Origin: a virus
Length of the DNA stretch: 64,000 nt
IMG/VR virus record: IMGVR_UViG_3300042090_001530
Location: 124,001 to 188,000 of that record
Strand: one strand, 5' to 3'
Position numbers and translations under genes: made by a program
Shown here: one piece after another, positions 1 to 64,000 of the stretch
Layout of the letters: every line of letters begins with the position of its first letter
Position numbering within the stretch: the stretch's first letter is position 1
The notes under the pieces: generated by a model
Database searches by the model: none
Told to the model about the DNA's origin: nothing
What the model saw: only the letters and a program-made list of their open reading frames with translations

Positions 1-332
1 TGTGCCAGCGGTGGCTTGAGGACGTTCGGAACTTCGTTGCCGATATGGGCGAGCGCCCCGAGGGCACGTCGATCGATCGCATCGACGTCAACGGAAATTA
101 TGAGCCGGGGAACTGTCGGTGGGCGACCGTGCTCGAGCAGAACAACAACAAGCGGCCGCCGCGGCGCGCGAGGACGTGCCGGCGGGGGTTGCACCCTCGG
201 ACGCCGGAGAACCTGTACCGCAACCGGACCACTGGCACGTATACGTGCAAGCCGTGCGCCAAGAAGCGGGCGGCGGACAGTTACCTGCGGCTGAAGGCTG
301 AGCCGCAGCTCGACGCGCCCGCGAAGAAGTAG
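1..332 (+). CDS. HNH endonuclease, C-terminal part (5' end outside window)
   Basis: The frame is open from base 3, so the gene starts before the window. About 109 codons remain. The segment with DRID, GNYEPGNCRW and a run of Asn is the typical C-terminal half of phage-type HNH homing endonucleases, which nick or cut DNA with one divalent metal in a beta-beta-alpha fold. The tail adds a CxxG and a CxPC cysteine pair, probably a small zinc knuckle. The catalytic first His is not visible and should lie upstream. A free-standing HNH gene fits a phage or other mobile replicon. Confidence 0.75.
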   Translation, partial: CQRWLEDVRNFVADMGERPEGTSIDRIDVNGNYEPGNCRWATVLEQNNNKRPPRRARTCRRGLHPRTPENLYRNRTTGTYTCKPCAKKRAADSYLRLKAEPQLDAPAKK

Positions 333-371
333 CTGCTTCACCCATCCTCGCCGTCAATCAAGGAGAACTTT

Positions 372-611
372 ATGCGCCACCACTGCCCGACCTGCGGCCA
401 TCGCCTGACGGGCTTCGGCTACCGCTGCGGCTGCGGCCACGTCTGGACCGAGGAGCGCTTCGACGACTTCGGTTTCGACGTCACGGACGGTGATTTCGTC
501 GAGAACCTCGGGGGCGGGATCGGCTTCGACGTGCGGACCGGTCAACTCGAGGAGGAGATCGCGCCGGGGATCGACGTGCCGTTGGGTGACATGTTCGGCG
601 GCGGCTGGTAA
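372..611 (+). CDS. Small zinc-ribbon protein, function unknown
   Basis: 79 aa. The first 30 residues hold CPTCGH and CGCGH, a four-cysteine zinc ribbon, and the rest is acidic and glycine-rich. The ATG is preceded by AAGGAG about 6 bases upstream, which fixes the start. No enzyme motif is seen. It lies 39 bases after the HNH gene in the same direction and may be co-transcribed. Confidence 0.7.
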   Translation: MRHHCPTCGHRLTGFGYRCGCGHVWTEERFDDFGFDVTDGDFVENLGGGIGFDVRTGQLEEEIAPGIDVPLGDMFGGGW

Positions 612-790
612 GGGTCGAGCGCGGCGCCGCCCCGACGCGGGCAGCGATCGGGGCGGCGGATCCGTTGTCGACAACGGGCTGCGGCTGGCCGGCAGGGGGG
701 AGTGCCGGACCAGCGATTCCAGCGTACCTCTGGGCAACGATTCGCGCCGGTTTTCCGTCACGGCCGCCCCCGGTGGGGTACAACGTATGG

Positions 791-994
791 GTGGAAACTG
801 TGCTGTCGCCTGAGCTTGCGTCAGACCTGGTTGCCGCCTGTGCTGCGCGAAACGTGATCCACTTCGACATCTGTACCGTCTACGACGCGGAGAACCCGGA
901 GTTCGGGTGCTCGTGCGGGATCCCGCGGCTGCTCGCCGAGTTGAAGGCCGCGCTCCTCGGCGACCTCGAGCCGGTGCCGGCGCGTCGGGCTTGA
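791..994 (+). CDS. Hypothetical protein
   Basis: 67 aa from a GTG. An upstream ATG in the same frame (665) gives an N-terminus of low-complexity, shadow-like sequence, so the shorter start was chosen. A GGTGGGG lies about 12 bases upstream. The protein carries HFDICTVYD and CSCG and ends in a helical region. I do not recognise the family. Confidence 0.5.
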   Translation: METVLSPELASDLVAACAARNVIHFDICTVYDAENPEFGCSCGIPRLLAELKAALLGDLEPVPARRA

Positions 995-1186
995 ACGGCG
1001 AACAATTGGCGCACAACGTCTGTCCGCGACGGCGCGTGGCCGTTCTAGGCCTATCCTGGTCTCGGGTACGAGCGGACCGCTGCGGTCCCGTCGGCTGGCG
1101 GGGCCGCTGCTATGCCAGGTGGCCTAGTTACGGGTCGGCTGGGCGAACGCCGTGTAGTGCGACCGGCGCTGCGGGACACTGGCGAC

Positions 1187-1933
1187 ATGTCGTTGAAGCA
1201 GGCGCTCGCCGCGAATCGTTGGATTCCTCGGCTGCTGGCGGTCGTGACGGTGTCGGCGTTGAACTTTGCGTGGGTGGTCGTGGCGCATGAGCCACGGAGC
1301 GTGGGGCTGCCGCCGTCGCTGGGCCTGGACGGTTTGGGCGCGTGGTGCGTCGTGATGTCGGTGCGTACGGGGCTGGCTCAGGCCGGCGTGCGATTGGCGG
1401 CTGAGGCTACGGAGTCTGTCGAGTTGCGCACCCCGCGTGTCCCGGACGCCGGCCCGGATCAGTGCCCGGTATGCGGCGGCTTCGGCCTAGACGCGCTCGC
1501 TGCCGACGACCAGTTCATGGAGCGTGGCCCGGACCGGGCGAAGGTCGTGACGTACGGGCCACGGCGGGCGCACTGGGACTGCGCCGAAGTCGTGCCGTAT
1601 AAGCCGGTCACTGCGGTCGAGTTGCGGGCCGAGGCCCACAGGGCCGAACATGTCGGCCAATTCCACCCCGACTGCTTCGAGTGTCTGCATAGCGAAGAAC
1701 CTTGGCGCCAGGCCGCAGCGCGGGAACACGCAGTGTCGCAGGCCCAGGCTCGCGAACGGGCGCGCGAGCGGCGGCGCCAATCGGATGCGGCGTTCGCCGC
1801 TTCAGTGCGGCCCCCAGCGACGAGCGAGCACTCTCTTGACGAGATGGAGTTGCGCGCCGCCGCGAACGCCGCGTGGTGCGAGGAGCAGTCAGCGCGGATG
1901 GTCGAGGAGACGCGGCGGAGGTGGACGTCCTGA
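1187..1933 (+). CDS. Membrane protein with zinc-knuckle tail, unknown function
   Basis: About 248 aa when started at the ATG of MSLKQAL; a longer start at 1112 lacks plausible coding character. Residues 14-35 form a hydrophobic helix (RLLAVVTVSALNFAWVVV) and a second weaker one follows near 50-70, so it is probably anchored in the membrane. After these comes CPVCGGFG and a later HWDC, a probable zinc site, and the last third is an Arg/Glu-rich coiled coil. Its stop overlaps the next gene's GTG. Confidence 0.6.
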   Translation: MSLKQALAANRWIPRLLAVVTVSALNFAWVVVAHEPRSVGLPPSLGLDGLGAWCVVMSVRTGLAQAGVRLAAEATESVELRTPRVPDAGPDQCPVCGGFGLDALAADDQFMERGPDRAKVVTYGPRRAHWDCAEVVPYKPVTAVELRAEAHRAEHVGQFHPDCFECLHSEEPWRQAAAREHAVSQAQARERARERRRQSDAAFAASVRPPATSEHSLDEMELRAAANAAWCEEQSARMVEETRRRWTS

Positions 1934-2238
1934 AGTCTCTCCTGCCTCGCGGCACGTGCAGCGGCTGCCGTGAGATCGTCGAGTACCTGCCCGACGGGCT
2001 GCCCGTTCCGCACGCGATCGACGTCTACGCCTCGCGCCTCGCTGCTGGGGAGGACGTCCCCTGCCCCGGCAATGAGCATCCGATCGTGGAGATGCCGCCG
2101 GAGGGCTTCGACGGGATCTGTCAGTATGTGCGTCCGTTGGCGTGGACGCGGCTTTCGGGCTCGGGCGATCCCGGCGTCGAGGTGTTCCTGATGCTCGACG
2201 GGCGGATCTGCACGCGGACTGCGGTGGTCCCCACCTGA
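1921..2238 (+). CDS. Small Cys-containing hypothetical protein
   Basis: 105 aa. The GTG at 1921 overlaps the end of the preceding gene by 13 bases, suggesting translational coupling. The protein begins with CSGC and has a later HAID and C-H pair, a possible small metal site. The longer in-frame start at 1873 would overlap the upstream gene more deeply. It is the last gene before a strong terminator hairpin. Confidence 0.6.
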   Translation: MDVLKSLLPRGTCSGCREIVEYLPDGLPVPHAIDVYASRLAAGEDVPCPGNEHPIVEMPPEGFDGICQYVRPLAWTRLSGSGDPGVEVFLMLDGRICTRTAVVPT

Positions 2239-2280
2239 CTGTGTCCGCCCACGGTGGGAGCGTGCAACGGCAAAGCGAAC

Positions 2281-2304
2281 GGCCCCCGTCCGGGAACGGG
2301 GGCC
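2281..2304 (+). terminator. Rho-independent-like hairpin
   Basis: GGCCCCCGT (2281-2289) pairs perfectly with ACGGGGGCC (2296-2304) around a 6-nt loop. There is no U-tract, which is usual in high-GC actinobacteria. It closes the plus-strand run. Confidence 0.75.
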
Positions 2305-2691
2305 GCTGCTGGCTGGCCCTGGCCGCGCGTTCAGGTCGGTGCGTGCGCGGAACCCCGGCGGTCGAGCGGGACGGTCAAGCCGCCCCGGTGCCGCCTCCCA
2401 TCCAATAACCAGCCTCATCATCATGGTGGGAGCTGAGGCGCTCCCCGCACCCTGGTCCAGGCACTACGGGCCTCGACGTCTACGGCAGTTTCTGCGCTGC
2501 TATCGACGAGGCTTGCGGGCGAGGTAGCGCAGGTCTCTTCTCGCCGCTCGGTCTCTATTGGGGAGCGGATCCACGGTAGCAGGACGCGGCGACAGGCGCT
2601 GGGGAATGGTGCGTCCCGGGCTGCGCTGTGCCACAGGCGCGTTCTGCAACCCTTGTTGCGGGCTGGGTAAACCCGGGACGCTGCCACCAGT
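2305..2691. other. Gene-less stretch between convergent genes
   Basis: 387 bases with no ORF of coding character on either strand. Short inverted repeats occur (GGGAGC...GCTCCC near 2428) and GC-rich segments could fold, but no recognisable RNA gene, attachment site or promoter could be supported. Confidence 0.5.
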
Positions 2692-3003
2692 CTAGACATC
2701 CGTAAGCAGACTCTCGTCGGAGTACCGGTCAACGAACGACAGCCGCCAGTCCGCCGGTAGCTGCTCGCCGCAGTCCGGGTCGACGCACAACCAGGCGACA
2801 CGGTTGCCGTCCACGTCGTCAACGGGCACGGCGTCACGGTGCTTCGACGGGCACGCGTCTTGCCCGGTCCACGGGTCGACGGGCCCGAGCGGTCCGAAGT
2901 GCATGCGGCGCCCCTTCCTGTCGCTGCGGGTTGGCCGGATCGCTATCCAGATGCACCAGAGCATGCACGCGAGCAGCGGGCCGCACATGACGAACAGGGG
3001 CAC
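2692..3003 (-). CDS. Small membrane-anchored protein with Cys pair
   Basis: 103 aa from a GTG. Residues 2-24 are a hydrophobic helix (PLFVMCGPLLACMLWCIWIAI) followed by basic RPTRSDRKGRR, a stop-transfer pattern, so the C-terminus is probably cytoplasmic. The soluble part has a CVDPDC pair. The frame continues upstream without a convincing ATG. Unknown function. Confidence 0.55.
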   Translation of the reverse strand: MPLFVMCGPLLACMLWCIWIAIRPTRSDRKGRRMHFGPLGPVDPWTGQDACPSKHRDAVPVDDVDGNRVAWLCVDPDCGEQLPADWRLSFVDRYSDESLLTDV

Positions 3004-3109
3004 GTAGTGCCCGGCCGGGTAGTTGCCGGGCAGAGTGCCATGTCGTCCATGCCAGCGACTGTACGCGGGCCCTACGTGGCATCCACGACGCCTCCTCGGC
3101 GCGCGCCCG

Positions 3110-4171
3110 TCAGGCCGCCGCAGCATCGCCCGTGAGCCCGAGCGGTTCGAGCACTGCGGTCGGCCACTCCGACAGCGGGCGTGTGTTGAGCCCCGCCAGG
3201 AGGGCGTGCGCGGCGATCTGACGGTCGTAGCGCCACGTGGTCTCGGCACTGGTCCAACGGGGCTCCACAATGGCCGCCAGCGCCTCCGCATGACCCGCAG
3301 CGACGGCCTGCTCGTCGGCCCACCCCAACGCCATCAACGAGAACTCGATGACCTTGTGCGGTTCCTCGGGCGAACGGGAACTCTCGACGGCAGCGATGGC
3401 CGCTTGGATCGTGTCTCGCTCTCGCTGCCGCTTTTCCTGTGCGGACAACTGCGGCGGGGGAGCGGACTCGTCTACTTGATCACTGGCCGTTCGCTCGCGC
3501 GGCGCCGTTTTTGCGCCGTGCCCCGCCGGGAGGCCGCTGGCACGTTCGCCGCCCGCGATTTGTTTGCCCGGCGGCATGGTTGCGGCAGACGCATCACCTG
3601 GCTCGTCTACTGGTCGATCAGCTGAAGAATCTAGTGATTGCTCATGGCCCCGCAGTTTTGCAGGGGTGACCCCCGCAAAGCTGCCCGGGTGACCCTGGCA
3701 ATCCTGCGGGGGAGACCCCTGCAGATCTGCCGGGGGGACCCCTGCAATATTGCGGGGGTCTAATCCTTCATCCTCCATCGCAGCCCGAATCGCGCGCGCC
3801 GTCTCCTGCTTCTCCCGCACCTTCTTGCGGCGCTCCAGCCGTGCCGGTCGGACCTTCTTGTACGGATCGAACGCCGGATCCATGAACGGCTCGATCTCCC
3901 GGTCGGTGACGTTCAGGCGATACAGATTCGAGGACCGCGTGCCGTCGTCACGCCAGCGCTCGGAGATCTCGATGATGTCCATCTCTGCCAGCTTGGCGCA
4001 GTGGCGGCTCGCCGTCCCGGTGTCCGTGAGGCCGAGTTCGGAAGCGAGCCGGTCCAGGCCGATCCAGCACTCGTGTTCTTCGTTGCAGTGGTCGGCAATG
4101 ACGGACAACGTGAAGCGGACCATGCCGCGCGGTTCGACCTTCGCGAGCGCCCACTTGCGGTGGTACCACAT
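3110..4171 (-). CDS. Replication initiator-like HTH protein with embedded iterons
   Basis: 353 aa. The N-terminal 110 residues are a winged-helix domain (WIGLDRLASELGLTDTGTASRH, then a wing near SERWRDDGTRSSNLYRL), as in phage and plasmid replication initiators. Residues 115-150 are a basic Arg/Lys helix, the middle is a proline-rich linker, and the C-terminal third is a helical domain ending WRYDRQIAAHALLAGL. The linker is encoded by five 23-bp DNA repeats (3646-3759). An initiator gene carrying its own origin iterons in mid-gene is the arrangement of lambda O and several theta replicons; by analogy the N-domain would bind the iterons and the C-domain would recruit a helicase. The alternative is a plain HTH regulator. 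The role is inferred, the repeats are seen. Confidence 0.65.
   Translation of the reverse strand: MWYHRKWALAKVEPRGMVRFTLSVIADHCNEEHECWIGLDRLASELGLTDTGTASRHCAKLAEMDIIEISERWRDDGTRSSNLYRLNVTDREIEPFMDPAFDPYKKVRPARLERRKKVREKQETARAIRAAMEDEGLDPRNIAGVPPADLQGSPPQDCQGHPGSFAGVTPAKLRGHEQSLDSSADRPVDEPGDASAATMPPGKQIAGGERASGLPAGHGAKTAPRERTASDQVDESAPPPQLSAQEKRQRERDTIQAAIAAVESSRSPEEPHKVIEFSLMALGWADEQAVAAGHAEALAAIVEPRWTSAETTWRYDRQIAAHALLAGLNTRPLSEWPTAVLEPLGLTGDAAAA
3646..3759 (-). repeat. Five tandem iterons, probable replication origin
   Basis: Five imperfect repeats begin at 3646, 3668, 3691, 3714 and 3737, a 22-23 bp period. Each has the form GACCCC-TGCA-n4-TGC-GGGG and is itself nearly palindromic, the last one (CCCCTGCAATATTGCGGGG) most clearly. 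The period is not a multiple of three, so successive copies are read in different frames and the likeness must be kept at the DNA level. Next to the array, on the gene-downstream side, 3620-3645 is locally AT-rich (AAGAATCTAGTGATTG), a candidate unwinding element, as in lambda ori. Confidence 0.7.
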
Positions 4172-4416
4172 CAGCGGGCACCGCCGTTCGGGGTGCGCTT
4201 GTCACCGGGGGCGGTTATCCTCATAACAGATGTGCTCCTTCGGCAGGGGAGTGGGTCGGCGAGCGGCAAACTCGCTGATCATCAGCGTGCGGGTCGGTTC
4301 TACGGAATCGGCTCGCACGCTTGTTTTCATCATCCCAGACCGCGCCGACATTCGGCGCAGGACAAGGCAACTGTCGACACGTCATGACGTACCTCGCATG
4401 GGGGACACTGGACGGC
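4172..4416. promoter_or_regulatory. Divergent control region with two palindromes
   Basis: The region lies between the replication-initiator-like gene (minus) and the plus-strand operon starting at 4417. It contains GTTAT-CCTC-ATAAC at 4214-4227 and a perfect 15-bp palindrome CGCTGATCATCAGCG at 4273-4287. Both are likely operators for a dimeric repressor. No clear -10/-35 pair can be assigned. No ORF of coding character is present. Confidence 0.5.
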
Positions 4417-5145
4417 ATGAAGTCCACCGCCGACCAGTCGCCACAGCGATGCGCCCACTGCGGCAGGAAGATCTACTACTGCGCTGGCGACGAGTCATGG
4501 GCCGAGGGCTGGTGCCACGTCAAATCCAACCTCCGGCACTGCGACTACACGCACAACCTCGCCGCACCGACCGACCCCGACGGCGAGCACTCGTTCGCGA
4601 TTGAGCACGGCCCGCTCGACCCGAGCACGCGCGCGATGGTGGCTGCGGCGACGGGTGGCCAGCGGCGCGCGACCGAGGTTCACGCGCGGCTCGAGTGCGA
4701 GTCGTCGAGTGGGGACCCCTTCGAGTTTGCAACCAGCACCGTGCGGTTGGGCAGCGGCCCGACGATCCCGGCGGCGTCGTTCTCGATGGCGACTGACCCG
4801 CCAGCCCCGGCCTACAAGTTCGAAGCGGGCAGTATCAAGGCGCACGGCACGCTCACTGGGACGTTCGACAGCGACGTCCTCGCCGGGCTGCTCGGGTTCT
4901 CCGTCTCGCCCCGCTACGGGATGACGTGCGTGTTCCCGGAAGACGCCGACAAGCGGTGCCCCGTATGCCAGAAGCCTGCATGGGCGGTCGCGGTCGAGGA
5001 CGTGAGGATCGCCAGCAGTGGTCCGGCGTGGAACCCGGACGGCAGTGTCAGTTACGGACTCGCCGGCTTCGACGAGTCCGGGTACCGCTGCGAGCCGTGC
5101 GGGCACCGGTTCGACCGGGACGGGAAGGAGATCGCAGGTGCATGA
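4417..5145 (+). CDS. Zinc-finger hypothetical protein
   Basis: 242 aa from ATG 4417; in-frame ATGs at 4321 and 4384 are less likely because the coding pattern starts at MKSTADQ. It has an N-terminal CAHCGRK and a C-terminal treble of CPVCQK and CEPCGH, with a beta-rich middle. Unknown function. First gene of an overlapping plus-strand run that ends at 6806. Confidence 0.6.
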   Translation: MKSTADQSPQRCAHCGRKIYYCAGDESWAEGWCHVKSNLRHCDYTHNLAAPTDPDGEHSFAIEHGPLDPSTRAMVAAATGGQRRATEVHARLECESSSGDPFEFATSTVRLGSGPTIPAASFSMATDPPAPAYKFEAGSIKAHGTLTGTFDSDVLAGLLGFSVSPRYGMTCVFPEDADKRCPVCQKPAWAVAVEDVRIASSGPAWNPDGSVSYGLAGFDESGYRCEPCGHRFDRDGKEIAGA

Positions 5146-5383
5146 GGACGACCTGCACCCGGCGATCGAGGACTGGTTCGCCCAGCGCCTCGAATTCATG
5201 CCCTGCGACGACGACCTTGAGATGCACGACGCTCTCGTGATGGCCGCGCACGCGATCTCCGCGTCGATCAACGCGCATCCAACGCTGGCGAACGTGAAGG
5301 CGATCGCGGCGGCGTTGGGTATCGGTGACGACGACGGGCGCGTCATCGAGGGCGCGACTGTGCGGAAGGGGATCGAGGGCTGA
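5138..5383 (+). CDS. Hypothetical helical protein
   Basis: 81 aa. The GTG at 5138 overlaps the previous stop and is preceded by GGGAAGGAG about 8 bases upstream. It is acidic and helical, with the segment AISASINAHPTLANVKAIAAALGIG, which recalls the same IGIxxxD tail motif seen in several minus-strand genes here. No known domain. Confidence 0.65.
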   Translation: MHEDDLHPAIEDWFAQRLEFMPCDDDLEMHDALVMAAHAISASINAHPTLANVKAIAAALGIGDDDGRVIEGATVRKGIEG

Positions 5384-5544
5384 TGGGGAGCCATCACGAG
5401 CCGTCGCTGTACTCGTCGCGCCGCTACGGCTGCTGGGCGACGTGCGAGTGCGGGCGCTGGCACTCGAAGCGGTGGACGACGACGATCGGGGCGCACATCG
5501 AGTTCGGCGATCATCTGCTGAGGGAGCACCGTGGAACCGAGTGA
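5383..5544 (+). CDS. Small Cys/His protein
   Basis: 53 aa. The ATG overlaps the previous stop (TGATG), and the stop lies inside the next gene. It contains CWATCECGRWH and a late HLLREH, a plausible C2H2-like zinc site. Very short, but the tight coupling on both sides supports it. Confidence 0.6.
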   Translation: MGSHHEPSLYSSRRYGCWATCECGRWHSKRWTTTIGAHIEFGDHLLREHRGTE

Positions 5545-5881
5545 GGCAGCAGCCGAGGCGTTCGGCAGCCTGAAGACGGCGTTCGCGGCACTGCGCGAGG
5601 ACGACACCGACGCGGCATGGGAACTCGCGCAGGACGTGTTCTGGTGGGCGCTCGGCAACGGCGCAGGGCACGAAGGCCCGGACGCCGGGTACCTGGTTAC
5701 GCTCGGCCGACGAGTGAAGGACACGGAGGCGGAGCGCACCCTGACCGCGCTCGCGATGATCCGCGGCGTGATCGGGGTCGAACCAGTGCCGGAAGGTGGC
5801 GAGGTGAACCACGCGCACTACATCGCCCGGCAGCGGGTTCGGGACGAGGTTCAGAAGTTCGCGTTCGGATGGCCGGAGTGA
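5531..5881 (+). CDS. Hypothetical protein
   Basis: 116 aa from GTG 5531. Entirely helical by composition, with a Trp-rich stretch (FWWALGNGAG). No Cys pairs and no recognised family. It overlaps both neighbours. Confidence 0.65.
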   Translation: MEPSEAAAEAFGSLKTAFAALREDDTDAAWELAQDVFWWALGNGAGHEGPDAGYLVTLGRRVKDTEAERTLTALAMIRGVIGVEPVPEGGEVNHAHYIARQRVRDEVQKFAFGWPE

Positions 5882-6090
5882 GCGAGCCCGCGGATTTCCT
5901 ACGTGTCCCGATGCCCGGCGGTGGCAGCCGGACGCTGTTGACGCGGTTCACGGACGGCAGCGTGCTGTGCTGCATCTGCTGGGAACGCTGCCGCATGGAC
6001 GAGTTGAACCCGGTCGGCGACGGCAAGGTCGAGGACGTGTGCAAGCAGTGCGCTGCGGACGAGATGCGGGAACTGGGACGGCGCGCGTGA
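5878..6090 (+). CDS. Small zinc-knuckle protein
   Basis: 70 aa from GTG 5878, overlapping the previous stop by four bases. CCICWERC and CKQC form a likely four-cysteine zinc site in the middle and C-terminal half. Unknown function. Confidence 0.65.
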   Translation: MSEPADFLRVPMPGGGSRTLLTRFTDGSVLCCICWERCRMDELNPVGDGKVEDVCKQCAADEMRELGRRA

Positions 6091-6806
6091 CCGCCGTCCA
6101 GCCCTTCCCGGACGTGCCAGCCTGGCAGGAGCCGCCGGAACGCTCCCAACGCTGCCTCGACCTCCTCGACCGGCTCCAGGCCGGCACGTGGCGCCCGCAC
6201 GAGGCGACGATGTGGCGCGAGGACCGGGACGCCGCGAAACGCTTCCGGATCCATCCGTGGGAATGGCAAAACCTGATCTGCCCCGCCTGGGCCGAACTGG
6301 CCGCCGCGAACCCGAACTGCCGCTGGCCGGTCTACCGTCTCCCGCACTGCCCGAGCCAGATCCTCCTGCCGGGCTGCGAACGCGACTACAGCAGCGGCAG
6401 CGGATACAGCAACGTGATTCAGGCTTACTGCACATGCCCCGAACCCGACACGGCGGCGTGGCCGCACGAGTTCTACCATCGGGTCCACTGGGTCACCCAC
6501 GACGGCAAGTCCGCGTACTGCCACTGCGGGCCGGGCGAGCAGCCGCCCGGGTCCGGGGAGTACGGGGGCACCAACGGCGACGGGTACGTGTGCGAGTCGT
6601 GCGCGCCGCTGCTCGTCACCGAGCGGTTGACGTGGGACAGCAAGTGGGTCTCCGGGCCGGGCCATGTGGGCGACGGGCCGTCGTGGAGCCATCCGTTGAA
6701 GTGCGACTGCCGCTGCTGTTACTGCGGGGACGTGGCCAAGGAGCGCCGCGGCTGGCGGCTCAACGGGCACCCGGCGACGGCGGACTCGAAATGTCCTAAT
6801 GCTTGA
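6087..6806 (+). CDS. Cys-rich hypothetical protein
   Basis: 239 aa from GTG 6087 (overlapping GTGA). At least three cysteine clusters are present: CTCPEP near the middle, CHCGPG followed by CESCAP, and CDCRCCYCGD near the end. This suggests a multi-zinc protein. It is the last gene of the plus-strand run, and the IS200/IS605 element begins within a few bases of its stop. Confidence 0.65.
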   Translation: MTAVQPFPDVPAWQEPPERSQRCLDLLDRLQAGTWRPHEATMWREDRDAAKRFRIHPWEWQNLICPAWAELAAANPNCRWPVYRLPHCPSQILLPGCERDYSSGSGYSNVIQAYCTCPEPDTAAWPHEFYHRVHWVTHDGKSAYCHCGPGEQPPGSGEYGGTNGDGYVCESCAPLLVTERLTWDSKWVSGPGHVGDGPSWSHPLKCDCRCCYCGDVAKERRGWRLNGHPATADSKCPNA

Positions 6807-6866
6807 GACTTGACTTCCTCCCCACGCCTAAAGGCGGGGGATTCCGACTCCTGCGAGCCGGTGCGC

Positions 6867-8063
6867 TTACCTTCGCAGGCGCGCTGGTTCCTGCTTCACG
6901 GACCGGCCAACACCGAGGTCTCCACAGGCTGTCACGGCAAGCCCTGCCGCGAGTATGTTCTTCGCCGCGTTCACGTCGGCGTGGTCTCGGTGGCCGCAAG
7001 CCGTGCACGCGAACACCGCTTGGCTCTCACGGCTGTTCGCGTCCACCCGCTTGCACCGATGGCACGTCTGGGACGTGTACGCGGCGGGGACTTTCTTCAC
7101 CCCCGACCCCGTGTAGCGGGCTGCGGAGCGCAGTGCTGTCTCGAACTGGTACCAGCCCTTGTCCAAGATGGCGCGGTTCAGGCCGGACTTCTGCGCGACG
7201 TTGCGGCCCGGGGCGTCGAGCGTGCCGGCCGCGGTCTTGGTCATGTTCCGGGTCTTGAGATCCTCGAGGACGATCAGGGCGTGGTCGCGGGTCAACCCGT
7301 GTGCGGTCTGGGCGCAGAAGTCCGCCCTACGTTCGACCGGCGCCCGGTGCGCCTTCGCGAGCAGGGCCGCGGTCTTCTTCCGGTTGCTCGAGCCGCGCTT
7401 GGACCGGGCGAGTTTCTGCTGCAGCCGACGCCGGTGCTCGAGCTCGCCGGGGGTGGCGAACACCTGGTCGTGCAGGTCGCCGTCCGATGTGGCGGCAGCG
7501 ACCACGACGCCGCGGTCCACACCTACCGCAGTGTCCGGCAGGGCGTGGGTTTCGGCCGGGATCTCGCCGTCTTCGACGAGGAAACTGACGTACCAGTGCC
7601 CGGTCTTGAACGACACCGTCGCGTTGCGGATCACGCCGCCGAGCGGCCGGGACCAGCGGAATTTCACCCAGCCGAACTTTGGAAGCTTGACGCGGGCATG
7701 ACTCCGATTGAGTTGCTCCACCGCCATCCACTTGCCTTCGGAAAGGCGAAACGACGGCTTCCACCGTGTCTTGGAGCGCCAGTGCACGGCGAAGGTGCCG
7801 TGCTTGCGGCACGCCTTGTCCAGGTCCATCAGGGTCTGCTGGAGAACGCAGGACGGCGCCTCGGCGAGCCACGGGAACTCGCGCTTCGCCTCGGCGAGCT
7901 CGGCGGCCTGCTGCTCGTAGTTGATCCACGCGCCGCGCTGCCGGTAGATCCGCCGCTGCTCCAGCGCGGTGTTCCACACGTCCCGGCACGCCGCGCCCAC
8001 CTGCTCCGCATAGGCGACCTGAGCGGGCGTCAACTCCAACCGGTACCGGCGCGCGGTGAGCAT
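6867..8063 (-). CDS. tnpB: RNA-guided endonuclease TnpB
   Basis: 398 aa. The ATG overlaps the tnpA stop (TGATG). It has an N-terminal helix-turn-helix-like segment, then a RuvC nuclease with all catalytic residues: D183 in AVGVDRGV, E267 in IVLEDL and D363 in HADVNAA. The zinc ribbon has C334xxC337 and C353xxC356. TnpB uses an RNA made from the element's right end to cut DNA beside the target motif and so keeps the IS in place. The length is usual. It is a useful in-window contrast to the RuvC-altered homologue at 55496-57283. Confidence 0.92.
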   Translation of the reverse strand: MLTARRYRLELTPAQVAYAEQVGAACRDVWNTALEQRRIYRQRGAWINYEQQAAELAEAKREFPWLAEAPSCVLQQTLMDLDKACRKHGTFAVHWRSKTRWKPSFRLSEGKWMAVEQLNRSHARVKLPKFGWVKFRWSRPLGGVIRNATVSFKTGHWYVSFLVEDGEIPAETHALPDTAVGVDRGVVVAAATSDGDLHDQVFATPGELEHRRRLQQKLARSKRGSSNRKKTAALLAKAHRAPVERRADFCAQTAHGLTRDHALIVLEDLKTRNMTKTAAGTLDAPGRNVAQKSGLNRAILDKGWYQFETALRSAARYTGSGVKKVPAAYTSQTCHRCKRVDANSRESQAVFACTACGHRDHADVNAAKNILAAGLAVTACGDLGVGRSVKQEPARLRR

Positions 8064-8461
8064 CAGGCCTTCTTCTGGTTCTCGACGTACCGCTTGACGG
8101 CCTCCAGCGGCGCACCGCCGACCGTGGCGACGAAGTACGAGTTCGTCCACAGGGTGGGGAGTTTCGTCGTCAGGTACGGGAACTCCTGGCGCAGGAGCCT
8201 CGATGAGCGGCCCTTGATGGCTTTGACGAGGCGGTGGATGCCGTACTGCGGGTCGACTTCGACGAGCAGGTGGACGTGGTCCGGCATGCATTCGAGTTCG
8301 ATAAGCCATGCGCCCTTCTCGTCGACCACTTCCCGGATGATCTCCTTGAGGCGCTCCTCCATCCGGCCGCCGATCACGCGGCGCCGGTACTTCGGGCACC
8401 ACACGACGTGGAACGCGCACTGGAACGCGATGTTCCTGTTCGCGCGCAAGGTGACGGCCAT
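8063..8461 (-). CDS. tnpA: IS200/IS605 Y1 transposase TnpA
   Basis: 132 aa from the ATG of MAVTLRANRN; the longer start at 8518 is not supported by coding pattern. The HUH motif is PDHVHLLVE (H62, H64) and the nucleophile is Y125 in VKRYVENQ. This enzyme cuts and joins single-stranded DNA at the IS ends as a dimer. The length and both motifs are complete, so it is probably active. Confidence 0.93.
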   Translation of the reverse strand: MAVTLRANRNIAFQCAFHVVWCPKYRRRVIGGRMEERLKEIIREVVDEKGAWLIELECMPDHVHLLVEVDPQYGIHRLVKAIKGRSSRLLRQEFPYLTTKLPTLWTNSYFVATVGGAPLEAVKRYVENQKKA

Positions 8462-8653
8462 GAGATCAGTATACAGCTTCGCCCTGTCTAAGGGTGCGGG
8501 GAAGGGGCTTACCCCCATGGCTCAAGCCAGGGGTCCGCGCCCCAACTCTCCGATCGATTCTGGTACCGTCCGGCACGATCGGCGCTGGTGATTCGCCCGC
8601 TCCGGGTGTCACACTGGCCTTCAGAGATCAACACGCAGAGAACAGGCAGAGTA

Positions 8654-8860
8654 GTGGCAAACGGCACGGTGAAGTGGTTCAACGCGGAGAAGGGCTACGG
8701 TTTCATCGCCCAGGAGGGTGGTGGCCCGGATGTCTTCGTGCACTATTCGGCCCTGTCCGGCGACGGCTACCGGGAGCTCGTCGAGAAGCAGCGCGTCCAG
8801 TTCGAGGTCACCCAGGGAACCAAGGGCCCGCAGGCTGCGAACGTCGTCGTCATCGGCTGA
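8654..8860 (+). CDS. Cold shock protein, CspA family
   Basis: 68 aa from GTG, starting in the usual way ([18 protein letters not shown]). RNP1 is KGYGFIA and RNP2 is VFVHYSAL, so nucleic-acid binding residues are complete. These single OB-fold proteins bind single-stranded RNA or DNA and melt RNA structure. The 110-base upstream region holds no other gene and a long leader as usual for csp genes. Carriage by phages and plasmids is common. Confidence 0.95.
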
Positions 8861-8876
8861 CGTAGCCGACCAGCAC

Positions 8877-8910
8877 GACGCCCCAGCCGTACTGCTCCGG
8901 CCGGGGCGTC
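8877..8910. terminator. Hairpin after the csp gene
   Basis: GACGCCCC (8877-8884) pairs with GGGGCGTC (8903-8910). It lies between the csp stop and the convergent end of the long minus-strand run and may serve both strands. Confidence 0.65.
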
Positions 8911-8941
8911 TGGCGGATCGCTCCGCGATGCTGCTCCCAGT

Positions 8942-9541
8942 CTACCCTCCCGCCTCGTGGCGTCCTTGCCGCAGCCCGTGCTCGTACATGGCTCTGGCGA
9001 TGCCCGCGTTGATCCCGGGCGCCGTGTCGGTGGGCACGGTGCCCATGTTGATGCTGGTCGCGATCTCCCGACTCAATCCCGGCGGCGCGGGTTCGGGCCC
9101 GGTCAGCGGCAGGAACGTGGTCGCGGCCACGGGCGTCCCGAACGTGTACTCCGGTTCCGGGAACCGCCTGCGCGGGCCGTGGATCTCCTCGATGTCGAAC
9201 AGGCAGCCGCAGGGCCGCACTTGAAACCATCCGGGCGCGGTGGCCGCTGCGGTGACGATCGTGGCGGCCTGCCCGCATCCGGGGCACGGCGGGGGTGTCT
9301 TGTGGGGTGCTGGCGCGCCGGAGGTGACTGCCTGGCAAGCCTCCTCCCACTCTTTCAGGAATCGGTTCGCGGTTGGGAACGGCAGGGTGCGATAGTGGTA
9401 GGTCCGGTGGGGCGCCTCGGGGTCGCCGTAGAGGACTTGCGAGACGATACGGTCCCGCGCCCCGGCGGGGACGCTTTCGGCGCGCAGCGCGGCCTCGAGG
9501 TCCAAGGTGAGCTTGTATAGCAGGTCTTCCGGGTCGGTCAT
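8942..9541 (-). CDS. Hypothetical protein with CPGCG knuckle
   Basis: 199 aa. Last gene of the 15-kb minus-strand run. It has an acidic helical N-terminus, CPGCGQ and a later CGC in the middle, and a C-terminus ending in a helix (AGIARAMYEHGLRQGRH). No family recognised. Confidence 0.65.
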   Translation of the reverse strand: MTDPEDLLYKLTLDLEAALRAESVPAGARDRIVSQVLYGDPEAPHRTYHYRTLPFPTANRFLKEWEEACQAVTSGAPAPHKTPPPCPGCGQAATIVTAAATAPGWFQVRPCGCLFDIEEIHGPRRRFPEPEYTFGTPVAATTFLPLTGPEPAPPGLSREIATSINMGTVPTDTAPGINAGIARAMYEHGLRQGRHEAGG

Positions 9542-9702
9542 CGACTCTCCCTGGTTGGCAGGAACGTGACTGCGAGTGCGACCGCGAGGGCTCCCGTCGC
9601 GATGCCGAACGTCCCGTCGCCGCTCGTGGCCCATCGCCACGACAACACGATGATCGCACCCGCATGGGAAGCACGGACCGCCCAGAGGCGCCAGCCGGTC
9701 AT
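9538..9702 (-). CDS. Small hydrophobic protein
   Basis: 54 aa. Two hydrophobic stretches (AGAIIVLSWRW and FGIATGALAVALAVTFL) suggest a two-pass or hairpin membrane peptide. The stop overlaps the next ATG (ATGA) and the start overlaps the upstream stop. Confidence 0.6.
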   Translation of the reverse strand: MTGWRLWAVRASHAGAIIVLSWRWATSGDGTFGIATGALAVALAVTFLPTRESR

Positions 9703-10025
9703 GTGCCGATCCCCTTCCAGTCAGCTTCGTCCGCCGCCCGCTCGGCCGCCTGGAGCGCTTCGACATCCTTGCTGGCGAGCGGCTTGTCGTCCACGGTGAT
9801 CTGCGTGAACTCGGCGGTCTCGCTCGACTCGCCGCAGTAGTGGAAGTTCGGGCCGCGACGGGTGAGCGGGTTTGCGTCCGCGCGGAACACGAGCCGGCCG
9901 TCTTCGACCGACCAAGCGCCCGTGAGCCTGTTCGCGAACCCGCAGTGCCCGCATTCGGCGAGCGGGTTGTCGATCTCCAGCAGGTTCCGGCGCGCCTTGC
10001 GCCACGCGTCCCAACCGCTAGCCAT
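9699..10025 (-). CDS. Hypothetical protein, CGHCGF knuckle
   Basis: 108 aa from the ATG of MASGWDAW. CGHCGF near residue 25 and a later YCGE could bind zinc. The C-terminal half is acidic and helical. Unknown function. Overlaps both neighbours. Confidence 0.6.
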   Translation of the reverse strand: MASGWDAWRKARRNLLEIDNPLAECGHCGFANRLTGAWSVEDGRLVFRADANPLTRRGPNFHYCGESSETAEFTQITVDDKPLASKDVEALQAAERAADEADWKGIGT

Positions 10026-10242
10026 CGTGGGTCTCCTTCCGGAACGCAGCGCTTTCCCATGCATACCCGAGCGCGGTACCCAGCAGCACGCAGGCCGGGA
10101 TCGCTAGGGCGCCGGCAAGCCGATGGTGCAGGTGCGGGAGGGTGAAGGCGGCGCTCTCCGCGCCGGCCCATCCCAGTGTCACGCCGAGGTAGTAACGCCA
10201 GGGGCGGCGCGTGAACCGCAAGCGTCGGCGCCGGTCAGCCAC
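10018..10242 (-). CDS. Small two-helix membrane protein
   Basis: 74 aa from GTG. Basic N-terminus (ADRRRRLRFTRRPWR), then hydrophobic segments YYLGVTLGWAGAESAAF and LAGALAIPACVLLGTALGYAW, giving an N-in two-pass topology by the positive-inside rule. Unknown function. Confidence 0.6.
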   Translation of the reverse strand: MADRRRRLRFTRRPWRYYLGVTLGWAGAESAAFTLPHLHHRLAGALAIPACVLLGTALGYAWESAAFRKETHDG

Positions 10243-10744
10243 CGTCCACCTCGATCTCCAGCGCACCGGCGATGGCACGCCGCATGTCGTCGGCTGCGGC
10301 CCGGTACCCGCGCTGCTGCTCGTTCGCGTCGGTGTCGTCGTCGATGCGGGTCGCGTCGAGGACGCCGAGGATCGTCGCCATGATCGTGGGCCACTCGTCC
10401 CAACTGTCGGCGTCTTCTAGCCAGTCCTTCACTCGGACACGGAACGCGTCCTCGCGAGCCGCGGCAACGTAGTCGCCGCTCGGCCCGCGCACACCCCGGA
10501 CCGTGCCGTCGTGGACGAGCGTGACGCGGTCGTTCATGCCGAGGGGCAGCCGCAGAGTGACCTCCACGGTGGGCGCCGGCGTCGGGGTGACCACCTCCAT
10601 CGGCGCGGGCCGCGACAGGTGCTTCGGCAATGGGAGATCGCGGCGCACATCGCAGCCGACAAGGTGGCCGAACAGCGGCGCCGGCTCGCCGTCCACGAGC
10701 AGCGTGCCGTGGTCGCCGCTGAGGCTGATCACGAACTCAGTCAC
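10235..10744 (-). CDS. Hypothetical acidic protein
   Basis: 169 aa from GTG. The N-terminal part (FVISLSGDHGTLLVDGEPAP) is beta-rich, and the C-terminal half is helical and Asp-rich, ending GALEIEVDGG. The IxxAIAGALEIEVDG tail resembles the (A)LGIELDG tail of 11080-11373 and 44586-45128, a recurring motif of this replicon. No enzyme motif. Confidence 0.65.
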   Translation of the reverse strand: MTEFVISLSGDHGTLLVDGEPAPLFGHLVGCDVRRDLPLPKHLSRPAPMEVVTPTPAPTVEVTLRLPLGMNDRVTLVHDGTVRGVRGPSGDYVAAAREDAFRVRVKDWLEDADSWDEWPTIMATILGVLDATRIDDDTDANEQQRGYRAAADDMRRAIAGALEIEVDGG

Positions 10745-11087
10745 GGGCACCTCCCGGTAGGGCGTGGTGCCCGCAGTCCTCGCAGCAGAGTCCCTCATGG
10801 TTGCCGTTCGCGTCGGTTGTGTACTCGGGCTCATCGGCCGAGATCTCGCATTCCCGGTAAGGCGTTCCGCACGTGGAGCACGGGCCGAGGACGTCGGGCT
10901 CTTCGATTCCGAGCGCGTCCGCGACTGCTTCGAGCGTCTCGCAGTGCTGCTCGTCGAGCACCGCGAGCAGCGCGTCGTACGCCCGCGAGATCCACTGGTT
11001 CACCACCTCCGCGCGGCTGCATTCGGCGGCGCCCAGCACGGGTCCTTCGTTCATCCACGCGCGGATCCGCGACGCAACGTCAGGCAC
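10737..11087 (-). CDS. Helical protein with C-terminal zinc ribbon
   Basis: 116 aa. Residues 1-65 are helical and contain VADALGIEEPD. The rest has CSTCGTPYREC and CCEDCGHH, a four-cysteine zinc ribbon of the kind seen in many genes of this run. Unknown function. Confidence 0.65.
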   Translation of the reverse strand: MPDVASRIRAWMNEGPVLGAAECSRAEVVNQWISRAYDALLAVLDEQHCETLEAVADALGIEEPDVLGPCSTCGTPYRECEISADEPEYTTDANGNHEGLCCEDCGHHALPGGARD

Positions 11088-11373
11088 CGTCGAGCTCGAT
11101 CCCGAGCGCGCGGGCGATGTCCGTCACGGTCTCACACCAGCCGAGGCCGTTAAGGTCCCTGCTGCCGCGCATCGACGCGTGGCACCTGCCGCAGCCGAAG
11201 TCGTGCGGCCAGCCGAGCGTCTCGACGTGGCGGCCACTCCCGTCTGTCGCGTGGAAGTGCGGATGCTTCTTCAGGACGGAAAGGATCGCTTCGATCAGCG
11301 GGCCGTTACCGTTCTCGGCGAACCGCTTCGGGTCGTCGAGCCGCTCACAGATCTGCGCGGTCAAGTCAGCCAT
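11080..11373 (-). CDS. Hypothetical protein with CGRCH and LGIELDG tail
   Basis: 97 aa starting MADLTAQICERL. The same N-terminal pattern (MADLS-QI-QRL) begins the gene at 11877-12413, so the two share an origin at least at the ends. It has a CGRCHASM knuckle and ends in VTDIARALGIELDGA. In-frame upstream ATGs are rejected because they overlap the upstream gene deeply. Confidence 0.65.
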   Translation of the reverse strand: MADLTAQICERLDDPKRFAENGNGPLIEAILSVLKKHPHFHATDGSGRHVETLGWPHDFGCGRCHASMRGSRDLNGLGWCETVTDIARALGIELDGA

Positions 11374-11884
11374 CGATCCTCCACCCCGTCTTGAATCCAC
11401 GACGACCGGCATACCCGGCCGCGATACAGCGCAGGACCGCGAGCCGGCGCTCATCGAGTGCGCAGCTGCATCGGATACCGGACCTCAGGTCGTCCCAACA
11501 GCCCGAGCCGGGCACCGGAGCCGGCGCTTCAGGGTCAATGGCGAGACCGCACGAGAAGTAGCCGTCGTCGGCGTTGTGCGCATGCTGCCAGCCGGCCACG
11601 TGGTCGAGGAGCGCCCGCTTCCCAGCGATGTCCGCGAGCACGTTGGCCACGTCGTGCCGTGCGATGTGCCGGGCGACGCCTTCATCGGAGGAGGCTTCGG
11701 CCCGGACCTCGACCACTCGGTCTTCGAGGGAGTCGACGACGTACCAGCACTGTGGCGGTGTCCCGTAGCCTGGATGGCAGGTCCACTCGTTCGCGTCGTC
11801 GTGCCAGGATGCGTTGCGGGCGAGCGTCCCGTCTTCATCGAGCCAGGCCCGAAGCTGGGCGTCGAGTTCTTCGTAGTCACTCAT
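11366..11884 (-). CDS. DUF6221-like protein
   Basis: 172 aa. The layout matches the actinobacterial DUF6221 family: an N-terminal MSDYEELDAQLRAWLDED helix, a Trp-rich beta part (WHDDANEWTCHPGY), then the hallmark RHIARHDVANVLADIAGKRALLDHV, and a late segment before a C-terminal GWRIDG. The biochemical role of the family is unknown; members cluster in mobile elements. Paralogues follow at 12758 and 13227. Confidence 0.75.
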   Translation of the reverse strand: MSDYEELDAQLRAWLDEDGTLARNASWHDDANEWTCHPGYGTPPQCWYVVDSLEDRVVEVRAEASSDEGVARHIARHDVANVLADIAGKRALLDHVAGWQHAHNADDGYFSCGLAIDPEAPAPVPGSGCWDDLRSGIRCSCALDERRLAVLRCIAAGYAGRRGFKTGWRIDG

Positions 11885-12413
11885 GGTCAGACGCCCCGAT
11901 CCCCAGCTTCTCTGCGATCACGCGCACGGTCGGGCACGGCGCGTCCTCGTGGTACCAGAGCAACTCGCCGTAACTCGAGATACTCTCCTCGTCCACGCAG
12001 TACGCGCACTCGCCGTCGACCTTGGGTTTGTGCAGTTCGAGCGCGGCGAGGATCGCGTCACGCATCTGCTCGAAGCCCGGGTAGGCCAGCGGCCCGGGTG
12101 GGAGCACCCTGAGCGGCCGGAAGGCCGCGCCCTCCGCGAGCAGCTTTTCCCGTGCCTGCTGCCAGTGTTCGATCTCTTCGGGCGTAGCGGGCGCCGCTGG
12201 GGGCTGAAATTCGGCGGGGCACCCGATCGTGTAATTCGATGAGCGCGGTGCCCGTCGCGGACCTTCAGGGATGCCGTTGATCCGGAGGTCTTCGAACTCG
12301 GCCCGGAACTTGTCCCGCTGCTCCTCCGTCCAGTCTTCAGGGAACGAGAACTCGAACGGCGCGGGCGTCCAGCTGTCGAGCCGTTGGCGGATCTGCCGGC
12401 TCAGGTCAGCCAT
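11877..12413 (-). CDS. Hypothetical protein
   Basis: 178 aa, starting MADLSRQIRQRLDSW and ending VRVIAEKLGIGASDHE. CAYC is present near residue 138. The middle region is rich in Pro and acidic residues. The ends resemble other genes in this run. No domain assigned. Confidence 0.65.
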   Translation of the reverse strand: MADLSRQIRQRLDSWTPAPFEFSFPEDWTEEQRDKFRAEFEDLRINGIPEGPRRAPRSSNYTIGCPAEFQPPAAPATPEEIEHWQQAREKLLAEGAAFRPLRVLPPGPLAYPGFEQMRDAILAALELHKPKVDGECAYCVDEESISSYGELLWYHEDAPCPTVRVIAEKLGIGASDHE

Positions 12414-12596
12414 CGGTCCTCTTCTCGGGGTGGCCTGGCGCGCTCGTGTTCCACCAGGTGATTGCTTCGTTGACCGTGCGGTTCGTCATCGGCTGGCGGC
12501 CGAGCGCCGGGAACTCGCGCAGCCATGCCTCGTACAGCGGATGTGCCGCTCGCCCGGCCCTTCGCTAGCGCGCAGGTACGGCACGCCGTCAGCCAT
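12406..12596 (-). pseudogene. Frameshifted small gene (relative of 57919-58491)
   Basis: From ATG 12596 the frame reads MADGVPYLRASEGPGER and then goes out of phase. The next frame supplies a plausible continuation, HPLYEAWLREFPALGRQP then MTNRTVNEAITWWNTSAP, ending on a TGA that overlaps the next ATG in the usual way. One missing base near the run CGGGCGAGCGGCAC restores a 63-aa protein. The restored sequence matches VFEAYRAELG, FPMTHDRVNEGVRWWNAGAP of the gene at 57919-58491. It is either a real decay event or a sequencing error. Confidence 0.6.
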
Positions 12597-12766
12597 CGGT
12601 CACTACCTCCCTCTTTGCCCAGTGGAGCCGTTCGAGGATGTCGAGCACTCTCAGCGTGATCTCGGCGACGTGCCGCTGGTCTTCCTGGGTCGGGAGCACG
12701 TACGCGATCTCGTCGAGCAGCGCGTCGCGCAGTTCCTTCTCGGCGGGGGTCCAACCCTCAGGCATC
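12589..12766 (-). CDS. Small helical protein
   Basis: 58 aa from the ATG of MPEGWTPAEKEL, which overlaps the upstream stop by 9 bases. Wholly helical, with an ALLDEIAYVLP and ITLRVLDILERL pattern. Unknown function. Confidence 0.6.
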
Positions 12767-13234
12767 CAGGCTCCAAGTCTCGTCGAATTCGGCATGTGAG
12801 GCGTACGTCGCGACGTCTAGGTTGAGCACCTTGCAGATGGTGTCGAAGGTGCCGAGCGCACGCTCGTACTGCTGGACAGATCCGGCCCTGCTCATCTCGT
12901 CGGTGGCGGCGGCGCCCTTTCTGCGGGCGTCGCTCATCTGGTCGAGGCTTTCCCGCCAGATCTCAAGGTGGCGCCGCTTGGCTGCGATCTCGGCCAGCAC
13001 CCGCGGCGGATGGTTCGCGGCAATGAATTCGGCCACCGGCCGGCTCGGCATGCGCCCTATGTCGTAGGCGCCGCCACGGCCGGTCGGATTGGGCGCGAAG
13101 ACCCCGACCCATTGCAGGGTGCCGATCAAGTTCTCGGAGGCGCCCCACGGGCGCTGGGCTTCGGGCGGCAACGCGAAGATCGCGGCTTCGTGCTCATCCA
13201 GTCGCGCCTGGAGGAAGGCGGGGAGATCAGGCAT
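12758..13234 (-). CDS. DUF6221-like protein
   Basis: 158 aa. It starts MPDLPAFLQARLDEHEAAI and carries the family signature AEFIAANHPPRVLAEIAAKRRHLEIW at about residues 70-96, followed by a coiled-coil segment and a C-terminal HAEFDETWSLDA. Paralogue of the genes on both sides of it; function unknown. Confidence 0.75.
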   Translation of the reverse strand: MPDLPAFLQARLDEHEAAIFALPPEAQRPWGASENLIGTLQWVGVFAPNPTGRGGAYDIGRMPSRPVAEFIAANHPPRVLAEIAAKRRHLEIWRESLDQMSDARRKGAAATDEMSRAGSVQQYERALGTFDTICKVLNLDVATYASHAEFDETWSLDA

Positions 13235-13643
13235 CGATCCTCCATGCCGGGTCGAAGTCGGGGTGCTCGGTATACGGTGCGGCGAGCCGTAGCAGCACGC
13301 TCCAGGCGGTGGAGCAGCCCATGCGCAACTCGACGGTGCATACCTCGACGATCGCCCGCTTGGCCGCGATGTCGGCGAGCACGCGGGCCGGATCCCAGTA
13401 GGCGATGTGGGCCGCGATGCCCCGGTCGGGGCGCATTTGGCCGATGCCCATCTCCGACCGGTCGGTGACCCAGATCGCGGCGGGCACTGCCCCTTCCTCG
13501 TGCTCGGAGGGCACCCACTCCTCCACCTGCCACACGGCCGTGTCGCCCGGCTCTTGCGGGCCGAGGTGTGGTTTCGCGGCCCACTCGGCGAGCCGCTGCT
13601 CTTCATTCAGCCGCGTGGTCAGGAACTCGACCAGGTCAGGCAT
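13227..13643 (-). CDS. DUF6221-like protein
   Basis: 138 aa, the most typical member here: MPDLVEFLTTRLNEEQRLAEWA, a Trp-rich middle, then AAHIAYWDPARVLADIAAKRAIVEVC, and the C-terminal LRLAAPYTEHPDFDPAWRIDA that is the usual family ending. In-frame upstream starts overlap the neighbour deeply and were rejected. Confidence 0.8.
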   Translation of the reverse strand: MPDLVEFLTTRLNEEQRLAEWAAKPHLGPQEPGDTAVWQVEEWVPSEHEEGAVPAAIWVTDRSEMGIGQMRPDRGIAAHIAYWDPARVLADIAAKRAIVEVCTVELRMGCSTAWSVLLRLAAPYTEHPDFDPAWRIDA

Positions 13644-14121
13644 CGGCCCGCTCCGCTCCGATCGGCGAATGCAGCAACTCCCGCAGACGCGCAAGAAGTT
13701 GCTCGTTCTCGACCCGGAGTTGCGTGGCGCCCTCGGTTCTGTCCGCCCACCTGAGCTCACGCTCCCACGCGGGCTCGACCTCGGACGGTTCGCCACCGAG
13801 GAACGTGCCGCGTGCGGTGACGGCGCACAGCCAGCTCAGGGCATCTTTCATCTCGCCAGCGGTGGGCGGCTCGTCCATCTGGTCAAGGTGCAGGATCCGC
13901 ATGAGGGTGGCAGTGTCCTCGGCAGGCCATCTTGCGTAGCCCATCCCGTCGCCTGGGTCTTCCTTTTCGACCTGTTCGGCGTTGAGCAGGTAGTACAGGT
14001 GGCGGAAGAACTTCTCGGCGATGTCCCGCTGCCGGTTGGCGTATCCACGCAGGGCGGACGCTTTCATGAAGTCGCTGAACTTGTCGGTTGGGCTACGGGG
14101 ATCGATGTCCGCGTCAGTCAC
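13636..14121 (-). CDS. Hypothetical helical protein
   Basis: 161 aa from GTG. Mostly helical, with a C-terminal coiled coil (ATQLRVENEQLLARLRELLH). No Cys pairs and no recognised family. Both ends overlap neighbours by 4-8 bases. Confidence 0.65.
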   Translation of the reverse strand: MTDADIDPRSPTDKFSDFMKASALRGYANRQRDIAEKFFRHLYYLLNAEQVEKEDPGDGMGYARWPAEDTATLMRILHLDQMDEPPTAGEMKDALSWLCAVTARGTFLGGEPSEVEPAWERELRWADRTEGATQLRVENEQLLARLRELLHSPIGAERADA

Positions 14122-14426
14122 TTGCGCCCTCTTCTCGGCGCGTCGCGGAGCACCGTGTGCGGCTGAACGAGGCTGATTATGTTGCCGAAGATGAGGTCTC
14201 CCAGCCAGCCGCCCGTCAAGTGATACTCGAGCGCATACGCCTTCAACCGCTCGCGGGCGAGCCACGTCTCATCGTCGACCGCGCCGCCCAGTTCGTAGAT
14301 CCTGGCTGCGGTCCACAACCTGTCGAACTCGTCCCCGCCGCGCGGGGGCGCTTCTATGGAGACGCCAGCATCGGCTGCGGCACGCAGCACGCTCGCGGCC
14401 ACGTCGGGCCTCAGGGTGCCGCTCAC
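14118..14426 (-). CDS. Hypothetical protein
   Basis: 102 aa from GTG. It begins VSGTLRPDVAASVLRAAADAGVSIEAPPRGGDEFDRLW and ends in a basic tail (VLRDAPRRGRK). A membrane-like GGWLGDLIFGNIISLV segment is too polar for a confident helix call. Unknown function. Confidence 0.6.
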   Translation of the reverse strand: MSGTLRPDVAASVLRAAADAGVSIEAPPRGGDEFDRLWTAARIYELGGAVDDETWLARERLKAYALEYHLTGGWLGDLIFGNIISLVQPHTVLRDAPRRGRK

Positions 14427-14599
14427 GGCCGGTCCTTCCGGTGCGGGCTGTCGAGCCGGACGTGCCCGTCGTCGAGCGGCCACGGCCAAGGGCACGTGCA
14501 GCCCTCGGGCGCCCACTGTGCGCGGGCGGTCGGGTGGCCGTCCTGTTCGTCGGCTTCGACGATCCGGGTGACGACGGAGGCGAGGATCGCGTCGGTCAC
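14423..14599 (-). CDS. Small hypothetical protein
   Basis: 58 aa from GTG 14599. Acidic helix first, then CTCPWPWPL. The start is chosen because GTG overlaps the upstream stop (GTGA); the ATG at 14650 would overlap 54 bases. Confidence 0.55.
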   Translation of the reverse strand: MTDAILASVVTRIVEADEQDGHPTARAQWAPEGCTCPWPWPLDDGHVRLDSPHRKDRP

Positions 14600-14769
14600 G
14601 GGATCATGCGCCGGCGGCTGGGCAGCTTGCCGTGCAGGTACGACGGGCACGTGTGAGGCGACCGGTGGATGAACGTGCCAGACTCGTGCTGGTAGCAGCC
14701 GGTCGGCCGTTCCGGCGTCTCGGGCGCGTTGCTCTCGGCGGTCTGCGTGTCGGTGGTTTCGTCGCTCAT
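14596..14769 (-). CDS. Small hypothetical protein, CP-YLHG tail
   Basis: 57 aa starting MSDETTDTQTAESN. The C-terminal CYQHESGTFIHRSPHTCPSYLHG closely resembles the end of the next upstream gene (CRHVDGSWIHGRPHSCPPWMHE, 14792-15868), so the two share a small C-x-H...C module. Confidence 0.65.
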   Translation of the reverse strand: MSDETTDTQTAESNAPETPERPTGCYQHESGTFIHRSPHTCPSYLHGKLPSRRRMIP

Positions 14770-14791
14770 TGAGACTCCTCGGGTGAACTGG

Positions 14792-15868
14792 TCATTCGTG
14801 CATCCATGGCGGGCAGGAGTGGGGACGCCCATGGATCCAAGATCCATCTACGTGTCGACACCCCGACAGGAACCGCTCGCGTGGCACGGTGGGCATCCGC
14901 ACCCTTGGCGGCGACGGTTGGCGCGCGCTCAACGGCTTCTCGATCTCGACATCCAACTCTCGGGCGATCGCGATCAGGGTTCGGTCCATCGTGAACGGCA
15001 CGTCGCAGGCGTAGCAACTATGCATGATGCCGTCGTTGTCGTGCTCGTCAACTACGGCCGTGACCGCCCGGAGCAGCATGCTGACAGTTGGCTCGTTGCC
15101 GTATTCCAGGCCGTCTTCCAGTTCGGCGAGGCGCTTGCGGATTACGGCTGGCGGCGTAGGCCCGTCGGCTTGCGCGTCGTCGTCTACGCTGTCCGGCTCG
15201 GGCACGGCCGCCATCATGGGGGCTCTCATCCCCGACTTGGCCGGGGCGTCGGCGTTGAAACTCGACTTCACGCCGAGCGCCTCATGCACGAGCGCGGCCA
15301 TGCTCAGGTCCGGGTCGGACGGGGTGCCGTACATGACGATGTTCGACAGGGTCTTGTTCACCGCGTCGCTGGCAGCCCGCTGGACGAGCCGCGCGGCTCG
15401 TTTCGCACTCGGGTTGTCGATCTCGGCTTGGAGTTCCCGGTTGCGTTCGCGGGCGCGGGCGAGTTCCGCGCGCGCCGCCCCGATCTTCGTGGCCATCTCG
15501 CCGTAGGTTCGCTGGTGGCCTTTGATGCGCCGTTGCAGGCTGTCGATCTGCTCGAGCACCCAATCTTCGTGGTATCCCCATTGGTTCAACCAGGGCCATG
15601 CGCCGACGTCGCGGTCGGTCAGCCGGTCCCCCTGCTTAAGATCGGGACCGTGGGAGGTGTCGGCGCAGTCGGGCGGGCAGCCTGCGTAGACGACGATCCA
15701 GGAGAGCGGCGGGAGGGGCTTGAGCGGGTCAGCGACGGCGATGATGTGCCCGCCGTTGGAGCGGCGCACGATCGGCCGGCCGTGCTTGTCCAGGTTCGAC
15801 GGGTGGAGCGGGGCAGGGCCGAGGAGCCCTTCGAAGGTGAGTGGCGGTTGCTGCTGATTGTCTGGCAT
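14792..15868 (-). CDS. Coiled-coil protein with C-terminal Cys/His module
   Basis: 358 aa from ATG 15868; the frame runs further upstream, but that part is shadow of the next gene. The N-terminal 100 residues are a globular part with YAGCPPDC. Residues 115-185 are a long Arg/Glu coiled coil. CYACDVPF follows near 300, and the end carries CRHVDGSWIHGRPHSCPPW. Possibly a structural or DNA-binding protein; unknown family. Confidence 0.65.
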   Translation of the reverse strand: MPDNQQQPPLTFEGLLGPAPLHPSNLDKHGRPIVRRSNGGHIIAVADPLKPLPPLSWIVVYAGCPPDCADTSHGPDLKQGDRLTDRDVGAWPWLNQWGYHEDWVLEQIDSLQRRIKGHQRTYGEMATKIGAARAELARARERNRELQAEIDNPSAKRAARLVQRAASDAVNKTLSNIVMYGTPSDPDLSMAALVHEALGVKSSFNADAPAKSGMRAPMMAAVPEPDSVDDDAQADGPTPPAVIRKRLAELEDGLEYGNEPTVSMLLRAVTAVVDEHDNDGIMHSCYACDVPFTMDRTLIAIARELDVEIEKPLSARQPSPPRVRMPTVPRERFLSGCRHVDGSWIHGRPHSCPPWMHE

Positions 15869-15870
15869 GG

Positions 15871-16485
15871 TCACAGTCCCGTGATGATGTTCGAGATGAT
15901 GCCGGTCGGCGCGGTCGTGAACGGCGCGGTGAACATGCTGGAGCGGTAGAACTCGGCGAACCGGTCGACCGTAGGCAGCTTGATGATCTCGAGGTCCCGC
16001 GTGGTGTCGTCGTCGTAGACGAGCCGTAGATGCCGGGCGGCTATGTCGTTGTCCTCGATGACCGGCACGCCCGTGAATGCCGCGGCGCACAGCGGCCCAG
16101 GCTCGGCTTTCGGGAGCGCCGCAGCCAGGTAGGTGACGACGAACCAAGAGCCGCGGAGTTCCCGCAGGACCGGGCCGTGCGCGGCCCGGTGGCGTGCGAG
16201 CCGGTCGAGGAGTTCCGCGGTCGACGGCGGCGCGTCGGGGATGACGTACGACTCGGGCTCGCGGTCGAGCATGATCTCGGCGTACCCGCACACGTACTCG
16301 GTCGCGGCCTGGTCGATGACGGCCTGCGGGTCGGTCGGTGGCCAGACCCGCCACTCGATCGGTTCGCCGGCTGCGGCGGCCTGCATGGCGCGGACGAATC
16401 GCGCCTCGACGTTGAGCCGCCAGATCAGCCGCTCGAACTTGTCGAGCAGCAGCCGGCGGCGCTCGCGGTCCTCAGCGGTCAGCAC
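15871..16485 (-). CDS. Hypothetical protein
   Basis: 204 aa when started at the GTG of VLTAEDRERRR, which overlaps the upstream stop in the GTGCTGA pattern common in this run; an ATG at 16512 is the alternative. Helical N-terminus, WRVWPPTDPQ near 48, and a beta-rich C-terminus (HLRLVYDDDTTRDLEIIKLP). Function unknown. Confidence 0.6.
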   Translation of the reverse strand: MLTAEDRERRRLLLDKFERLIWRLNVEARFVRAMQAAAAGEPIEWRVWPPTDPQAVIDQAATEYVCGYAEIMLDREPESYVIPDAPPSTAELLDRLARHRAAHGPVLRELRGSWFVVTYLAAALPKAEPGPLCAAAFTGVPVIEDNDIAARHLRLVYDDDTTRDLEIIKLPTVDRFAEFYRSSMFTAPFTTAPTGIISNIITGL

Positions 16486-16898
16486 TTCAGCTCGCTCATC
16501 GCCTTGAGGCAATCATGTCGGCCCTCGCCCTTCCGCTCGGGACAGCCACAGCGCTGGCACAGCGGCCACGCATGCTCGATCGGGCCGTCCTCGCCCCAGA
16601 CGATGACGGTCGGGTAACGGTCGTACTCGTCGGTCTGATAGCTGAGGACGGTGCCGCGCGGCCACGATTCGGCTTGGATCGCATCGAGCACGCCGAGGTT
16701 CAGCCGGTTGACCGCGATGTGGAACACGATCGAGTTCGAGGCGCGCGTGCCCGTGTTCTCGACCGGCTCGGGCCGGTACGCCTCGGTGCCGCCGCCGAAG
16801 AATCCGATCGGGTACCGCTCGAAGATGTCGGCGAACCTGTCCGCGTGACCGTTGAACGTGGCTGGGATCACGAACACGACGTCAGTGATAGTGCTCAC
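16479..16898 (-). CDS. Hypothetical protein with Cys-rich tail
   Basis: 139 aa. Alpha/beta pattern starting MSTITDVVFVIPATFNGHADRF. The C-terminal CQRCGCPERKGEGRHDC is a likely zinc site. Unknown function. Confidence 0.65.
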   Translation of the reverse strand: MSTITDVVFVIPATFNGHADRFADIFERYPIGFFGGGTEAYRPEPVENTGTRASNSIVFHIAVNRLNLGVLDAIQAESWPRGTVLSYQTDEYDRYPTVIVWGEDGPIEHAWPLCQRCGCPERKGEGRHDCLKAMSELKC

Positions 16899-17350
16899 CG
16901 ATCACCCCCGGGGACGTCGCGACCCGGCAGCTCGCCGAGCAGTCCTTGCATCGTCCGCTCGACCAGCGCCGCGAACTCGGCCGGGTCGGACGTCATGACT
17001 TGGGCGTAGACGTCGGCGTCGGCGGTTCGGGACTTGCGGCGCAGCGTGTTACGGAACGGCTCGGACACGAGCACGATGCGCGGAGGCTTCCAGTCGAGCG
17101 GCCAGACCTCCCAGCCGCACGTGTCCTCGATCGCCTCGACGAGCATGTTGTAGGCCTCGGCGTCCATCCAGCCTTCGCCGGTTAGTAGCCAGTACACGTG
17201 GCCGTCATGGCACGACTCGTAGACTTCGCGGACGTTGGTGGGGTTGTCCGGGTCGATGCCGCACTGCTCGAGGAACCCGCGGCCCCAGCCAGGCTCGGGC
17301 GGCCATTGGTCAGGATCGGCATAGGCGGGCTGGGGGATCGCGTCGGTCAC
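16895..17350 (-). CDS. Hypothetical protein
   Basis: 151 aa from GTG overlapping the upstream stop. Contains YESCHDGHVYWLLTGEGWMDAEAYNMLVEAIE, an alpha/beta unit that I do not recognise, and a helical C-terminus. No catalytic motif identified. Confidence 0.65.
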   Translation of the reverse strand: MTDAIPQPAYADPDQWPPEPGWGRGFLEQCGIDPDNPTNVREVYESCHDGHVYWLLTGEGWMDAEAYNMLVEAIEDTCGWEVWPLDWKPPRIVLVSEPFRNTLRRKSRTADADVYAQVMTSDPAEFAALVERTMQGLLGELPGRDVPGGDR

Positions 17351-17853
17351 CGCGCCACCTGCTTGTTGTCGAGCGCGTCGCGCACCTCGTCGACGTTGAA
17401 TCGTCGGTGCCCGCCGAGCGTCCAACTGTGCGGGATCCTGCCCTGGCGGGCGTACGAGCCGACTACCGACGCCCCGACGCCGAGAGCCTTAGCAACCTCT
17501 GCTGCAGTCGCACGGCGGTCCACGTGCGCGGCCGGGGGCGGCTGTGGAGTCTCGGACAGTAGGGCGCGGAGCCGGATGACTTCCGTGAACCACTCCTCCA
17601 GCGCGTGTGTCTCGAGGTGCTCGCGCAGAATGCCCTCGACGCGCATCACTTCGGCGCGGACAGTGGCGTAGACCATGGCCCCCATCGGGTCGCCGTCGTA
17701 TTCGGCGAGCGGGGTCGCGTCCGGCTCGACGAACGCCGGAGTGGCCCAGTCGTCCAACCCCGACGGCTTGTCAAAATGCCAGCCGCAGGCTTCGATCGGG
17801 CATTGGCGGCAGGTCGCGACCCCGGGCGGGTGCACATACGTCTCGTCAAGCAC
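17347..17853 (-). CDS. MerR/excisionase-type HTH protein with N-terminal Cys region
   Basis: 168 aa from GTG. Residues 1-30 hold CRQCPIEACGWHFD. The C-terminal 55 residues are a MerR/excisionase-like winged helix: ATAAEVAKALGVGASVVGSYARQGRIPHSW, then TLGGHRRFNVDEVRDALD, where GGHRRF is the family wing. Such domains recruit integrase complexes or act as small regulators. The joining to a Cys/His head is less usual. No integrase gene is in the window. Confidence 0.75.
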   Translation of the reverse strand: MLDETYVHPPGVATCRQCPIEACGWHFDKPSGLDDWATPAFVEPDATPLAEYDGDPMGAMVYATVRAEVMRVEGILREHLETHALEEWFTEVIRLRALLSETPQPPPAAHVDRRATAAEVAKALGVGASVVGSYARQGRIPHSWTLGGHRRFNVDEVRDALDNKQVAR

Positions 17854-18208
17854 GGGCCCACCCCGCTGCAATAAGGAGCTCGCGGGCGTCGCCACGGCTA
17901 TCGGTCCACCACGGCTCGCGGCCCAGCAGCTTGTAGCAGTCGCTAAGGACGCCGGGCTCGGCCTTCGGCGGGTCGATCCACATGCCGCGCAGGACGACGA
18001 CCGGCTCGAGTCTGAACCCGATCCGCCGCCAGTAGACGTGCTCGACGTGCCAAAGCTGGCCCTCACCGTCCTCGTCCGGATCAACCCATAATGGGACGCG
18101 GTTGCCCGGCGTCGGCAGGAAGTCCGCTACGAGATCGAGCGTGTAGAGATCGAGGTCTTGGCTCTCGCCGCTGTATACGGCTAGGGATAGCCGCACGATG
18201 CCGGACAT
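17846..18208 (-). CDS. Hypothetical beta-rich protein
   Basis: 120 aa. Alternating beta pattern (IVRLSLAVYSG, VPLWVDPDEDGEGQLWHVEHVYWRRIGFRLEPVVVLRGMWI) suggests a small barrel. A typical actinophage accessory protein of unknown role. Confidence 0.65.
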   Translation of the reverse strand: MSGIVRLSLAVYSGESQDLDLYTLDLVADFLPTPGNRVPLWVDPDEDGEGQLWHVEHVYWRRIGFRLEPVVVLRGMWIDPPKAEPGVLSDCYKLLGREPWWTDSRGDARELLIAAGWARA

Positions 18209-18507
18209 CAGCTAGCCTCCTGATCCTCGGCGCGCACCGGTTCTCCAGACGCGTACGGTCGGGCGAGGAACGCGGGCACGAAGTCCCCGTAGTGCACGCC
18301 GTCCGCGAACCTGGGCGTGAACCACCTGGCCAACTCGACCACGTACGGCCCGGTGCCGCGCACGTTGCCGACGTAGGCGACCTGTGGCACGCCGACCTGC
18401 TCGGAGCCGATGAACAGGCGCTGGCCGCGGCGGACGGGCTCGACGAGTTCGATCGTGTCCGTCTCGGCTAGGGCGGCACTGCGCAGGAAGTTCGGGCGGT
18501 CAGTCAT
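18208..18507 (-). CDS. Hypothetical protein
   Basis: 99 aa. Beta-rich, starting MTDRPNFLRSAALAETDTIELVEPVRRG. The last base of the stop is shared with the start of the downstream gene. No motif recognised. Confidence 0.65.
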   Translation of the reverse strand: MTDRPNFLRSAALAETDTIELVEPVRRGQRLFIGSEQVGVPQVAYVGNVRGTGPYVVELARWFTPRFADGVHYGDFVPAFLARPYASGEPVRAEDQEAS

Positions 18508-18970
18508 GGCCTGGCACCTCCTCGGACTGGCCGACGGTGCCGCCCGCGCGCCGGACGCGCTTGCGGAACACGCTGAACGTGACCCCGGCCGGGATGACGA
18601 CGGGTATCTCCGGTTGGGCGGTCTCGGTCCACAGCCACGGGATCTTCCCGCCGTTGATCATCTCGACGCTGTAGGGCGTGTTGAACGCGATGCTGCGCGG
18701 AGTCTCGAACGGGCCGGTGAACTCGACCATGAAGATCTGCCACGGCGGCTCCGGATTCGGCACCCACGCGTAACTGCCGTCCGGCTGCTTCGTGTACCGC
18801 CGGGCGTCCCACGTGTACGGGCTGCCGGCGTTGCAGTCGTACGGGGCGTCGTTCCAATCGTCACCCCACTGCTTCTCGAGCTCCTGGGTGGTGAAGTAAG
18901 CGAGCCGGTGGCCGCGCGTTGACTCGTAGACGTAGCAGAGGGCCGCGTTGCGTACGGCGCGGCTAAGCAT
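18500..18970 (-). CDS. Hypothetical protein
   Basis: 156 aa from the ATG of MLSRAVRNAALCYVYES. Rich in aromatic residues (WNDAPYDCNAGSPYTWDARRY, PPWQIFMVEF), with a beta-rich C-terminal half. Function unknown. Confidence 0.65.
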   Translation of the reverse strand: MLSRAVRNAALCYVYESTRGHRLAYFTTQELEKQWGDDWNDAPYDCNAGSPYTWDARRYTKQPDGSYAWVPNPEPPWQIFMVEFTGPFETPRSIAFNTPYSVEMINGGKIPWLWTETAQPEIPVVIPAGVTFSVFRKRVRRAGGTVGQSEEVPGHD

Positions 18971-19310
18971 CGGCGGCCTCTGTGCTCTCGGGCGGCGCAT
19001 GATGCCCCCGCTGGTATTCGCGTCCCTTGGCCGAGACCTCAAGGTTCCCGCGGCACCCACACGAACAGCCCGCGACGAGGCCCTTGTGGACGAGCCGCCG
19101 GATTTTCGAGAGCACGACTTTCGACGGCGTGTCGGGCCAGCTGCGCGCCGACTCGGCAGTGCCGACCGCCTCCGGGTGGCCGGCGAGCACGGAGGCCACG
19201 TCCCACCGACTGGCTGCGGTGAACGTGTGCCCGGTCAGTTCGGTGCGGCGCCGGTTCGCCTCGTCGATCGCGTCCAGGAACGCGACGTCGGGAATGTCAG
19301 CGGCCTTCAC
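18963..19310 (-). CDS. Winged-helix-like small protein with CxCxC
   Basis: 115 aa from GTG. The middle (DTPSKVVLSKIRRLVHKGLVAGCSCGCRGNLEVSAKGREY) has the shape of a small winged helix with a metal-like CSCGC in the wing. Probably DNA-binding; this is inference from the helix pattern only. Confidence 0.6.
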   Translation of the reverse strand: MKAADIPDVAFLDAIDEANRRRTELTGHTFTAASRWDVASVLAGHPEAVGTAESARSWPDTPSKVVLSKIRRLVHKGLVAGCSCGCRGNLEVSAKGREYQRGHHAPPESTEAADA

Positions 19311-19885
19311 GTGCCACCGCCAGCCTGCTCGGTGTTGGCGACTGCTTCGTCCCACCTGAACCCACAGATCATGCACAGGCGCCCGAGCCATTCGTCGGGC
19401 CACCACGGTGCTATCCCGGTCGCTGACGGATACGGGCGCCAGTCCGCGCCGCCGCTGAAGTAGCCCGCATACCAAGGGCCGTTCTCGCCGAGCAGCCCGA
19501 TCTGCCGCTGCGGGTCGGTTAGCGCGCGAAGGTATCGCGTCTGCGCACAGGAGCACCCGCACTTCGGACAGGCCCCGTCCTTGCCGGAGAACGGCGGCAG
19601 GCCGGGGCGCGGATCCTCGGGTGCAGGGGCGTCGTCGACTTCGACGCGTACCGGGCTGCCTGCGGCGTGCGCTCGGGCGAGCACTACGCGGTCGCTGTAC
19701 GGCTGGCCGTAGCCGAGCCGCACCACCGGGATCTCGTCGTCCGAGCACAGGTACACCGGGACGGTCTCAGCGGCGGCCGTGTCCGGTGACAGGGTGATCC
19801 GGCACGGGGCTGGCACCGGCTCGTTCAGGTGGACGTATCCGGCGCCGGGGCGCACGCTGTTCGCCAGCGTCGTCGGCCCGCTCAC
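19307..19885 (-). CDS. Hypothetical protein with CPKCGCSC and CMICG
   Basis: 192 aa from GTG. The N-terminal 80 residues are beta-rich, then CPKCGCSC at about residue 107 and CMICGFRW near 173 could make one zinc site. Unknown function. Confidence 0.65.
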   Translation of the reverse strand: MSGPTTLANSVRPGAGYVHLNEPVPAPCRITLSPDTAAAETVPVYLCSDDEIPVVRLGYGQPYSDRVVLARAHAAGSPVRVEVDDAPAPEDPRPGLPPFSGKDGACPKCGCSCAQTRYLRALTDPQRQIGLLGENGPWYAGYFSGGADWRPYPSATGIAPWWPDEWLGRLCMICGFRWDEAVANTEQAGGGT

Positions 19886-20184
19886 CGGTTCGCCGCCTCT
19901 CGGATCACGTCGAGTCGCTCGCGCAGATCGCGGGCTTCGGCCTCTGCCGCGATCGCCCGCTTCAGCGCGTCGAGGTATCTCCGTTCCGTCTCCTCATCCA
20001 CGCCCTTGCGCCGAGCCTCATGCACCTGCCGCGCCGTATCGGCAGGCAGCCCGCACCTAGGGCACGGCTGGCCGTCGCGGAACGCGGCGAGGATGTCCGA
20101 GAGGTAGTTGCCGCAGCCTGGGCACTCGATCCGGCCGTAGTCGCGGGCTTCCTCGAACACGTCAGTCGTTGAAGTGGTACTCAC
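19882..20184 (-). CDS. Zinc-finger/coiled-coil protein (copy 1)
   Basis: 100 aa from GTG, supported by GGGAGGGG 7 bases upstream even though it overlaps the upstream gene by 23 bases. CPGCGNYLSDILAAF and CPRCGLPADTARQVHEAR form a zinc site, then a coiled coil. It is a clear paralogue of the next gene upstream: same finger spacing, same helix, same length. Confidence 0.7.
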   Translation of the reverse strand: MSTTSTTDVFEEARDYGRIECPGCGNYLSDILAAFRDGQPCPRCGLPADTARQVHEARRKGVDEETERRYLDALKRAIAAEAEARDLRERLDVIREAANR

Positions 20185-20473
20185 GTTCGCGCCCCTCCCA
20201 GTCGAAGGCTCCCAGGTAGCTGCGCAGCCGGGCGAGCTTCCGCTTCAGGTTCGTGGCCTCCGCCTCGGCCTTCCCGGCCCGGACGGCGAGTTCCTCGAAC
20301 TTCGCGGTCACCTCGGCCGACGCGTGCGTCTCGCGGACCCGGTAGATCTCACGGAGCGTCTCGCCCGCCAGTCCGCACGTCGGGCACGCGTCCGGGTAGG
20401 CGTCGCCGTCGTACACCTCAGCGAGCGCGGACAGGTGCGACTGGCAGGACGGGCACGTGAACTTGCGGGTCAC
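20162..20473 (-). CDS. Zinc-finger/coiled-coil protein (copy 2)
   Basis: 103 aa from GTG. CPSCQSHLSALAEVY and CPTCGLAGETLREIYRVRETHAS parallel the downstream copy residue for residue in spacing, followed by a coiled coil (AGKAEAEATNLKRKLARLRSYL). A tandem duplication. Function unknown. Confidence 0.7.
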   Translation of the reverse strand: MTRKFTCPSCQSHLSALAEVYDGDAYPDACPTCGLAGETLREIYRVRETHASAEVTAKFEELAVRAGKAEAEATNLKRKLARLRSYLGAFDWEGREREYHFND

Positions 20474-20943
20474 GACAGCGCCCCGATCGCCGCGTCGAAC
20501 AGTTCGTTCGCACGCCGCTTGTCATAATCCTTGACGTAGTAGCCGTCGTCGAAGTACTCCATGTCCAACAGCCCTCCGGCAGCGAACGCGATGAAAAGCC
20601 TCGTGTCCCAGTCAGAGCTGCCCCACGGGGATTTGAGGCCCTTGGCGGCCCGAAGCAGAGCGATCAGGTATTCGCGCACCGTGGAGGCGTTGACGTCGTT
20701 CGGGCCCATGGGCAGGCCGAGGATCAGTGCGCCGTCCGGTTCCTGCCGCGGGTCGCGCTGCACGACGACTGACGGTTCGTCGATGCGGATGGAGGTGATC
20801 GTGTCGCCGGCGCGTAGTTCGAAGCCGGCGTAGTCATTCGGGCTGGGCTCGATGGTCCAGGTGCCGTCGCGCCACACCGGCTCGTATCGGCCGCGCTCGG
20901 TGGCGGTGAACGGTTCGGTGAGGGGGATTTCGAAGTCAGCCAT
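20470..20943 (-). CDS. Hypothetical protein
   Basis: 157 aa from ATG 20943. Beta-rich N-terminal half, helical C-terminal half ending KRRANELFDAAIGALS. No known motif. Confidence 0.65.
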   Translation of the reverse strand: MADFEIPLTEPFTATERGRYEPVWRDGTWTIEPSPNDYAGFELRAGDTITSIRIDEPSVVVQRDPRQEPDGALILGLPMGPNDVNASTVREYLIALLRAAKGLKSPWGSSDWDTRLFIAFAAGGLLDMEYFDDGYYVKDYDKRRANELFDAAIGALS

Positions 20944-21151
20944 CAGCGTCTCCGTGCGTTGGTTCCGTGGCGGGGAGTAGTCCGGCGTCGTCGAGCATCC
21001 CGAGCGCCCGCCTGGCCGCCGCGTCCGGGTAGGGCGCGCCGCCGGGCTGATGGTCGACCGCGCGCCGGCCGAGCGAGACGTACGTGGCGACCTGTACGAG
21101 CGCGTCGAACGCCTCACGGGGTACGGCGACGTAGCCGCTCTCCCGGCTCAC
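20936..21151 (-). CDS. Small hypothetical protein
   Basis: 71 aa. Helical segment YVAVPREAFDALVQVATYVSLG, then a Pro/Gly-rich tail. The start overlaps the upstream stop. Confidence 0.6.
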   Translation of the reverse strand: MSRESGYVAVPREAFDALVQVATYVSLGRRAVDHQPGGAPYPDAAARRALGMLDDAGLLPATEPTHGDADG

Positions 21152-21429
21152 TCCGCGCTCAATTCGAAGTGCAGCCCAAGCTCGGTGATGACGGCGCTCG
21201 CCCCCGGCATCAGGCCGTCGAGGACGGTCGGGTTCGCGTTGATGTAGGCAGTGACCGCCTTCGCGTTTCCGAGAACCCGTGCGGCGGCGGCATCGTTCTC
21301 GCGCTGGATCTCCTCCATGACGCGGTCGTACGCCTCCCAGTAGGCCTGCTCTTCCGGGGTCATGTCGTCGAGCCCGAACACGGCCTCGATCCGCAGCTTC
21401 AGGTGCCCGGCGTACGCGTCGTCAGTCAT
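21148..21429 (-). CDS. Small helical protein
   Basis: 93 aa, almost all helical and acidic. VTAYINANPTVLDGLMPGASAVITELGLHFEL ends it, similar in rhythm to AISASINAHPTLANVKAIAAALGIG in 5138-5383, so a shared small domain is possible. Confidence 0.65.
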   Translation of the reverse strand: MTDDAYAGHLKLRIEAVFGLDDMTPEEQAYWEAYDRVMEEIQRENDAAAARVLGNAKAVTAYINANPTVLDGLMPGASAVITELGLHFELSAE

Positions 21430-22165
21430 CGGCCGCCTCGTCCTCGTTCAACTGGTCTTCGTCGAAGGCCGGGATGCCGTGCAGGTTCGCCGTCAGCTTG
21501 GCGCTCGGGCCGTACACGTCGTTCCGGTGGCACCGGCACGGGCACACCCCGAGGACGCTGGTCCTGCTCAGCACCGTGCCCCAGCCGATCGGATTTGGCT
21601 CCACGGCGCCAGCGGAGCGGATAATGAACCCGGCGGTACAGCGCGGCCACACCTCGTCCTGATGGTCCCTGTCGCTGTCACGGCAGCGCTCCAGGTCGTG
21701 CTTGTCGCCCGGCTTGACGATGAACACCTTGCCGCGCAGGTACCGGTACGACTCCTCATCGGCGGTCGCGACCGCGCCGAAGCTGCGCTCGATGAAGTAC
21801 TTCACGAAGTGCTCGAACCGGTCCGTGTCGGTGCCGCCGAACTGAAGGTCCAGCAGCATCGGGTCGAGATGCGTCTCGCGCGACGTGAACCGGCGTCCGT
21901 CAATGCGCACGGACACTTCCATCAGGACGTTCGACTCATGCCACGCCGGGCGCCCGGTATGCGGGTCGTAGACGCCGGGGTAGGGTGCCCGGGACGGACC
22001 GGTGGGCCAGCGCACGACCTGCCCGGCGACGGCCCGCATGTGCTCGTCGCCACCGGCTTCGGCGTCCTGGATCAGCCGTAGGACGTCGCGTTCGCTACCG
22101 CCGTCCGTGCCGAGGCGACGGGCGCGCTCGGACAACTCCTCGGGAGTGGGGCCGGACTCAGTCAT
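21422..22165 (-). CDS. Hypothetical protein with CxCxC site
   Basis: 247 aa. Helical N-terminus, a middle part with HFVKYFIERSFGAVATADEESYRYLRGKVFIVKP, and near residue 209 GVCPCRCHRND, likely metal-binding. Acidic tail. Unknown function. Confidence 0.65.
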   Translation of the reverse strand: MTESGPTPEELSERARRLGTDGGSERDVLRLIQDAEAGGDEHMRAVAGQVVRWPTGPSRAPYPGVYDPHTGRPAWHESNVLMEVSVRIDGRRFTSRETHLDPMLLDLQFGGTDTDRFEHFVKYFIERSFGAVATADEESYRYLRGKVFIVKPGDKHDLERCRDSDRDHQDEVWPRCTAGFIIRSAGAVEPNPIGWGTVLSRTSVLGVCPCRCHRNDVYGPSAKLTANLHGIPAFDEDQLNEDEAADD

Positions 22166-22508
22166 CGTCGTCCCCTTTGCAGAGCAGCGTCCCGGATTCC
22201 TGGAAGCCGCAGGTCCTGCACGCCTCCTGGAAGTTGCACTGCCGCCGAGCGCCTTCGTGGTCGTGGAAGTCGTGATGCGCCATCGGTCCGCAGCCTTGCG
22301 GACACTCCCGTTCGATCACGGGCCGCAGCGGGGCTGACTCGCAGACCTCGGGCCACCGGTAGTAGTCGTTCGCGTCGTCATCGTCGAGGAACCACGCGAA
22401 GCCCCACGCGTCGCTCCGAAACCAGAGCCGGCCGTGTCGGTCCACGACGCGGGTAAGCGGGGGCGGTTCGGCGCAGCCGAGGGGGAGCGGTTCGCCGAGG
22501 CTAAGCAT
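22158..22508 (-). CDS. Hypothetical protein with Cys/His pairs
   Basis: 116 aa. Beta-rich front (DRHGRLWFRSDAWGFAWFLDDDD), then CPQGCGPMAHHDFHDHEG and CRTCGFQESGTLLC, probably two metal sites. The VDRHGRLWxR phrase recurs in 23319-23636 as VRDASGRLWRR. Confidence 0.65.
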   Translation of the reverse strand: MLSLGEPLPLGCAEPPPLTRVVDRHGRLWFRSDAWGFAWFLDDDDANDYYRWPEVCESAPLRPVIERECPQGCGPMAHHDFHDHEGARRQCNFQEACRTCGFQESGTLLCKGDDDD

Positions 22509-22851
22509 CGATCTCCTTCGGTCGCAGGACTTCGCCGTCCACGAACTCGGGCTGAACGGACGCGACCTTGACGTAGCCTTCGCTCTCGCCGTCAGTGGTT
22601 ACCGACAGGTAGACCGAGAGCCCTGGCGTGTGCCACTCCCAGCAGCGGCTGCCGTCGTCGCCGACGCCTTCGGACGGGGCCGTGGTGACGACGAGATGCC
22701 GGGCGCCGTCGCGGGCATGCTCGGGCACGCCCAGGCCGGCGAGGAACGCGGCTGCGAGCGGCGTATTCGCGGCCGTCGAGCATTCGGCCGGCGGCACCGG
22801 CGCGACGCTGAGGAGGTCGACTGGGCGGAAGACGTCGCGGGGGTTAGTCAT
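22501..22851 (-). CDS. Hypothetical protein
   Basis: 116 aa from ATG of MTNPRDVFRP. Alpha/beta composition with WEWHTPGLSVYLSV. No cysteine site and no recognised family. Confidence 0.6.
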   Translation of the reverse strand: MTNPRDVFRPVDLLSVAPVPPAECSTAANTPLAAAFLAGLGVPEHARDGARHLVVTTAPSEGVGDDGSRCWEWHTPGLSVYLSVTTDGESEGYVKVASVQPEFVDGEVLRPKEIDA

Positions 22852-23326
22852 CGCAATCTCCGGGTGCAACCAGTTCGAGCAGCCGCTGCTCCCAGGACGC
22901 GTGCAGCGTGTTGACGTTGTCGCCAGCGAGTTGGCCTGCCTCGCCTGCCTGCGCCACGACGCCGCCGAGTTCGTTCAGGCCCGCGCCGTCGGCGGTGCGG
23001 ATCCGGTACTCCAGTTCGGTGAACGCGTCCGGCCCGGACGGCGGCGCTGGCTCAGCGCCTTTGGGCGCGACCAGCCTGCCGAGCCGCGCCGACCAGGCTT
23101 CGCACAACTCGAGGTCTTGGTCGCGGGTGAGACTCTGGCCGAGCCACGCCTCACGGATCTCGATCCACAACGGTCCGAGTGCCGCACCGTCGGCCGCCTT
23201 GATCCGGGTGAGCAGCGCGTTGAACAGCGCCGTGTCCGGGCGCCACGTGAAGTCGTGCGTCCATGCCGCCAGGATCTCGCCGAACACCTGGCCGAAGGCT
23301 TCGGGGAACGGTATGGGCTCAGTCAT
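22844..23326 (-). CDS. Hypothetical helical protein
   Basis: 160 aa. Two similar helical units, ALFNALLTRIKAADGAALGPLWIEI and AFTELEYRIRTADGAGLNELGGVV, suggest an internal duplication around IrtADGAgL. Unknown function. Confidence 0.65.
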   Translation of the reverse strand: MTEPIPFPEAFGQVFGEILAAWTHDFTWRPDTALFNALLTRIKAADGAALGPLWIEIREAWLGQSLTRDQDLELCEAWSARLGRLVAPKGAEPAPPSGPDAFTELEYRIRTADGAGLNELGGVVAQAGEAGQLAGDNVNTLHASWEQRLLELVAPGDCDD

Positions 23327-23636
23327 CGACCTTCACCACCGTCACGGGCCCGGTTTCGCACACTCGCGTCCACGATTCCGGTTCGAAGTAGTCGACGTCG
23401 GTCTTCTCCCAGTTCGCGGCACCGTCATGGTCGCCATCGTCCGTCCGCCGCCACAGCCGACCGCTGGCGTCTCGAACCGTGACCCAGTGCCCGGGCTCGG
23501 GGTCGCCCGCGGTGAGTACGTCGCCGACGTTCGGCGGCACCCGGTCCTCCCAAGGAAACGGGGTCGAGTCGTTGACCCGGAACAGCCCGCCGACCATCGC
23601 GTGCGGGCGGATGACCGGTCCGAGGCTCTCAGCCAT
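23319..23636 (-). CDS. Hypothetical small beta protein
   Basis: 105 aa. Beta-rich with VGDVLTAGDPEPGHWVTVRDASGRLWRRTDDG, an SH3-like rhythm. Overlaps both neighbours by 8 bases. Confidence 0.65.
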   Translation of the reverse strand: MAESLGPVIRPHAMVGGLFRVNDSTPFPWEDRVPPNVGDVLTAGDPEPGHWVTVRDASGRLWRRTDDGDHDGAANWEKTDVDYFEPESWTRVCETGPVTVVKVDD

Positions 23637-23853
23637 CGGCCACCGCCGTCGATTCGACGATCTCGTACTTGAGCGACTGGACCAGCCGCCCCTTGAACTG
23701 ACGCACCCGCAGGCCGGTCACGACGCAGCGCGTGAGCTCAGGCGTGCCGGACTCCCAGTCGGTGAAGTCGAACTCGAGCGGCTCATCGAGCAGCGCGTAG
23801 TTCGCGGTGAATTCGTGGAGCAGTCCGCGGAGAGTCGGCGGCTTGTCAGTCAT
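23629..23853 (-). CDS. Small hypothetical protein
   Basis: 74 aa, helix then beta strands; no cysteine, no motif recognised. Confidence 0.6.
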   Translation of the reverse strand: MTDKPPTLRGLLHEFTANYALLDEPLEFDFTDWESGTPELTRCVVTGLRVRQFKGRLVQSLKYEIVESTAVADG

Positions 23854-24118
23854 CCTCGCGCTCCGCTTCAGCGGCCGCCGCCGGGCATCCGAGCCACGGC
23901 CAGTGCACGAGGCTCAGGTTGACGTTCGTCGGCCCGGTCTCGGTGCGTTCGGGATGGAAGTACGCGCCACTGTGCATGTCGGCCTTCTCGAGTCCGTACC
24001 AGTGCCCGTTGAGCGTGATGAACGAGCCGCCTGTGAGGCCGTGGAGGTCGATGTCGTGGTGAGCGCCGAGGTGTTCGACGCGGGCGGTGAGGGGTTGACG
24101 CTTCGCTGAGTCCGGCAC
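23846..24118 (-). CDS. Hypothetical protein, first gene of the 15-kb minus run
   Basis: 90 aa, His-rich first half (VEHLGAHHDIDLHGLTGGSFITLNGHWYGLEKADMHSG). It is the promoter-proximal gene of the run that ends at 8942, so transcription of about 38 genes may begin just upstream. Confidence 0.65.
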   Translation of the reverse strand: MPDSAKRQPLTARVEHLGAHHDIDLHGLTGGSFITLNGHWYGLEKADMHSGAYFHPERTETGPTNVNLSLVHWPWLGCPAAAAEAEREDD

Positions 24119-24198
24119 GCGACCAGTGTGCCGTATTACGTCCTACCATCACACGTCTTACGGCTACCATCGGACGCAGTCTCAGAAAGGGGTCACCA
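24119..24198. promoter_or_regulatory. Divergent promoter region with a direct repeat
   Basis: TTACGTCCTACCATC (24136-24150) and TTACGGCTACCATC (24158-24171) are near-identical and spaced 22 bases start to start, about two helical turns. They lie between the long minus-strand run and the plus-strand DUF7873-like gene, so they could be operator or promoter elements for both. AGAAAGGGG (24184-24192) is the ribosome binding site for GTG 24199. Confidence 0.5.
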
Positions 24199-24933
24199 GT
24201 GGCCAAGCTGTGCCAGATCGTCGCCGTCGAGAAGTCGGTGAAGTCCAAGTCGTTCGCGGACCTCACCGAAGCGCATCACGCGTTGCAGAAGCCCGCGCTG
24301 CTCGCCGGGATCTCCCGCACCTACCAGCCCAAGGACGAGGAAGGCGACACGTTCCCGCCCGAGTCCACGAAGGTCCAGGTGCGCGCCGAGGACGTGATCG
24401 AACGCACCGCGGCGAACCTCACCCGGCTGTTCGACGTGACCGCAACGAAGGAGTGGGCGAACTGCACGGCCCGGGCGGACGTGAAGCTCCCGGACGGCAC
24501 GGTGCTCGTGCACCAGGCGCCGGTCACGTACCTGCTGTTCCTGGAGAAGCAACTGGTCGACCTGGCGACGTTCGTGAAGAAGCTGCCGGTGCTCGACGCG
24601 GCCGAGTCGTGGGAGCACGACCCTGCGTCCAACGCGTGGCGCACCCCCGCGGTGCAGACGAACCGGTCGAAGAAGGTCTACCGCAACCACATCAAGGCCG
24701 AAGCCACCGATAAGCACCCGGCTCAGGTCGAGACGTACACCGAAGACGTGACCGCCGGGCACTGGACGACCACGAAGTTCTCCGGCGCCCTGCCGGCGAC
24801 GCGGGTTAAGGAGCTCGCCGAGCGGGTGGAGACGCTGCACCACGCCGTGAAGTTCGCGCGCGAGGAGGCCAACGGGGCCGAGGTGACGGATCGTCTGGTC
24901 GGCGAGGCCGTGTTCGGTTACCTGTTCGCGTGA
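24199..24933 (+). CDS. DUF7873-like conserved actinobacterial protein
   Basis: 244 aa from GTG. The sequence MAKLCQIVAVEKSVKSKS, QKPALLAGISRTYQPKDEEGD and the end REEANGAEV..VFGYLF match a well-conserved Streptomyces and actinophage family that I recall as DUF7873. No enzymatic motif is visible and its biochemical role is unknown to me. It stands immediately upstream (9 bases) of the tandem tRNA-like RNAs and in the same direction, which may be functional rather than chance. Confidence 0.75.
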   Translation: MAKLCQIVAVEKSVKSKSFADLTEAHHALQKPALLAGISRTYQPKDEEGDTFPPESTKVQVRAEDVIERTAANLTRLFDVTATKEWANCTARADVKLPDGTVLVHQAPVTYLLFLEKQLVDLATFVKKLPVLDAAESWEHDPASNAWRTPAVQTNRSKKVYRNHIKAEATDKHPAQVETYTEDVTAGHWTTTKFSGALPATRVKELAERVETLHHAVKFAREEANGAEVTDRLVGEAVFGYLFA

Positions 24934-24941
24934 TGGTCTAG

Positions 24942-25116
24942 GATCTGCTGCGAGCGCAGGTTGAGGCTAAGGCTGAAACTGACGGATCGCTCGACGAGGT
25001 TGCAGGTTCGAGTCCTGCTCTGCGCACTCCGGGCGCAGATGGCCCAATTGGTAGAGGCGCGTCGGGTTCCACCCAGGTTGAGGCTCTCGCTCCAGGCTCG
25101 CGTATCGCAGTCGATC
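24942..25116 (+). ncRNA. Permuted tRNA-like RNA 1 (YrlA-type Y RNA candidate)
   Basis: The order is 3' half then 5' half of a tRNA. The 3' half has an anticodon-stem strand CGACG (24992-24996), variable AGGTT, T arm GCAGG-TTCGAGT-CCTGC (25002-25018) and acceptor TCTGCGC (25019-25025). After a 7-nt loop the 5' half follows: acceptor GCGCAGA (25033-25039), D arm with GG loop (25042-25058) and CGTCG (25060-25064). Acceptor pairing is 7/7 and the CGTCG/CGACG stem 5/5. No proper anticodon loop can be formed. The flanks pair: CTGCGA (24948-24953) with TCGCAG (25105-25110) and, past a mismatch, GATC with GATC (25113-25116). An acceptor closed by a loop plus an anticodon stem opening into a 5'/3' end helix is how YrlA Y RNAs mimic tRNA. 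Confidence 0.7.
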
Positions 25117-25249
25117 GCCCGATCGAATGGATTGCCGCTGAGACCGCCAGGTTGTTGGTTCGATCCCAACGCGAGGCTCTTCGTGCCTCGCTAGCTCAAT
25201 CGGCAGAGCAGGCGCTTCAAGGTGACGGTGTTCCTTAAACGTCGCGGGT
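25117..25249 (+). ncRNA. Permuted tRNA-like RNA 2 (YrlA-type Y RNA candidate)
   Basis: Second copy of the same design. The 3' half has CGCC, variable AGGTT, T arm GTTGG-TTCGATC-CCAAC (25154-25170) and acceptor GCGAGGC (25171-25177). A 7-nt loop TCTTCGT follows, then the 5' half: GCCTCGC (25185-25191), D arm GCTC-AATCGGCA-GAGC (25194-25209) and GGCG (25211-25214). Acceptor pairing is 7/7, the D stem 4/4, the next stem four pairs. The ends pair as GCCCG (25117-25121) with CGGGT (25245-25249) and CGA with TCG (25242-25244) around a 2-nt bulge; a bulged end helix is the Ro60-binding feature of Y RNAs. An alternative 7-bp hairpin at 25111-25126 overlaps the 5' end and could be a processing site. 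Confidence 0.68.
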
Positions 25250-25389
25250 GTGACAAATGGCTGTCAACTGACTCGATATCAGTGATTGGGACCCTCGGGA
25301 TGGATATGGCCCGGGGGTTCCGCCATGTCCGGGCAACCGTCGCCGGACAGGCTCGGACACCACCGGACAGCGCCCCGTACGCTGTTCGC

Positions 25390-25683
25390 ATGTGCCGTTA
25401 CGCGATGAGCGACTATCGGACGCACTTCGTGTGCACGTTGTGCCGCCGCTCGTTCAAGCACGAGCCCGGTAGTGAGCAGCGCTGCCCTGGCTGCCGCGGG
25501 CCGATGGTGGATGCGGGCCGGGACCTTGAGGTGCCGCGGCGTGGTGACGTGGCCGGGTGGCGTGCGCTGGCCGCAGTGCTCGACGCGGGGCTGACGTTCC
25601 ATTCGTGCGGCTGCAACGGGCCCGGCTACCGGCCGAGAACGCCGGCCGCAGCCCGGCAGGTGGCATTCGCCAGCCGTAGATAG
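25390..25683 (+). CDS. Small zinc-ribbon protein, common Streptomyces family
   Basis: 97 aa from ATG 25390. FVCTLCRRSFKHEPG, CPGCRGPMVDAGRDLEVPRRGDVAGWRALAAVLDAG and SCGCNGPGYRPRT match a short chromosomal Streptomyces family that databases often mislabel as deoxyxylulose phosphate synthase. The two Cys pairs make a zinc ribbon; no DXS domain is present. A strong terminator follows. Confidence 0.8.
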   Translation: MCRYAMSDYRTHFVCTLCRRSFKHEPGSEQRCPGCRGPMVDAGRDLEVPRRGDVAGWRALAAVLDAGLTFHSCGCNGPGYRPRTPAAARQVAFASRR

Positions 25684-25684
25684 C

Positions 25685-25716
25685 GCGACCGCCCCGGTTT
25701 CGGCCGGGGCGGTCGC
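25685..25716 (+). terminator. Perfect 13-bp terminator hairpin
   Basis: GCGACCGCCCCGG (25685-25697) pairs with CCGGGGCGGTCGC (25704-25716) around TTTCGG, followed by TTCTCT. Confidence 0.9.
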
Positions 25717-25938
25717 TTCTCTGTAGGCGGGACGTCAGGGCCGTCTCTTGCAGTTCGACGGAACTGGCCGGTCAAGCGCTTAGCGGACCGGACACCCTTC
25801 CCTAAGCGGCGTCCCTAATTGGGAGTCCAGCGCGCCGCAGTGCCGTGGTGTCCTGCGACGCTGAGTACAGGATACGCGACGGGTCCGCGCGTGTCCGGGA
25901 GGCCTGACTAGTTGTCCGACGCTGGCCCACGGCCGCGT
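25717..25938. other. Gene-less stretch
   Basis: 222 bases between the terminator and the small protein at 25939. No ORF with coding character and no clear promoter. GCGCTTAGCGG is a weak inverted repeat only. Confidence 0.4.
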
Positions 25939-26208
25939 CTACGCCGCTGGCATGTCCCGCAAGGCGTCGCGCACCGCGTCCCAAGGGAATACCACGAGTC
26001 GTCCGTCGCTGCCGATGTCGGCGCCGTCGGGCAGTTGGGCGCGGAGTTCCTCGGCCCTGTCTTTGCCGATGTACGCGATGCTGCCGTCGGACAGGATGAA
26101 CACGTCCGGGCAGTTCATGCCCTGTGAGCTGCCGCGTTCCTGCGGTGTCGATCCGAGTCGGCCCACGATGGTGACTGGCGCGTGCCCGTCGCTGTCGGCA
26201 GATCCCAT
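25939..26208 (-). CDS. Small acidic protein of the rSAM/methyltransferase cluster
   Basis: 89 aa from ATG 26208. The core NCPDVFILSDGSIAYIGKDRAEELRAQLPDGA then GSDGRLVVFPWDAVRDAL matches a small Streptomyces protein I remember beside such clusters. It is the last gene of the four-gene set below the GntR regulator. It could be the peptide substrate of the methyltransferase and radical SAM enzyme, or an accessory protein; the well-folded look favours an accessory. Confidence 0.65.
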   Translation of the reverse strand: MGSADSDGHAPVTIVGRLGSTPQERGSSQGMNCPDVFILSDGSIAYIGKDRAEELRAQLPDGADIGSDGRLVVFPWDAVRDALRDMPAA

Positions 26209-26279
26209 GCCTGCGCTCCCTTCTTCGACGGCGCGCGAAGCGGCGTGGCCAACCGTAGCAGCGCGCCCGAATTGGCGTC

Positions 26280-27425
26280 TCAGGCCTTGACGATCGCCCC
26301 CCAGTGCCCGCGGCTGAGCCGGATCGTGCCGTCGAGCCCGACGGTCGCGTTCGCACCGTACAGCGGCAGGCGCCCTTCGATCAGCCACCTCTTCTTGAGC
26401 CCGTCGAGGCTGCGCCACAGGTCGATCGGGCCACTCACGTGGACCGTAGGGAGTTGCCCGATGGAGCCTTCGGCGCGGGCCCATGAACCTTCCCGATCCC
26501 AGATCAGGCTGATCGCGTAGGTGCCGCGTCGCACCCACCGCGTTTGGATGCCCTGATGCTGGACGGCGAGGTTGGAGTACAACTCCCACGCGTCGTCGAG
26601 GTCGGTCAGCGGGAACACGCCCGCGCGCGCCGACTGGTCGCCGCTGGACTCGAGCATCAGGTCGAGTCGCCGCTTCGAGACTTCCGGCGGATAGGTGTCG
26701 GAGTGGCGTGCGGGCATGAACCCGGCCCAGTCGCGTTCGATACGCCCGAGCAGCGTCCCGTCGGGTTGTCGGTTGGCGGTGAGGATCGCCGTCGTGCCGT
26801 CGAGCACCGTGACGATCCGGCCGCCGGGCCGTAGGGCTTCGATCCACGCGGGCGGGATCGGGCTGACGGCGACGGTCGCGACGATCCGGTCGTACGTGCC
26901 GGGCACGATCCGGGTCGCGTCGCACACCTCGAGGGTGGGCGTCAGGCCGTTTGCCTCGAGGCGTTCACGCGCGGCCTTCACCAGGTACGGGTCTACGTCG
27001 ACCGAGGTGACATGCCTGTCGCCGAGGCGCGTGCACAGCAGGGCGGTGCCGTATCCGGAGCCGGTGCCGACGTCGAGGACGTCCATGCCGTCGACGAGTT
27101 GGCCGTGCCGGTACATCTGGATCAGCAGTCCGGGATGCGTGCTCGACGACGTGGGCCTACCGTCGTCCAGGGTCGTGCCGGGGGCCGCCGCGTCCGCGTG
27201 CATCGTGCCGACGCGGGTGACGAGCGAGACGTCCCGGTATGCGGCATCGACCCATCGGTCTGGGTTCTGCTTGCCGCCGTGGTTGACCCATCCGTCGCCG
27301 CGACGCGCCCACCAGGAGGGCACGTATTCGTGCCGGGGGACCGATGCTAGGGGTTGGCGCCAGCGGGAGACGCCGGGCGTGACGGCGGCGGCCATGTCGG
27401 CGGCGCGCGTTTTCCAGTCGGGCAC
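26280..27425 (-). CDS. Protein-L-isoaspartate methyltransferase-like enzyme
   Basis: 381 aa. An N-terminal PCMT-like approach region (VPRHEYVPSWW), the SAM motif MDVLDVGTGSGYGTALL (about 114-130), an acidic motif II (VTSVDVDPYLVKAARERL) and GTYDRIVATVAVSPIPPAW are those of PCMT and its RiPP-cluster relatives. About 150 extra C-terminal residues after the catalytic fold (ending GTIRLSRGHWGAIVKA) set it apart from housekeeping PCMT (about 220 aa) and are typical of actinobacterial natural-product versions such as the FxLD-system methyltransferases. It methylates Asp or isoAsp carboxylates in that family. The stop of the radical SAM gene lies 4 bases upstream, so the two are one unit. Confidence 0.8.
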   Translation of the reverse strand: MPDWKTRAADMAAAVTPGVSRWRQPLASVPRHEYVPSWWARRGDGWVNHGGKQNPDRWVDAAYRDVSLVTRVGTMHADAAAPGTTLDDGRPTSSSTHPGLLIQMYRHGQLVDGMDVLDVGTGSGYGTALLCTRLGDRHVTSVDVDPYLVKAARERLEANGLTPTLEVCDATRIVPGTYDRIVATVAVSPIPPAWIEALRPGGRIVTVLDGTTAILTANRQPDGTLLGRIERDWAGFMPARHSDTYPPEVSKRRLDLMLESSGDQSARAGVFPLTDLDDAWELYSNLAVQHQGIQTRWVRRGTYAISLIWDREGSWARAEGSIGQLPTVHVSGPIDLWRSLDGLKKRWLIEGRLPLYGANATVGLDGTIRLSRGHWGAIVKA

Positions 27426-27428
27426 GGG

Positions 27429-28334
27429 TCAGTCCTTGGTTCTCTGTGTGAGCCGGATGGTCGGGAACGGCGGCGTGTAGTCGTAGGCCGGGGCGCATGC
27501 GGGGGTGCGGGCCGGGTCGCAGTCGTTCGAGTCGTCCGGTGTGCATGGGTCGCTGCTGCGGCGCGGGATGCTGCGCATGTGCCGGTTCCAGGTCGGGCCG
27601 GCGAGGATCCCGGCGAGTGTCGCACCGTCGAGGAGGTTGCCTGCACGCAGGCCGCGGCCGAGCACGCACGGGGCGACGGTGCCGTCCGGTAGGATCGCGA
27701 GCCGTCCGTCACCGCAGCGCCCGCACAGTTCGGTGACAGGCGCGTCAATGTCCGGGTTCGGGCTGGCCCGGCCGACACCGCGCGCCCGGTCTATCTTCAC
27801 CAGATCTTCGGGGACGCCGAGCCCGATCAACTCCGCTTTGGCTTCGTCGGCGCGTTGGCCCGGAAGCACTCGGACGATGCCGACCTGCAGCGGGATGCCC
27901 AGGTTTAGGGCCGTGACGATGTTCGCGCGCGTCCGGGCGTGGCTGCCGGGCTTCGTCGTGACCGCATCATGCTCGGCCGCGACGTCGGAGTAGTACGACG
28001 TGCCGAGGGTCACGCGCGGATTGGAGAACGCGTCCCAATGCTGCGCGGTGACGCTGTAGAGGTTCGAGTAGACCTGCACTTTGAGGCCTTCGAAGCCGAG
28101 GACGTAGTCGAGCAGTTCGAGCCAGTGCGGTGACGCGGTCGGCTCGCCGCCGATGAGTTGGATGGTTTCGGCGCCGCAGTCGCGGGCTTGGCGCACTGCA
28201 GCCTTCCAGTCTTCGAGGGTCATCGCGCCGTGGTGTGCGCCCGGATGCGAGCGCGTCAGACAGTGGGTGCACTTGAGTTGGCAGGCATGGGTGAGTTCGA
28301 GTTCGACGAGGCGCGGGACTGCGTCGGCGCCCAT
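27429..28334 (-). CDS. Radical SAM enzyme with SPASM-like C-terminus
   Basis: 301 aa. The 4Fe-4S motif is THACQLKCTHC (C18, C22, C25). GGEPTASPHW follows as the usual GGEP SAM-binding motif. A C-terminal cysteine group (LCGRCGDGRLAILPDGTVAPCVLGRG, then CTPDDSNDC and ACAPAYDY) is the pattern of SPASM/twitch auxiliary-cluster domains in peptide-modifying enzymes. It probably modifies a peptide or small protein. It is shorter than typical FxsB maturases. Co-directional with the methyltransferase and ATPase genes. Confidence 0.85.
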   Translation of the reverse strand: MGADAVPRLVELELTHACQLKCTHCLTRSHPGAHHGAMTLEDWKAAVRQARDCGAETIQLIGGEPTASPHWLELLDYVLGFEGLKVQVYSNLYSVTAQHWDAFSNPRVTLGTSYYSDVAAEHDAVTTKPGSHARTRANIVTALNLGIPLQVGIVRVLPGQRADEAKAELIGLGVPEDLVKIDRARGVGRASPNPDIDAPVTELCGRCGDGRLAILPDGTVAPCVLGRGLRAGNLLDGATLAGILAGPTWNRHMRSIPRRSSDPCTPDDSNDCDPARTPACAPAYDYTPPFPTIRLTQRTKD

Positions 28335-28362
28335 GGCGCTCCTTGTGGTCGGTGGGTGGGGG

Positions 28363-28836
28363 TTAAGCCGAGACGCGTTGCAGTACTACGGTAGGCGGGT
28401 CCTCGGCGTGGGCGCCCGCGCTCATGGTCGCCCCGATCGCGAGTGACGCCCACACCAGCTTGCCGAGCCTGGCGGGTTCCGTGCCCCATTCTGCGGCGAG
28501 CGCGTCCACGATCTGCAGGCCGCGCCCGGTTTCTGCGTCGTCGTCGGCGTCGCGTTCCAGCGGCATGGCATCTTTCGCGTCCTGGACTTCGACGAACAGC
28601 AGTCCGTCGTCGGCTTCGCGGTCGGTGTAGATGGTGAGGAACGCAGGCTCCGCACCATGCATCACGGCGTTGGTGACGAGCTCGGATGTGATCAGGTCTG
28701 CTGCGTCCGCGAGATGCCCGAGACCCCACTTGGCCAGGGCGGCGTCGAGGATGCGGCGGGCCTGGTGCGGCGCAGAGCGGGTGAGGGCGAACTGCGTGGA
28801 GACGCGTTCGTGGGTGCGGGGCAGGCGGGTGTTCAC
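28363..28836 (-). CDS. RsbW-like ATP-binding protein (HATPase)
   Basis: 157 aa from GTG. The N-box DLITSELVTNAVMHG and the G1 box VEVQDAKD with a later ETGRGLQIVDALAAEWG are those of the anti-sigma-factor type serine kinase family. The upstream frame continues but without coding character. These proteins are very common in Streptomyces, usually next to regulators. Here it is the first gene below the divergent GntR gene. Confidence 0.85.
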   Translation of the reverse strand: MNTRLPRTHERVSTQFALTRSAPHQARRILDAALAKWGLGHLADAADLITSELVTNAVMHGAEPAFLTIYTDREADDGLLFVEVQDAKDAMPLERDADDDAETGRGLQIVDALAAEWGTEPARLGKLVWASLAIGATMSAGAHAEDPPTVVLQRVSA

Positions 28837-29176
28837 CGGGGCGCCCCGGCGCGTGGCTGCGGCCGGCTGGCGGCGGACTGGGGCGCCTTGGGCGCCTCGG
28901 TTCGATGGGGCGCCGTCGTCGCTCGCATACCGTGCCGCTCCTCGCTGCCGAAGGAAAAGGTGCGCTGTGCAATGTGCATACGATTGCGCGCCGGTCGCCC
29001 GATGGCTAGATGCGCGGACCCGGGTGTAGTGCATCCGGGTCCGGAGCCCGGCGGCCGCTGCGTGTGGACCACGGGCACTCCCCAGATTGATACGGCTGCA
29101 CTAAGACAGGTGTATCACCGCCGTAGTACGCTGCCAAGACATACCGCACAGGAACCTGAAAGAAGGACGTCAACCC
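28837..29176. promoter_or_regulatory. Divergent control region of the rSAM cluster
   Basis: TTGATA (29087-29092), a 17-base spacer and GTGTAT (29110-29115) make a fair sigma-70-like promoter for the GntR gene. The palindrome GGTG-TAT-CACC (29109-29119) overlaps the -10 region and is a likely operator. No gene of coding character is present in this 340-base gap. Confidence 0.55.
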
Positions 29177-29908
29177 GTGACGCCGAAACAGCGCACCGAA
29201 CCCACCCACCGACGCGACGAAATCGCCGAAGCACTCCGCGGACGCATCGGCATCGGCGAATTCGCCCCCGGGGCCGAAGTGCCGTCCGGACGGGAACTCG
29301 CCGCCCAATACGACTGCGCGCCCATGACCGCCAACGCCGCCCTGCACATACTCGCCGAGGACGGCGTCATCACCATCCGGCCCGGCCGAGGGTCGATCGT
29401 CGCCCGGGCCGTCCCGTCGATCGCCGGGCCCGCCGAGAGGATGAACCGCTCGCGTTCCGGCACCCTGTTCCGCGAGGGCGACGTCCAGGAGATCCTGCGC
29501 TGCCACCTGACGCGGGGACATCCGGACGCGCGGGCCGCGTTGCGCGTGTTCGACGACGAGGAACTGGGCGCCCGCGACTACCTGGTGCGCAACGCGGCCG
29601 GCGCGGTCGTGACGCGTGCGACGTCGTATGTGCATCCGGACGTGTGGACGGCGGTCGCCGAGATCCGGGGGCCGGCGCCGATCCGGGACGGCATCATCGG
29701 CGCGATCCGGCGTGTCCTGGGGCGCGAGGCGGTCGACACCCCGACGCGGCGCAAGGCCGCCCATGCGACGGATGAGGAGGCCGCCGTGTTCGGCGTGCCG
29801 GAGGGCTCCCCGGTGCTCGTCGAGGTCACCGAATGCCAGCTGCGGGACGGCACGGTCGTGGAGTGGAACGTGTCGGTGCACCCGGAAGGGTACTGGGTCG
29901 GGCGGTAA
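29177..29908 (+). CDS. GntR-family regulator, HutC/UTRA type
   Basis: 243 aa from GTG. The N-terminal winged helix is RRDEIAEALRGRIGIGEFAPGAEVPSGRELAAQYDCAPMTANAALHILAEDGVITIRPGRGSIVA. The C-terminal half is a UTRA ligand-binding domain (ARDYLVRNAAGAVVTRATSYVHPD, ending VLVEVTECQLRDGTVVEWNVSVHPEGY). It probably represses its own gene and the divergent ATPase-rSAM-methyltransferase set through the palindrome in the gap. Confidence 0.88.
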   Translation: MTPKQRTEPTHRRDEIAEALRGRIGIGEFAPGAEVPSGRELAAQYDCAPMTANAALHILAEDGVITIRPGRGSIVARAVPSIAGPAERMNRSRSGTLFREGDVQEILRCHLTRGHPDARAALRVFDDEELGARDYLVRNAAGAVVTRATSYVHPDVWTAVAEIRGPAPIRDGIIGAIRRVLGREAVDTPTRRKAAHATDEEAAVFGVPEGSPVLVEVTECQLRDGTVVEWNVSVHPEGYWVGR

Positions 29909-29914
29909 GTGTCT

Positions 29915-30349
29915 TCAGTCGCCGCCGTCTCCAGCCTCGAGCGTGAGCCGAACTCCAGTGCCGCCGGGATCGACTACGGCGGCGCGCAGGATCCGGGTGA
30001 CCGTGGTGGGCGGCGGTCCCTTGAGCGTGATGAGGATCGACTCGCCGATCTGGTCCGCGAAGGCGTCAGGTGCGAACCGGGAGTCGAGCGGGGACGGCTG
30101 CCAGAGTTCGATCATTTCGGGGACGTGCCCCATCGTGCCCGTGTTACTTCCGCAGCCGCGTGGCGCCCCGGCCGGGCTCGGGTACAGGTCGACGTCCTCG
30201 CCGAACACGAGCGTCGTCTCGCCGGGAGTCGGGCAGCCCGGTTCGCAGAAATGCCGCCCGACGTGCCCGCGCTGCTTGCGGCAGCCGTGCGTGCCCCAGT
30301 ACACGCGGCACGGGCCTTTCGCCGCGAGCTTCCGGGCCTTACCGCGCAT
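29915..30349 (-). CDS. Hypothetical protein with Cys/His N-terminus
   Basis: 144 aa. Basic N-terminus with CRVYWGTHGCRKQRGHVGRHFCEPGC, a probable zinc site, then a beta-rich domain (ESILITLKGPPPTTVTRILRAAVVDPGGTGVRLTLEAGDGGD). Last gene of the second minus run, convergent with the GntR gene. Confidence 0.65.
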   Translation of the reverse strand: MRGKARKLAAKGPCRVYWGTHGCRKQRGHVGRHFCEPGCPTPGETTLVFGEDVDLYPSPAGAPRGCGSNTGTMGHVPEMIELWQPSPLDSRFAPDAFADQIGESILITLKGPPPTTVTRILRAAVVDPGGTGVRLTLEAGDGGD

Positions 30350-30504
30350 CAGCCGACCTCGGTCCCGGTCGCGTCATCAAGCATCCGGCCGACGTAGTCG
30401 AGGTCGAGCCAGCACACCCAACCGCCTTCGTCCTGTCGAGTCGAGTCGGGGGCCCGGCACAGTCGGCCCACGTGCGCCCGGATTTCCGCGTCCAGGTCAG
30501 CCAT
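30349..30504 (-). CDS. Small acidic protein
   Basis: 51 aa from ATG 30504, overlapping the upstream stop. MADLDAEIRAHVGRL and GGWVCWLDLDYVGRML. Function unknown. Confidence 0.6.
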   Translation of the reverse strand: MADLDAEIRAHVGRLCRAPDSTRQDEGGWVCWLDLDYVGRMLDDATGTEVG

Positions 30505-30766
30505 CGGCGCCCGCCGTCTCCGTCTCGATCGCGGGCTTCTCGCCGACGTAGTCCTCGCGACAGCCCTCGCAGTACCGAATATGCACCGTGTCCCAGGCGG
30601 AGACGGGTTCGCCGGCCTCCTGGTGCTCACGGGCGCCGCACTCCGAGCACACGTCGAACCCGCCGCAGCAGCATCCGGGGCACGACCCGGACGTCGTGTG
30701 CCAGCCGGACCAGGGCTCGCCGGAACCGTCGTCGAACCGGGCCCAGCGGAAGCGGGCGTCAGCCAT
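30497..30766 (-). CDS. Cys-rich zinc protein
   Basis: 89 aa. CPGCCCGGFDVCSECGAREH and YCEGCREDYVG give at least six cysteines in a zinc-ribbon pattern. Unknown function. Confidence 0.65.
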   Translation of the reverse strand: MADARFRWARFDDGSGEPWSGWHTTSGSCPGCCCGGFDVCSECGAREHQEAGEPVSAWDTVHIRYCEGCREDYVGEKPAIETETAGADG

Positions 30767-31106
30767 CGCTCAGCACCTCCCAGCCGACTTGCCGCAGGAG
30801 TCTCGCCGCGTCGCCTTCACTGGGCCCCCACCGCACCCAGTTCGGGCGTGCAGAAGCCGCGATGGGCGCGTTTCCGGGGGTATCGATGACGAGTTCGGCT
30901 ACCTCGATGAGGACTCGCCCGTCCGGGGTCCACCAACGTCGGACTATCGGCGCGAGAGGGCTTGGGTTGGTGTCGGAGTCCCAGAGTTGCATGTCGTCGC
31001 TGGTGCCTGGCAAGAACTCTGTGGCCATGTACTTCTGCCAGGTGACGTCACTCCTGTCCGGGCCGGAGCGGTCGAGGACGCGCAGCCGCAGAATGATCTC
31101 AGGCAT
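30759..31106 (-). CDS. Hypothetical protein
   Basis: 115 aa from the ATG of MPEIILRLRVLDRSG. A beta-rich N-terminus and a C-terminal WVRWGPSEGDAARLLRQVGWEVLSDG. No known family. Confidence 0.6.
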   Translation of the reverse strand: MPEIILRLRVLDRSGPDRSDVTWQKYMATEFLPGTSDDMQLWDSDTNPSPLAPIVRRWWTPDGRVLIEVAELVIDTPGNAPIAASARPNWVRWGPSEGDAARLLRQVGWEVLSDG

Positions 31107-31173
31107 CGCGGCCTCCGACGTAGGCGCAGGCCTGGATCTCTTCGAGACGCATATCGGGCATCGGGTCAGCCAC
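31099..31173 (-). CDS. Possible 24-aa coupled peptide
   Basis: GTG 31173 overlaps the upstream stop (31166-31168) and the TGA (31099-31101) overlaps the next ATG, in the same pattern as larger genes. The peptide is MADPMPDMRLEEIQACAYVGGRDA. It may be a real micro-gene or just keep ribosomes moving between genes. Confidence 0.4.
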   Translation of the reverse strand: MADPMPDMRLEEIQACAYVGGRDA

Positions 31174-31438
31174 GGTCGGCCGCCCTCGGGTGGTCCGGGT
31201 GCAGCCGGGGCCAGTACTGCGACACGGGGATGCCGTGCCCGCGCAGGTGCGCCTGGACCAGCGTCATCATCTCGGCGACCGTGCCGTCCATGTGCAGGCC
31301 GCCGCACGAGCAGTCGACAAGGAACAGGACCGGTTCGCTCGATGTCAGGCCTCGGAAGTCGAGGTGCGGGGTGGCGGTCAGCGTGTGGTTGCGGCACTCG
31401 ACGCGGACCGCGTCGTCGTCAGCGAGAAGGTCAGTCAT
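31166..31438 (-). CDS. Hypothetical protein
   Basis: 90 aa from the second Met. CRNHTLTATPHLDF and VDCSCGGLHMDGTVAEMMTLVQAHLRGHG. The CSCGGLHxDGTVxEMMxxxxAHLRxHG segment looks like a conserved small module. Unknown function. Confidence 0.6.
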   Translation of the reverse strand: MTDLLADDDAVRVECRNHTLTATPHLDFRGLTSSEPVLFLVDCSCGGLHMDGTVAEMMTLVQAHLRGHGIPVSQYWPRLHPDHPRAADRG

Positions 31439-31976
31439 CGTCACCCTCCATCGGCTCGTCCGCCTCCATCAGCAACGTCCACAACCAATCCACGCGCAGC
31501 GGCAACTCCTGCGCTCCGCGGTGCGTCACGCCAATGACCGGCGAGCCGTAGCCTTGCGCGTGGTCGTCGATCCACTCCAGGATGCGCTTCGCCGCTTCGA
31601 GTCGCTTCCCGCTCACGGCGGGCCGGGCCAGCCGTAGCGCGCACAATTCGTCGTTGGACTCCCGGAAGCGGGCGCGGATCTCCCGTTCGGCCGCCGTGGC
31701 GCGCTCCAGCCTCTTCAGGAGCGTCGCCGTGTCGTCGTCAGCCTCCGGGCTGCCCGCGGCGCCCCTGTCGTAGCTGTCGCCCTCGGCCGCGAACGCCTCC
31801 TCGGCGAGCGCGCAAGCTGCGCCGTCGCGGTACTGGTCGTAGGCGTTCAGGATGTCAGCGAGGCACGATCGGACGGCCCCGGTCGGCGAGTGCATCTTGC
31901 TGGCCTGCTCGTCGAGGATCGCGGTTAGCTCGGGCGGGATGGTTTCGGCGGTCCAGCGCGCCATCATCTCAGGCAT
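31431..31976 (-). CDS. Hypothetical helical protein
   Basis: 181 aa. Long helices with a coiled-coil stretch (LLKRLERATAAEREIRARFRESNDELCALRL), ending LLMEADEPMEGDDD. Upstream in-frame ATG at 32006 overlaps the neighbour too deeply. No motif. Confidence 0.6.
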   Translation of the reverse strand: MPEMMARWTAETIPPELTAILDEQASKMHSPTGAVRSCLADILNAYDQYRDGAACALAEEAFAAEGDSYDRGAAGSPEADDDTATLLKRLERATAAEREIRARFRESNDELCALRLARPAVSGKRLEAAKRILEWIDDHAQGYGSPVIGVTHRGAQELPLRVDWLWTLLMEADEPMEGDDD

Positions 31977-32373
31977 TCCCGTCTCCCATTCCGGGTCGTG
32001 CAACATGGATTCGGATCGTGCCCTTCGCCACCGACGGGTCAGATGTCACCGGGATCCCTGCCAAGTCGGCGAGCGGCACGCGCGGCCCGGTCGGCTGGTT
32101 CGGCGAATCGGCGTACTCCAATCGCATCCACGTGCCCGCCTCAGTAATTGCCCTATAGCCAGCGAAGTCGCCGAGTTGGACGGTGCACCGCTCGCCGCAG
32201 CCACGCTGCCGATGTGGGACGCCTACGCCGAAGTGCCACAGGCCCGGCATGGGCTCGGCGAACGCCTGAACCCAGGCGGACAGCGCGTCCTCGAGGGCGT
32301 TGCCGCGTTCCCGTTCCGCCGCGGCCTGACCCTTCCACGCCTCGGCATCATCGGACCACTCGTCGTCATGCAT
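31969..32373 (-). CDS. Hypothetical protein
   Basis: 134 aa. Helical N-terminus rich in Glu, then GVPHRQRGCGERCTVQLGDF and a beta-rich end. Unknown. Confidence 0.6.
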   Translation of the reverse strand: MHDDEWSDDAEAWKGQAAAERERGNALEDALSAWVQAFAEPMPGLWHFGVGVPHRQRGCGERCTVQLGDFAGYRAITEAGTWMRLEYADSPNQPTGPRVPLADLAGIPVTSDPSVAKGTIRIHVARPGMGDGNA

Positions 32374-33523
32374 CTCGGGCCGCCTCCCGTTCGCGCCGGA
32401 TGGCGGAGAGCGCGGCCTCTTCCTCGACGGTGGGCGCCGGGAGCCCCCAAGCGCCGAGCAACTGGTTGCGGACTTTCCGCACACCGTCAGGGCCGGTGTG
32501 CGGCTGGCACAGGCCCCAGAGCGGGCCGCGCCGAAAGTCTTCAACGGCCTCGGTTTCGAACCCGCATTCACGGCAGGCGCCGTAGATCTTGCCGCCGTGC
32601 TTGTCGGTGCGGATCCCGGCGTAGCAGGTCGGCGTCGCGCCCGTGCCCTTGCGTAGGACGAGGATCGGCCTGTTGTACAACTCGCGCCGCCGGTCTTGCC
32701 CGGCCGCATGCTTGTGGGCGAAGCGCACAAGTTGGGCGCGCCGAGCCATCGGGGTGTCGTACTCGGTCGCCCATCCGCAGGCGCAGGTGGCTTGCAGCAT
32801 GTCGGCCGGTAGGTAGAACAGGTCGGTGACCTTGATGCTGCAGTCCTTGAGCGGGTCTCCGATCGTCATGACCGTGATCGGGGTCGCCCGGTCGGCGTCG
32901 GTATCCGGGACGGCGTCCCACGGGATGAGGCCCTGCTCGGCGAGCGCGGTCGGCACGTGCTCGGCCAGCGCTTCCTGCTCCGGCTGGAATCCGGCGCTCA
33001 CCCCGACGCGGATCCAGATACGGGTGCCGCGATAGTCGCAGTACACGGTGGTCAGCGAGTAGTAGGCGGTCTCGCGGGGTATCGGGCGCGCCAGGTCCGC
33101 CGCCTCAAAGGTGAGGCACAGTGGACGCGGGACGTCGACCATGTAGCTGATGAAGTCGCTCGGGATCGGGCGCAGCAGGCCGGCGACCGGGCCGTCGATG
33201 AACACGGCCTTCTCGGCGGTGATCTCCCTAGGCTTGGCGACCTTGTACCGCGGGTAGTCGCCGCTTGCTATCTGAGCGCCGATCGCGCGGGCGGTCGTGC
33301 ACTGTAGCGGTGCGTTGATCTGCGCTGCGTAGCTTCGCGGTTCGGCTGGGCCATGGCAGCGGCACTGGCATCTGCCGAGCCATTCGCAGATTCCGTAACA
33401 GTTCTCGTGCCCGCAGGGTCCGTACACTTCTCCGTCGAGGCAGCGCTCCATTTCGGGCCGGTCGGCCGAGTCTTCGGCGTTGCCCGCGGCGCACAGGGCG
33501 TCGTCGTGCACGGGATCAACCAC
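32366..33523 (-). CDS. Large Cys-rich hypothetical protein
   Basis: 385 aa from GTG 33523, chosen because it overlaps the upstream stop; ATG of MERCLDGEVYG is the alternative. The N-terminus is very Cys-rich (CGHENCYGICEWLGRCQCRCHG). CACGWATEYDTPMARRAQLVRFAHKHAAG and CRECGFETEAVEDFRRGPLWGLCQPH follow in the C-terminal half. Several zinc sites are likely. No catalytic motif identified. Confidence 0.65.
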   Translation of the reverse strand: MVDPVHDDALCAAGNAEDSADRPEMERCLDGEVYGPCGHENCYGICEWLGRCQCRCHGPAEPRSYAAQINAPLQCTTARAIGAQIASGDYPRYKVAKPREITAEKAVFIDGPVAGLLRPIPSDFISYMVDVPRPLCLTFEAADLARPIPRETAYYSLTTVYCDYRGTRIWIRVGVSAGFQPEQEALAEHVPTALAEQGLIPWDAVPDTDADRATPITVMTIGDPLKDCSIKVTDLFYLPADMLQATCACGWATEYDTPMARRAQLVRFAHKHAAGQDRRRELYNRPILVLRKGTGATPTCYAGIRTDKHGGKIYGACRECGFETEAVEDFRRGPLWGLCQPHTGPDGVRKVRNQLLGAWGLPAPTVEEEAALSAIRREREAARDA

Positions 33524-33725
33524 GGTCGCCCTCGCAGTTCTCGACGACGGGGAGGCCGCCGCCGTCGCACATGAGCGCGTCCCACGCGCCGAGCCGCGCG
33601 CCAATCACCACGTCCTCGTAGCTGGCGGTCTTGGAGTGCCCGATGAGCGCGCCGTCGAGCACGAGCACGTTGGTCATGCCGCACCAGGGGCAGCTCGCCC
33701 ACGCGAGTACCGGCTCAGTCACCAT
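33516..33725 (-). CDS. Small zinc-knuckle protein
   Basis: 69 aa from ATG of MVTEPVLAW. CPWCGMTN is followed by LVLDGALIGHSKTASYEDVVIGARLGAWD. Function unknown. Confidence 0.6.
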   Translation of the reverse strand: MVTEPVLAWASCPWCGMTNVLVLDGALIGHSKTASYEDVVIGARLGAWDALMCDGGGLPVVENCEGDRG

Positions 33726-33918
33726 CGGTCGCCTCGCAGCCAAGCACGTCCGCGACGTGCCGTCGTAGCGCGGCCCGGTCAGCGTGCCGCAGCGCCCTGG
33801 TCGCGCGAGCGGTGTCTGCGCAGACCGGACCCGGTCGAGCGCGGCAGTACGGGCATCGCGGGCCGCAGTAAGCGCCAGCCATGCGGTCACGTGGCGAGGG
33901 AGGGGGGACGGTGCGCAT
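33715..33918 (-). CDS. Small Cys protein
   Basis: 67 aa; MAGAYCG is an alternative start. CGPRCPYCRARPGPVCADTARATRALRHADRAALRRHVADVLG is a compact zinc-binding pattern followed by a helix, as in other actinophage accessory proteins. Confidence 0.6.
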   Translation of the reverse strand: MRTVPPPSPRDRMAGAYCGPRCPYCRARPGPVCADTARATRALRHADRAALRRHVADVLGCEATDGD

Positions 33919-33972
33919 GCGACCAGTATGCAGCGGTCGGGCATCCGATGATCTGACCTTTGTGTCGATCGC

Positions 33973-34293
33973 TCAGCTGCCGCAATCCGGCTCGTCCTCG
34001 GCAAGTTCAGCAGGGGCCTCGTCGCGCGACTGAGGATGGTGGAACAGCCGTTCGCCAGCCGCCGCGAGCGCGTTCGAGATGTCCAGCGCGCTGGCCTTCG
34101 GATTGGCCACGAACGCATTCTTCGCGAACACCGCCGCACGCAGCAGGACGGCACCGGCATGCTCGTCGGGGACGCCGTCGAGGTCCCGGTGGAAGTCGCC
34201 GGCGATCTGCTTGGCCAACCGGCGGCCTTCGGGGAGTTGCGCACCGGCACGCTTGCGGACCTCGGCAGCGAGTTGATCGATCTCGGGATTCAT
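33973..34293 (-). CDS. Hypothetical helical protein
   Basis: 106 aa from ATG of MNPEIDQLAAEVRKRAGAQL. Helical throughout, acidic tail. 14 bases separate it from the next gene upstream. Unknown function. Confidence 0.6.
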   Translation of the reverse strand: MNPEIDQLAAEVRKRAGAQLPEGRRLAKQIAGDFHRDLDGVPDEHAGAVLLRAAVFAKNAFVANPKASALDISNALAAAGERLFHHPQSRDEAPAELAEDEPDCGS

Positions 34294-34306
34294 CGTCACC
34301 TCGCCA

Positions 34307-34759
34307 TCATCCCGCAAGGACTGGATCCCAGCCGGGTACGACGGTCAGCGGGATGCCTTCGCGCACCCACAGGGCGCAGGGCTCGGGCCGGTCGTCGTAC
34401 GCGTGCACGGGCCTGTATCGGAGCCGGATCTTCGCAAGGATCTCAGCCTTGATGACCTCGTCGGGCCGGCAGTCGTTATTCGGCCGCATGTACATGGCGT
34501 CGCTCGGAACCGAGTGCAATGCCAAGGTCCACGCGCTCACGTGCCGGTAGCGGATCTGCCGGGCGGTCGTGATCAGGATGGCGCGGCCGAGCTTGGCGTG
34601 CTCGCGCAACTCGTCCACGACCCACTGGTTGACGGGGCAGTTGACGCTGGCCATGTGGAAGGCGTGGAAACGGCCGGGACCGTTGATCAGATGCCGGATG
34701 CCGCGAACGTCGACGATCGTGCCATCAAGATCCGCGATGACGGCCTCGGGCAGGATCAC
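34307..34759 (-). CDS. PNKP-like HAD phosphatase
   Basis: 150 aa. HAD motif I is VIADLDGTIVD (D10, D12). ILITTAR is motif II. The later MRPNNDCRPDEVIKAEIL and HAYDDRPEP give motifs III and IV. MRPxxDxRPDExxKxEIL is the signature of the 3'-phosphatase half of phage T4-type polynucleotide kinases and their stand-alone relatives, which remove 3' or 2',3'-cyclic phosphates from RNA or DNA ends. No kinase P-loop is attached. It overlaps the nucleotidyltransferase gene upstream, suggesting one nucleic-acid repair unit. Confidence 0.8.
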   Translation of the reverse strand: MILPEAVIADLDGTIVDVRGIRHLINGPGRFHAFHMASVNCPVNQWVVDELREHAKLGRAILITTARQIRYRHVSAWTLALHSVPSDAMYMRPNNDCRPDEVIKAEILAKIRLRYRPVHAYDDRPEPCALWVREGIPLTVVPGWDPVLAG

Positions 34760-35505
34760 GGCACCTCCTTCGGCGTGACGCGGTAGTACTCGGCGCGCAC
34801 CCGGTTGAGCCAGGACTGCACGATCGCGGTGCGCGGCTCGTCAGGGAGCACGGTCTTGGCGGCGTTGAACCGATCTTCGGCGGCGGCCATGAACGGCACG
34901 GCGGCCTGCGGGTTGGCGGCGACAGCCTCGCCGAAGTCGAGGTACTTCTGCGGGTTCTCGAGCCGGATGCGCAGGTTGCCGGTGGTGTACAGCTCGAATC
35001 CTTGATCAACCAGGCGCATCAAGTGCCTGGCGTGCTTGGAGGCTCGCCGTGCCGGGATGTCTGAGTCGAACGACCCGTCACCGCGCGTCAGCAGCTTCTT
35101 GAACTGCTGCGTCGCATAGCCGAGGTACGCGTCCCTCGTCCGCTTGGCGCAGTGGAACGCACTCCGGAGCCCGATCAGTTCCGCACCGAGCGGCGCCCTG
35201 ACCTCATACTCAGTCAACCAGAGCACCTCTGTCGACGTTGGATTACCGGCCAGTAGTAGCCGTACGGCTTTCGAGGCCTCGTGCAGCGTCGAGTCGGGTT
35301 TCGTCGTCACGATCGAGTCGCGCGGCGGGTCGAGCCTGAACAGCCGCACCGTGTCGTACGCGAAGATCCCGAGACGGTCCACGTCCGAGTCCGGGCCGGC
35401 AAGCCCGTAAGCCGTCGATCCGACCACGCCCTCAAGGAGAATGTGCATGCCGCCAGTCTCTGATGTCGGCGCGGCCGGGGCGACCTGATTCGCAACGGCC
35501 GTCAC
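34756..35505 (-). CDS. Nucleotidyltransferase (COG3541-like, RNA repair type)
   Basis: 249 aa from GTG overlapping the upstream stop. HILLEGVVGSTAYGLAGPDSDVDRLGIF gives the polymerase-beta-fold GS...DxD motif (G29-S30, D39/D41/D43). The rest (VLWLTEYEVRAPLGAELIGLR, GYATQQFKKLL, KHARHLMRLVDQG) fits the COG3541 predicted nucleotidyltransferases found in phages and RNA-repair islands. It probably transfers a nucleotide to an RNA or other acceptor. The pairing with the HAD phosphatase supports a repair role; the substrate is not known. Confidence 0.8.
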   Translation of the reverse strand: MTAVANQVAPAAPTSETGGMHILLEGVVGSTAYGLAGPDSDVDRLGIFAYDTVRLFRLDPPRDSIVTTKPDSTLHEASKAVRLLLAGNPTSTEVLWLTEYEVRAPLGAELIGLRSAFHCAKRTRDAYLGYATQQFKKLLTRGDGSFDSDIPARRASKHARHLMRLVDQGFELYTTGNLRIRLENPQKYLDFGEAVAANPQAAVPFMAAAEDRFNAAKTVLPDEPRTAIVQSWLNRVRAEYYRVTPKEVP

Positions 35506-35924
35506 GGCGCTTCCTCGTCCGGTACTGGGACCGCCTTGTACGTGTCCACGAGTTCGCGGCCGTGCCGGTTGCACACCAGAGTTTCGGCGCCGACGCCCCC
35601 GAACGTGCCGTCGGGCGTCACGGCTGCGACGATGACGGTCGTCTCGGCGGGGTCTACGCACTGGGCGAGCTTGCCGCTGGCCGGGTTCTGGGCGTGGAAG
35701 CCGCACTGCGGCGCAGCCTCATCGGTCTCGGGCGTCCGCGTTTCTTCGTCGACCACTTCGTCTCCTTCGACGGGTAGGCGCCGCGAGGACTCGGCGAGCG
35801 CCTTGAAGAAGACGGCCACGGCTGCGGGTGCGTCGCTCATGCTGATCCCGCTGTCGGCCCAGAGTTTGAGGCCGTCGGTCGTAATGTCGCTGGCCCGGAT
35901 GCCGCCGAGGTTGATGCCATCCAC
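35502..35924 (-). CDS. Hypothetical protein
   Basis: 140 aa from GTG. Helical start with a repeat-like AAVAVFFKALAESSRR. The C-terminal half contains CGFHAQNPASGKLAQCVDPAETTVIVAAVTPDGTFGGVGAETLVCNRHGRE, with paired Cys/His residues that may bind metal. Unknown. Confidence 0.6.
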   Translation of the reverse strand: MDGINLGGIRASDITTDGLKLWADSGISMSDAPAAVAVFFKALAESSRRLPVEGDEVVDEETRTPETDEAAPQCGFHAQNPASGKLAQCVDPAETTVIVAAVTPDGTFGGVGAETLVCNRHGRELVDTYKAVPVPDEEAP

Positions 35925-35926
35925 GG

Positions 35927-36223
35927 TCAGTCTCCTTCGGTTGCGAGGACGAGCTTGACGATCAGTGTGAGGTCGTCTTTCTCGACGTAGAGGAGTCGCC
36001 CGGCGCATGGGCCGTACGACGCGGGAAAGTCGAGTTGGACGTAGTGACGGAGGTAGCCGGCCATCTGGTTCGTGGTGTCCCAGTCGACGTTGTGGGCCGG
36101 GAGTTCGACGTGGCGGAAGGGTGGCCGGTCGGGGGCTTCGTCGGGGCCTATGGGCACCCCGGTGGCTTCGATGCGCAGGGTGCCGTCGGGCTCGAGGTGG
36201 AAGACGGCGGACACGTCGACCAT
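35927..36223 (-). CDS. Hypothetical beta-rich protein
   Basis: 98 aa. MVDVSAVFHLEPDGTLRIEATGV, then FPASYGPCAGRLLYVEKDDLTLIVKLVLATEGD. The last base of its coding frame meets the upstream stop. No motif. Confidence 0.6.
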   Translation of the reverse strand: MVDVSAVFHLEPDGTLRIEATGVPIGPDEAPDRPPFRHVELPAHNVDWDTTNQMAGYLRHYVQLDFPASYGPCAGRLLYVEKDDLTLIVKLVLATEGD

Positions 36224-36387
36224 CAGCCGTCCGCTTCGGTTGCGAGCGCAAGGATCCCGGCGCCCAACTGCTGGGCCTCGTCGGCCGTCATGCCGGGCGA
36301 CGTGGTGAGCCGGTCGACGGCGAGCCGGTGGACGGTCTCGGGGTCGTATTCGCGGAGGCGGTACTCGCCATCGCGGCGACGCTGCAT
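36223..36387 (-). CDS. Small hypothetical protein
   Basis: 54 aa from ATG of MQRRRDGEYRLREYDPETVHRLAVDRLTTSPG. Basic front, helical end. Unknown. Confidence 0.55.
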   Translation of the reverse strand: MQRRRDGEYRLREYDPETVHRLAVDRLTTSPGMTADEAQQLGAGILALATEADG

Positions 36388-36389
36388 GG

Positions 36390-36707
36390 TCAGGCCTCCT
36401 TTACGACATGTCCGCGGGCGTGGATTTTGGCGTGGTTGCGCATCGTCCGCTCGTTGCCGGGATGTCCACAGGTGGGGCAGCGCGTCCATGCGCCGCTCTG
36501 GACGGCCGCGTTGACGACCGAGGCGTTGGGGCCGTATCCGTTCTCGGCGAGTAGGCGTGCGACGGTGCCTTCGTATTTGAGGGCGAGGAGCGCGCCCTCG
36601 GCGATCTTGTCGTGTCCGGAGGCGAAGAAGTTGCCGGGGGTGACGGCTGTTCCGCAGCCGCACCAGCAGTATTCGATGTCGCGGAGGGAGTTCGGGCTCA
36701 TGGCCAT
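36390..36707 (-). CDS. Zinc-knuckle protein with CPTCGH
   Basis: 105 aa. YCWCGCGTAVTPGNFFASGHDKIAEGALLALKYEGTVARLLAENGYG is a repeated theme in actinobacterial mobile elements. CPTCGHPGNERTMRNHAKIH is a second C2H2-like finger. Possibly DNA-binding. An 89-base gap lies upstream. Confidence 0.65.
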   Translation of the reverse strand: MAMSPNSLRDIEYCWCGCGTAVTPGNFFASGHDKIAEGALLALKYEGTVARLLAENGYGPNASVVNAAVQSGAWTRCPTCGHPGNERTMRNHAKIHARGHVVKEA

Positions 36708-36796
36708 CAAGGTATCAGACCCTGGGTTGCACGCAAGGTGCCTTTCCAAGGTCTCTCGAAGTTCGCGGGTCGGCACCAACCGGCGCGGCAACCTGG

Positions 36797-37606
36797 TCAC
36801 TCGCCATTTTTGCCCACGAGCCCGAGCCGTATCGCGACCGGGTCCTGATCGAGCGGCGGCAGTTCGGGCCCACGGTCGGCCAGCGCGCGGAGAGTGCGGA
36901 TGGTCGCGAACTGGCCTTCGACCTTCGCGCGGCAGCCGTCGGGCAGCGACGACAGGTCCGGTTCGGCACCTTGCCCGCGCAGGTGCCGCAGGTACTGCTC
37001 GGTGAGGTCGTCGAGTTCTTCCGCCCGCAGCTCGCCGGTCGAGTCCTCACCGTGCCCGGCCGCGTCGAGCAGCATCGTGCCGAGGATCTCGGCATCGTCC
37101 CGGTCGAGCTCGAGATCCGCCGCGTCGATGCCGAGCAGGTTCAGGTGGACGAGGATCCCGCCCCCGGTCCAGGTTACCGATTCGCCCCACTGGAATGTCC
37201 GCGCACCGCCGGCTTCGGGCTCGTCCTGGACGGCCTGGGCAACCGTCTCGTCGGCAGCCTGCCAGGCGGCGGCCCATCCGGCCGCGGGGGCGCTTTCGTC
37301 AAGCAGTGACCGCCGCAGACGCCCGTTGGTGGCCAGAACGGCCCGCAGCGTGGCGAGGAACGCCCAGGCGTCGGCCACCCCCCAGGCGGCGTCCTGGGCG
37401 GCCTCGGCCTGCCTGGACGCGGCCCGGGCGGCGTCCCCGTGGGCCTCATGCCAAATCTCCACGTCGGCGGTGGCCGCGTCGAGCATCCGGAGCAGTGTGC
37501 GCCGGTCCGCCTCGGACTGCGTCATCGTCACGCCCGCATGCCCGTAGCCGCGGGCCTTATCCCGGGCGCGGATCTCCTCGAGGCGGCTCGCGTCTTCCGC
37601 GGTCAC
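36797..37606 (-). CDS. Hypothetical Ala-rich helical protein
   Basis: 269 aa. Ala/Trp-rich helices (WGVADAWAFLATLRAVLATNGRLRRSLLDES), then GESVTWTGGGILVHLNLLGIDAADLELDRDDAEILGTMLLDAAG and a helical C-terminus. No recognised domain. Confidence 0.6.
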   Translation of the reverse strand: MTAEDASRLEEIRARDKARGYGHAGVTMTQSEADRRTLLRMLDAATADVEIWHEAHGDAARAASRQAEAAQDAAWGVADAWAFLATLRAVLATNGRLRRSLLDESAPAAGWAAAWQAADETVAQAVQDEPEAGGARTFQWGESVTWTGGGILVHLNLLGIDAADLELDRDDAEILGTMLLDAAGHGEDSTGELRAEELDDLTEQYLRHLRGQGAEPDLSSLPDGCRAKVEGQFATIRTLRALADRGPELPPLDQDPVAIRLGLVGKNGE

Positions 37607-37950
37607 TCGGCGCCGTCTTCCGTATCCTCACGCCGCGTGACGGTCTCGTCGAGACGCCGGAACGCCTCGCGGGCGGGCTCGTTCGGGACGGGCGGCTCGT
37701 CGAGGCTCGAGATCAGCCCGTCGAACGCCGGGTTCGGCAGGGTGGTCACAGTGTCGGCCACGTCGATGTGCGCGTCGAACATGTGCCGTTGGATCGTGTT
37801 CCACACCTCGAGCATGTCGGAGCCGCCGGCCATCACGTCGGTCGACCAGTCGCATCCGTCGGCTTCGTGTTCGATGCGCGCCGGGCCGTCGGTGTAGATC
37901 TCGAACTGGCCGAGCCACGCGCCTGCGTCGATTTTTGCGCCCGCGATCAT
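37603..37950 (-). CDS. Hypothetical protein
   Basis: 115 aa from ATG of MIAGAKIDAGAWLGQFEIYTDG. Alpha/beta composition, acidic tail. First gene of its sub-run; the FXSXX peptide gene is divergent from it. Confidence 0.6.
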   Translation of the reverse strand: MIAGAKIDAGAWLGQFEIYTDGPARIEHEADGCDWSTDVMAGGSDMLEVWNTIQRHMFDAHIDVADTVTTLPNPAFDGLISSLDEPPVPNEPAREAFRRLDETVTRREDTEDGAE

Positions 37951-38077
37951 GTGGGTCCTTACCTGGCAGTGACCGGTCGAGCCCAAAGCGTGCAATGGCT
38001 GACGGGCTGATTTTACGGCCGCTGTGGGCGCTGGCGGATACGCTTCGCGGGAGAGTCACTACATCCGGAGGAGAATC
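37951..38077. promoter_or_regulatory. Divergent gap upstream of the FXSXX peptide gene
   Basis: Non-coding 127 bases. The plus-strand gene has a strong ribosome binding site (GGAGGAG about 5 bases before ATG 38078). TGATTTTACGG is the only AT-rich part and may hold a -10 region. No operator-like palindrome. Confidence 0.4.
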
Positions 38078-38242
38078 ATGAGCGACACCCTCCCCAGCGA
38101 GATTGACTCGGCCACGTCGATCCCGGATATCCGCGAGCAGACGCTCGGGGATGTCGCCCCGGCCGCTCTCTCGATCCTGCGGCGGGTGTTGAAGAAGACT
38201 GGTGCCACGGTCCCGGTCGCGGCGTTCCAGTCCAGCATCTAG
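38078..38242 (+). CDS. FXSXX-COOH peptide (FxsA-like RiPP precursor)
   Basis: 54 aa. The last five residues are F50-Q-S52-S-I, the exact C-terminal F-x-S-x-x of the FXSXX-COOH family, and the preceding LSILRRVLKKTGATVPVAA matches the conserved LRRVL...VAA leader end. In that family a radical SAM maturase (FxsB) forms a three-residue cyclophane near the C-terminus. It is the only plus-strand gene between 30 and 50 kb and its stop overlaps that of the convergent gene. No FxsB-length maturase is adjacent; the nearest radical SAM gene is 10 kb away (27429-28334). Confidence 0.8.
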   Translation: MSDTLPSEIDSATSIPDIREQTLGDVAPAALSILRRVLKKTGATVPVAAFQSSI

Positions 38243-38562
38243 GCGGCACTCGCCGCAGGCCGACCGGCCCGGAGTTGGGCCCGAGCGGCCTCGGTGAGCG
38301 CCCGGTCCGCGTCGGCACGGGATGGCTGCGTGCGCCACCAGGCGTGGGCCTGGATGAGTCGGCCGACGCCGATGCACTCCTGGTATGCGTCGTACGCCCG
38401 CTGCGCCTGTTCGTCGGCGGCCGGGCTGAGCCCGTCTTTCAGGAGCGCGGCGATCTGCTGGCCGGTCGGGAAGACGCGGCGGATCTCGCGGTACTGCGCG
38501 TCCGCCTCGAGGTAGCGGGCCTTGAGGCGGATTAGGTCGTCGGGGGGCGTGGTGGTGGGCAC
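38239..38562 (-). CDS. Hypothetical helical protein
   Basis: 107 aa. Wholly helical (LIRLKARYLEADAQYREIRRVFPTGQQIAALLKDG). Its stop overlaps the FXSXX gene's stop on the other strand by four bases. Unknown function. Confidence 0.6.
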   Translation of the reverse strand: MPTTTPPDDLIRLKARYLEADAQYREIRRVFPTGQQIAALLKDGLSPAADEQAQRAYDAYQECIGVGRLIQAHAWWRTQPSRADADRALTEAARAQLRAGRPAASAA

Positions 38563-38631
38563 GCGAACTCCAGGGAAGTGGGTGGGGGCTTGAGGGTGCT
38601 CCCATCCTGCCGCAGACCACTGACAGATCCC

Positions 38632-39036
38632 TTAGTCGATCTCGCGCCAGGCCTCGACTCCGCGCGCGAGCAGCACTTTCACGTATCCGGCGACTTCGAA
38701 CGGTTCGCCGACCGCCTGACGGGCTGTCGTCTCGCCGACGATCGGTCCCTTGCGGCCTGGTGTGCCATCCGGTTGACGCACTCCCCAAGTCCACTCGGTT
38801 TTGGCGTCGCCCCACTCGCTGGGTTCGGGCGGCACTTGGTTGAACATCCCGATCACGAGCCATGCGACCTGATCGGCGAGGTAGTCGCGCACCGCGGGTC
38901 CGACCTTCGGTTTGCGCTGACCACGCGGGATCTGCTGCTCGTCGCGCAGGAACCCGAGCGAACGGTCGATCTCGGTGAGGATCGCCGCGTGCAGAACGCC
39001 GTGCAGCGGCGGCCAGGCAGGCTCGGTCTCGGTCAA
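38632..39036 (-). CDS. Hypothetical protein
   Basis: 134 aa. Helical with LHGVLHAAILTEIDRSLGFLRDEQQIPRG and DYLADQVAWLVIGMFNQVPPEPSEWGD. No motif recognised. Confidence 0.6.
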   Translation of the reverse strand: MTETEPAWPPLHGVLHAAILTEIDRSLGFLRDEQQIPRGQRKPKVGPAVRDYLADQVAWLVIGMFNQVPPEPSEWGDAKTEWTWGVRQPDGTPGRKGPIVGETTARQAVGEPFEVAGYVKVLLARGVEAWREID

Positions 39037-39344
39037 GGCGTCGGCCGACCCCTCTTCGGGCGCGGTGGCAGGGCGACCGGGACCGGCAGCATCGTGACGT
39101 CGTCCGGTCCGACGCAGTCCGCATGCACGACTACGAGCGACTGCCAGTCGGTGTCGCGCCCGCAGGAGTATGAGTGGGTAATGCCGTCGGCCACGAACTC
39201 GATCGGGTCACCGGCGCGCAGGGGAACGTCGCAGGCGCGGCACGGGTGGCCGTCGAACCGGTGGGCCGCCAGGATCGCGGGCTCGTAGCCGTCGGGCACT
39301 GCGGCGATCCGGTCGTGACAGTCCGGCTTCGGGGGACGCGGCAT
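39033..39344 (-). CDS. Hypothetical protein with Cys pairs
   Basis: 103 aa from ATG of MPRPPKPDC. CRACDVPLRAGDPIEFVADG then SCGRDTDWQSLVVVHADCVG looks like a treble-clef or LIM-like zinc site. Unknown function. Confidence 0.6.
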   Translation of the reverse strand: MPRPPKPDCHDRIAAVPDGYEPAILAAHRFDGHPCRACDVPLRAGDPIEFVADGITHSYSCGRDTDWQSLVVVHADCVGPDDVTMLPVPVALPPRPKRGRPTP

Positions 39345-39349
39345 GCCGA

Positions 39350-39664
39350 TCAGTCTTTCACGACGCTGTCGGCGTCTACGGGCGTGAAGGTGACGTGCCG
39401 CCAGTCGGGGGACTCGTCGCCGAGCACGACGGTGAACTTGTTTCTCATCGCGATCAGGTCGATTTGCGGCAGGATCTCGACCTTGACGTACCGGGCGCGC
39501 GGCGTGGCTCCGAGTTCGTGGCAGGTGCGCAGTTCCGCGTCGAGCGCGCCGCAGTCCCAGCCGCACGCGAACGACAGGTCGTCGAGTTCGCCGCCGGCGC
39601 TTTTGACGATGACGAACGGCATGACGAGGCCCCAGTTGGCGTCTTCGGTGCTGTCGTCGGTCAC
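39350..39664 (-). CDS. Hypothetical protein
   Basis: 104 aa, beta-rich, with LSFACGWDCGALDAELRTCHELG. Overlaps the upstream gene by four bases. Unknown. Confidence 0.6.
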   Translation of the reverse strand: MTDDSTEDANWGLVMPFVIVKSAGGELDDLSFACGWDCGALDAELRTCHELGATPRARYVKVEILPQIDLIAMRNKFTVVLGDESPDWRHVTFTPVDADSVVKD

Positions 39665-39981
39665 CGCTTGGGCTCCTTGGCTGCTGCGCGCTGCTTGAGG
39701 ACGTCGGCGCGGGGCTGCCCGGCCGGGACGAGCGTCACCTCGAGTTCGAACCCGGCGGCGTGCAGCCAGTCGCCGAGTTCGTCGATCCGGATGTCCGCGC
39801 GTTCGGTGGAGACCCGGCGCAGGCGACGCTTGGACAGGCCGGTACGCCGCCGGAACTCGTCCTCGCCGCCGCAGGCCTCCACGGCTCCCCAGAGCGCTTC
39901 GAGGAGCTTGGTTCGCAGCCGGGCCTTCGCAAGCCCCCGTGCGCCCTCTGGCGTGGCGGCGAGCCGTTCGTACAGCATCAT
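39661..39981 (-). CDS. Possible HTH protein
   Basis: 106 aa from the ATG pair MMLYERLAATPEG. The middle, EALWGAVEACGGEDEFRRRTGLSKRRLRRVSTERADIRIDELGDWLHAAGFELEVTLVP, has the spacing of an XRE-type helix-turn-helix followed by the strand that often ends such domains in toxin-antitoxin antitoxins. It is basic at both ends. A regulator is likely. Confidence 0.6.
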   Translation of the reverse strand: MMLYERLAATPEGARGLAKARLRTKLLEALWGAVEACGGEDEFRRRTGLSKRRLRRVSTERADIRIDELGDWLHAAGFELEVTLVPAGQPRADVLKQRAAAKEPKR

Positions 39982-40208
39982 GCGTCGCTCCGCTCTTCGT
40001 CGGGCCAGAGCTTGCGCGCGGCGCGGCCGCCGAGCAGCCCGAGGCCGACCATGAGGGCTCCGGCCGTGATGCTCATCATCCAGTCGGGGCTGAGCCCGGG
40101 GACGCGGATCCATTTTGCTGCGATCGCACCGGCGATCGTGGCCGCGAAGCTGGCGAGGGTCGCGTACAGGAGCGCGAGCGGCCCCCGGTGGGCTCTGCCG
40201 ATGGTCAT
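39978..40208 (-). CDS. Small two-helix membrane protein
   Basis: 76 aa. Hydrophobic segments LALLYATLASFAATIAGAIAA and WMMSITAGALMVGLGLLGG, ending RAARKLWPDEERSDA. The size and topology would suit a holin-like or accessory membrane protein, but there is no lysis context. Confidence 0.6.
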   Translation of the reverse strand: MTIGRAHRGPLALLYATLASFAATIAGAIAAKWIRVPGLSPDWMMSITAGALMVGLGLLGGRAARKLWPDEERSDA

Positions 40209-40429
40209 GGCGCGGCGTCCTCAGGGATGGTGGACGGTCGACCGACGAGCTTCGGGACCGGCTGGTCGAGGTAGATCGCCTGTCCGCCGGTATGCCACAC
40301 TCCGAAGCGGCAGTCGCCTTCATGCCCGCGGGCGAGTTTGCAGCGCGCGGGCAACTGGGGCGAGTACCGGATCTTGCAACGCTTCCGGCCCGGGATCCGG
40401 GCGGGACCGGGATGGGCATAAGCGGTCAC
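40205..40429 (-). CDS. Small basic Cys protein
   Basis: 74 aa from GTG. CKIRYSPQLPARCKLARGHEGDCRF is a C-C-H-C knuckle common in actinophage proteins (CxLxxGHxGxC). Unknown function. Confidence 0.6.
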   Translation of the reverse strand: MTAYAHPGPARIPGRKRCKIRYSPQLPARCKLARGHEGDCRFGVWHTGGQAIYLDQPVPKLVGRPSTIPEDAAP

Positions 40430-40848
40430 GGCGCCCCCCAGGCGGACTCACGCTCCGGGCCTGCCGCGCAGAACAGTGCGTGCACGGTGTTGTTCATGCC
40501 TTCCTTCTCGCGCATGTCCTTGACCCACCGGTTCATCGGCCGCATGCCGCGTTTGCGTGCGCAGAACAGGATGCCGAGCCACATCTCCTCGTACTGCCCG
40601 GCAGCGCGCAGGTCGGAGAGGCATTCGCGCAGCAGCGGGAGATCGCGGGGTTCGATGGTCTCGGCGTCGGCGCATCCCCAGGCGAACGTATCGCTGCACG
40701 CCATGGAGAACGTGACGCGGCCGTCAGCGACGTGCCACAGGAACGGGCACTCCTGGTAGATGAGATCGGCGTCGCGGGTGATCGCGAGCAGGTCGAGGAT
40801 GAACTGCAGGTGCTCTGCGTCTGTGACGGCGAGCGCGTCGGTCACCAT
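40426..40848 (-). CDS. Hypothetical protein
   Basis: 140 aa; GAAGGAGGA just upstream fixes the ATG. Alpha/beta with CSDTFAWGCADAETIEPRDLPLLRECLSDL, ending FCAAGPERESAWGAP. Unknown; the strong ribosome binding site and 8-base gap suggest a better-expressed gene. Confidence 0.65.
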   Translation of the reverse strand: MVTDALAVTDAEHLQFILDLLAITRDADLIYQECPFLWHVADGRVTFSMACSDTFAWGCADAETIEPRDLPLLRECLSDLRAAGQYEEMWLGILFCARKRGMRPMNRWVKDMREKEGMNNTVHALFCAAGPERESAWGAP

Positions 40849-40856
40849 TCCTCCTT

Positions 40857-41108
40857 CTAGTGCTCGATGGCGCGCGGCCGGAGGAACTCGACTTCGTCTT
40901 CGACAGCGTCGAGCCGGTCCAGGGCCGCGATCAGGTCGGTGATGGTGAGGGTCGCTCCGGCGCGCAGGTGGCAGATGACCCGGTCGCCAACGTGCCACGC
41001 GTTTGTGAAGGCGCGGACGCGTGCGACTGCGGCGTTGGCGTCGGCTTCACGGGCGGCGTGCGCGGCGAGGATCTCCGCATGGGTCTTGCGCGGCGTCTCA
41101 CTGTCCAT
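40857..41108 (-). CDS. Hypothetical protein
   Basis: 83 aa from ATG of MDSETPRKTH. Helical; AFTNAWHVGDRVICHLRAGATLTITDLIAALDRL. No motif. Confidence 0.6.
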   Translation of the reverse strand: MDSETPRKTHAEILAAHAAREADANAAVARVRAFTNAWHVGDRVICHLRAGATLTITDLIAALDRLDAVEDEVEFLRPRAIEH

Positions 41109-41604
41109 CGTCGCCCTCCGGTTCCCAGTCGATGCGGGCGTCGTACTCCCAGCCCATGTCGGTCCAGGTCTTCGACGGCCAGTAGTACCCGAGATAGGCG
41201 CCGGGCTCTTTCGGCCGGTCGTCCACGCCGCCGGTGCCCTCATAGTCGTCGAACGGGCAGTGTTGGCCGTACTTCAACTGGTCGCAGGCCTCGGTGTGCT
41301 CGAGCTGGAACCAGGGGATACCGCTGGCCGTGAGGCCCACGGTCAGCCGGTGCGGCGCCTGCTCGGCGCCTGCGTCGGCGGCCGCAGCGAACCGACCGAC
41401 GGCCTTAACTCCGGTCGCGAGCGTCCCTTGGACGCGGCCGTCGGGTCCGATCGCCAGTTCATGGCGGACGCCGCTATCGACCTCAGTGAACACGAGGTGG
41501 CCTTGGGTGCTGCGGATGCCGCAGAGATCGTCGACAAACGCCTGGTGCTCGCCGGCGGGGACCGGCTCGGCAGCGAGTTCGGTAAGGGTCTCGTCCTCAG
41601 CCAC
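41098..41604 (-). CDS. Hypothetical protein
   Basis: 168 aa from GTG. Beta-rich N-terminal half (LVFTEVDSGVRHELAIGPDGRVQGTL) and an acidic, aromatic C-terminal half with CDQLKYGQHC. Unknown. Confidence 0.6.
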   Translation of the reverse strand: MAEDETLTELAAEPVPAGEHQAFVDDLCGIRSTQGHLVFTEVDSGVRHELAIGPDGRVQGTLATGVKAVGRFAAAADAGAEQAPHRLTVGLTASGIPWFQLEHTEACDQLKYGQHCPFDDYEGTGGVDDRPKEPGAYLGYYWPSKTWTDMGWEYDARIDWEPEGDDGQ

Positions 41605-41920
41605 GCCCGCCCGCTCCCGCCTTCGTCACGATCAGCTTGCTGCGCCCCGGGTCGCCGTCCGCAGTCTCCCGCACCACGGTCTCCACGTGGTAGCCGAGGT
41701 TCGTCAGCGTCCGCCCGTAGTCCGCGAGATGCCGAGCCTCGGCGTCCAGTTGCGCCCGGCTGTACAGGCCCTCGCAGGACACGACCACGTCGTCCCCAGC
41801 CTGTCCAGCGCGATATCCGACCGTCCAGCCGTCGTGGTTGTCATGGTTCCATGCGGCGCGCTGGTGCCCGGCGTCGGCGAGTTGTCTCGAGACCTGCGGG
41901 GCCCAGGTCTTGGCGCGCAT
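41597..41920 (-). CDS. Hypothetical protein
   Basis: 107 aa from ATG 41920. QVSRQLADAGHQRAAWNHDNHDGWTVGYRAGQAGDDVVVSCEG, then ARHLADYGRTLTNLGYHVETV. The pattern suggests a small alpha/beta domain found in other actinophages. Confidence 0.6.
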   Translation of the reverse strand: MRAKTWAPQVSRQLADAGHQRAAWNHDNHDGWTVGYRAGQAGDDVVVSCEGLYSRAQLDAEARHLADYGRTLTNLGYHVETVVRETADGDPGRSKLIVTKAGAGGRG

Positions 41921-42318
41921 CAGACTTCGCCCCGTGCGACTTTCGTCGTTCCTCGCCGCATGGCTTCCTTGTCCTCGCTGGGCTTGCCGGGCTTGAGCCC
42001 GAGCTTGCGCATCTCGATGTCCGCGCCCCATGCAATGGCCTCCGGGTCGGCGACGTCCACGTTGAGTTGCACCGGATTGTCGCAGCGGCCGTGCCCGTCG
42101 CAGCGCCCGGTCCAGATCCGGCCGCCGCCGCTGTGCCAGGTGCCGGTTTCCGTGCCGTCCGCGGCGGTGACGTTGACGACGCCAACGTCGTCGTGGTCGT
42201 CCACGTGCCAGCCTTCATCCTCGAGGTAGCGGGCGATGACGGCGGTGAAGCCGTCTGGGAGTTCATCCCACTCGGCCGGGTCGCCGTGGTCGCTACTGGC
42301 GGGTTCGGTTATGGTCAC
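41920..42318 (-). CDS. Hypothetical protein
   Basis: 132 aa from GTG. FTAVIARYLEDEGWHVDDHDDVGVVNVTAADGTETGTWHSGGGRIWTGRCDGHGRCDNPVQLNV. Acidic and beta-rich; the C-terminus is basic. Unknown. Confidence 0.6.
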   Translation of the reverse strand: MTITEPASSDHGDPAEWDELPDGFTAVIARYLEDEGWHVDDHDDVGVVNVTAADGTETGTWHSGGGRIWTGRCDGHGRCDNPVQLNVDVADPEAIAWGADIEMRKLGLKPGKPSEDKEAMRRGTTKVARGEV

Positions 42319-42434
42319 AGGTGCCCTCCTCGGGGCCGATTGGTTGCGTGATGCCACTCGCCGTCCGCGCGGCCCGGCTGATTCGCCAGCCGGGCCGCGC
42401 GCATCTCCGCCATCATGCCGTCGGGGTCGGACAC
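42315..42434 (-). CDS. Small basic peptide gene
   Basis: 39 aa from GTG: starts MSDPDGMMAEMRAARLANQ. It overlaps the downstream gene by four bases and ends one base short of the upstream stop. Accepted because the spacing follows the operon's pattern. Confidence 0.45.
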   Translation of the reverse strand: MSDPDGMMAEMRAARLANQPGRADGEWHHATNRPRGGHL

Positions 42435-42435
42435 T

Positions 42436-42729
42436 TCAGCGGTCGGCCGCCTCGGCGGCAGCCTGTTCGCAGCTGGCGAGCGCACGGAGCAGCGCGCCGT
42501 AGGCGTATTCGACGTGGACGCCACTGGCCTGTGCGATCTTCTGCGCGGCCTTGAAGAGCACGTCCGACGCCTCGTCGGTGAGGGTAACGCTCGGCGCCGC
42601 AGTGTACGTGATCTCGACGTGCCTGGACGGCGGGTGAAGCCAGTTCGCGCCGGGCGGGGCGGGATTGGCCGCGCACCAGGCGTCGATCGCGTCACTGGCC
42701 GCGCGGGCAGCGTTGTCCTGACTCGTCAC
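42436..42729 (-). CDS. Hypothetical helical protein
   Basis: 97 aa from GTG. ASDVLFKAAQKIAQASGVHVEYAYGALLRALASCEQAAAEAADR is a long helix. Unknown. Confidence 0.6.
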   Translation of the reverse strand: MTSQDNAARAASDAIDAWCAANPAPPGANWLHPPSRHVEITYTAAPSVTLTDEASDVLFKAAQKIAQASGVHVEYAYGALLRALASCEQAAAEAADR

Positions 42730-43077
42730 GCGCCATCACCGCTCGCGCCGGGCGCCTGGTCGAGGGCCACGATGTCGGGATGGGTCGCCATCTCATCCCA
42801 GGTGGCGTAGAGGCCGAACGCACGGGGTGCGTCCTTCGGTCAGCTCGGCGTGCACGTACCGGCCTTCGTCGCGCCCGGTCTGGAGCAGCCCGCGCTTCAT
42901 GAGCGAGATTACGGTGGTCGAGCAGCCGCGCAAACGCCCGCCACCACCTTGCTGCGGCCCGTACCAGTCGTTGCTCGCGAACGTCCGCCAGACTTCGCCT
43001 TTGGCAGCGGCGCGCAGGATCGTCCACTGGGCGCCGGTCATGGCCCGGCGCCGGACGGCTTGGTCAATGTCGGTCAA
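42726..43077 (-). pseudogene. Frameshifted small gene
   Basis: From ATG 43077 the frame runs MTDIDQAVRRRAMTGAQWTILRAAAKGEVWRTF to GRYVHAELTEGRT and then turns into a Pro/Arg-rich tail ending at 42793. The +1 frame from about 42820 continues as AFGLYATWDEMATHPDIVALDQAPGASGDGA and ends at 42726, overlapping the downstream GTG by the usual four bases. One indel near ACGCACCCCGTGCG therefore separates two halves of a 115-aa gene. The first half resembles small winged-helix proteins. Confidence 0.6.
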
Positions 43078-43673
43078 AGCTGGCCCTCCAGTCCGCGCGC
43101 GACCGCTTCCATCATCTCGTCAACCATCTCCCATGGCAGTACGTCTTCGCGTTCGCCGTCGTCGGACTTGGCCCAGGCGTACAACCGCATCGCCCCGGTC
43201 GGGGTGATCTCCAGTGTGGCGTCGCGGTCGATCCGGTCCCATTCGAGCTGCACGCCGCCGCCCGGTGTCGGGTATGCGGCCGGGTCGGGTCCGGGGATCT
43301 GTCGGTGAGTCAGGGCAGTGAGCACACGTCGGGCGTGGTTGACGACCTGCTCGGCCACGCGACTGCCATCCCCGTCGAGCCAGCCGTCCTCGAGTTGAGC
43401 GATCTCGTCGAGGCGCTGCTGCCACGGGGAGAGTTGGACGAGCACGCGCAGGCATTCCGGGCACGAGACGGGCTTCGCGGCGCGGTGCGGGTAGCCGTCG
43501 CGGCGGATCGCGTCGTCGCCGACCCAGCGTCCGCACGCTGTCGCCCGGCTGACCTGCCAGCCGAGGGAGCGTGCCGCGTGCACGATCCGTCGGTCGCCGG
43601 GCCAGCAGCACGACAGGCGCAGTCCGTAGTCTCTGGCGCGGTCGGCTAGCGGGGGAGGCTCGGTCGTTCTCAT
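43074..43673 (-). CDS. Hypothetical protein with CPECL
   Basis: 199 aa from ATG of MRTTEPPPLADRA. CPECLRVLVQL at about residue 71 and a preceding C may bind zinc. The C-terminal half (LEWDRIDRDATLEITPTGAMRLYAWAKSDDG) is beta-rich. Unknown function. Confidence 0.6.
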   Translation of the reverse strand: MRTTEPPPLADRARDYGLRLSCCWPGDRRIVHAARSLGWQVSRATACGRWVGDDAIRRDGYPHRAAKPVSCPECLRVLVQLSPWQQRLDEIAQLEDGWLDGDGSRVAEQVVNHARRVLTALTHRQIPGPDPAAYPTPGGGVQLEWDRIDRDATLEITPTGAMRLYAWAKSDDGEREDVLPWEMVDEMMEAVARGLEGQL

Positions 43674-44179
43674 GCGTCGCCCGCCCTCCATACGGTGCAA
43701 ACCTTGGTCGTGAGCGTGCCGCTGCCGTCGGGATTGGCAAGGTGCCCGTTGGGCAGTCGGACGCCGATCTGGACCAGTTTCCCGCCGCAGTCGACGCACT
43801 TCCAGATGTCCTTGTTGCCGGTAGATCTGGTGCAGACGATCTCGCGGTGCGTGTCGAACGGCTCCAGGTCGACGAGTGTGTCCGCCGTGGCTGCGCCCGT
43901 AGGAACCTGGTCGCCGGCCGTTGCCGGATCGCCGGTGCACCAAGGGCCGACCGCGCGCCAGACCGCGTCGATCTCGGAGCCGTCGTCGACCATGACCCCG
44001 GCGAGCATCATGCCGCGATTGCTGGCGGTGTCTTCTTCGGCCTTGGCTTCGGCCGATTCGCGACTCGAGTGCGTCCACCGTGAAAGCACGGTGCCGTCTT
44101 CGCCGCCGCGGACGCGGGTCGTCCACTCGATGTGGCTCTCGTCGGCGCCGAGCCAAGCGCCTTCTTCGATCTCGGGCAT
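43670..44179 (-). CDS. Hypothetical protein with CVDCG
   Basis: 169 aa from ATG of MPEIEEGAWLGADESHIEW. WKCVDCGGKLVQIGVRLPNGHLANPDGSGTLTTKVCTVW looks like a zinc-stabilised beta domain at the end. Unknown. Confidence 0.6.
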   Translation of the reverse strand: MPEIEEGAWLGADESHIEWTTRVRGGEDGTVLSRWTHSSRESAEAKAEEDTASNRGMMLAGVMVDDGSEIDAVWRAVGPWCTGDPATAGDQVPTGAATADTLVDLEPFDTHREIVCTRSTGNKDIWKCVDCGGKLVQIGVRLPNGHLANPDGSGTLTTKVCTVWRAGDA

Positions 44180-44589
44180 CAGAACTTCCACCAGCCTTCA
44201 TGCGAGTCGGGGCAAGCCGGATAGTTTTCCACCATGGGCCGCAGCAGCTCGAGGTGCTGCGTGATCTCGTCGGGATCCTGCGATCCCCAGTATCGTGCGC
44301 CGTCCCACCGTCCCTCGCAGTTGCCGCCGTACCGCCCATCATCGTGTTGGGCGAGGAACTTGGCAGCGGTCGTGGGTTCGGCGTCCTGGTAGTCCCACAG
44401 GTGCCCGATACACGCGACCGTGACGAGCGGGCCGCAGCTGGCACTGCGGCGTCGCCGGAACCAGACTGCGTTGATCCGGCCCCAGTAGTAGAACGTGCCG
44501 TCGCCGCGAGTGTTGGTCTTGGTGCGCAGACTGGTCATGTCGACTGCGTAGGGGTGGTGCGATAGCACGAACTTGTCCTCGCGCTTCAC
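44179..44589 (-). CDS. Hypothetical protein
   Basis: 136 aa from GTG. Aromatic-rich: TFYYWGRINAVWF, GGNCEGRWDGARYWG, ending DSHEGWWKF. No motif. Confidence 0.6.
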   Translation of the reverse strand: MKREDKFVLSHHPYAVDMTSLRTKTNTRGDGTFYYWGRINAVWFRRRRSASCGPLVTVACIGHLWDYQDAEPTTAAKFLAQHDDGRYGGNCEGRWDGARYWGSQDPDEITQHLELLRPMVENYPACPDSHEGWWKF

Positions 44590-45128
44590 TGCGCACCACC
44601 GGGCGTGCAGATCACGCAGCGATGCCCGTCGTTGCCCTCGTGGCATCGGTCGATGCATCCTCGGCAGCATGCGCTGCCCGCGTGCCGACTGTGCTCGTCG
44701 CGCGGTTCGCCGGGGCTAGTGAACAGGCTGCCGCAGCGGGCGCACGCGTAACCGGGGAGACCGGGTGCCAGGGGCATCGGGTACGGGTATCTATGCCCGT
44801 CGTGTCCGGCCGGAAGCGAGCAGGGCTTGCAACCGAGTTCGATGCCGAGCGCGTCGGGTTCGGCGCTGCATGCGGGCTGTTCGCCGTCCCACGTGTAGCT
44901 GACGCGCACCGCCTTGATCTGCTCGATCGCGGCCCTGATCAACTCGTCGTCGACCTGGTCCGGGTCGAGGGTGCCGCAAGCCTCGATCTGCACAGCGTCT
45001 TCCACGTGCCGTTTGTCGAGGGTGCGCAGCAGGACGCGGTGCTCGTTGGTGAGGTATCGGCGTGCCGCGTCGCGGGCGACCTTGGCACGTTCGACCTCAC
45101 TGATGCCGACTACCTCACCAGTCGTCAT
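44586..45128 (-). CDS. Cys-rich protein with IELG motif
   Basis: 180 aa from ATG of MTTGEVVGISEVERAKVAR. Helical N-terminus, ALGIELGCKPCSLPAGHDGHRYPY in the middle, then CARCGSLFTSPGEPRDEHSRHAGSACCRGCIDRCHEGNDGHRCVIC, probably two zinc sites. Unknown. Confidence 0.65.
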   Translation of the reverse strand: MTTGEVVGISEVERAKVARDAARRYLTNEHRVLLRTLDKRHVEDAVQIEACGTLDPDQVDDELIRAAIEQIKAVRVSYTWDGEQPACSAEPDALGIELGCKPCSLPAGHDGHRYPYPMPLAPGLPGYACARCGSLFTSPGEPRDEHSRHAGSACCRGCIDRCHEGNDGHRCVICTPGGAQ

Positions 45129-45393
45129 CGTCTTCTGTCCTCTCCTCCGGATGCTCGGTCTCCCATAGCGCCGTGGCTGCGAGCTGGTCAAGTCGGTCGG
45201 CTTCGTCAGCGGTGAAGGTGTTTTGTTCACGGGCGTAGGCGACGTATTCCATGGCGCGCCGGATCTTCGGGGCGTTAGAGCCCTTCCCGGCGAGGATCAT
45301 CAGTTTGTACTGCTCGTACAGTCGGGCAGGGCTCAGTGTGACGGTGGTGGATCTATCGCCAGCCGCCACGGTCACGGGAATCCGGTCAGGCAT
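45115..45393 (-). CDS. Small conserved protein (paralogue of 60681-60959)
   Basis: 92 aa. VAAGDRSTTVTLSPARLYEQYKLMILAGKGSNAPKIRRAMEYVAYAREQNTFTADEADRLDQLAATALWETEHPEE, then DDDDW. It is clearly paralogous to 60681-60959 along its full length. No enzymatic motif. Confidence 0.7.
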   Translation of the reverse strand: MPDRIPVTVAAGDRSTTVTLSPARLYEQYKLMILAGKGSNAPKIRRAMEYVAYAREQNTFTADEADRLDQLAATALWETEHPEERTEDDDDW

Positions 45394-45967
45394 CGTCATC
45401 CTTTGCTTCGTGGCCCTTCGGTTCAGCGCCGAGCCACTCGGGCAGCGCGTCAACCTTGACTACGCTGAGAACGATCTCGTCTGCGAGTTCGACGAGGGAA
45501 ATGGCGGGGTTGCTCCAGGGGATGCGGATCGCGCTGGGTGCGCGCCGGTAGGCGTAGGCAATGTCGCGCGCCTGGTCGCGCTGCGCCTCGGCGACGTCGG
45601 CCCGGATGGACTCGGCAGTGGCCTCCCCGCCCGCGTCCACGATCGCCTGCCGCAGCCGGCCGAGTTCGGCTTCGGCCGCATCGGCGCGCGCTCGCTGCTT
45701 GTCCAGCGCCTCGCATGCCCGGTCGTACGCGTCCTGGGTCGGTCGGTGGTGCCGGTAGTCGACGACGAGGATCTCCAGGTCGGCGCTGCTGATCGGGTAG
45801 CCCTCGTAGCTGACGTCTCGGATGCTTCCCCAGCCGGGCCGGTTGATGGCGTCGAATCGGAGCCACGCTTCGGCGCGGGTCGCGGCGGCTTCGAGTGCCT
45901 CCGGGTCGATCGGGTGGATGGGTTCGGTGATGCCGTTGCCGTAAGGCTTGGCGTGGCCGGTGGTCAT
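45386..45967 (-). CDS. Hypothetical protein with coiled coil
   Basis: 193 aa. SIRDVSYEGYPISSADLEILVVDYRHHRPTQDAYDRACEALDKQRARADAAEAELGRLRQ combines a small front domain with a coiled coil. Unknown. Confidence 0.6.
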   Translation of the reverse strand: MTTGHAKPYGNGITEPIHPIDPEALEAAATRAEAWLRFDAINRPGWGSIRDVSYEGYPISSADLEILVVDYRHHRPTQDAYDRACEALDKQRARADAAEAELGRLRQAIVDAGGEATAESIRADVAEAQRDQARDIAYAYRRAPSAIRIPWSNPAISLVELADEIVLSVVKVDALPEWLGAEPKGHEAKDDDA

Positions 45968-46554
45968 GACTGGTCTCCGTCGTGGTTGATGTCGACTGTG
46001 GCGATGCCCATCGCCCGGTTGGCTTCGTCTTCGGTGCGCCAGTCGGTGTAGTCGTAGCAGACGACCTCGTACACGCCGGCCGCCCCGTTCTTCGCCTGGA
46101 GGACCGCGACCCGCTTGCGTGCGTCGGTCTCGGACATCGGGATTCCGATATGGCCGCCGGGCCCGTTGGCGGCGGTGTGGCGGTAGGACCACATGCGGTC
46201 GCGGCCGACGAGTTCAGCGCGGAGTCGGGCGACCTCTTCGCGCAGATCGAGGTTGGCCGCGAAGAGTTCACTGGTGGACTCGTCCTTGTTGGCAACCAGT
46301 TCGGCCAGCCGGTCGATCTCGGCGAGCAGTGCCCCGATGTCGGCGTGGGCGTGCTCAAGGAGCGCGGCTTCGGTCGGCTCCGGCCAGTACTCGGCGTACG
46401 GCGTGGAGTGCTTCGGAGCTTTGAGGATCTGCAGTGCTCCGGCGTGCAGGCTCCACGAGTCCTCGGAGTCGTACGCGTACCACGGGCCGGTGATCGCCAT
46501 GCGGTGTCGGGTACGGATCTCGCCGAGAGCGTCGGGGTCGATCGAGTCTGCCAT
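45964..46554 (-). CDS. Coiled-coil protein, DUF6221-like front
   Basis: 196 aa. Front RTRHRMAITGPWYAYDSEDSWSLHAG, middle HADIGALLAEIDRLAELVANKDESTSELFAANLDLREEVARLRAEL (coiled coil), and an alpha/beta end (GVYEVVCYDYTDWRTEDEANRAMG). The TGPWY plus HIGALLAEIDRL layout is common in actinophage proteins of unknown function. Confidence 0.65.
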   Translation of the reverse strand: MADSIDPDALGEIRTRHRMAITGPWYAYDSEDSWSLHAGALQILKAPKHSTPYAEYWPEPTEAALLEHAHADIGALLAEIDRLAELVANKDESTSELFAANLDLREEVARLRAELVGRDRMWSYRHTAANGPGGHIGIPMSETDARKRVAVLQAKNGAAGVYEVVCYDYTDWRTEDEANRAMGIATVDINHDGDQS

Positions 46555-46949
46555 CAAACGGCCTCTCGGGTCAGGCTGCCCATCTGGACGACAGCGAGGT
46601 CCAGCGACGCCTTAAGCCGCTCCACCTCGGCGACCAGCCAGGCCATGTCGTCGCGGGCGTGCAGGATGAACTGGGCGATGGCCGCCGCGTTCGGGTGGAC
46701 GTCGTGCGTGGCGTCGATGGCTGTGACGATCGTGCCGTCCTCGTCCCCGCCGCCGTCCTGGTCGGGCGCCCACTCGTCGTGGACTTCGGCGACGACGAAT
46801 TCGCCGTCTTCGGTGGCGGTCCAGATCTCGAAGCCTTCCGTCTGCTCCCACGCGTCGGGCCCGGAGGCGACGACGCGCGGTTCGAGGCGCCAGGGGTGGT
46901 TTCCCGCAGGGGTGCGTGCCGTGATCTCGGTGAGGCGGTCGGTGGTCAT
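46554..46949 (-). CDS. Hypothetical protein, same layout as its neighbour
   Basis: 131 aa. TPAGNHPWRLEPRVVASG..WTATEDGEFVVAEVHDE and NAAAIAQFILHARDDMAWLVAEVERLK parallel the neighbour at 45964-46554; both follow the pattern GPW, beta strands, then HARxDxxxLLAEVxRL. Unknown function. Confidence 0.65.
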   Translation of the reverse strand: MTTDRLTEITARTPAGNHPWRLEPRVVASGPDAWEQTEGFEIWTATEDGEFVVAEVHDEWAPDQDGGGDEDGTIVTAIDATHDVHPNAAAIAQFILHARDDMAWLVAEVERLKASLDLAVVQMGSLTREAV

Positions 46950-47221
46950 GGGCCATCTCCGTCGTAGTTGGTGCGCTGCGTGTCGTGGTGCTCGTGCGCC
47001 CGGAGGATCTTCCGCAGTGGCGCGGTGAACGGCCAGAACACGGCGATGAAAACCAGGATGGCGGCGGTCGCGAGTTCGGCAATGGGGTCTCGCCGCCAGT
47101 TGGGCGGCCCGAGTTTCGCGCGGACCCAGGTTGCCCACCGCTCGTACTCTAGGGCGATGATCACGCCGTTAGCGACACAGACGGCGTACCCGACCCAGTC
47201 CAGGCCGGCGAATGGGGGCAT
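46946..47221 (-). CDS. Small membrane protein
   Basis: 91 aa. Hydrophobic segments GLDWVGYAVCVANGVIIALEY and IAELATAAILVFIAVFWPFTAPL, with basic flanks. Two-pass membrane protein. Unknown function. Confidence 0.65.
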   Translation of the reverse strand: MPPFAGLDWVGYAVCVANGVIIALEYERWATWVRAKLGPPNWRRDPIAELATAAILVFIAVFWPFTAPLRKILRAHEHHDTQRTNYDGDGP

Positions 47222-47222
47222 G

Positions 47223-48011
47223 TCAGCCTGCCGCCGAAGCGCCGACTAGGCCGGGCATGGGCGGGATCTGCTCGGCTAGGAACCCGGTCGGCTCGGCCGC
47301 GAACCGCGGTGCGGGCTCGACCTCCCACCAGGATCGCAGCGCGGTCGTCGTGCACTCCTGGTTGGTGCGCCGGTCCGTGTAGGTGACTTCGCGTTCGCCG
47401 CTGGCCTTGACCGCGACTTGCCCGCGCCTGCACTCGGCGGGGTAGTCGTTCCAGTTGACGCCGTGTTCGGTGAACAGCATCTCTTGCATCTGGTCGCCGC
47501 TGACGCCTTGCAGCCGCTTGTGGCTGATGTGCGCCTGTGCGGCCATGGAGATCGAGTTCCGGACCGCATCTCTCTGGCGCCAAAGGTAGTAGTTCGCGAC
47601 CTCGATGGTGTTCGGCAGTACGAACACGCGCGCGTCGAACAGCGGACGCCCCGGCCGGATCGAGCACAGCGTGGCGGTGGCGACAGCCGCTGAGATCGAC
47701 ACGATCTTCTGGACTTCGCCCGCGAACCACGGCTCGGTGTGCGTGCCTTCCCAGTCCTGCAGAAGGACGGAGATCTCATCCGACTGCTGGTAGGCGAACA
47801 CAGCGCCCTGCATCTCGGTGCACAGCGCCTTCATGACTTCGGCCATGTCGGCGATAAACTGCATGTCGAACGGCTTGTCGGCGCCGCGTAGGTGGCTGTG
47901 GAAAGCCCGGCCGTCAACGCGGCAGACGGCCGCCATGCGCCGCGGAAGCACGCTCTTCCATGGCGCCTCGTACGCCTTCATGCGGTCGCCGAGGGCCGTC
48001 GAGTCAGTCAT
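47223..48011 (-). CDS. Thg1-like 3'-5' polymerase (tRNA-His guanylyltransferase family)
   Basis: 262 aa. The family core is easy to follow: DRMKAYEAPWKSVLPRRMAAVCRVDGRAFHSHLRG (metal ligand D33), then VFAYQQSDEISVLLQD (D78, E79) and WFAGEVQKIVSISAAVATA, LFDARVFVLP, EVANYYLWRQRDAVRNSIS, and VNWNDYPAECRRGQ. Thg1-like proteins add nucleotides to RNA 5' ends in the reverse direction, as in tRNA-His maturation or tRNA 5'-end repair. The metal ligands are present, so it is probably active. With the HAD phosphatase and nucleotidyltransferase in the same minus-strand run and the tRNA-like RNAs at 25 kb, it points to an RNA end-repair theme. Confidence 0.88.
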   Translation of the reverse strand: MTDSTALGDRMKAYEAPWKSVLPRRMAAVCRVDGRAFHSHLRGADKPFDMQFIADMAEVMKALCTEMQGAVFAYQQSDEISVLLQDWEGTHTEPWFAGEVQKIVSISAAVATATLCSIRPGRPLFDARVFVLPNTIEVANYYLWRQRDAVRNSISMAAQAHISHKRLQGVSGDQMQEMLFTEHGVNWNDYPAECRRGQVAVKASGEREVTYTDRRTNQECTTTALRSWWEVEPAPRFAAEPTGFLAEQIPPMPGLVGASAAG

Positions 48012-48295
48012 GACGCCGCCTTCTTTAGGGTCACCCAGGGTGCAAGCTGCCCGTCGATGATGACGCAGTCGCAGTCCGTGCAGCGTTCCTCGTTGGAGCG
48101 CACGGGGACTGAGGAGAACCGCTGATGGTCTCTCTTGAGGTGCCCGCAGTAACTGCACCGCCACAGTCGACCGATCATGCCGAGCTTCCGGATGGGCGGC
48201 GCATCTTCGGGCTCGGGGCCGGACTCGGCGATGGCCAGCTCCGGCGCCGCGTCTTCGGGTGGCGCGTCCTGTGGTTCGGGACTGACCCAGGGCAT
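48008..48295 (-). CDS. Zinc-ribbon protein with acidic N-terminus
   Basis: 95 aa. Residues 1-35 are Pro/Glu/Asp-rich; then WRCSYCGHLKRDHQRF and CTDCDCVIIDG form a zinc ribbon. Overlaps the Thg1-like gene start. Confidence 0.65.
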   Translation of the reverse strand: MPWVSPEPQDAPPEDAAPELAIAESGPEPEDAPPIRKLGMIGRLWRCSYCGHLKRDHQRFSSVPVRSNEERCTDCDCVIIDGQLAPWVTLKKAAS

Positions 48296-48297
48296 TG

Positions 48298-48576
48298 TCA
48301 GCCCTCCTTCTGCATGTTGCCGTCGTCGATGAGTTTGATGATCTGCTCGAACACCTCGCCCATACCCGGCCCGGCACCAGCCTGCCGCCAGTATTCGGCG
48401 ATGGCGCGGATCTCGTTGAGCCGCGTGGTGAGCCGTTCGATCTCCCGGCCCATCGCAGCGCGCGCGTTGTCGAGTCCACGGACTGCGTCGGCGAGGGGAA
48501 TCACGCCGCAGTTGTCGAGGTGCTCGCAGGCGTCCTGGACGCCGCTCCAGTCGACGGTGGTTTCAGTGTCGGCCAT
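48298..48576 (-). CDS. Helical protein
   Basis: 92 aa from ATG of MADTETTVDWSGV; the longer in-frame start at 48645 adds a Ser-rich stretch and is less likely. Helical with a coiled coil (REIERLTTRLNEIRAIAEYW). Unknown. Confidence 0.6.
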   Translation of the reverse strand: MADTETTVDWSGVQDACEHLDNCGVIPLADAVRGLDNARAAMGREIERLTTRLNEIRAIAEYWRQAGAGPGMGEVFEQIIKLIDDGNMQKEG

Positions 48577-48658
48577 GTTCCATTCTCTCGCGGAGTAGGG
48601 GTCTGACGTGCCATTTTCGGCGGATTGGGGACGGCTGAGGCTCATCTAGCCGGCCTGG

Positions 48659-48811
48659 TCAGCGCCAGATTTCGACGCTGCTGTACTCGCGGCCGAGCGA
48701 GTCCGCGACCCGGTGCGCGACCTTTCGGGCGTCGGCGTCACTGTCGGCGGTGATCCGGCGGCGGGTGGTCTCACCGTTCGGGTGGGCGATGGATGCGGTG
48801 TAGAAGTACAC
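48659..48811 (-). CDS. Small hypothetical protein
   Basis: 50 aa from GTG: starts MYFYTASIAHPNGETTRRR, with TADSDADARKVAHRVADSLG. A small alpha/beta domain. Unknown. Confidence 0.55.
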   Translation of the reverse strand: MYFYTASIAHPNGETTRRRITADSDADARKVAHRVADSLGREYSSVEIWR

Positions 48812-48864
48812 GGTCGGCTCCTCAGGTCGAATCGGGTAGATCCGGGATGTCGCGTCTGGCGGGG

Positions 48865-49593
48865 TCAAGCCTTGATGGCGCCGGTCCAGATCTCGCGCGC
48901 TTCCCGCTGCATGTCTCTGCGCGCGTACGGCCCGGGAAATATGGCCTCCATGCTCCGCTTCGCGCGTGCGCACAGTGCGCGGCACAGCAGGTAGTTGACG
49001 CTGCCGATGCCGAACTGCGCCAGCGCCCAGTGCGCGGTCACGGCCAGACCGTCGCCGTTGGCCCGCAGGCCCACCCAGCGGGCTTCGTCATCCGTCACCG
49101 CGATCGAGGCGAGCGGGCCGAATCCGAGACGGTCGGCGTACTGGCCGTACCGGCTGCGCACGACGTCGATCGTCTCGCGCCGGTAGCAGTCAATGATTGC
49201 CCCGACCGCGCGGGACGCATCGTCCGACAGGGCCGGTTCGACCTTCAGCCACACGCCGTGCTCAGCGGGCTCGAACGCCGCAGCGTGGGGGATGGTCGGC
49301 CGCTGCCAGCGCAGCCGGTGACTGCGGCCGCCGAGCGGGAATCCTTCGGCGGCGACCAGTTCTTTCACGATCGGCGCCCAGGCGTTCGCGGCCTCGTCGC
49401 GGGTGGTCCAGCGATGAAGCGCCGAGTAGTGGCGCAGGACGAACCGCTGCACTTTTTCGGCGGGAGTCTCGTCGGGGACAGTGAGCACGAGCATGTCGGA
49501 CCTGTCCGCCCGGATCGCGGACTTCGGGCCGGTCACGCGCCGCAGGGTGATGCCCGCGACAGTGACCAGGCTGCTGGAGTTCGTGACGGTCAT
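48865..49593 (-). CDS. YgjP/DUF45-like metallopeptidase relative, active site lost
   Basis: 242 aa. The layout follows YgjP-type M48 relatives: an N-terminal beta part (VLTVPDETPAEKVQRFVLRHYSALHRW), GGRSHRLRWQ, then a helical middle (IIDCYRRETIDVVRSRYGQYADRLGF) and GDGLAVTAHWALAQFGIGSVNYLLCRALCA. In active members this last part reads YVVxHELxHL; here the HExxH place reads CRALCA. If the alignment is right the protein has lost its metal site and may act as a binding protein. The family call is by pattern only. Confidence 0.55.
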   Translation of the reverse strand: MTVTNSSSLVTVAGITLRRVTGPKSAIRADRSDMLVLTVPDETPAEKVQRFVLRHYSALHRWTTRDEAANAWAPIVKELVAAEGFPLGGRSHRLRWQRPTIPHAAAFEPAEHGVWLKVEPALSDDASRAVGAIIDCYRRETIDVVRSRYGQYADRLGFGPLASIAVTDDEARWVGLRANGDGLAVTAHWALAQFGIGSVNYLLCRALCARAKRSMEAIFPGPYARRDMQREAREIWTGAIKA

Positions 49594-50213
49594 CGGGCGC
49601 TCAGGCTGCGGCCGTGCTCGTCGGTGATGCCGTCATAGAACCGGACGTTCCAGTAGTCGGCCTGGGTGTCGGAACCGTCGTAGTTGTAGGCGTTCATGAG
49701 GCCCTTCAGTTCGCGGACGGGCGCGGTCAGTTCGGGGGACTGGGTCCAGGTCGGGTGCCCGTGCCGCTCGGCCGGGATCTTCCAGGCTTCGGGGATGTTG
49801 ATCAGGGTGATGTCGATCGAGCAGCCGCCGGAGAAGCGCTCCGAACGCACGGAGATCTTGAGGTCGGCGGGGGCGTCGCCGATCGGGTCGATGAGCTTAA
49901 GGTCGGCGGCCTGCTTGCCGAGCGGCGTCGCCTTGGCGGCCTTGCGGATCAACTTGATCTCGTCGCGGATGAGTTTGGAGATCTCAGCGACGTTCAGCTT
50001 CGACGTGGCGGCGTACTTCGCGCCGTACCAGATCGTGTCGATGAACTCGGCGCCGGACGTCGCCGCTGCGGCCAGGCGCTCCAGGATGCGCTCAAGGGCG
50101 ACCCTGGCGAGGGCCGCCTCGTGGACCGGGGTGTTGGGGTGCTCGGCCAGGGCGCGGAGCTTCTCGATGCGACCTTCGATACCGGTCTTCTTCGCGGTCT
50201 TCGTGGCAGGCAT
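49590..50213 (-). CDS. DUF2786-like protein
   Basis: 207 aa. RIEKLRALAEHPNTPVHEAALARVALERILERL is a DUF2786-like helical domain. The rest (ISVRSERFSGGCSIDITLINIPEAW and an alpha/beta end) is the type of domain seen beside it in actinobacterial mobile elements. Divergent from the RHH gene and probably sharing its operators. Role unknown. Confidence 0.65.
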   Translation of the reverse strand: MPATKTAKKTGIEGRIEKLRALAEHPNTPVHEAALARVALERILERLAAAATSGAEFIDTIWYGAKYAATSKLNVAEISKLIRDEIKLIRKAAKATPLGKQAADLKLIDPIGDAPADLKISVRSERFSGGCSIDITLINIPEAWKIPAERHGHPTWTQSPELTAPVRELKGLMNAYNYDGSDTQADYWNVRFYDGITDEHGRSLSAR

Positions 50214-50320
50214 CCCGGGCTCCTTTGTCGTTGTTTCTGTAATACATATACTAGCTCTGGGCGCACCCTTCCGCAACCGATTCCCTTGGATTTCTGTATT
50301 ACATCTGCCAGACTGGGAGT
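50214..50320. promoter_or_regulatory. Divergent promoter region with two TGTA-N-TACA operators
   Basis: TGTAATACA at 50238-50246 and TGTATTACA at 50295-50303 are two copies of one 9-bp palindrome, 57 bases apart, inside a locally AT-rich gap. Short palindromes of this type are typical sites for ribbon-helix-helix regulators, and such a protein is encoded right next to them. The second site would overlap the -10 region of the plus-strand gene, the first that of the minus-strand gene. Confidence 0.7.
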
Positions 50321-50575
50321 ATGGGACGACCGGCAACCGGACAGACGCCCGTGCGCACCGTACGCATCGGCGACGCATGGGACGAGGCGCGCGCGAACGC
50401 GGAAGCCGACGGCGAGAAGTTCGCCGAAGTCCTCGAACGACTCCTGCGGCGCTACAACACCGCGGCGGCCAGGCGCCGGAAGCTGGCCACTCAGCAGGTC
50501 CATCACCTCGACGGCGACCCGCGCAACAACGACGTCGCCAACTTGGAGCTGCGCGACCAGCCCGACGCGCCGTAG
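50321..50575 (+). CDS. Ribbon-helix-helix protein with HNH-like tail
   Basis: 84 aa. Residues 1-47 (MGRPATGQTPVRTVRIGDA then WDEARANAEADGEKFAEVLERLLRRY) form a ribbon-helix-helix domain: a basic strand VRTVRI and two helices. The tail VHHLDGDPRNNDVANLELRD is the HH...D...N...NN..NL strand-helix piece of HNH nucleases. No full nuclease can fit, so the tail may be a DNA-binding remnant. Likely autoregulator through the TGTA-N-TACA sites. Confidence 0.75.
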   Translation: MGRPATGQTPVRTVRIGDAWDEARANAEADGEKFAEVLERLLRRYNTAAARRRKLATQQVHHLDGDPRNNDVANLELRDQPDAP

Positions 50576-50732
50576 CCACGTGCGCCTGCTGTCGCCCTAC
50601 GGCGCACGTGTGGCCACTGCGGATCCCGATAGGCGCACGGCCCGGTCTCGGTATCGCATACGTCTGACGATCTACCTGCGCCGCAGGTAGGTTGCCCCCT
50701 CGGTGGATTCATCTTTTCGAGGGGGATTTCTC

Positions 50733-51308
50733 ATGCGTACTCGCGTACTCGCCGTAACTGCAGTCGCCGCGTCCGGGCTGCTGCTCGCGGGCTGCCAGCC
50801 GTCCAGCACGGTGTCCACGACCGCCGCGAATACCGGAGGCGCGAAGGCCAGCGCTGCTGCAGCGCCCGCTACGACTGCTGCCGCGGCGAAGGCGGCCGGG
50901 CTCGGCGACACCATCGACGTGACCGGCGAAACGTCGGGCGAGAAACTCGCGGTCACGCTCGTCAAGGTCGACCCTAAGGCGCAGTCGACGGACGGATTCT
51001 CGTCGCCGCCTGCTGGTGACGCGTACTTCGCGGCGCAAATCCAGATCAAGAACATCGGCACGGCCGCTTACTCTGATTCCGCGGACAACTGCCTCGCAGT
51101 GAAGGACGGCAAGGGGCAGCAGTTTCAGACCGATCTGATCAGTTCGGTTTCGTCCGGGCCTACGATGGATCAGCTGAACATCGCGCCGGGGGACACGTCG
51201 CTCGGGTGGGTCGTGTTCGATGTGCCGATCGGGGATGCGGTAGCGAAGGTCCAGTTCACAGAGGACAGCGGGATGGGCGGCGACACTGCGCAGTGGTCGA
51301 TCGGCTGA
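50733..51308 (+). CDS. Secreted lipoprotein, DUF4352-like
   Basis: 191 aa from ATG of MRTRVLAVTAVAASGLLLAGC, preceded by GAGGGGG. The lipobox LLAG-C marks Cys21 for lipidation. A long Ala/Thr linker follows, then an immunoglobulin-like domain (GDTIDVTGETSGEKLAVTLVKV, FAAQIQIKNIGTAAYSD, LGWVVFDVPIGDAVAKVQFTED) of the DUF4352 type. Anchored outside the membrane; ligand unknown. A strong terminator follows. Confidence 0.85.
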   Translation: MRTRVLAVTAVAASGLLLAGCQPSSTVSTTAANTGGAKASAAAAPATTAAAAKAAGLGDTIDVTGETSGEKLAVTLVKVDPKAQSTDGFSSPPAGDAYFAAQIQIKNIGTAAYSDSADNCLAVKDGKGQQFQTDLISSVSSGPTMDQLNIAPGDTSLGWVVFDVPIGDAVAKVQFTEDSGMGGDTAQWSIG

Positions 51309-51321
51309 CGGCAGGTCTCGG

Positions 51322-51361
51322 CGGGGCGTCGTGGCGGCTTCAGGCCGCTTGCGGCGCCCCG
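51322..51361 (+). terminator. Long terminator hairpin of the lipoprotein gene
   Basis: CGGGGCG (51322-51328) pairs with CGCCCCG (51355-51361), with an inner CGGC/GCCG stem, followed by TTTGTTG. A diverged copy of the same hairpin lies at 53565-53598. Confidence 0.75.
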
Positions 51362-51373
51362 TTTGTTGCGTCG

Positions 51374-53089
51374 TCAGTTCGTCTTCGTGTTGGTCAGGTG
51401 CGGCCCGATATACCCGACGATCATCTTGCCGGTCAGGCCCTTCGTGTCGTCGAGGAAGTAGACGCGGGGGCTGATTGATCCTCTTCGCTCGATCTGCAGG
51501 TGCGCCTGCATGGTCGTGCTGCCGTCCGGATCCACGTCGCTGGGGACCGGGAAGACGCGTTCGTCGCCCCAGTGGGCCATGGTCGTGTCGGATTCGGACA
51601 TCGCGACCTGCGTGAGCGGCCAGCCTGCGGCGGCGCGTCCGGATCTGCAGTACTGGTAAAAGCCCGCATGGTCTGCATGCGTGGCCGCGTATCCGTCCAG
51701 TGCGCGCAGGCCCTGCCACGTTTTGGCCGCCCACACCCTGGAGCGTTCGTTTTCGTCGAGAGACAGGGCTATCTGCGCGTCGGCGGTCAGCAACACACCC
51801 GTAAGGCCCGCGGCGCGCTCGAGGAGTTCGGCGAACGAGCCTGGGGCTCCCGGCGTGTCGCTGACTGCCGCGGCGTCTGCGTGCCGCCCCTGGGCGTACA
51901 GGAGGCCGCGCAGCACCTCGGCTTCGCCGCGGCCCCGCTCCGCCTCCTCCAGTGCCCACAGAGCCTCTTCCGTGTCCGCGTCGGACTGTCCGGCGAGCAT
52001 GGCGTTCTGCTGCTCGAGCGACGCGATGGCGCGTTGCGAGAGCATGTCGGCGCGGCCGGCCTCACGCAGGTCGTCGTCGGCTTGCTTGAGGAGCGCGGTG
52101 AGGTCGGAGACTTCCTGCTGGAGGGCTTGGGCATCGACTGTGCCGCGCACGAGGTTGATCGCGGCTTGGCGGGCTTCCCGGTGGGCTTCGCCGACCTCCG
52201 GGAACGTGACCGTGCGCAACGCGTCCGGGAGCGGGGCGGCGGTGGCGAGCCGGTGCAGCGTGTTCGGCAGGGACCGCCATGCCGCGTCCGCAGGGTCCGA
52301 TAGTCGCGCGGCGGCGAGGAACCGGTGCCGGGCCGCGTCGGCTGGCCATGCCGGGTCCACGCCGGGATGGAACGTGCGGATCGAGCCGGTGGCGACCCGG
52401 TGGTCTTCGCCGATCTGCTGCCGGAACGCATGGATCGCATCCTGGTCGGCGAGCAGGTAGAGGGATGCGGCGCCAGCGCACAGCGGCATCGCGCGTTGCA
52501 TACGGTCCGACCAGACCGGTTCCGGGCTGAACGGGCGCGCCGCCACCAGCGCGGGTTTACGCCGGTCCGGGTCGCAGAGGATTTCCACGAGATCGGCCAC
52601 GTCGTACTGGCTGATCTCCTGGGTGCCGCGGGTGAGTTTCGCGGGCCCGTCTTTGGGCTGGAGCGCGGCGACGAGGGAGCGGATCAGGGCGGGCCAGCCG
52701 GGGGTGACGAGCGTGCCGGGGTTCGGGAACGCCTCGAGGCCGACGGCGACGTGCATGGCACCGTTGTCGGCGACTGCGGTGACGGTGGTGCGCCAGGTCG
52801 CGTCCGTGTTCTCTTCGCGCAACTGGAGCCGGATCGCTGCTTCGGCGCCGGCCGGGTTGTAGACGACCTGGTTGATGAGGGTCGCGGTGTCGGTCAGGGC
52901 GTGGTGGCCCGGGGCGAGTGGGGCCTGGTAGTTCTTGCCCGCGAGCCATTCGGCGGTGACCGAGCGCGTCTTGCTGAATGCGTCGGGGTTGCGGGTGGTG
53001 AACGTGGCGCGGTGCGCGAGCGGTCTGTCGGGGTCGCCCGTCGGGGTCGTCGGGGCTAGATCGGCAGGAAGGTGGCTAACCGCGGTCAT
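51374..53089 (-). CDS. Large coiled-coil protein, unknown function, next to the cas genes
   Basis: 571 aa from ATG of MTAVSHLPADLAP. Residues 1-280 form a globular domain with no known motif; about 330-400 are a coiled coil (LQQEVSDLTALLKQADDDLREAGRADMLSQRAIASLEQQNAML). A Trp/Tyr-rich part follows, and the end, TTMQAHLQIERRGSISPRVYFLDDTKGLTGKMIVGYIGPHLTN, is a conserved C-terminal piece I have seen in large actinobacterial proteins of unknown role. It follows cas2 on the same strand after about 500 bases, so a defence link is possible but unproven. Confidence 0.7.
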   Translation of the reverse strand: MTAVSHLPADLAPTTPTGDPDRPLAHRATFTTRNPDAFSKTRSVTAEWLAGKNYQAPLAPGHHALTDTATLINQVVYNPAGAEAAIRLQLREENTDATWRTTVTAVADNGAMHVAVGLEAFPNPGTLVTPGWPALIRSLVAALQPKDGPAKLTRGTQEISQYDVADLVEILCDPDRRKPALVAARPFSPEPVWSDRMQRAMPLCAGAASLYLLADQDAIHAFRQQIGEDHRVATGSIRTFHPGVDPAWPADAARHRFLAAARLSDPADAAWRSLPNTLHRLATAAPLPDALRTVTFPEVGEAHREARQAAINLVRGTVDAQALQQEVSDLTALLKQADDDLREAGRADMLSQRAIASLEQQNAMLAGQSDADTEEALWALEEAERGRGEAEVLRGLLYAQGRHADAAAVSDTPGAPGSFAELLERAAGLTGVLLTADAQIALSLDENERSRVWAAKTWQGLRALDGYAATHADHAGFYQYCRSGRAAAGWPLTQVAMSESDTTMAHWGDERVFPVPSDVDPDGSTTMQAHLQIERRGSISPRVYFLDDTKGLTGKMIVGYIGPHLTNTKTN

Positions 53090-53329
53090 GGTTGTCGACT
53101 CTCGGCCGGTTCCGGCAGTGGTGAGATTGCGCGCATGGGGTCCTCCTGGCTGGGGGCTGGGTGGCACGGCTTGCGGGCCGCGTGACGCCCGATGTTCGGC
53201 TGATCTGCCGCTATACCCATTGTTGCGCAACGTGCTGACAATTTCAGGGCGACGGTGTCACTGCAGCGGTCGCCTGAGGCACGGGAAAAGCCGCTGCATC
53301 CAGCGGGTGGCCGACACGCGCTCGAGCGA
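53090..53329. other. Gap upstream of the coiled-coil gene
   Basis: 240 bases. The minus-strand gene's promoter should lie here. GGGTCCTCCTGGCTGGGGG on the plus strand reads on the minus strand as a ribosome-binding-like AGGAGG, so a longer N-terminus is possible. The 5' part of the MmpS-like fragment would lie here, but no intact start is found. Confidence 0.4.
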
Positions 53330-53552
53330 TGTGGCGTCGAGTCTGCCGTTCACGAAGACGGTGCCGCTCGATTCGAACGCCCAGTACTACAACGTGACCG
53401 CGCAGTTGTCCGGTGCCGGCCAGGTGTCGTGCACGACCGTGGTGGACTGGGACGGGCAGTCGGTGACCCAGTCCGGGCAGGCATCGGGCGGCTACAATCT
53501 CGCGGCGGCCGAGGTGTGCTCGGACTTCTCCGGCGGCTGGCAGACCTGCTGA
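53330..53552 (+). pseudogene. MmpS-like lipoprotein fragment
   Basis: The plus-strand frame ends SSLPFTKTVPLDSNAQYYNVTAQLSGAGQVSCTTVVDWDGQ and then SGQASGGYNLAAAEVCSDF, the C-terminal half of the MmpS/secreted beta-sandwich family of actinobacteria. The frame upstream lacks a signal peptide, a lipobox or a good start, so the 5' half seems lost. A terminator hairpin like that of the lipoprotein gene follows. Confidence 0.55.
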
Positions 53553-53564
53553 GCTGTGCTGGCA

Positions 53565-53598
53565 GGGCGTCGTGGTCGCTACAGGCGGGTGCGGCGCC
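53565..53598 (+). terminator. Hairpin after the MmpS-like fragment
   Basis: GGGCG (53565-53569) pairs with CGCCC (53594-53598). The whole segment (AGGGCGTCGTGGTCGCT...GCGGCGCCCCGC) is a degenerate copy of the hairpin at 51322-51361. Confidence 0.5.
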
Positions 53599-53603
53599 CC
53601 GCT

Positions 53604-53912
53604 TCACCGTCCCGGCCCGTCCGGTTCCGCCGGGTTGAGCGCGATCAGTGCGAGGCCGTCCAGGTCGACGGGAGCGCGTCGACTCTCGCCGGCCGTCTGG
53701 ATCGCGAAGCGCTGTTCGGTGTCGGCGGCGTGGACGAGTACGGCACTGCCGTCGCCGACCGACGCGGCGATCACTGCCCACAGTTCGTCGCGGACCTTCG
53801 CGGACAGCGTCCCCACGTACAGGCCGGGCGTAGGTTCGAGCATCCAACGGCTCAGGGCGCCGCGGACGTGCGGCGCGACTGCGGTCGCGCTGATGACGGT
53901 CAGGTTGCTCAC
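53604..53912 (-). CDS. cas2: CRISPR-associated endonuclease Cas2, type I-E (Cas2e)
   Basis: 102 aa from GTG, overlapping the cas1 stop by four bases. MSNLTVISATAVAPHVRGALSRWMLEPTPGLYVGTLSAKVRDELWAVIAA, then SAVLVHAADTEQRFAIQTAGESRRAPVDLDGLALIAL, matches the Cas2e family at every conserved place (RGxLxRWxLEp-PGxyVGxxSxxVRdxLW, NEQ-like TEQ, vDxDGLxL). The C-terminal extension after the fold is short. Cas2 bridges two Cas1 dimers in the spacer integration complex. Confidence 0.92.
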   Translation of the reverse strand: MSNLTVISATAVAPHVRGALSRWMLEPTPGLYVGTLSAKVRDELWAVIAASVGDGSAVLVHAADTEQRFAIQTAGESRRAPVDLDGLALIALNPAEPDGPGR

Positions 53913-54910
53913 GGCCCGTCCTGCCCTCGGCCGTGGTTGGTGCCGCTCGGTACCGAACCGGCTTCCGGGTCCCAGAGTTCGAATGCGTTGGCCAGTTCGA
54001 CATTGCCTGCGGGTTCGATCCCCGGTTCGAACAGGCGCTGGATGTCGCGGACGATGTTCGGCATGAGCCGGAACAGGGTCAGTCCGCGCCGGAACGCGCG
54101 CCTGGCGTCGCCTTCGGGGTCTTCGGATGCGTGCAGGGTGAACGCGAGCGGGATGGTGAGTTCGGCCTTGTACAGGTCGGCGATGTCGTACACGAACGCG
54201 TGGCTGGTGCCGGCGTGTACGAATCCGAGGCCGGGGGAGCAGCCGAGCGCGGTGATCGCGGCGTGGACGATGCCGTACAGGCACTGGTTGGCTGCGGTCA
54301 GGGCGGCGTTGACGGGGTCTTGGCTTTCCCAGTCTTCGGGGTTGTAGGAGCGGCGGAACGCGTGCAGGCCGTGCTGTTTGGCGAGGCGCCTGTAGAGGGA
54401 TTTCATCTGCCAGCCTTCCAGCCCGCGGAGCGTGCCCAGTTTGACGCCGTCGGGCAGTTGCCCTTCCGCAGTGGGGAACCGGTGGGCGTACATGCGTTTG
54501 GCGACCGTGAGCCGCTTGGCGGGGTCGGCCCAGGCGGCTGCCTGCTTTTCGAGCCAGCGGCTCGACCGGCTGGACGGGGTGATCGCGGCGTAACAGCGGA
54601 CGGTGCCCCAGCCGGTGAACACGATGGTGGTGCCGTGTCTGGCGAGGGTGGCGACTGCGGGGTTGGTGATGGAGGTTCCGGGGCCGAGGAGCAGGCAGCT
54701 GATGGCGGCGGTGGGGATGCGGAGGCGGCGTGTCGGGGCGCCGACGGCGGGGAATGCGAGGACGCCTGTGTCGTCTTGGGTGATGCGCATGAGGTCGAGG
54801 AACAGGAACGAGAGGCTGTCGCCGACGCGTGGGAGCATGGCTGCGGTGGGTGCGGCGATGCGGCGTCGGGCTTGCTGGGTGTTGGGTTGGGGTTGGTTCT
54901 CTGGGTGCAT
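53909..54910 (-). CDS. cas1: CRISPR-associated integrase Cas1, type I-E
   Basis: 333 aa from ATG of MHPENQPQ. The start is chosen because the upstream frame runs into the array. The N-terminal beta domain (LPRVGDSLSFLFLDLMRI, GVLAFP, IPTAAISCLLLGPGTSITNPAV) is typical of I-E. Catalytic residues are present: E195 in PEDWESQD, H232 in GFVHAGTSHAF, D242 and D245 in YDIADLYK, matching the E-H-D-D set of E. coli Cas1. It should cut and join protospacers into the leader end of the array. It is co-directional with the array and overlaps cas2. Confidence 0.94.
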   Translation of the reverse strand: MHPENQPQPNTQQARRRIAAPTAAMLPRVGDSLSFLFLDLMRITQDDTGVLAFPAVGAPTRRLRIPTAAISCLLLGPGTSITNPAVATLARHGTTIVFTGWGTVRCYAAITPSSRSSRWLEKQAAAWADPAKRLTVAKRMYAHRFPTAEGQLPDGVKLGTLRGLEGWQMKSLYRRLAKQHGLHAFRRSYNPEDWESQDPVNAALTAANQCLYGIVHAAITALGCSPGLGFVHAGTSHAFVYDIADLYKAELTIPLAFTLHASEDPEGDARRAFRRGLTLFRLMPNIVRDIQRLFEPGIEPAGNVELANAFELWDPEAGSVPSGTNHGRGQDGP

Positions 54911-55004
54911 CCGTTGTTGATAGCGCGGTTTCGCAGAGGGCTGAATGCTTGTCGCACGAACGAGTGACGTGTCGATGTTCGGCCGGTCCGGATGAGGATC
55001 TCCC

Positions 55005-55460
55005 GATCTTCCCGTGCGCTCGCGGGCCAGACCCTGGATGAAGAGGCGTCCGCGCGACCCCGACAGATCTTCCCGTGCGCTCGCGGGCCAGACCCGACGG
55101 CTCGTCATCGTCCGGCAGTGCCCTTAGATCTTCCCGTGCGCTCGCGGGCCAGACCGGAACTCGCGGCGGCCGGAGTGGTGGACGGCAGATCTTCCCGTGC
55201 GCTCGCGGGCCAGACGCGTCATCCGGCAGATAAACTCGGCCCCGTTGAGATCTTCCCGTGCGCTCGCGGGCCAGACCTGATCGGGGTGCGATCAGTCCTG
55301 CGCATTGCTAGATCTTCCCGTGCGCTCGCGGGCCAGACTGCCGCCGTCGCCGCGGAGACCGCTGCGGAGAAGATCTTCCCGTGCGCTCGCGGGCCAGACT
55401 CTCGGTCACCTGGTCGAGGTAGCCTTCGGCGAGATCTTCCCGTGCGCTCGCGGGCCAGAC
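55005..55460 (-). CRISPR. CRISPR array, 8 repeats and 7 spacers, type I-E-like repeat
   Basis: The 28-bp repeat, read on the minus strand, begins GTCTGGCCCGCG and ends ACGGGAAGATC. Copies start at 55005, 55066, 55127, 55188, 55249, 55311, 55372 and 55433, all identical. Spacers are 33 nt, one 34 nt (55277-55310). Repeat length, CCCG/CGGG stem, GGGAAGATC-like end and 61-bp unit are those of type I-E, not the longer repeats usual in type V. On the minus strand the leader side is 55461 and up, next to the effector-like gene, and cas1 lies downstream. All spacers differ from each other. Confidence 0.96.
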
Positions 55461-55506
55461 AGTTCGTGGCCAGCGCAAACACTCTTGAGTTTTACTCACG
55501 AGTCAA
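55461..55506 (-). promoter_or_regulatory. Short CRISPR leader with possible promoter
   Basis: Only 35 bases separate the last codon of the effector-like gene from the first repeat. On the minus strand TTGACT, made by the last codons of that gene (CTT GAC TCG TGA), is followed after 17 bases by AGTGTT and then the array. This could be a weak leader promoter. The stretch is AT-richer than its surroundings (GAGTAAAACTCAAGAGTG), as leaders are. Confidence 0.5.
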
Positions 55507-57283
55507 GGGAAGCCGGGGGATCACTCCCCCGAGATGACCCGCCCCGTCGCCGAGACTGGCCTTCCTGCTTCGACAGCGGGGTCGAGAGCCGCCGGTCACC
55601 CGACGGACTTTGCCCACCTCCACAGGCGTTTAGACTCTCCCCGATATCCGAGGCGAGCGGTACCGCATGGTGCAGGATATTGCGCGCAGCATTGACCTCG
55701 CGGTCAAGCTTCATACCGCACTTGATGTTCCCGCACCGGAAAACCACCTGCGTAAGCGGGATGCTTGGGTCTCGCCATCCACACTTGCAACAGGTCTGAC
55801 TCGACGGCAGGTCCCCGGCCGCAGCCCGGAACCGCGTACCCCACTGCGCCGCCTTGTACTCCAACTGGCGCCGCAACTCGGCAGGCGCCGTGTCCAGGAT
55901 CGCCCGGTTGAAGCCGGCCTTCACCTTCACGTCGCTGCCGGGCGCCTCGACGGTGCCCTTCGCGGACCCGGTCATCTGCCGGACATTCAGGTCGCGGACA
56001 GCGATCTCCGGATAGTTGATCGCTATGCTCGCGGAGATCTGGTTCAGGGTGCCGCGCCGCGCCTCCGCAGTCCGATGATGCACGCGGCCGAGCCGCCTGA
56101 CCGCCTTGGCACGGTTCGCCGACTGCGCCTGACCGCGCACGAACGGCTTACGCGCCACAGCCTGCGACGCCTTCACCAAAGCCCGCTTGTGCCTCTTGCC
56201 GTACCGAGGATTCTCATACGCAGTCTCGTCCGACAGGGCGACCAGGGTACGAACACCCCACTCGACGCCGACGGCCGGGCGCATCCGCTGCCGTTCCTTG
56301 GAGACCTTCTGCCGGGCCCGGGAGACCTCCTCGCGGTGCCGCATCGCCTCCGGGGACAGTTCGCACAGCACCGACGCGTACCAGCGGGAGCCGCCCCGGG
56401 AGATCGTCACCGACTTGACCACCGCGTGGCCCCGGTCGATCAGCCGCGCGAGGGGCTTGCAGGACTCGAACAGCCGGACCGAACCGATCCGCGGCACGTT
56501 CAGCCGGCGGTGTCCGTCGGGCCGGATCGACGGGTTGTGCACATCGTGGAACAGGGTGAACGAGTCGGTCGAGCGGCCCTTCTTCTTAAACCGGGGCCTG
56601 CCCATCGCCCGGCCGACCCTGGCCCCGGTGCGCGACGCCATCCAGTTCTGCATCGCCGCCTGGGCGCGGTCGAAGCCGTTGGTGAAGCAGTACACGGAGA
56701 CTTCGGGATGCCACGGGGAGCCGCCGTCTGCGGCGTCCTGGTCGCGGATTTCGCGCCACATGGTGGTGCAGTCCATCGCGGACGGGATCGCGTCGCCGCG
56801 CTCGAATCGGGCCTTCTTGAACTGCAGCACCTCGCGGCGCACGGCAGCGAGTCGCTCCTTGATCTCCAGCAGGTCGGGGCGCGTCTTGTCCTTGACTGCG
56901 GCCATCAGGGCTTTGCGCTCGTCGTCGAGCCGTTTGGTGTCGGCGGCCAACTCGGCGGCCTCGGCTTTGAGGATCGGCCGGGCCTGCTTGTCCCACTGCT
57001 TGATCCGCTCGCCGCGCACCTGGGCCGTCCACGCAGCGGTGGACTTCTCGTCCAGGCCGTCGGGCGGCTGCGGCATCGGCCCGGCGATCCGGGTGATGAC
57101 CTCGTCGCGGCGCGCCTCCCAGGCGAGTTGGGCTTGGGACATCCATGCGATGCCGCGGTTGGTGGCCCACCGGGTGGCGCCAGCATGCCGGGCGAAGTCG
57201 GCGAGTTGGGCTTGGGTTGGGTCGAGGGCGAACCGATAGGCGCGCAGAACTGGCGCGGGCGCTTCGGTTTCAGCGGTGGCCAT
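55496..57283 (-). CDS. TnpB/Cas12-like protein with substituted RuvC catalytic residues
   Basis: 595 aa; GGAAGGAG lies 8 bases before the ATG. N-terminal TnpB-like part (LRAYRFALDPTQAQLADFARHAGATRWATNRGIAW), then about 130 extra residues (60-190) with a charged helical insert, then the common TnpB core (AQAAMQNWMASRTG, GRPRFKKKGRSTDSF). RuvC-I reads VGVEWGVRTLVAL with E341 for Asp; RuvC-II reads AVRDLNVRQM with R430 for Glu; RuvC-III reads LDREVNAARNI with E529 for Asp. The zinc ribbon is kept (C498xxC501, C517, C522). The size is like Cas12m and other type V-U effectors, larger than IS605 TnpB (398 aa here). DNA cutting is unlikely; RNA-guided binding is possible. No tnpA or IS ends accompany it; a CRISPR array starts 35 bases downstream. 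A TldR-like dead TnpB is the main alternative. Confidence 0.85.
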   Translation of the reverse strand: MATAETEAPAPVLRAYRFALDPTQAQLADFARHAGATRWATNRGIAWMSQAQLAWEARRDEVITRIAGPMPQPPDGLDEKSTAAWTAQVRGERIKQWDKQARPILKAEAAELAADTKRLDDERKALMAAVKDKTRPDLLEIKERLAAVRREVLQFKKARFERGDAIPSAMDCTTMWREIRDQDAADGGSPWHPEVSVYCFTNGFDRAQAAMQNWMASRTGARVGRAMGRPRFKKKGRSTDSFTLFHDVHNPSIRPDGHRRLNVPRIGSVRLFESCKPLARLIDRGHAVVKSVTISRGGSRWYASVLCELSPEAMRHREEVSRARQKVSKERQRMRPAVGVEWGVRTLVALSDETAYENPRYGKRHKRALVKASQAVARKPFVRGQAQSANRAKAVRRLGRVHHRTAEARRGTLNQISASIAINYPEIAVRDLNVRQMTGSAKGTVEAPGSDVKVKAGFNRAILDTAPAELRRQLEYKAAQWGTRFRAAAGDLPSSQTCCKCGWRDPSIPLTQVVFRCGNIKCGMKLDREVNAARNILHHAVPLASDIGESLNACGGGQSPSGDRRLSTPLSKQEGQSRRRGGSSRGSDPPASLDS

Positions 57284-57388
57284 GTTCTACTCCTTCCCGG
57301 TTCGGCCCTGCAGGTGCGTCAGATTTTAGCGGGTACGTCCGACACTGGCGCGGCAGTCTCGCGAGCCCCTCGTGGCGGGTGGGCGCCG
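57284..57388 (-). promoter_or_regulatory. Gap upstream of the TnpB/Cas12-like gene
   Basis: 105 bases. On the minus strand GCTAAAATC could serve as a -10 (TAAAAT). No good -35. It separates the CRISPR locus from the overlapping minus-strand run, so the locus is probably an independent transcription unit. Confidence 0.4.
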
Positions 57389-57583
57389 TCACCACATCCG
57401 GCAAGCGCGCCAGAGCCCGACCGCCACAGCCTCCATGCGGTGCTCGATCAGCCATGCGGCGGTCGCGTCCACACCCCGCGTGGCGCGCAGCCGGACCCGG
57501 GTCCTCCACGGCAGTGGCGGGTGGCGTTTCCACTGGCCGTTCGGCTGCCGATAGAGGTAGGGCGCGGGCTGTCGGTCAGTCAC
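57389..57583 (-). CDS. Small basic protein
   Basis: 64 aa from GTG overlapping the upstream stop. PYLYRQPNGQWKRHPPLPWRTRVRLRATRGVDATAAWLIEHRMEAVAVGLWRACRMW. Basic, with a C-terminal helix. Last gene of the third minus run. Confidence 0.6.
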   Translation of the reverse strand: MTDRQPAPYLYRQPNGQWKRHPPLPWRTRVRLRATRGVDATAAWLIEHRMEAVAVGLWRACRMW

Positions 57584-57893
57584 CGTCGCGCACCCCATCC
57601 TTGCCGTTGAATCGCAGCGATTCGCGGATCTGGCGCTCGGGGAGCGGTTTGCCGCGTCCGTCCGTCCATGGCCGGCCCACGGGTCGATCGGCGTGCGTGT
57701 AGGCCCAGACTCTCGCATGGTCGCCCAGGTACCAGAGGGGTGTGCCGCGGCCGTCGGTGCGCACGGTGAAGCCTTCGCCGGCTTCGTAGGTGAACGATGC
57801 ACCGGACGGTTCGGAAGCGTGGCTGGGGTCGATCAGGTCGGCGACAACTCTGAGGCATCTACCCGCGAACGCGAGGATCACGAGGCGCCCCAC
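57576..57893 (-). CDS. Hypothetical protein
   Basis: 105 aa from GTG (a second GTG 12 bases further is possible). Beta-rich, with FTVRTDGRGTPLWYLGDHARVWAYTHADRPVGRPWTDGRG. Unknown. Confidence 0.6.
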   Translation of the reverse strand: MGRLVILAFAGRCLRVVADLIDPSHASEPSGASFTYEAGEGFTVRTDGRGTPLWYLGDHARVWAYTHADRPVGRPWTDGRGKPLPERQIRESLRFNGKDGVRDGD

Positions 57894-57918
57894 TCGGCCG
57901 CTGTCGCGACTTGGCCGG

Positions 57919-58491
57919 TCACCATCCTGGATGCCTTCCCATGTAGACGTCGTACCCCACGGCGCCCTCGACGGCCACGATCCCGGCCGCCGCTTCCTGT
58001 CCGGCCTGAACGTACCCGACGTAGTTCGGGTCGCTGATCGCGGCGGCCGTGGGCGGCACGCCGAACACGCTGCCGAAGCCGAGGTCGTCTTCGGGTTCCG
58101 TAGCGGCGGTCGCGTACTTGGACCGCGGCGAGCGGGGACGGTCCGGGTGTGGTGCCGCGCGGGTCACACGGTTCTCTCGGTCGCCCTTGTGCATCCGTTC
58201 CCGAAACTCGTGCAGGGCGATGCCGCCTTCGGGCCAGGTTGCGCCGGTCGCGAGCCAACCGTCGAGCTGCGCGAGCATGATGGACTGCGGGGTGGGTTCG
58301 CGGTCGAGCATTGGGGCTCCAGCGTTCCACCAGCGAACGCCCTCGTTGACCCGGTCGTGGGTCATCGGGAACTTGTCGGCGGTCAGGCCGAGTTCGGCGC
58401 GGTACGCCTCGAAAACGGCGAGCCGTTCCTTGCCGGGCCATTCGCCGGGGTAGGCGGGGAGCAGGCGGTCGGGGATGTCCATGTCACCCAT
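57919..58491 (-). CDS. Hypothetical protein, intact relative of 12406-12596
   Basis: 190 aa from the ATG of MGDMDIPDRL, which overlaps the upstream stop (ATGGGTGA). YPGEWPGKERLAVFEAYRAELG and PMTHDRVNEGVRWWNAGAPMLDREP are shared with the frameshifted gene at 12.5 kb. Unknown function. Confidence 0.65.
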   Translation of the reverse strand: MGDMDIPDRLLPAYPGEWPGKERLAVFEAYRAELGLTADKFPMTHDRVNEGVRWWNAGAPMLDREPTPQSIMLAQLDGWLATGATWPEGGIALHEFRERMHKGDRENRVTRAAPHPDRPRSPRSKYATAATEPEDDLGFGSVFGVPPTAAAISDPNYVGYVQAGQEAAAGIVAVEGAVGYDVYMGRHPGW

Positions 58492-59233
58492 TCTCGCCGC
58501 CGCCTGCCGCGATCCGTTCGATCTCGAGCCGGTCACGCTCCAGCCGTTCCTCAAGTTGCTCCAGCGTGGACGGGGCGAACGTGTCGCAGCCGCACCGGCC
58601 GTAGCGCGTGCCGCCGGGCAACTCGCGGGCGACGCTGACCGCGCACGGACCGCGCTCATGGGAGGCGTAGTGGTGGCGGCAGTTCTCGCACCCGACCGGC
58701 AGGAACATCGCGCAGTCGGCGCACACGAACCCGCCGACGGTGAACCGGACGTACGGGGCCTTCGGCTCGCCGCAGGTGCACTCGCAGCATGAGCGACAGC
58801 GCTCGCAGAGTTCCGCTTCGCCGCCGGGATGCCACCAGTTGCTTCCGCCGTGGCAGTCGCGGCAATCCGGGTGCCCGGTCCTGTGGGCCGGCGGCCCGCA
58901 GGCAGCGCTGGCCGTGTCGAGTGGCGGCGGGGCGTTGCGCTGCGAGTACGGCACGATCGGCAGGTCGGGGCGCATCGCGGACAGTACCGCGTCGATCGGC
59001 CCGTTGGTGAACCCGAGTTGATCGGTGGTGATCGCGGTGAACGTGGCTCCGCAGCCGGGTTGCCCGTGGCTGTCGCCGTGCCCGGAGATCGTCTCATGTG
59101 CGGTTTGTCCGCGGACGAGGGTGCCGCGGCCGCAGTGCGAGCACTTCGATGTATAGCTACTGACGATTATGGTCGCGGTCGCGCCTGGCGTGGACGGCTC
59201 GTCGCGGTATGCGTTGTACGAAGTCTCGCTCAC
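58484..59233 (-). CDS. Cys-rich multi-zinc protein
   Basis: 249 aa from GTG. Five or more cysteine clusters: KCSHCGRG, CRDCHGGSNWWHPGGEAELCERCRSCCECTCGEP, CADCAMFLPVGCENCRHHYASHERGPC, CGCD. Ends in a coiled coil (STLEQLEERLERDRLEIERI). Some pairs resemble phage DnaJ-like or RING-like zinc folds but no family is certain. Confidence 0.65.
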   Translation of the reverse strand: MSETSYNAYRDEPSTPGATATIIVSSYTSKCSHCGRGTLVRGQTAHETISGHGDSHGQPGCGATFTAITTDQLGFTNGPIDAVLSAMRPDLPIVPYSQRNAPPPLDTASAACGPPAHRTGHPDCRDCHGGSNWWHPGGEAELCERCRSCCECTCGEPKAPYVRFTVGGFVCADCAMFLPVGCENCRHHYASHERGPCAVSVARELPGGTRYGRCGCDTFAPSTLEQLEERLERDRLEIERIAAGGGENG

Positions 59234-59556
59234 TGCTCGCCACCGCCCACGCCGGCCCGCCCGGCTAGGAACTGCTCGACCCACTGCGCGTTCGCCTCGC
59301 GCGAGTCGTCATACTCGATCCACCGGTCGCTGGCACTGATCTCGCTGGCCGTGATGACGCCTTCCCGGAAGCACTCGTCCCATTCGTCGCTCAGCCGGTC
59401 CCTCACGCGCGGGTCGGTCGCCCGGTCCCGCTCGGCCATGATCAGAGGGCAGTTGCGGAAGAACGTGCCGTCCGACTGCTTGCGATACCAGGTACGGGGC
59501 GCGGGTCCGCTTTCGGTCCGGCGGTGGCGGGTTCGACCCCAGCGGATGCCGGTCAC
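59230..59556 (-). CDS. Hypothetical basic protein
   Basis: 108 aa from GTG. Basic N-terminus (GIRWGRTRHRRTESG), then WYRKQSDGTFFRNCPLIMAERDRATDPRVRDRLSDEWDECFREGVITASEISASDRWIEYDD. Unknown. Confidence 0.6.
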   Translation of the reverse strand: MTGIRWGRTRHRRTESGPAPRTWYRKQSDGTFFRNCPLIMAERDRATDPRVRDRLSDEWDECFREGVITASEISASDRWIEYDDSREANAQWVEQFLAGRAGVGGGEQ

Positions 59557-60494
59557 GACTCGCCACCTTCCTCGCCGACCCCGAGTGCCTTGTCGAGCCG
59601 TTCCGCATAGTCGGGTGCGAGCAGGTCCGTGATCGCGAGCCCGTGGGCGAAGGAGTAGCCGCGGAAGTTCTCCGGGCTGATCTCCAGCATCCCCGGGTTG
59701 CGACGGAGGCCTTCGAGCGCCCGGCGCCAACGCTCGTCCTCAGGCAGTTCATACCACAGGTCCGAGGAGCAGTCGGCGTACAAGGCCTCGCGGTCTGCGG
59801 CTTCGGGGTAGCCCTGTTCCCATTCGGCACGGCCGTCTTCGGTCTGCGCCCAGTAAGGTGCCCAGCCCTCGGGCATCGGCGGCGGGGACCAGTGCGCAAC
59901 ATCTGCGTTCGGGAACTGGTCGCACACCGAGTAGGACATGACTATGGGTTCGTCATCGCGGTCGAGCAGTAGTTTGATGACGTCCCGCCAGCCCTGATCC
60001 GACCACTTCCGCTCGTCGTTGCGGTCCGTGTACCACTGGCCCTCGCGGAAGATCCCCGCGTTGAGGCCCTCGGCGATGACGCTCGCGAGCCACGCCCGGT
60101 TGATGCCCTCGACGTAGCAGTGGATCTCGCACTGGCCGTGCAGCCGCGCCGCGAGCCTGACCGTGTCGTTGCCGTACTTCAGGGCCGTGTTCAGCCGGAG
60201 CGCGAACGACTCGATCTCCTTGTCCTTCCATGTGAACATCTCACCGTAGAAGCCGCTCCGGAACGCGGTGGCGAACGTGTCGCGCCACATCGGAATCCAG
60301 CCGGGGGACTGCCGGTCCGTCTTGTGCAGGTAGTGGTCGGGGCGGATGAGGCCGAGGATCCGGTCCACGTCGTCGTGGTAGATGGATCCGAGGAATCCGT
60401 CCGTCAGGTGGTCGACGAGTAGCCCGCAGTGCGCGCGTTCGGAGCCGCGCAGTTCGGCGTCGCCGTGCCGGGAGTGAAAGTAGACGCGACTCAT
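59553..60494 (-). CDS. Hypothetical protein, alpha/beta
   Basis: 313 aa. MSRVYFHSRHGDAELRGSERAHCGLLVDHLTDGFLG, EGINRAWLASVIAEGLNAGIFREGQWYTDR and WRDVIKLLLDRDDEPIVMSYSVCDQFPN are well-conserved-looking segments. I recognise the pattern from actinobacterial mobile elements but no function is known to me. Confidence 0.65.
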   Translation of the reverse strand: MSRVYFHSRHGDAELRGSERAHCGLLVDHLTDGFLGSIYHDDVDRILGLIRPDHYLHKTDRQSPGWIPMWRDTFATAFRSGFYGEMFTWKDKEIESFALRLNTALKYGNDTVRLAARLHGQCEIHCYVEGINRAWLASVIAEGLNAGIFREGQWYTDRNDERKWSDQGWRDVIKLLLDRDDEPIVMSYSVCDQFPNADVAHWSPPPMPEGWAPYWAQTEDGRAEWEQGYPEAADREALYADCSSDLWYELPEDERWRRALEGLRRNPGMLEISPENFRGYSFAHGLAITDLLAPDYAERLDKALGVGEEGGES

Positions 60495-60694
60495 CGGCTC
60501 GTTCCGTTCTCGGCGTCGTGCTTCGGTGCGACGCCGTCGAGGATCTGCCGGATGTCGCGGGCGAGCTCGAGATAGTTCTGCTCGCCGCCGTAGGGATGCT
60601 GCGCGAGACGCTCCTCGACCCACTCGGGCGGCGGCAAGAGTTCGGCGAGACGCGTCTTGAGCCGGTCCAGTTGGCCGACGTCACCACTCGTCAT
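60491..60694 (-). CDS. Small helical protein
   Basis: 67 aa. MTSGDVGQLDRLKTRLAELLPPPEWVEERLAQHPYGG, all helical. Unknown. Confidence 0.55.
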   Translation of the reverse strand: MTSGDVGQLDRLKTRLAELLPPPEWVEERLAQHPYGGEQNYLELARDIRQILDGVAPKHDAENGTSR

Positions 60695-60959
60695 CGTCGT
60701 CCACCTCCTCTTCCGGGTGCAGCGTCGCGTGCAGCGCCTTCGTGGCCATCTGCTCGAGCCGGTCGCATTGGGCCGGGGTGAACGTGCCGTCCGTGCGGGC
60801 GAGCGCGACACCGGCCTGCACACGCCGGATCTTGTCCGGGTAGGAGCCTTCCGCGGCGAGGATCGTGGTCCGGTAGTGCTCGTACAGCCATGCCGGGCCG
60901 ACTTGGACCTGCGTAGTGCGATCACCAGCCAGCAGGGTGACAGTGACAGTCTCGGGCAC
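60681..60959 (-). CDS. Small conserved protein (paralogue of 45115-45393)
   Basis: 92 aa from GTG. LLAGDRTTQVQVGPAWLYEHYRTTILAAEGSYPDKIRRVQAGVALARTDGTFTPAQCDRLEQMATKALHATLHPEEEV, then DDDDEW. Same length, motifs and acidic end as the 45-kb copy; both are followed by a helical gene overlapping by 14 bases. Confidence 0.7.
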   Translation of the reverse strand: MPETVTVTLLAGDRTTQVQVGPAWLYEHYRTTILAAEGSYPDKIRRVQAGVALARTDGTFTPAQCDRLEQMATKALHATLHPEEEVDDDDEW

Positions 60960-60960
60960 G

Positions 60961-61247
60961 TCAGCCTCCGAGTTCGGCGATGTACGTCGGGTAGACGGTC
61001 GGTCCCGCGTAGTGCAGGCATTCGCACTTTGGCTTGATCGTGCCGACGCCGGACTTGTGGAACGGCTCGCCCTTCCATACGCACGCACCCGAGCCGTCGG
61101 CATGGAAGCTGATGCCGTGCCGGCACACGCAGATCGGCTTCGGGTCGGGCTTCAGTTTGGGCGCGCGGCGCAGCCTGCCAACGCGCCCGGCACCGTAGCC
61201 GCCGGCAAGGATCCCGGCCCCGGCGAGCAGCGAGAACGGGTCAAGCA
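60961..61247 (-). CDS. Membrane-anchored Cys/His protein
   Basis: 95 aa. Hydrophobic N-terminus (MLDPFSLLAGAGILAGGYGAG), then CVCRHGISFHADGSGACVWKGEPFHKSGVGTIKPKCECLHY, a probable metal site. Orientation likely N-out. Unknown. Confidence 0.6.
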
Positions 61248-61492
61248 TTAGAGCCCCTAGCGGCACCTGCGTGCGACGGCGTCGCATGCTCCTTGGTCTC
61301 GTGCTCGTCGGCGAGCGCCATCCAGTCGGCCAGCGTCGGCTCGCCCGTCTCCTCGTCCGGCTGGACCCAGATCAGTCGCACGTCCTCCTGGTAGTTGTCG
61401 TCCTCGGTGCAGTCGAGACACCACAGTGCCGGCTTCAGGCTCGCCTCGTCGTAGCCGGGCTGATAGCGGCGGTAGTCGGTCTGCATGGTCAT
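61241..61492 (-). CDS. Small Cys protein
   Basis: 83 aa (start MTMQTDYRR, or two codons later). WCLDCTEDDNYQEDVRLIWVQPDEETGEPTLADWMALADEHETKEH is found with small variations in many Streptomyces phage-like proteins. Unknown. Confidence 0.6.
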   Translation of the reverse strand: MTMQTDYRRYQPGYDEASLKPALWCLDCTEDDNYQEDVRLIWVQPDEETGEPTLADWMALADEHETKEHATPSHAGAARGSNA

Positions 61493-61518
61493 CGTCTCCT
61501 CGTTGCCGGTTTTGGTTT

Positions 61519-61986
61519 TCACGCCGTCTCACCTTCCGCCCGTTCGATCACTTCGACGAGCGCGCCTATGTCGGCGATCCCGAACGCGATCCGCTGCCCG
61601 CTGGCCAGGTCGACCGCGAGCGTCAGGTTCCTGCCGAGGCCGTAGTACGCCTCGTGCACTGTCGCGTCGAACGTGACGCGGACGCGGCGAGTGCGCTTGA
61701 TGCCCTCGACCAGTTCGTCCTCTGCGCCAGCCTCGTGCAGTGCTGGGCGCGGAGGGATGAGCGGTTCGGGCTTCGGCTCGCGCGGACGCTTCGGCTTCCC
61801 GGCGGGCGCTGGCTTGGCGGCGCTCGGGCGCTGAACCGGCCGCAGGGGCACCTCGAACAGTGCGCCCGGCTCATCCGTCGCCGAAGGGCTCGAGAGCGGC
61901 GACGCGGCTTGCCGCGGCTTCCCTTGGGCGCCCCTACGTCGGGCTGCGTCGAACGGGATGACGACTCCGCTGGCGGGATCGTCCAT
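61519..61986 (-). CDS. Hypothetical protein with disordered N-terminus
   Basis: 155 aa from the ATG of MDDPASGVV, chosen for AAGGAG 7 bases upstream; ATG 62013 overlaps the helicase stop (ATGA) and is the alternative. Pro/Lys/Ala-rich first 90 residues, then a folded end (VRVTFDATVHEAYYGLGRNLTLAVDLASGQRIAFGIADIGALVEVIERA). Possibly a helicase partner. Confidence 0.6.
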   Translation of the reverse strand: MDDPASGVVIPFDAARRRGAQGKPRQAASPLSSPSATDEPGALFEVPLRPVQRPSAAKPAPAGKPKRPREPKPEPLIPPRPALHEAGAEDELVEGIKRTRRVRVTFDATVHEAYYGLGRNLTLAVDLASGQRIAFGIADIGALVEVIERAEGETA

Positions 61987-62009
61987 CGTCTTCTCCTTGC
62001 TGGTATTGG

Positions 62010-64000
62010 TCATGCGGCGGTTCGGGCCTTGAGCATCAGGCCCATCACTTCGGCTGCCGCGGCCTGCTCCGAGAACGCGTCGCCCGCGTTCCCGTCCAGC
62101 ACTGCGGCTGTGATCGAACGCTTTCCGGAGACGACCTGCCACATGTACTCGTCCACCGTGCCCTCGGCGAGGAACACCGGGAAGTCGACGGGTCGGGTCT
62201 GGCCGATCCGGTGCATGCGCGCCGCCATCTGCTCGATCTCCGCCCACGTCCACGGCACCTCCGCCATCGCCCCGTGCGCCGCAGCGGTGAGCGTGTGGCC
62301 GACGCCGCCGGCCTGCGTGGAGACTGCGATCACCGGGGCCTTGCGGGCGGGCAGCGACTGGAACGCGGCCTTGTCCGCCTCGACGGACTCGGTGGACTGT
62401 CCGCCCTGGATCCGCAGGCCGGTGAACGTGGCCGCGTAGTGGTCGACGACCGGCCGGTGGTGCGCGGCCACCATGACCTTCTCGCCACGGGCCGTGAGCT
62501 TCTTCACGTGCCGCGTCACGGTGGCGGTCTTGACGTTCCCGACGAGTTGCCGCAGCAGGTTCAGGCGCACCAGCACTTCCGCGGACATGGCCTTGCGGCA
62601 GAACTGGTCGCGGGCGACCGCGTCGGACAGGTCGATGCCGCGCGACTCGGCGAGCTCGATCAGTGCGGCGAGGAAGTCATCCTCCGCACTCCGGTAGGCG
62701 GCCATCGCTTTCGCATTCACGGCGTCCGGGCCGAGCCACTCCGGGCGGATCGTGAGCTGCGGCAGGTTCAGTGCACTGTCGCCGCGGCGCAGGTAGATCC
62801 CGGCCGAGCGCAGCTTCAAGTGCAATTCCTCGAGGTTGGAGGCGCCGTCGAACGTGGTGCCCCACTCGCCCGCCTGCGGGCCGCAGTACCGGTATTTGAA
62901 CGGCCACTCGCCGCCCATGTCCTCCAGGCGCCCGAGGATCCGCAGCTGCTGGAGTAGCTCCTTGGGTCGGTTGACGATCGCCGTGCCCGTCAGGCACAGC
63001 ACGAGTCCGCCGCGGCCGGCGACGTGCGTGCCGAGCGTCTCCATGGCCTGAGAGCGGGCGGCGGCGGCCTCCTTGCCGAAGTGCGACTCGTCCACGATCA
63101 GCGCCTTCGGGTTCAGCTTCACCAGGGCCTTGGCCCATCCGGCGCGGTTGCGCTTCGCGCCGTCCACCGTGGCCTTGTACGTCTCCTTGAGCACATCGAA
63201 CCCGATGACCACGACGTGCGTCCCGGGCGGGACCGGGGTCGGGGCGTTGCCGGAGGCGACGAACACGCGCCGGTCGGGGAAGAACTTCGCGACCTCGGCC
63301 AGCCAGTTCAGCCGCAGCGACGTCTTGCACACGATCACTGCGGGCCAGGCGTCGTCCACTGCGACGGCGGCAAGGGACAGCAGGGTCTTGCCGAGGCCCA
63401 TCTTGTCGCCGATCAGTACCTGTCGGTTCGCGGCGATGAACTCGAGGCCCGCGTGCTGGTGCGGCTTCAACGTGCCCGCGAGGCCCGGAACGGTGATCTC
63501 GCCGCGCCCTGGGGAGAGGGCGATCGATGCGCACAGGTTGTACGCCTCGCGCTCCACGGCCCCGCCGGCAGCCTCACGCACGTCCTGCGCCACGCGCAGC
63601 CCGCGGGCGTCCGCGAGTGCCAGGGCCTCCGGGATCGAGCCCTGGGGGACTGTCCAGGCCCCGGACGGCTTGTCCCAGCGGCGACCGGGGATCGCACGGA
63701 CCTCATCGAGGACGCCGCTACCGGGGTACGTGTCGAAGCGGATCGCGATCGACCCGTCGTCGGTGAACGCGACGTTCGGCTCGGTCGGGGTCTCGGGCAC
63801 GACGGGCGCGGGCGGGTTGTCGGCCAGCTGCTCGACCTCCGGGTCCACGGGGATGCCGTGGGTGCGGGCGAACTCGCGCACCTGCGGCGCGGAGGACGGC
63901 GGGTACAGGTTCACCTTCGACCGGGCGCCGAACTCGGCGCGGTACGCGCGGCCGGGGATCTGCTTGGTGGCCTCGACCATGTCCGGGTCGTACGGGAAGC
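62010..64000 (-). CDS. SNF2/DEAD-box helicase with HARP-like domain (5' end outside window)
   Basis: At least 662 residues; the frame stays open to the window edge (FPYDPDMVEAT before the first Met), so the start is outside. Order: a SMARCAL1/HARP-like N-part (FDTYPGSGVLDEVRAIPGRRWDKPSGAWTVP), motif I GDKMGLGKTLLS, DESH box IVDESHFGK, motif III CLTGTAIVNRP, and in the second RecA half VAVSTQAGGVGHTLTAAAHG and QMAARMHRIGQTRPV (motifs V and VI). This is a complete SF2 helicase or translocase of the type used in phage replication or fork remodelling. First visible gene of the third minus run. Confidence 0.9.
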   Translation of the reverse strand, partial: FPYDPDMVEATKQIPGRAYRAEFGARSKVNLYPPSSAPQVREFARTHGIPVDPEVEQLADNPPAPVVPETPTEPNVAFTDDGSIAIRFDTYPGSGVLDEVRAIPGRRWDKPSGAWTVPQGSIPEALALADARGLRVAQDVREAAGGAVEREAYNLCASIALSPGRGEITVPGLAGTLKPHQHAGLEFIAANRQVLIGDKMGLGKTLLSLAAVAVDDAWPAVIVCKTSLRLNWLAEVAKFFPDRRVFVASGNAPTPVPPGTHVVVIGFDVLKETYKATVDGAKRNRAGWAKALVKLNPKALIVDESHFGKEAAAARSQAMETLGTHVAGRGGLVLCLTGTAIVNRPKELLQQLRILGRLEDMGGEWPFKYRYCGPQAGEWGTTFDGASNLEELHLKLRSAGIYLRRGDSALNLPQLTIRPEWLGPDAVNAKAMAAYRSAEDDFLAALIELAESRGIDLSDAVARDQFCRKAMSAEVLVRLNLLRQLVGNVKTATVTRHVKKLTARGEKVMVAAHHRPVVDHYAATFTGLRIQGGQSTESVEADKAAFQSLPARKAPVIAVSTQAGGVGHTLTAAAHGAMAEVPWTWAEIEQMAARMHRIGQTRPVDFPVFLAEGTVDEYMWQVVSGKRSITAAVLDGNAGDAFSEQAAAAEVMGLMLKARTAA

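What the first reader, a model, noticed from the sequence alone, without database searches (positions are those of the whole stretch)
24942..25249. Two tandem circularly permuted tRNA-like RNAs, probably YrlA-type Y RNAs
Seen: in both RNAs the T arm and 3' acceptor strand come before the 5' acceptor strand and D arm, with perfect 7-bp acceptor matches across a 7-nt loop (25019-25025 with 25033-25039; 25171-25177 with 25185-25191). The first also has a perfect 5-bp anticodon-type stem. No functional anticodon loop exists in either, and outer flanks can form a bulged or mismatched helix. Known: bacterial Y RNAs of the YrlA type bind the Ro60 protein through an end helix and carry a tRNA-mimicking module. 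Such RNAs in tandem on a mobile element are rare, and a true permuted tRNA gene would be even more unusual for bacteria.
Basis: partly seen in the sequence, partly recalled or inferred. Interest (0 to 1): 0.9.

Follow-up and report, generated by a model that had tools for sequence, protein, structure and literature searches.

The report
Tandem tRNA-mimic RNA with DUF7873 gene
A phage carries a conserved noncoding RNA that contains two hairpins imitating transfer RNA with their halves in swapped order, almost always next to a gene of unknown function (DUF7873); it resembles bacterial Y RNAs but lacks their usual partner Ro60, so it may be an undescribed RNA-protein particle shared by many phages and Streptomyces.

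Summary
Both permuted tRNA-like hairpins lie at the stated coordinates. They belong to a conserved RNA of roughly 375 nt just after a DUF7873 gene (24199-24933). The same gene + two-hairpin unit occurs in phages of Gordonia, Arthrobacter, Rhodococcus and Klebsiella (one clear hairpin in Rhizobium and Pseudanabaena phages) and in Streptomyces, Kitasatospora and Actinospica. Counting without requiring acceptor pairing, 112 of 114 hairpins have 7/7 acceptor pairs, with heavy compensatory change. The module is laid out as in YrlA: end helix, T arm, closed acceptor stem, D arm. Two features separate it from Ro60-bound Y RNAs: Ro60 (TROVE) is missing from this record and from most complete phages carrying the unit, and the basal-stem motif of Streptomyces Ro60-linked Y RNAs is in 0 of 150 DUF7873 loci, which have their own conserved motifs. 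Best reading: a YrlA-type tandem tRNA mimic whose partner is DUF7873 rather than Ro60. The RNA structure is shown; the partner is inferred from linkage; the function (tether or decoy) is speculative. A decoding permuted tRNA is unlikely: a long conserved helix replaces the anticodon loop. No expression data exist here.

The parts
24199..24933 (+). DUF7873 gene (PF25283), 244 aa, proposed protein partner
   Evidence: Pfam E 2e-108; AlphaFold2 pLDDT 93.5 with no significant fold match in PDB or BFVD; linked to the RNA in nearly all relatives
24948..24991 (+). 5' strand of element 1 outer mismatched helix (pairs with about 25065-25110)
   Evidence: fold; own partner better than swapped in 43 of 48 relatives
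24992..24996 (+). Element 1 anticodon-like stem, 3' half (CGACG), pairs with 25060-25064 (CGTCG)
   Evidence: sequence; fold
25002..25018 (+). Element 1 T arm
   Evidence: T stem 100% paired in alignment
25019..25025 (+). Element 1 acceptor stem, 3' strand
25026..25032 (+). Acceptor-closing loop ACTCCGG; starts with discriminator-like A and C
   Evidence: relatives: first-element loop starts with A in 75 of 85, NCCA in 33 of 85
25033..25039 (+). Element 1 acceptor stem, 5' strand
25040..25058 (+). Element 1 D arm (tRNA-Leu-like layout: 3-bp stem, 11-nt loop)
   Evidence: sequence; alignments
25060..25110 (+). 3' strand of element 1 anticodon-like stem and outer helix, with conserved CTCTCGCTCCA at 25084-25094
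   Evidence: motif in 98 of 150 DUF7873 loci, 0 of 9 Ro60 loci
25109..25149 (+). 5' strand of element 2 outer helix, with conserved ATCGA at 25122-25126
25154..25170 (+). Element 2 T arm
25171..25177 (+). Element 2 acceptor stem, 3' strand
25178..25184 (+). Element 2 acceptor-closing loop TCTTCGT; second-element loops start with T (20 of 24) or G (4 of 24)
25185..25191 (+). Element 2 acceptor stem, 5' strand
25192..25209 (+). Element 2 D arm (4-bp stem; relatives resemble tRNA-Gly, TAGTTCAA.GGCAGAAC)
25211..25255 (+). 3' strand of element 2 outer helix, with conserved CTTAAACG at 25234-25241
25287..25322 (+). 3' hairpin with conserved GGATA loop, possible RNA 3' end
   Evidence: stem of 5 bp or more with GGATA loop in 40 of 117 relatives against 3.3% of shuffles; stems differ in sequence between relatives but stay paired

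Best explanation
The region encodes a structured noncoding RNA of about 375 nt with two YrlA-type tRNA mimics in tandem. Each mimic is a T arm and D arm around an acceptor stem closed by a loop, standing on a long mismatched basal helix where a tRNA would have its anticodon loop. The RNA most likely forms an RNP with the DUF7873 protein through its conserved basal helices, in the place Ro60 takes in classical Y RNPs, while the tRNA-like faces engage proteins that recognise tRNA elbows and acceptors (tRNA-modifying enzymes, PNPase-type nucleases or tRNA-directed nucleases), as a tether or decoy. Shown: structure, conservation, linkage, distinct basal motifs. Inferred: DUF7873 binding. Speculative: tether or decoy role.
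For: Covariation of acceptor and T stems; outer helices specific to each RNA. Of 152 DUF7873 loci (this one and some near-duplicates included), 123 have the hairpin close to the DUF7873 stop in a strict scan. The profile search adds nearly all the rest: L020 and L021 have none, L040 is cut by the contig end, L049 was recognised by eye. The RNA lies upstream of DUF7873 in L053, and a profile hit lies upstream in L042, so linkage is not a by-product of one fixed gene order. No other neighbour gene is shared by viral and host loci. The unit spans phages of several host phyla. YrlA-like layout. Basal motifs differ from those of Ro60-linked Y RNAs of the same genus. Literature: YrlA has a tRNA-like domain modified by DusA and TruB and tethers Rsr to PNPase (PMC8394870), and it has been suggested to act as a competitive inhibitor of an anticodon nuclease (PMC7790460).
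Against: No expression or binding data. DUF7873 as partner rests on linkage; its fold matches nothing known and its pI is near neutral (mean 6.5), which does not by itself suggest an RNA-binding protein. Most Streptomyces hosts examined also have a TROVE protein, usually with a partial domain match, so Ro60 binding in trans in hosts is not excluded. Some module phages do carry TROVE matches (G012, G013, G014, G017, G457, Rhizobium RHph_TM2_3B).
Confidence: 0.58

Rival explanations
1. Ordinary YrlA Y RNAs that bind Ro60, supplied by the phage or by the host in trans.
For: Same tRNA-like module; YrlA model matches; most Streptomyces hosts examined have TROVE; the conserved CUUAAACG strand of element 2 resembles CUUGAAC in Ro60-linked RNAs.
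Against: TROVE absent from G000 and from the complete phages GodonK, Racecar, Pam2, D517, KpLz-2_45, Fryberger and NiceHouse; Ro60-type basal motif 10/10 in Ro60 loci, 0/150 here.
Confidence: 0.2
2. A permuted, tmRNA-like precursor: RNase P and 3' processing cut inside the acceptor loops, giving a multi-piece RNA with tRNA-like CCA ends that could be aminoacylated.
For: Loops start with a fixed discriminator-like base (A in element 1, T or G in element 2), C at the next position in 97 of 114, and NCCA in 42 of 114. Loop length runs from 4 to 50 nt, and by eye to about 120 nt in L049, which fits an intervening sequence better than a structural loop. Weak match to permuted tmRNA, 19 bits.
Against: The position after C is often T rather than C; Ro60-linked YrlA-like RNA of Streptomyces also has loops such as ACCACGT, so the CCA look is not specific; no tag reading frame was sought or identified.
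Confidence: 0.14
3. True permuted tRNA genes that are circularised and spliced into decoding tRNAs.
For: Permuted order with perfect acceptor stems and an anticodon-like stem, as in archaea and algae (PMC3218864, PMC3978253).
Against: No anticodon loop: a long conserved mismatched helix sits there, and the flanking sequence is conserved outside the tRNA parts.
Confidence: 0.03
4. Degenerate leftovers of tandem tRNA genes, read as a hairpin by accident.
For: Tandem identical tRNA genes do give the same pattern (T arm of one, D arm of the next): many high-scoring matches in other Actinomycetota are such pairs.
Against: The outer tRNA halves are absent and replaced by conserved helices; acceptor stems stay paired across many phages and hosts.
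Confidence: 0.02

Closest known systems
YrlA / bacterial Y RNA (RF02553)
   Same: Basal helix, T arm, closed acceptor stem and D arm in the same order; tandem copies also occur at Streptomyces Ro60 loci
   Different: Linked to DUF7873 instead of Ro60; different conserved basal motifs; acceptor loop up to 50 nt or more; both mimics in one conserved unit with a GGAUA 3' hairpin
Permuted (two-piece) tmRNA (RF04321)
   Same: Acceptor strands in permuted order around a loop that can start with CCA
   Different: Two tRNA-like domains, no tag frame identified, only 19 bits
Circularly permuted tRNA genes of archaea and algae
   Same: 3' half before 5' half with complementary acceptor strands
   Different: No anticodon loop; long conserved helix in its place

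Membership tests
YrlA / bacterial Y RNA | tRNA-like module (T arm, closed acceptor stem, D arm) on a basal helix | tested here: met
YrlA / bacterial Y RNA | Encoded with a Ro60 (TROVE) gene | tested here: not met
   No TROVE in G000; 18 of 22 virus records without TROVE; 7 complete phages without it. A host gene in trans is not excluded.
YrlA / bacterial Y RNA | Basal-stem motif of Ro60-linked Y RNAs (GGUGCG..G with UGAWCUC, derived here from Streptomyces Ro60 loci) | tested here: not met
   10 of 10 Ro60 loci (by construction), 0 of 150 DUF7873 loci
YrlA / bacterial Y RNA | Reaches the Rfam YrlA gathering score (69 bits) | tested here: inconclusive
   28 and 25 bits, but Ro60-linked Streptomyces RNAs also fail with 30-44 bits
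YrlA / bacterial Y RNA | Binds Ro60; carries tRNA-type modifications | not testable with these tools
   needs RNA and protein work
Permuted tRNA gene | Permuted halves with matching acceptor strands | tested here: met
Permuted tRNA gene | Anticodon loop restored after splicing | tested here: not met
   A conserved long helix occupies the position
Permuted tmRNA | Matches the permuted tmRNA model; tag reading frame | tested here: inconclusive
   19.3 bits against 47 in GodonK element 1, no match listed in the window; tag frame not tested
Ordinary tRNA | Detected by tRNA models | tested here: not met
   ARAGORN none; RF00005 24.3 bits against 29

The most novel reading that the evidence does not exclude
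DUF7873 and its RNA form a previously undescribed RNP class, independent of Ro60: a phage- and host-borne particle displaying two different tRNA mimics (Leu-like and Gly-like), possibly cut at the acceptor loops so that real tRNA-like ends are exposed, used to control tRNA-directed enzymes during infection.
Probability: 0.35. Interest if true: 0.9.

Novelty: new variant of a known kind. Interest (0 to 1): 0.74.

Why it matters
Bacterial Y RNAs are known as partners of Ro60. A widespread RNA with the same tRNA-mimic module, its own conserved basal helices and a different linked protein of apparently unmatched fold would show that tRNA mimicry is a module reused with other proteins, and would give DUF7873 a testable role in phages, many of them rich in tRNA genes. 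It also offers a natural set of paired tRNA mimics for asking which tRNA-binding enzymes such RNAs target.

Tried and rejected
Single-sequence folding energy: uninformative. Rfam gathering scan of the window: no match. Ro60 in the phage: absent. Known defence or phage families for DUF7873: no informative match. PDB sequence and fold search: nothing significant. Shared neighbour genes: none beyond DUF7873 and its antisense reading frame (a third large cluster is a loose group of reading frames). Encoded CCA in ordinary tRNA genes of the same loci against NCCA in the loops: too few loci to judge. Searching Actinomycetota with the core model: swamped by tandem identical tRNA genes. An alternative element 1 helix (GAGC with GCUC) pairs in most sequences but would cross the outer helix; left open (the anticodon-stem rows of that script were misplaced and are not used). 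A reading frame running through the window's RNA was dropped because loop lengths differ by non-multiples of three between relatives. Literature: no paper in the library names DUF7873; key Y RNA papers are not held.

Full report
What is there. The window is part of a 202,490-base virus record. At 24199-24933 lies a DUF7873 gene (PF25283, E 2e-108). ARAGORN finds no tRNA in the window; Rfam finds nothing at gathering threshold. Element 1 has a canonical 5-nt variable stretch (AGGTT) and a 5-bp anticodon-like stem.

Is it more than chance. Folding energies are ordinary, so the case must come from relatives. Relatives of DUF7873 were fetched from viral contigs, bacterial genomes, plasmids and phages. 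A scan showed the same hairpin, mostly 58-200 nt after the DUF7873 stop, often followed about 145-150 nt later by a second one. Because that scan required acceptor pairing, I repeated it using only T-arm and D-arm motifs: 112 of 114 hairpins pair 7/7, with 51 distinct fully paired acceptor sequences and three or four Watson-Crick types at each position; shuffled partners pair 7/7 in 13.8%. The alignment of 53 cores gives 99.8% paired cells and a covariation score of 0.745 against 0.182 shuffled and at most 0.165 when slid. The T stem was a selection criterion (4 of 5 pairs) and so counts less than the acceptor stem.

Extent of the RNA. An alignment of 31 loci with both elements and separate alignments of each show conserved sequence outside the tRNA parts: in element 1 GCTGA..CTGA on the 5' side and YTMTYGCTCYA on the 3' side; in element 2 ATCGA on the 5' side and CTTAAACG on the 3' side. 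Both outer helices fit their own partner better than swapped ones. A hairpin with a GGATA loop and a 5-13 bp stem whose sequence differs between relatives lies downstream in 40 of 117 loci against 3.3% of shuffles; in the window it is 25287-25322. In L053 the complete RNA lies upstream of DUF7873 and ends in a similar hairpin followed by a T run. Whether both elements are one transcript or two is not known.

Linkage to DUF7873. A strict scan finds the RNA next to DUF7873 in 123 of 152 loci (the count of 124 of 153 printed there counts this locus twice, as L004 and as the window; some loci are near-duplicates). The core model recovers nearly all the rest. Exceptions are L020 and L021 (none found) and L040 (cut by the contig end); L049 has long loops and was recognised by eye. 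In the phage's own record the model, which was trained partly on this locus, hits only these two places. No other neighbour gene is shared between viral and host loci. The unit occurs in named phages of Gordonia, Arthrobacter and Rhodococcus and Klebsiella, with one clear hairpin in Rhizobium and Pseudanabaena phages, often inside tRNA gene clusters. DUF7873 was found in 6 of 396 Actinomycetota genomes sampled, so in bacteria it is patchy.

The protein. AlphaFold2 gives a confident model (pLDDT 93.5, pTM 0.70) with no significant match among solved structures or viral models and no informative sequence match. TROVE proteins are not among the matches. Its mean pI is 6.5.

Relation to Y RNAs. 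The Rfam YrlA model matches element 2 of the window over its full length (28 bits) and element 1 over the tRNA-like module (25 bits), and GodonK element 2 over its full length at 38 bits, below the gathering score of 69. That shortfall is not decisive: Ro60 loci of Streptomyces carry YrlA-like RNAs that score only 30-44 bits. Reading those loci shows up to three Y RNAs per locus, two of them with tRNA modules in several loci. They share a bipartite basal motif (GGTGCG..G with TGAWCTC), found in 10 of 10 Ro60 loci and in 0 of 150 DUF7873 loci, while the element 1 motif is in 98 of 150 DUF7873 loci and 0 of 9 Ro60 loci. The bipartite motif was derived from these Ro60 loci, so the 10 of 10 is by construction; the 0 of 150 is the informative number. 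TROVE is absent from G000, from 18 of 22 virus records, and from seven complete phages with DUF7873 (GodonK, Racecar, Pam2, D517, KpLz-2_45, Fryberger, NiceHouse); for D517 the RNA itself is only a weak match (23 bits). Several other phages do carry TROVE. So the module is like a YrlA tRNA mimic in layout, but membership in the Ro60-bound Y RNAs fails two tested criteria.

How it may work. Established for YrlA (PMC8394870): the tRNA-like domain is modified by DusA and TruB and binds PNPase, and the basal stem holds Rsr. It has been suggested that the YrlA tRNA-like domain could inhibit an anticodon nuclease (PMC7790460). By analogy, the conserved basal helices here would hold DUF7873 and the two mimics would present tRNA-like surfaces. 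The two differ consistently: element 1 has a D arm laid out as in tRNA-Leu (literally TGGCGGAATTGGTAGACGC in several phages) and A at the discriminator position; element 2 has a D arm like tRNA-Gly and T or G there (the tRNA-type comparison rests on general knowledge of tRNA sequences). This suggests two targets or two tRNA classes, but that is inference.

Alternatives. The loop between the acceptor strands starts with a fixed base and C, often NCCA, and can reach 50 nt or more, so processing to expose tRNA-like ends remains possible; a 7-nt loop ACCACGT also occurs in Ro60-linked YrlA-like RNA, so this is not specific. A decoding permuted tRNA is unlikely. Tandem identical tRNA genes produce the same local pattern; this is a trap for genome scans and a plausible origin of the module.

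Limits. No RNA or protein experiment was possible; DUF7873 binding rests on linkage; the literature library lacks the key Y RNA papers, so novelty is judged from what could be searched (no paper names DUF7873).

Noticed in passing
L160, L162, L159, L161, L188: Streptomyces Ro60 (TROVE) loci carry two to three Y RNAs in tandem, including one without a tRNA module; the Rfam YrlA model misses them all at its gathering score.
   Followed up: partly
L184, L185, L189, L190 and many Actinomycetota genomes: Tandem identical tRNA genes mimic a permuted tRNA (T arm of the first with D arm of the second), a source of false matches and a possible origin of the module.
   Followed up: yes
L001 5297-5825: GodonK has a tmRNA match (RF00023, 90 bits) that its record does not annotate; the annotated tRNA-His at 5376-5437 lies inside it.
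   Followed up: no
L053 3500-4010 and L042 3681-3745: In L053 the two-hairpin RNA lies upstream of DUF7873 instead of downstream; in L042 a core-model hit also lies upstream.
   Followed up: partly
L020 and L021: DUF7873 without a recognisable RNA nearby.
   Followed up: partly
window 24957-24968 and 25074-25085: 12-nt direct repeat CAGGTTGAGGCT flanking element 1.
   Followed up: no
window 26280-27425 (-) and 62010-63980 (-): A methyltransferase (PCMT-like) and an SNF2-type helicase; nine other large reading frames tested had no Pfam match.
   Followed up: no
G000:C1:10711-10782 (L003): The only ordinary tRNA found in the virus record (59.7 bits), unlike relatives with large tRNA clusters.
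   Followed up: no
Deinobacterium chartae (control genome): The only one of 14 control genomes with DUF7873 is also the only one with TROVE.
   Followed up: no
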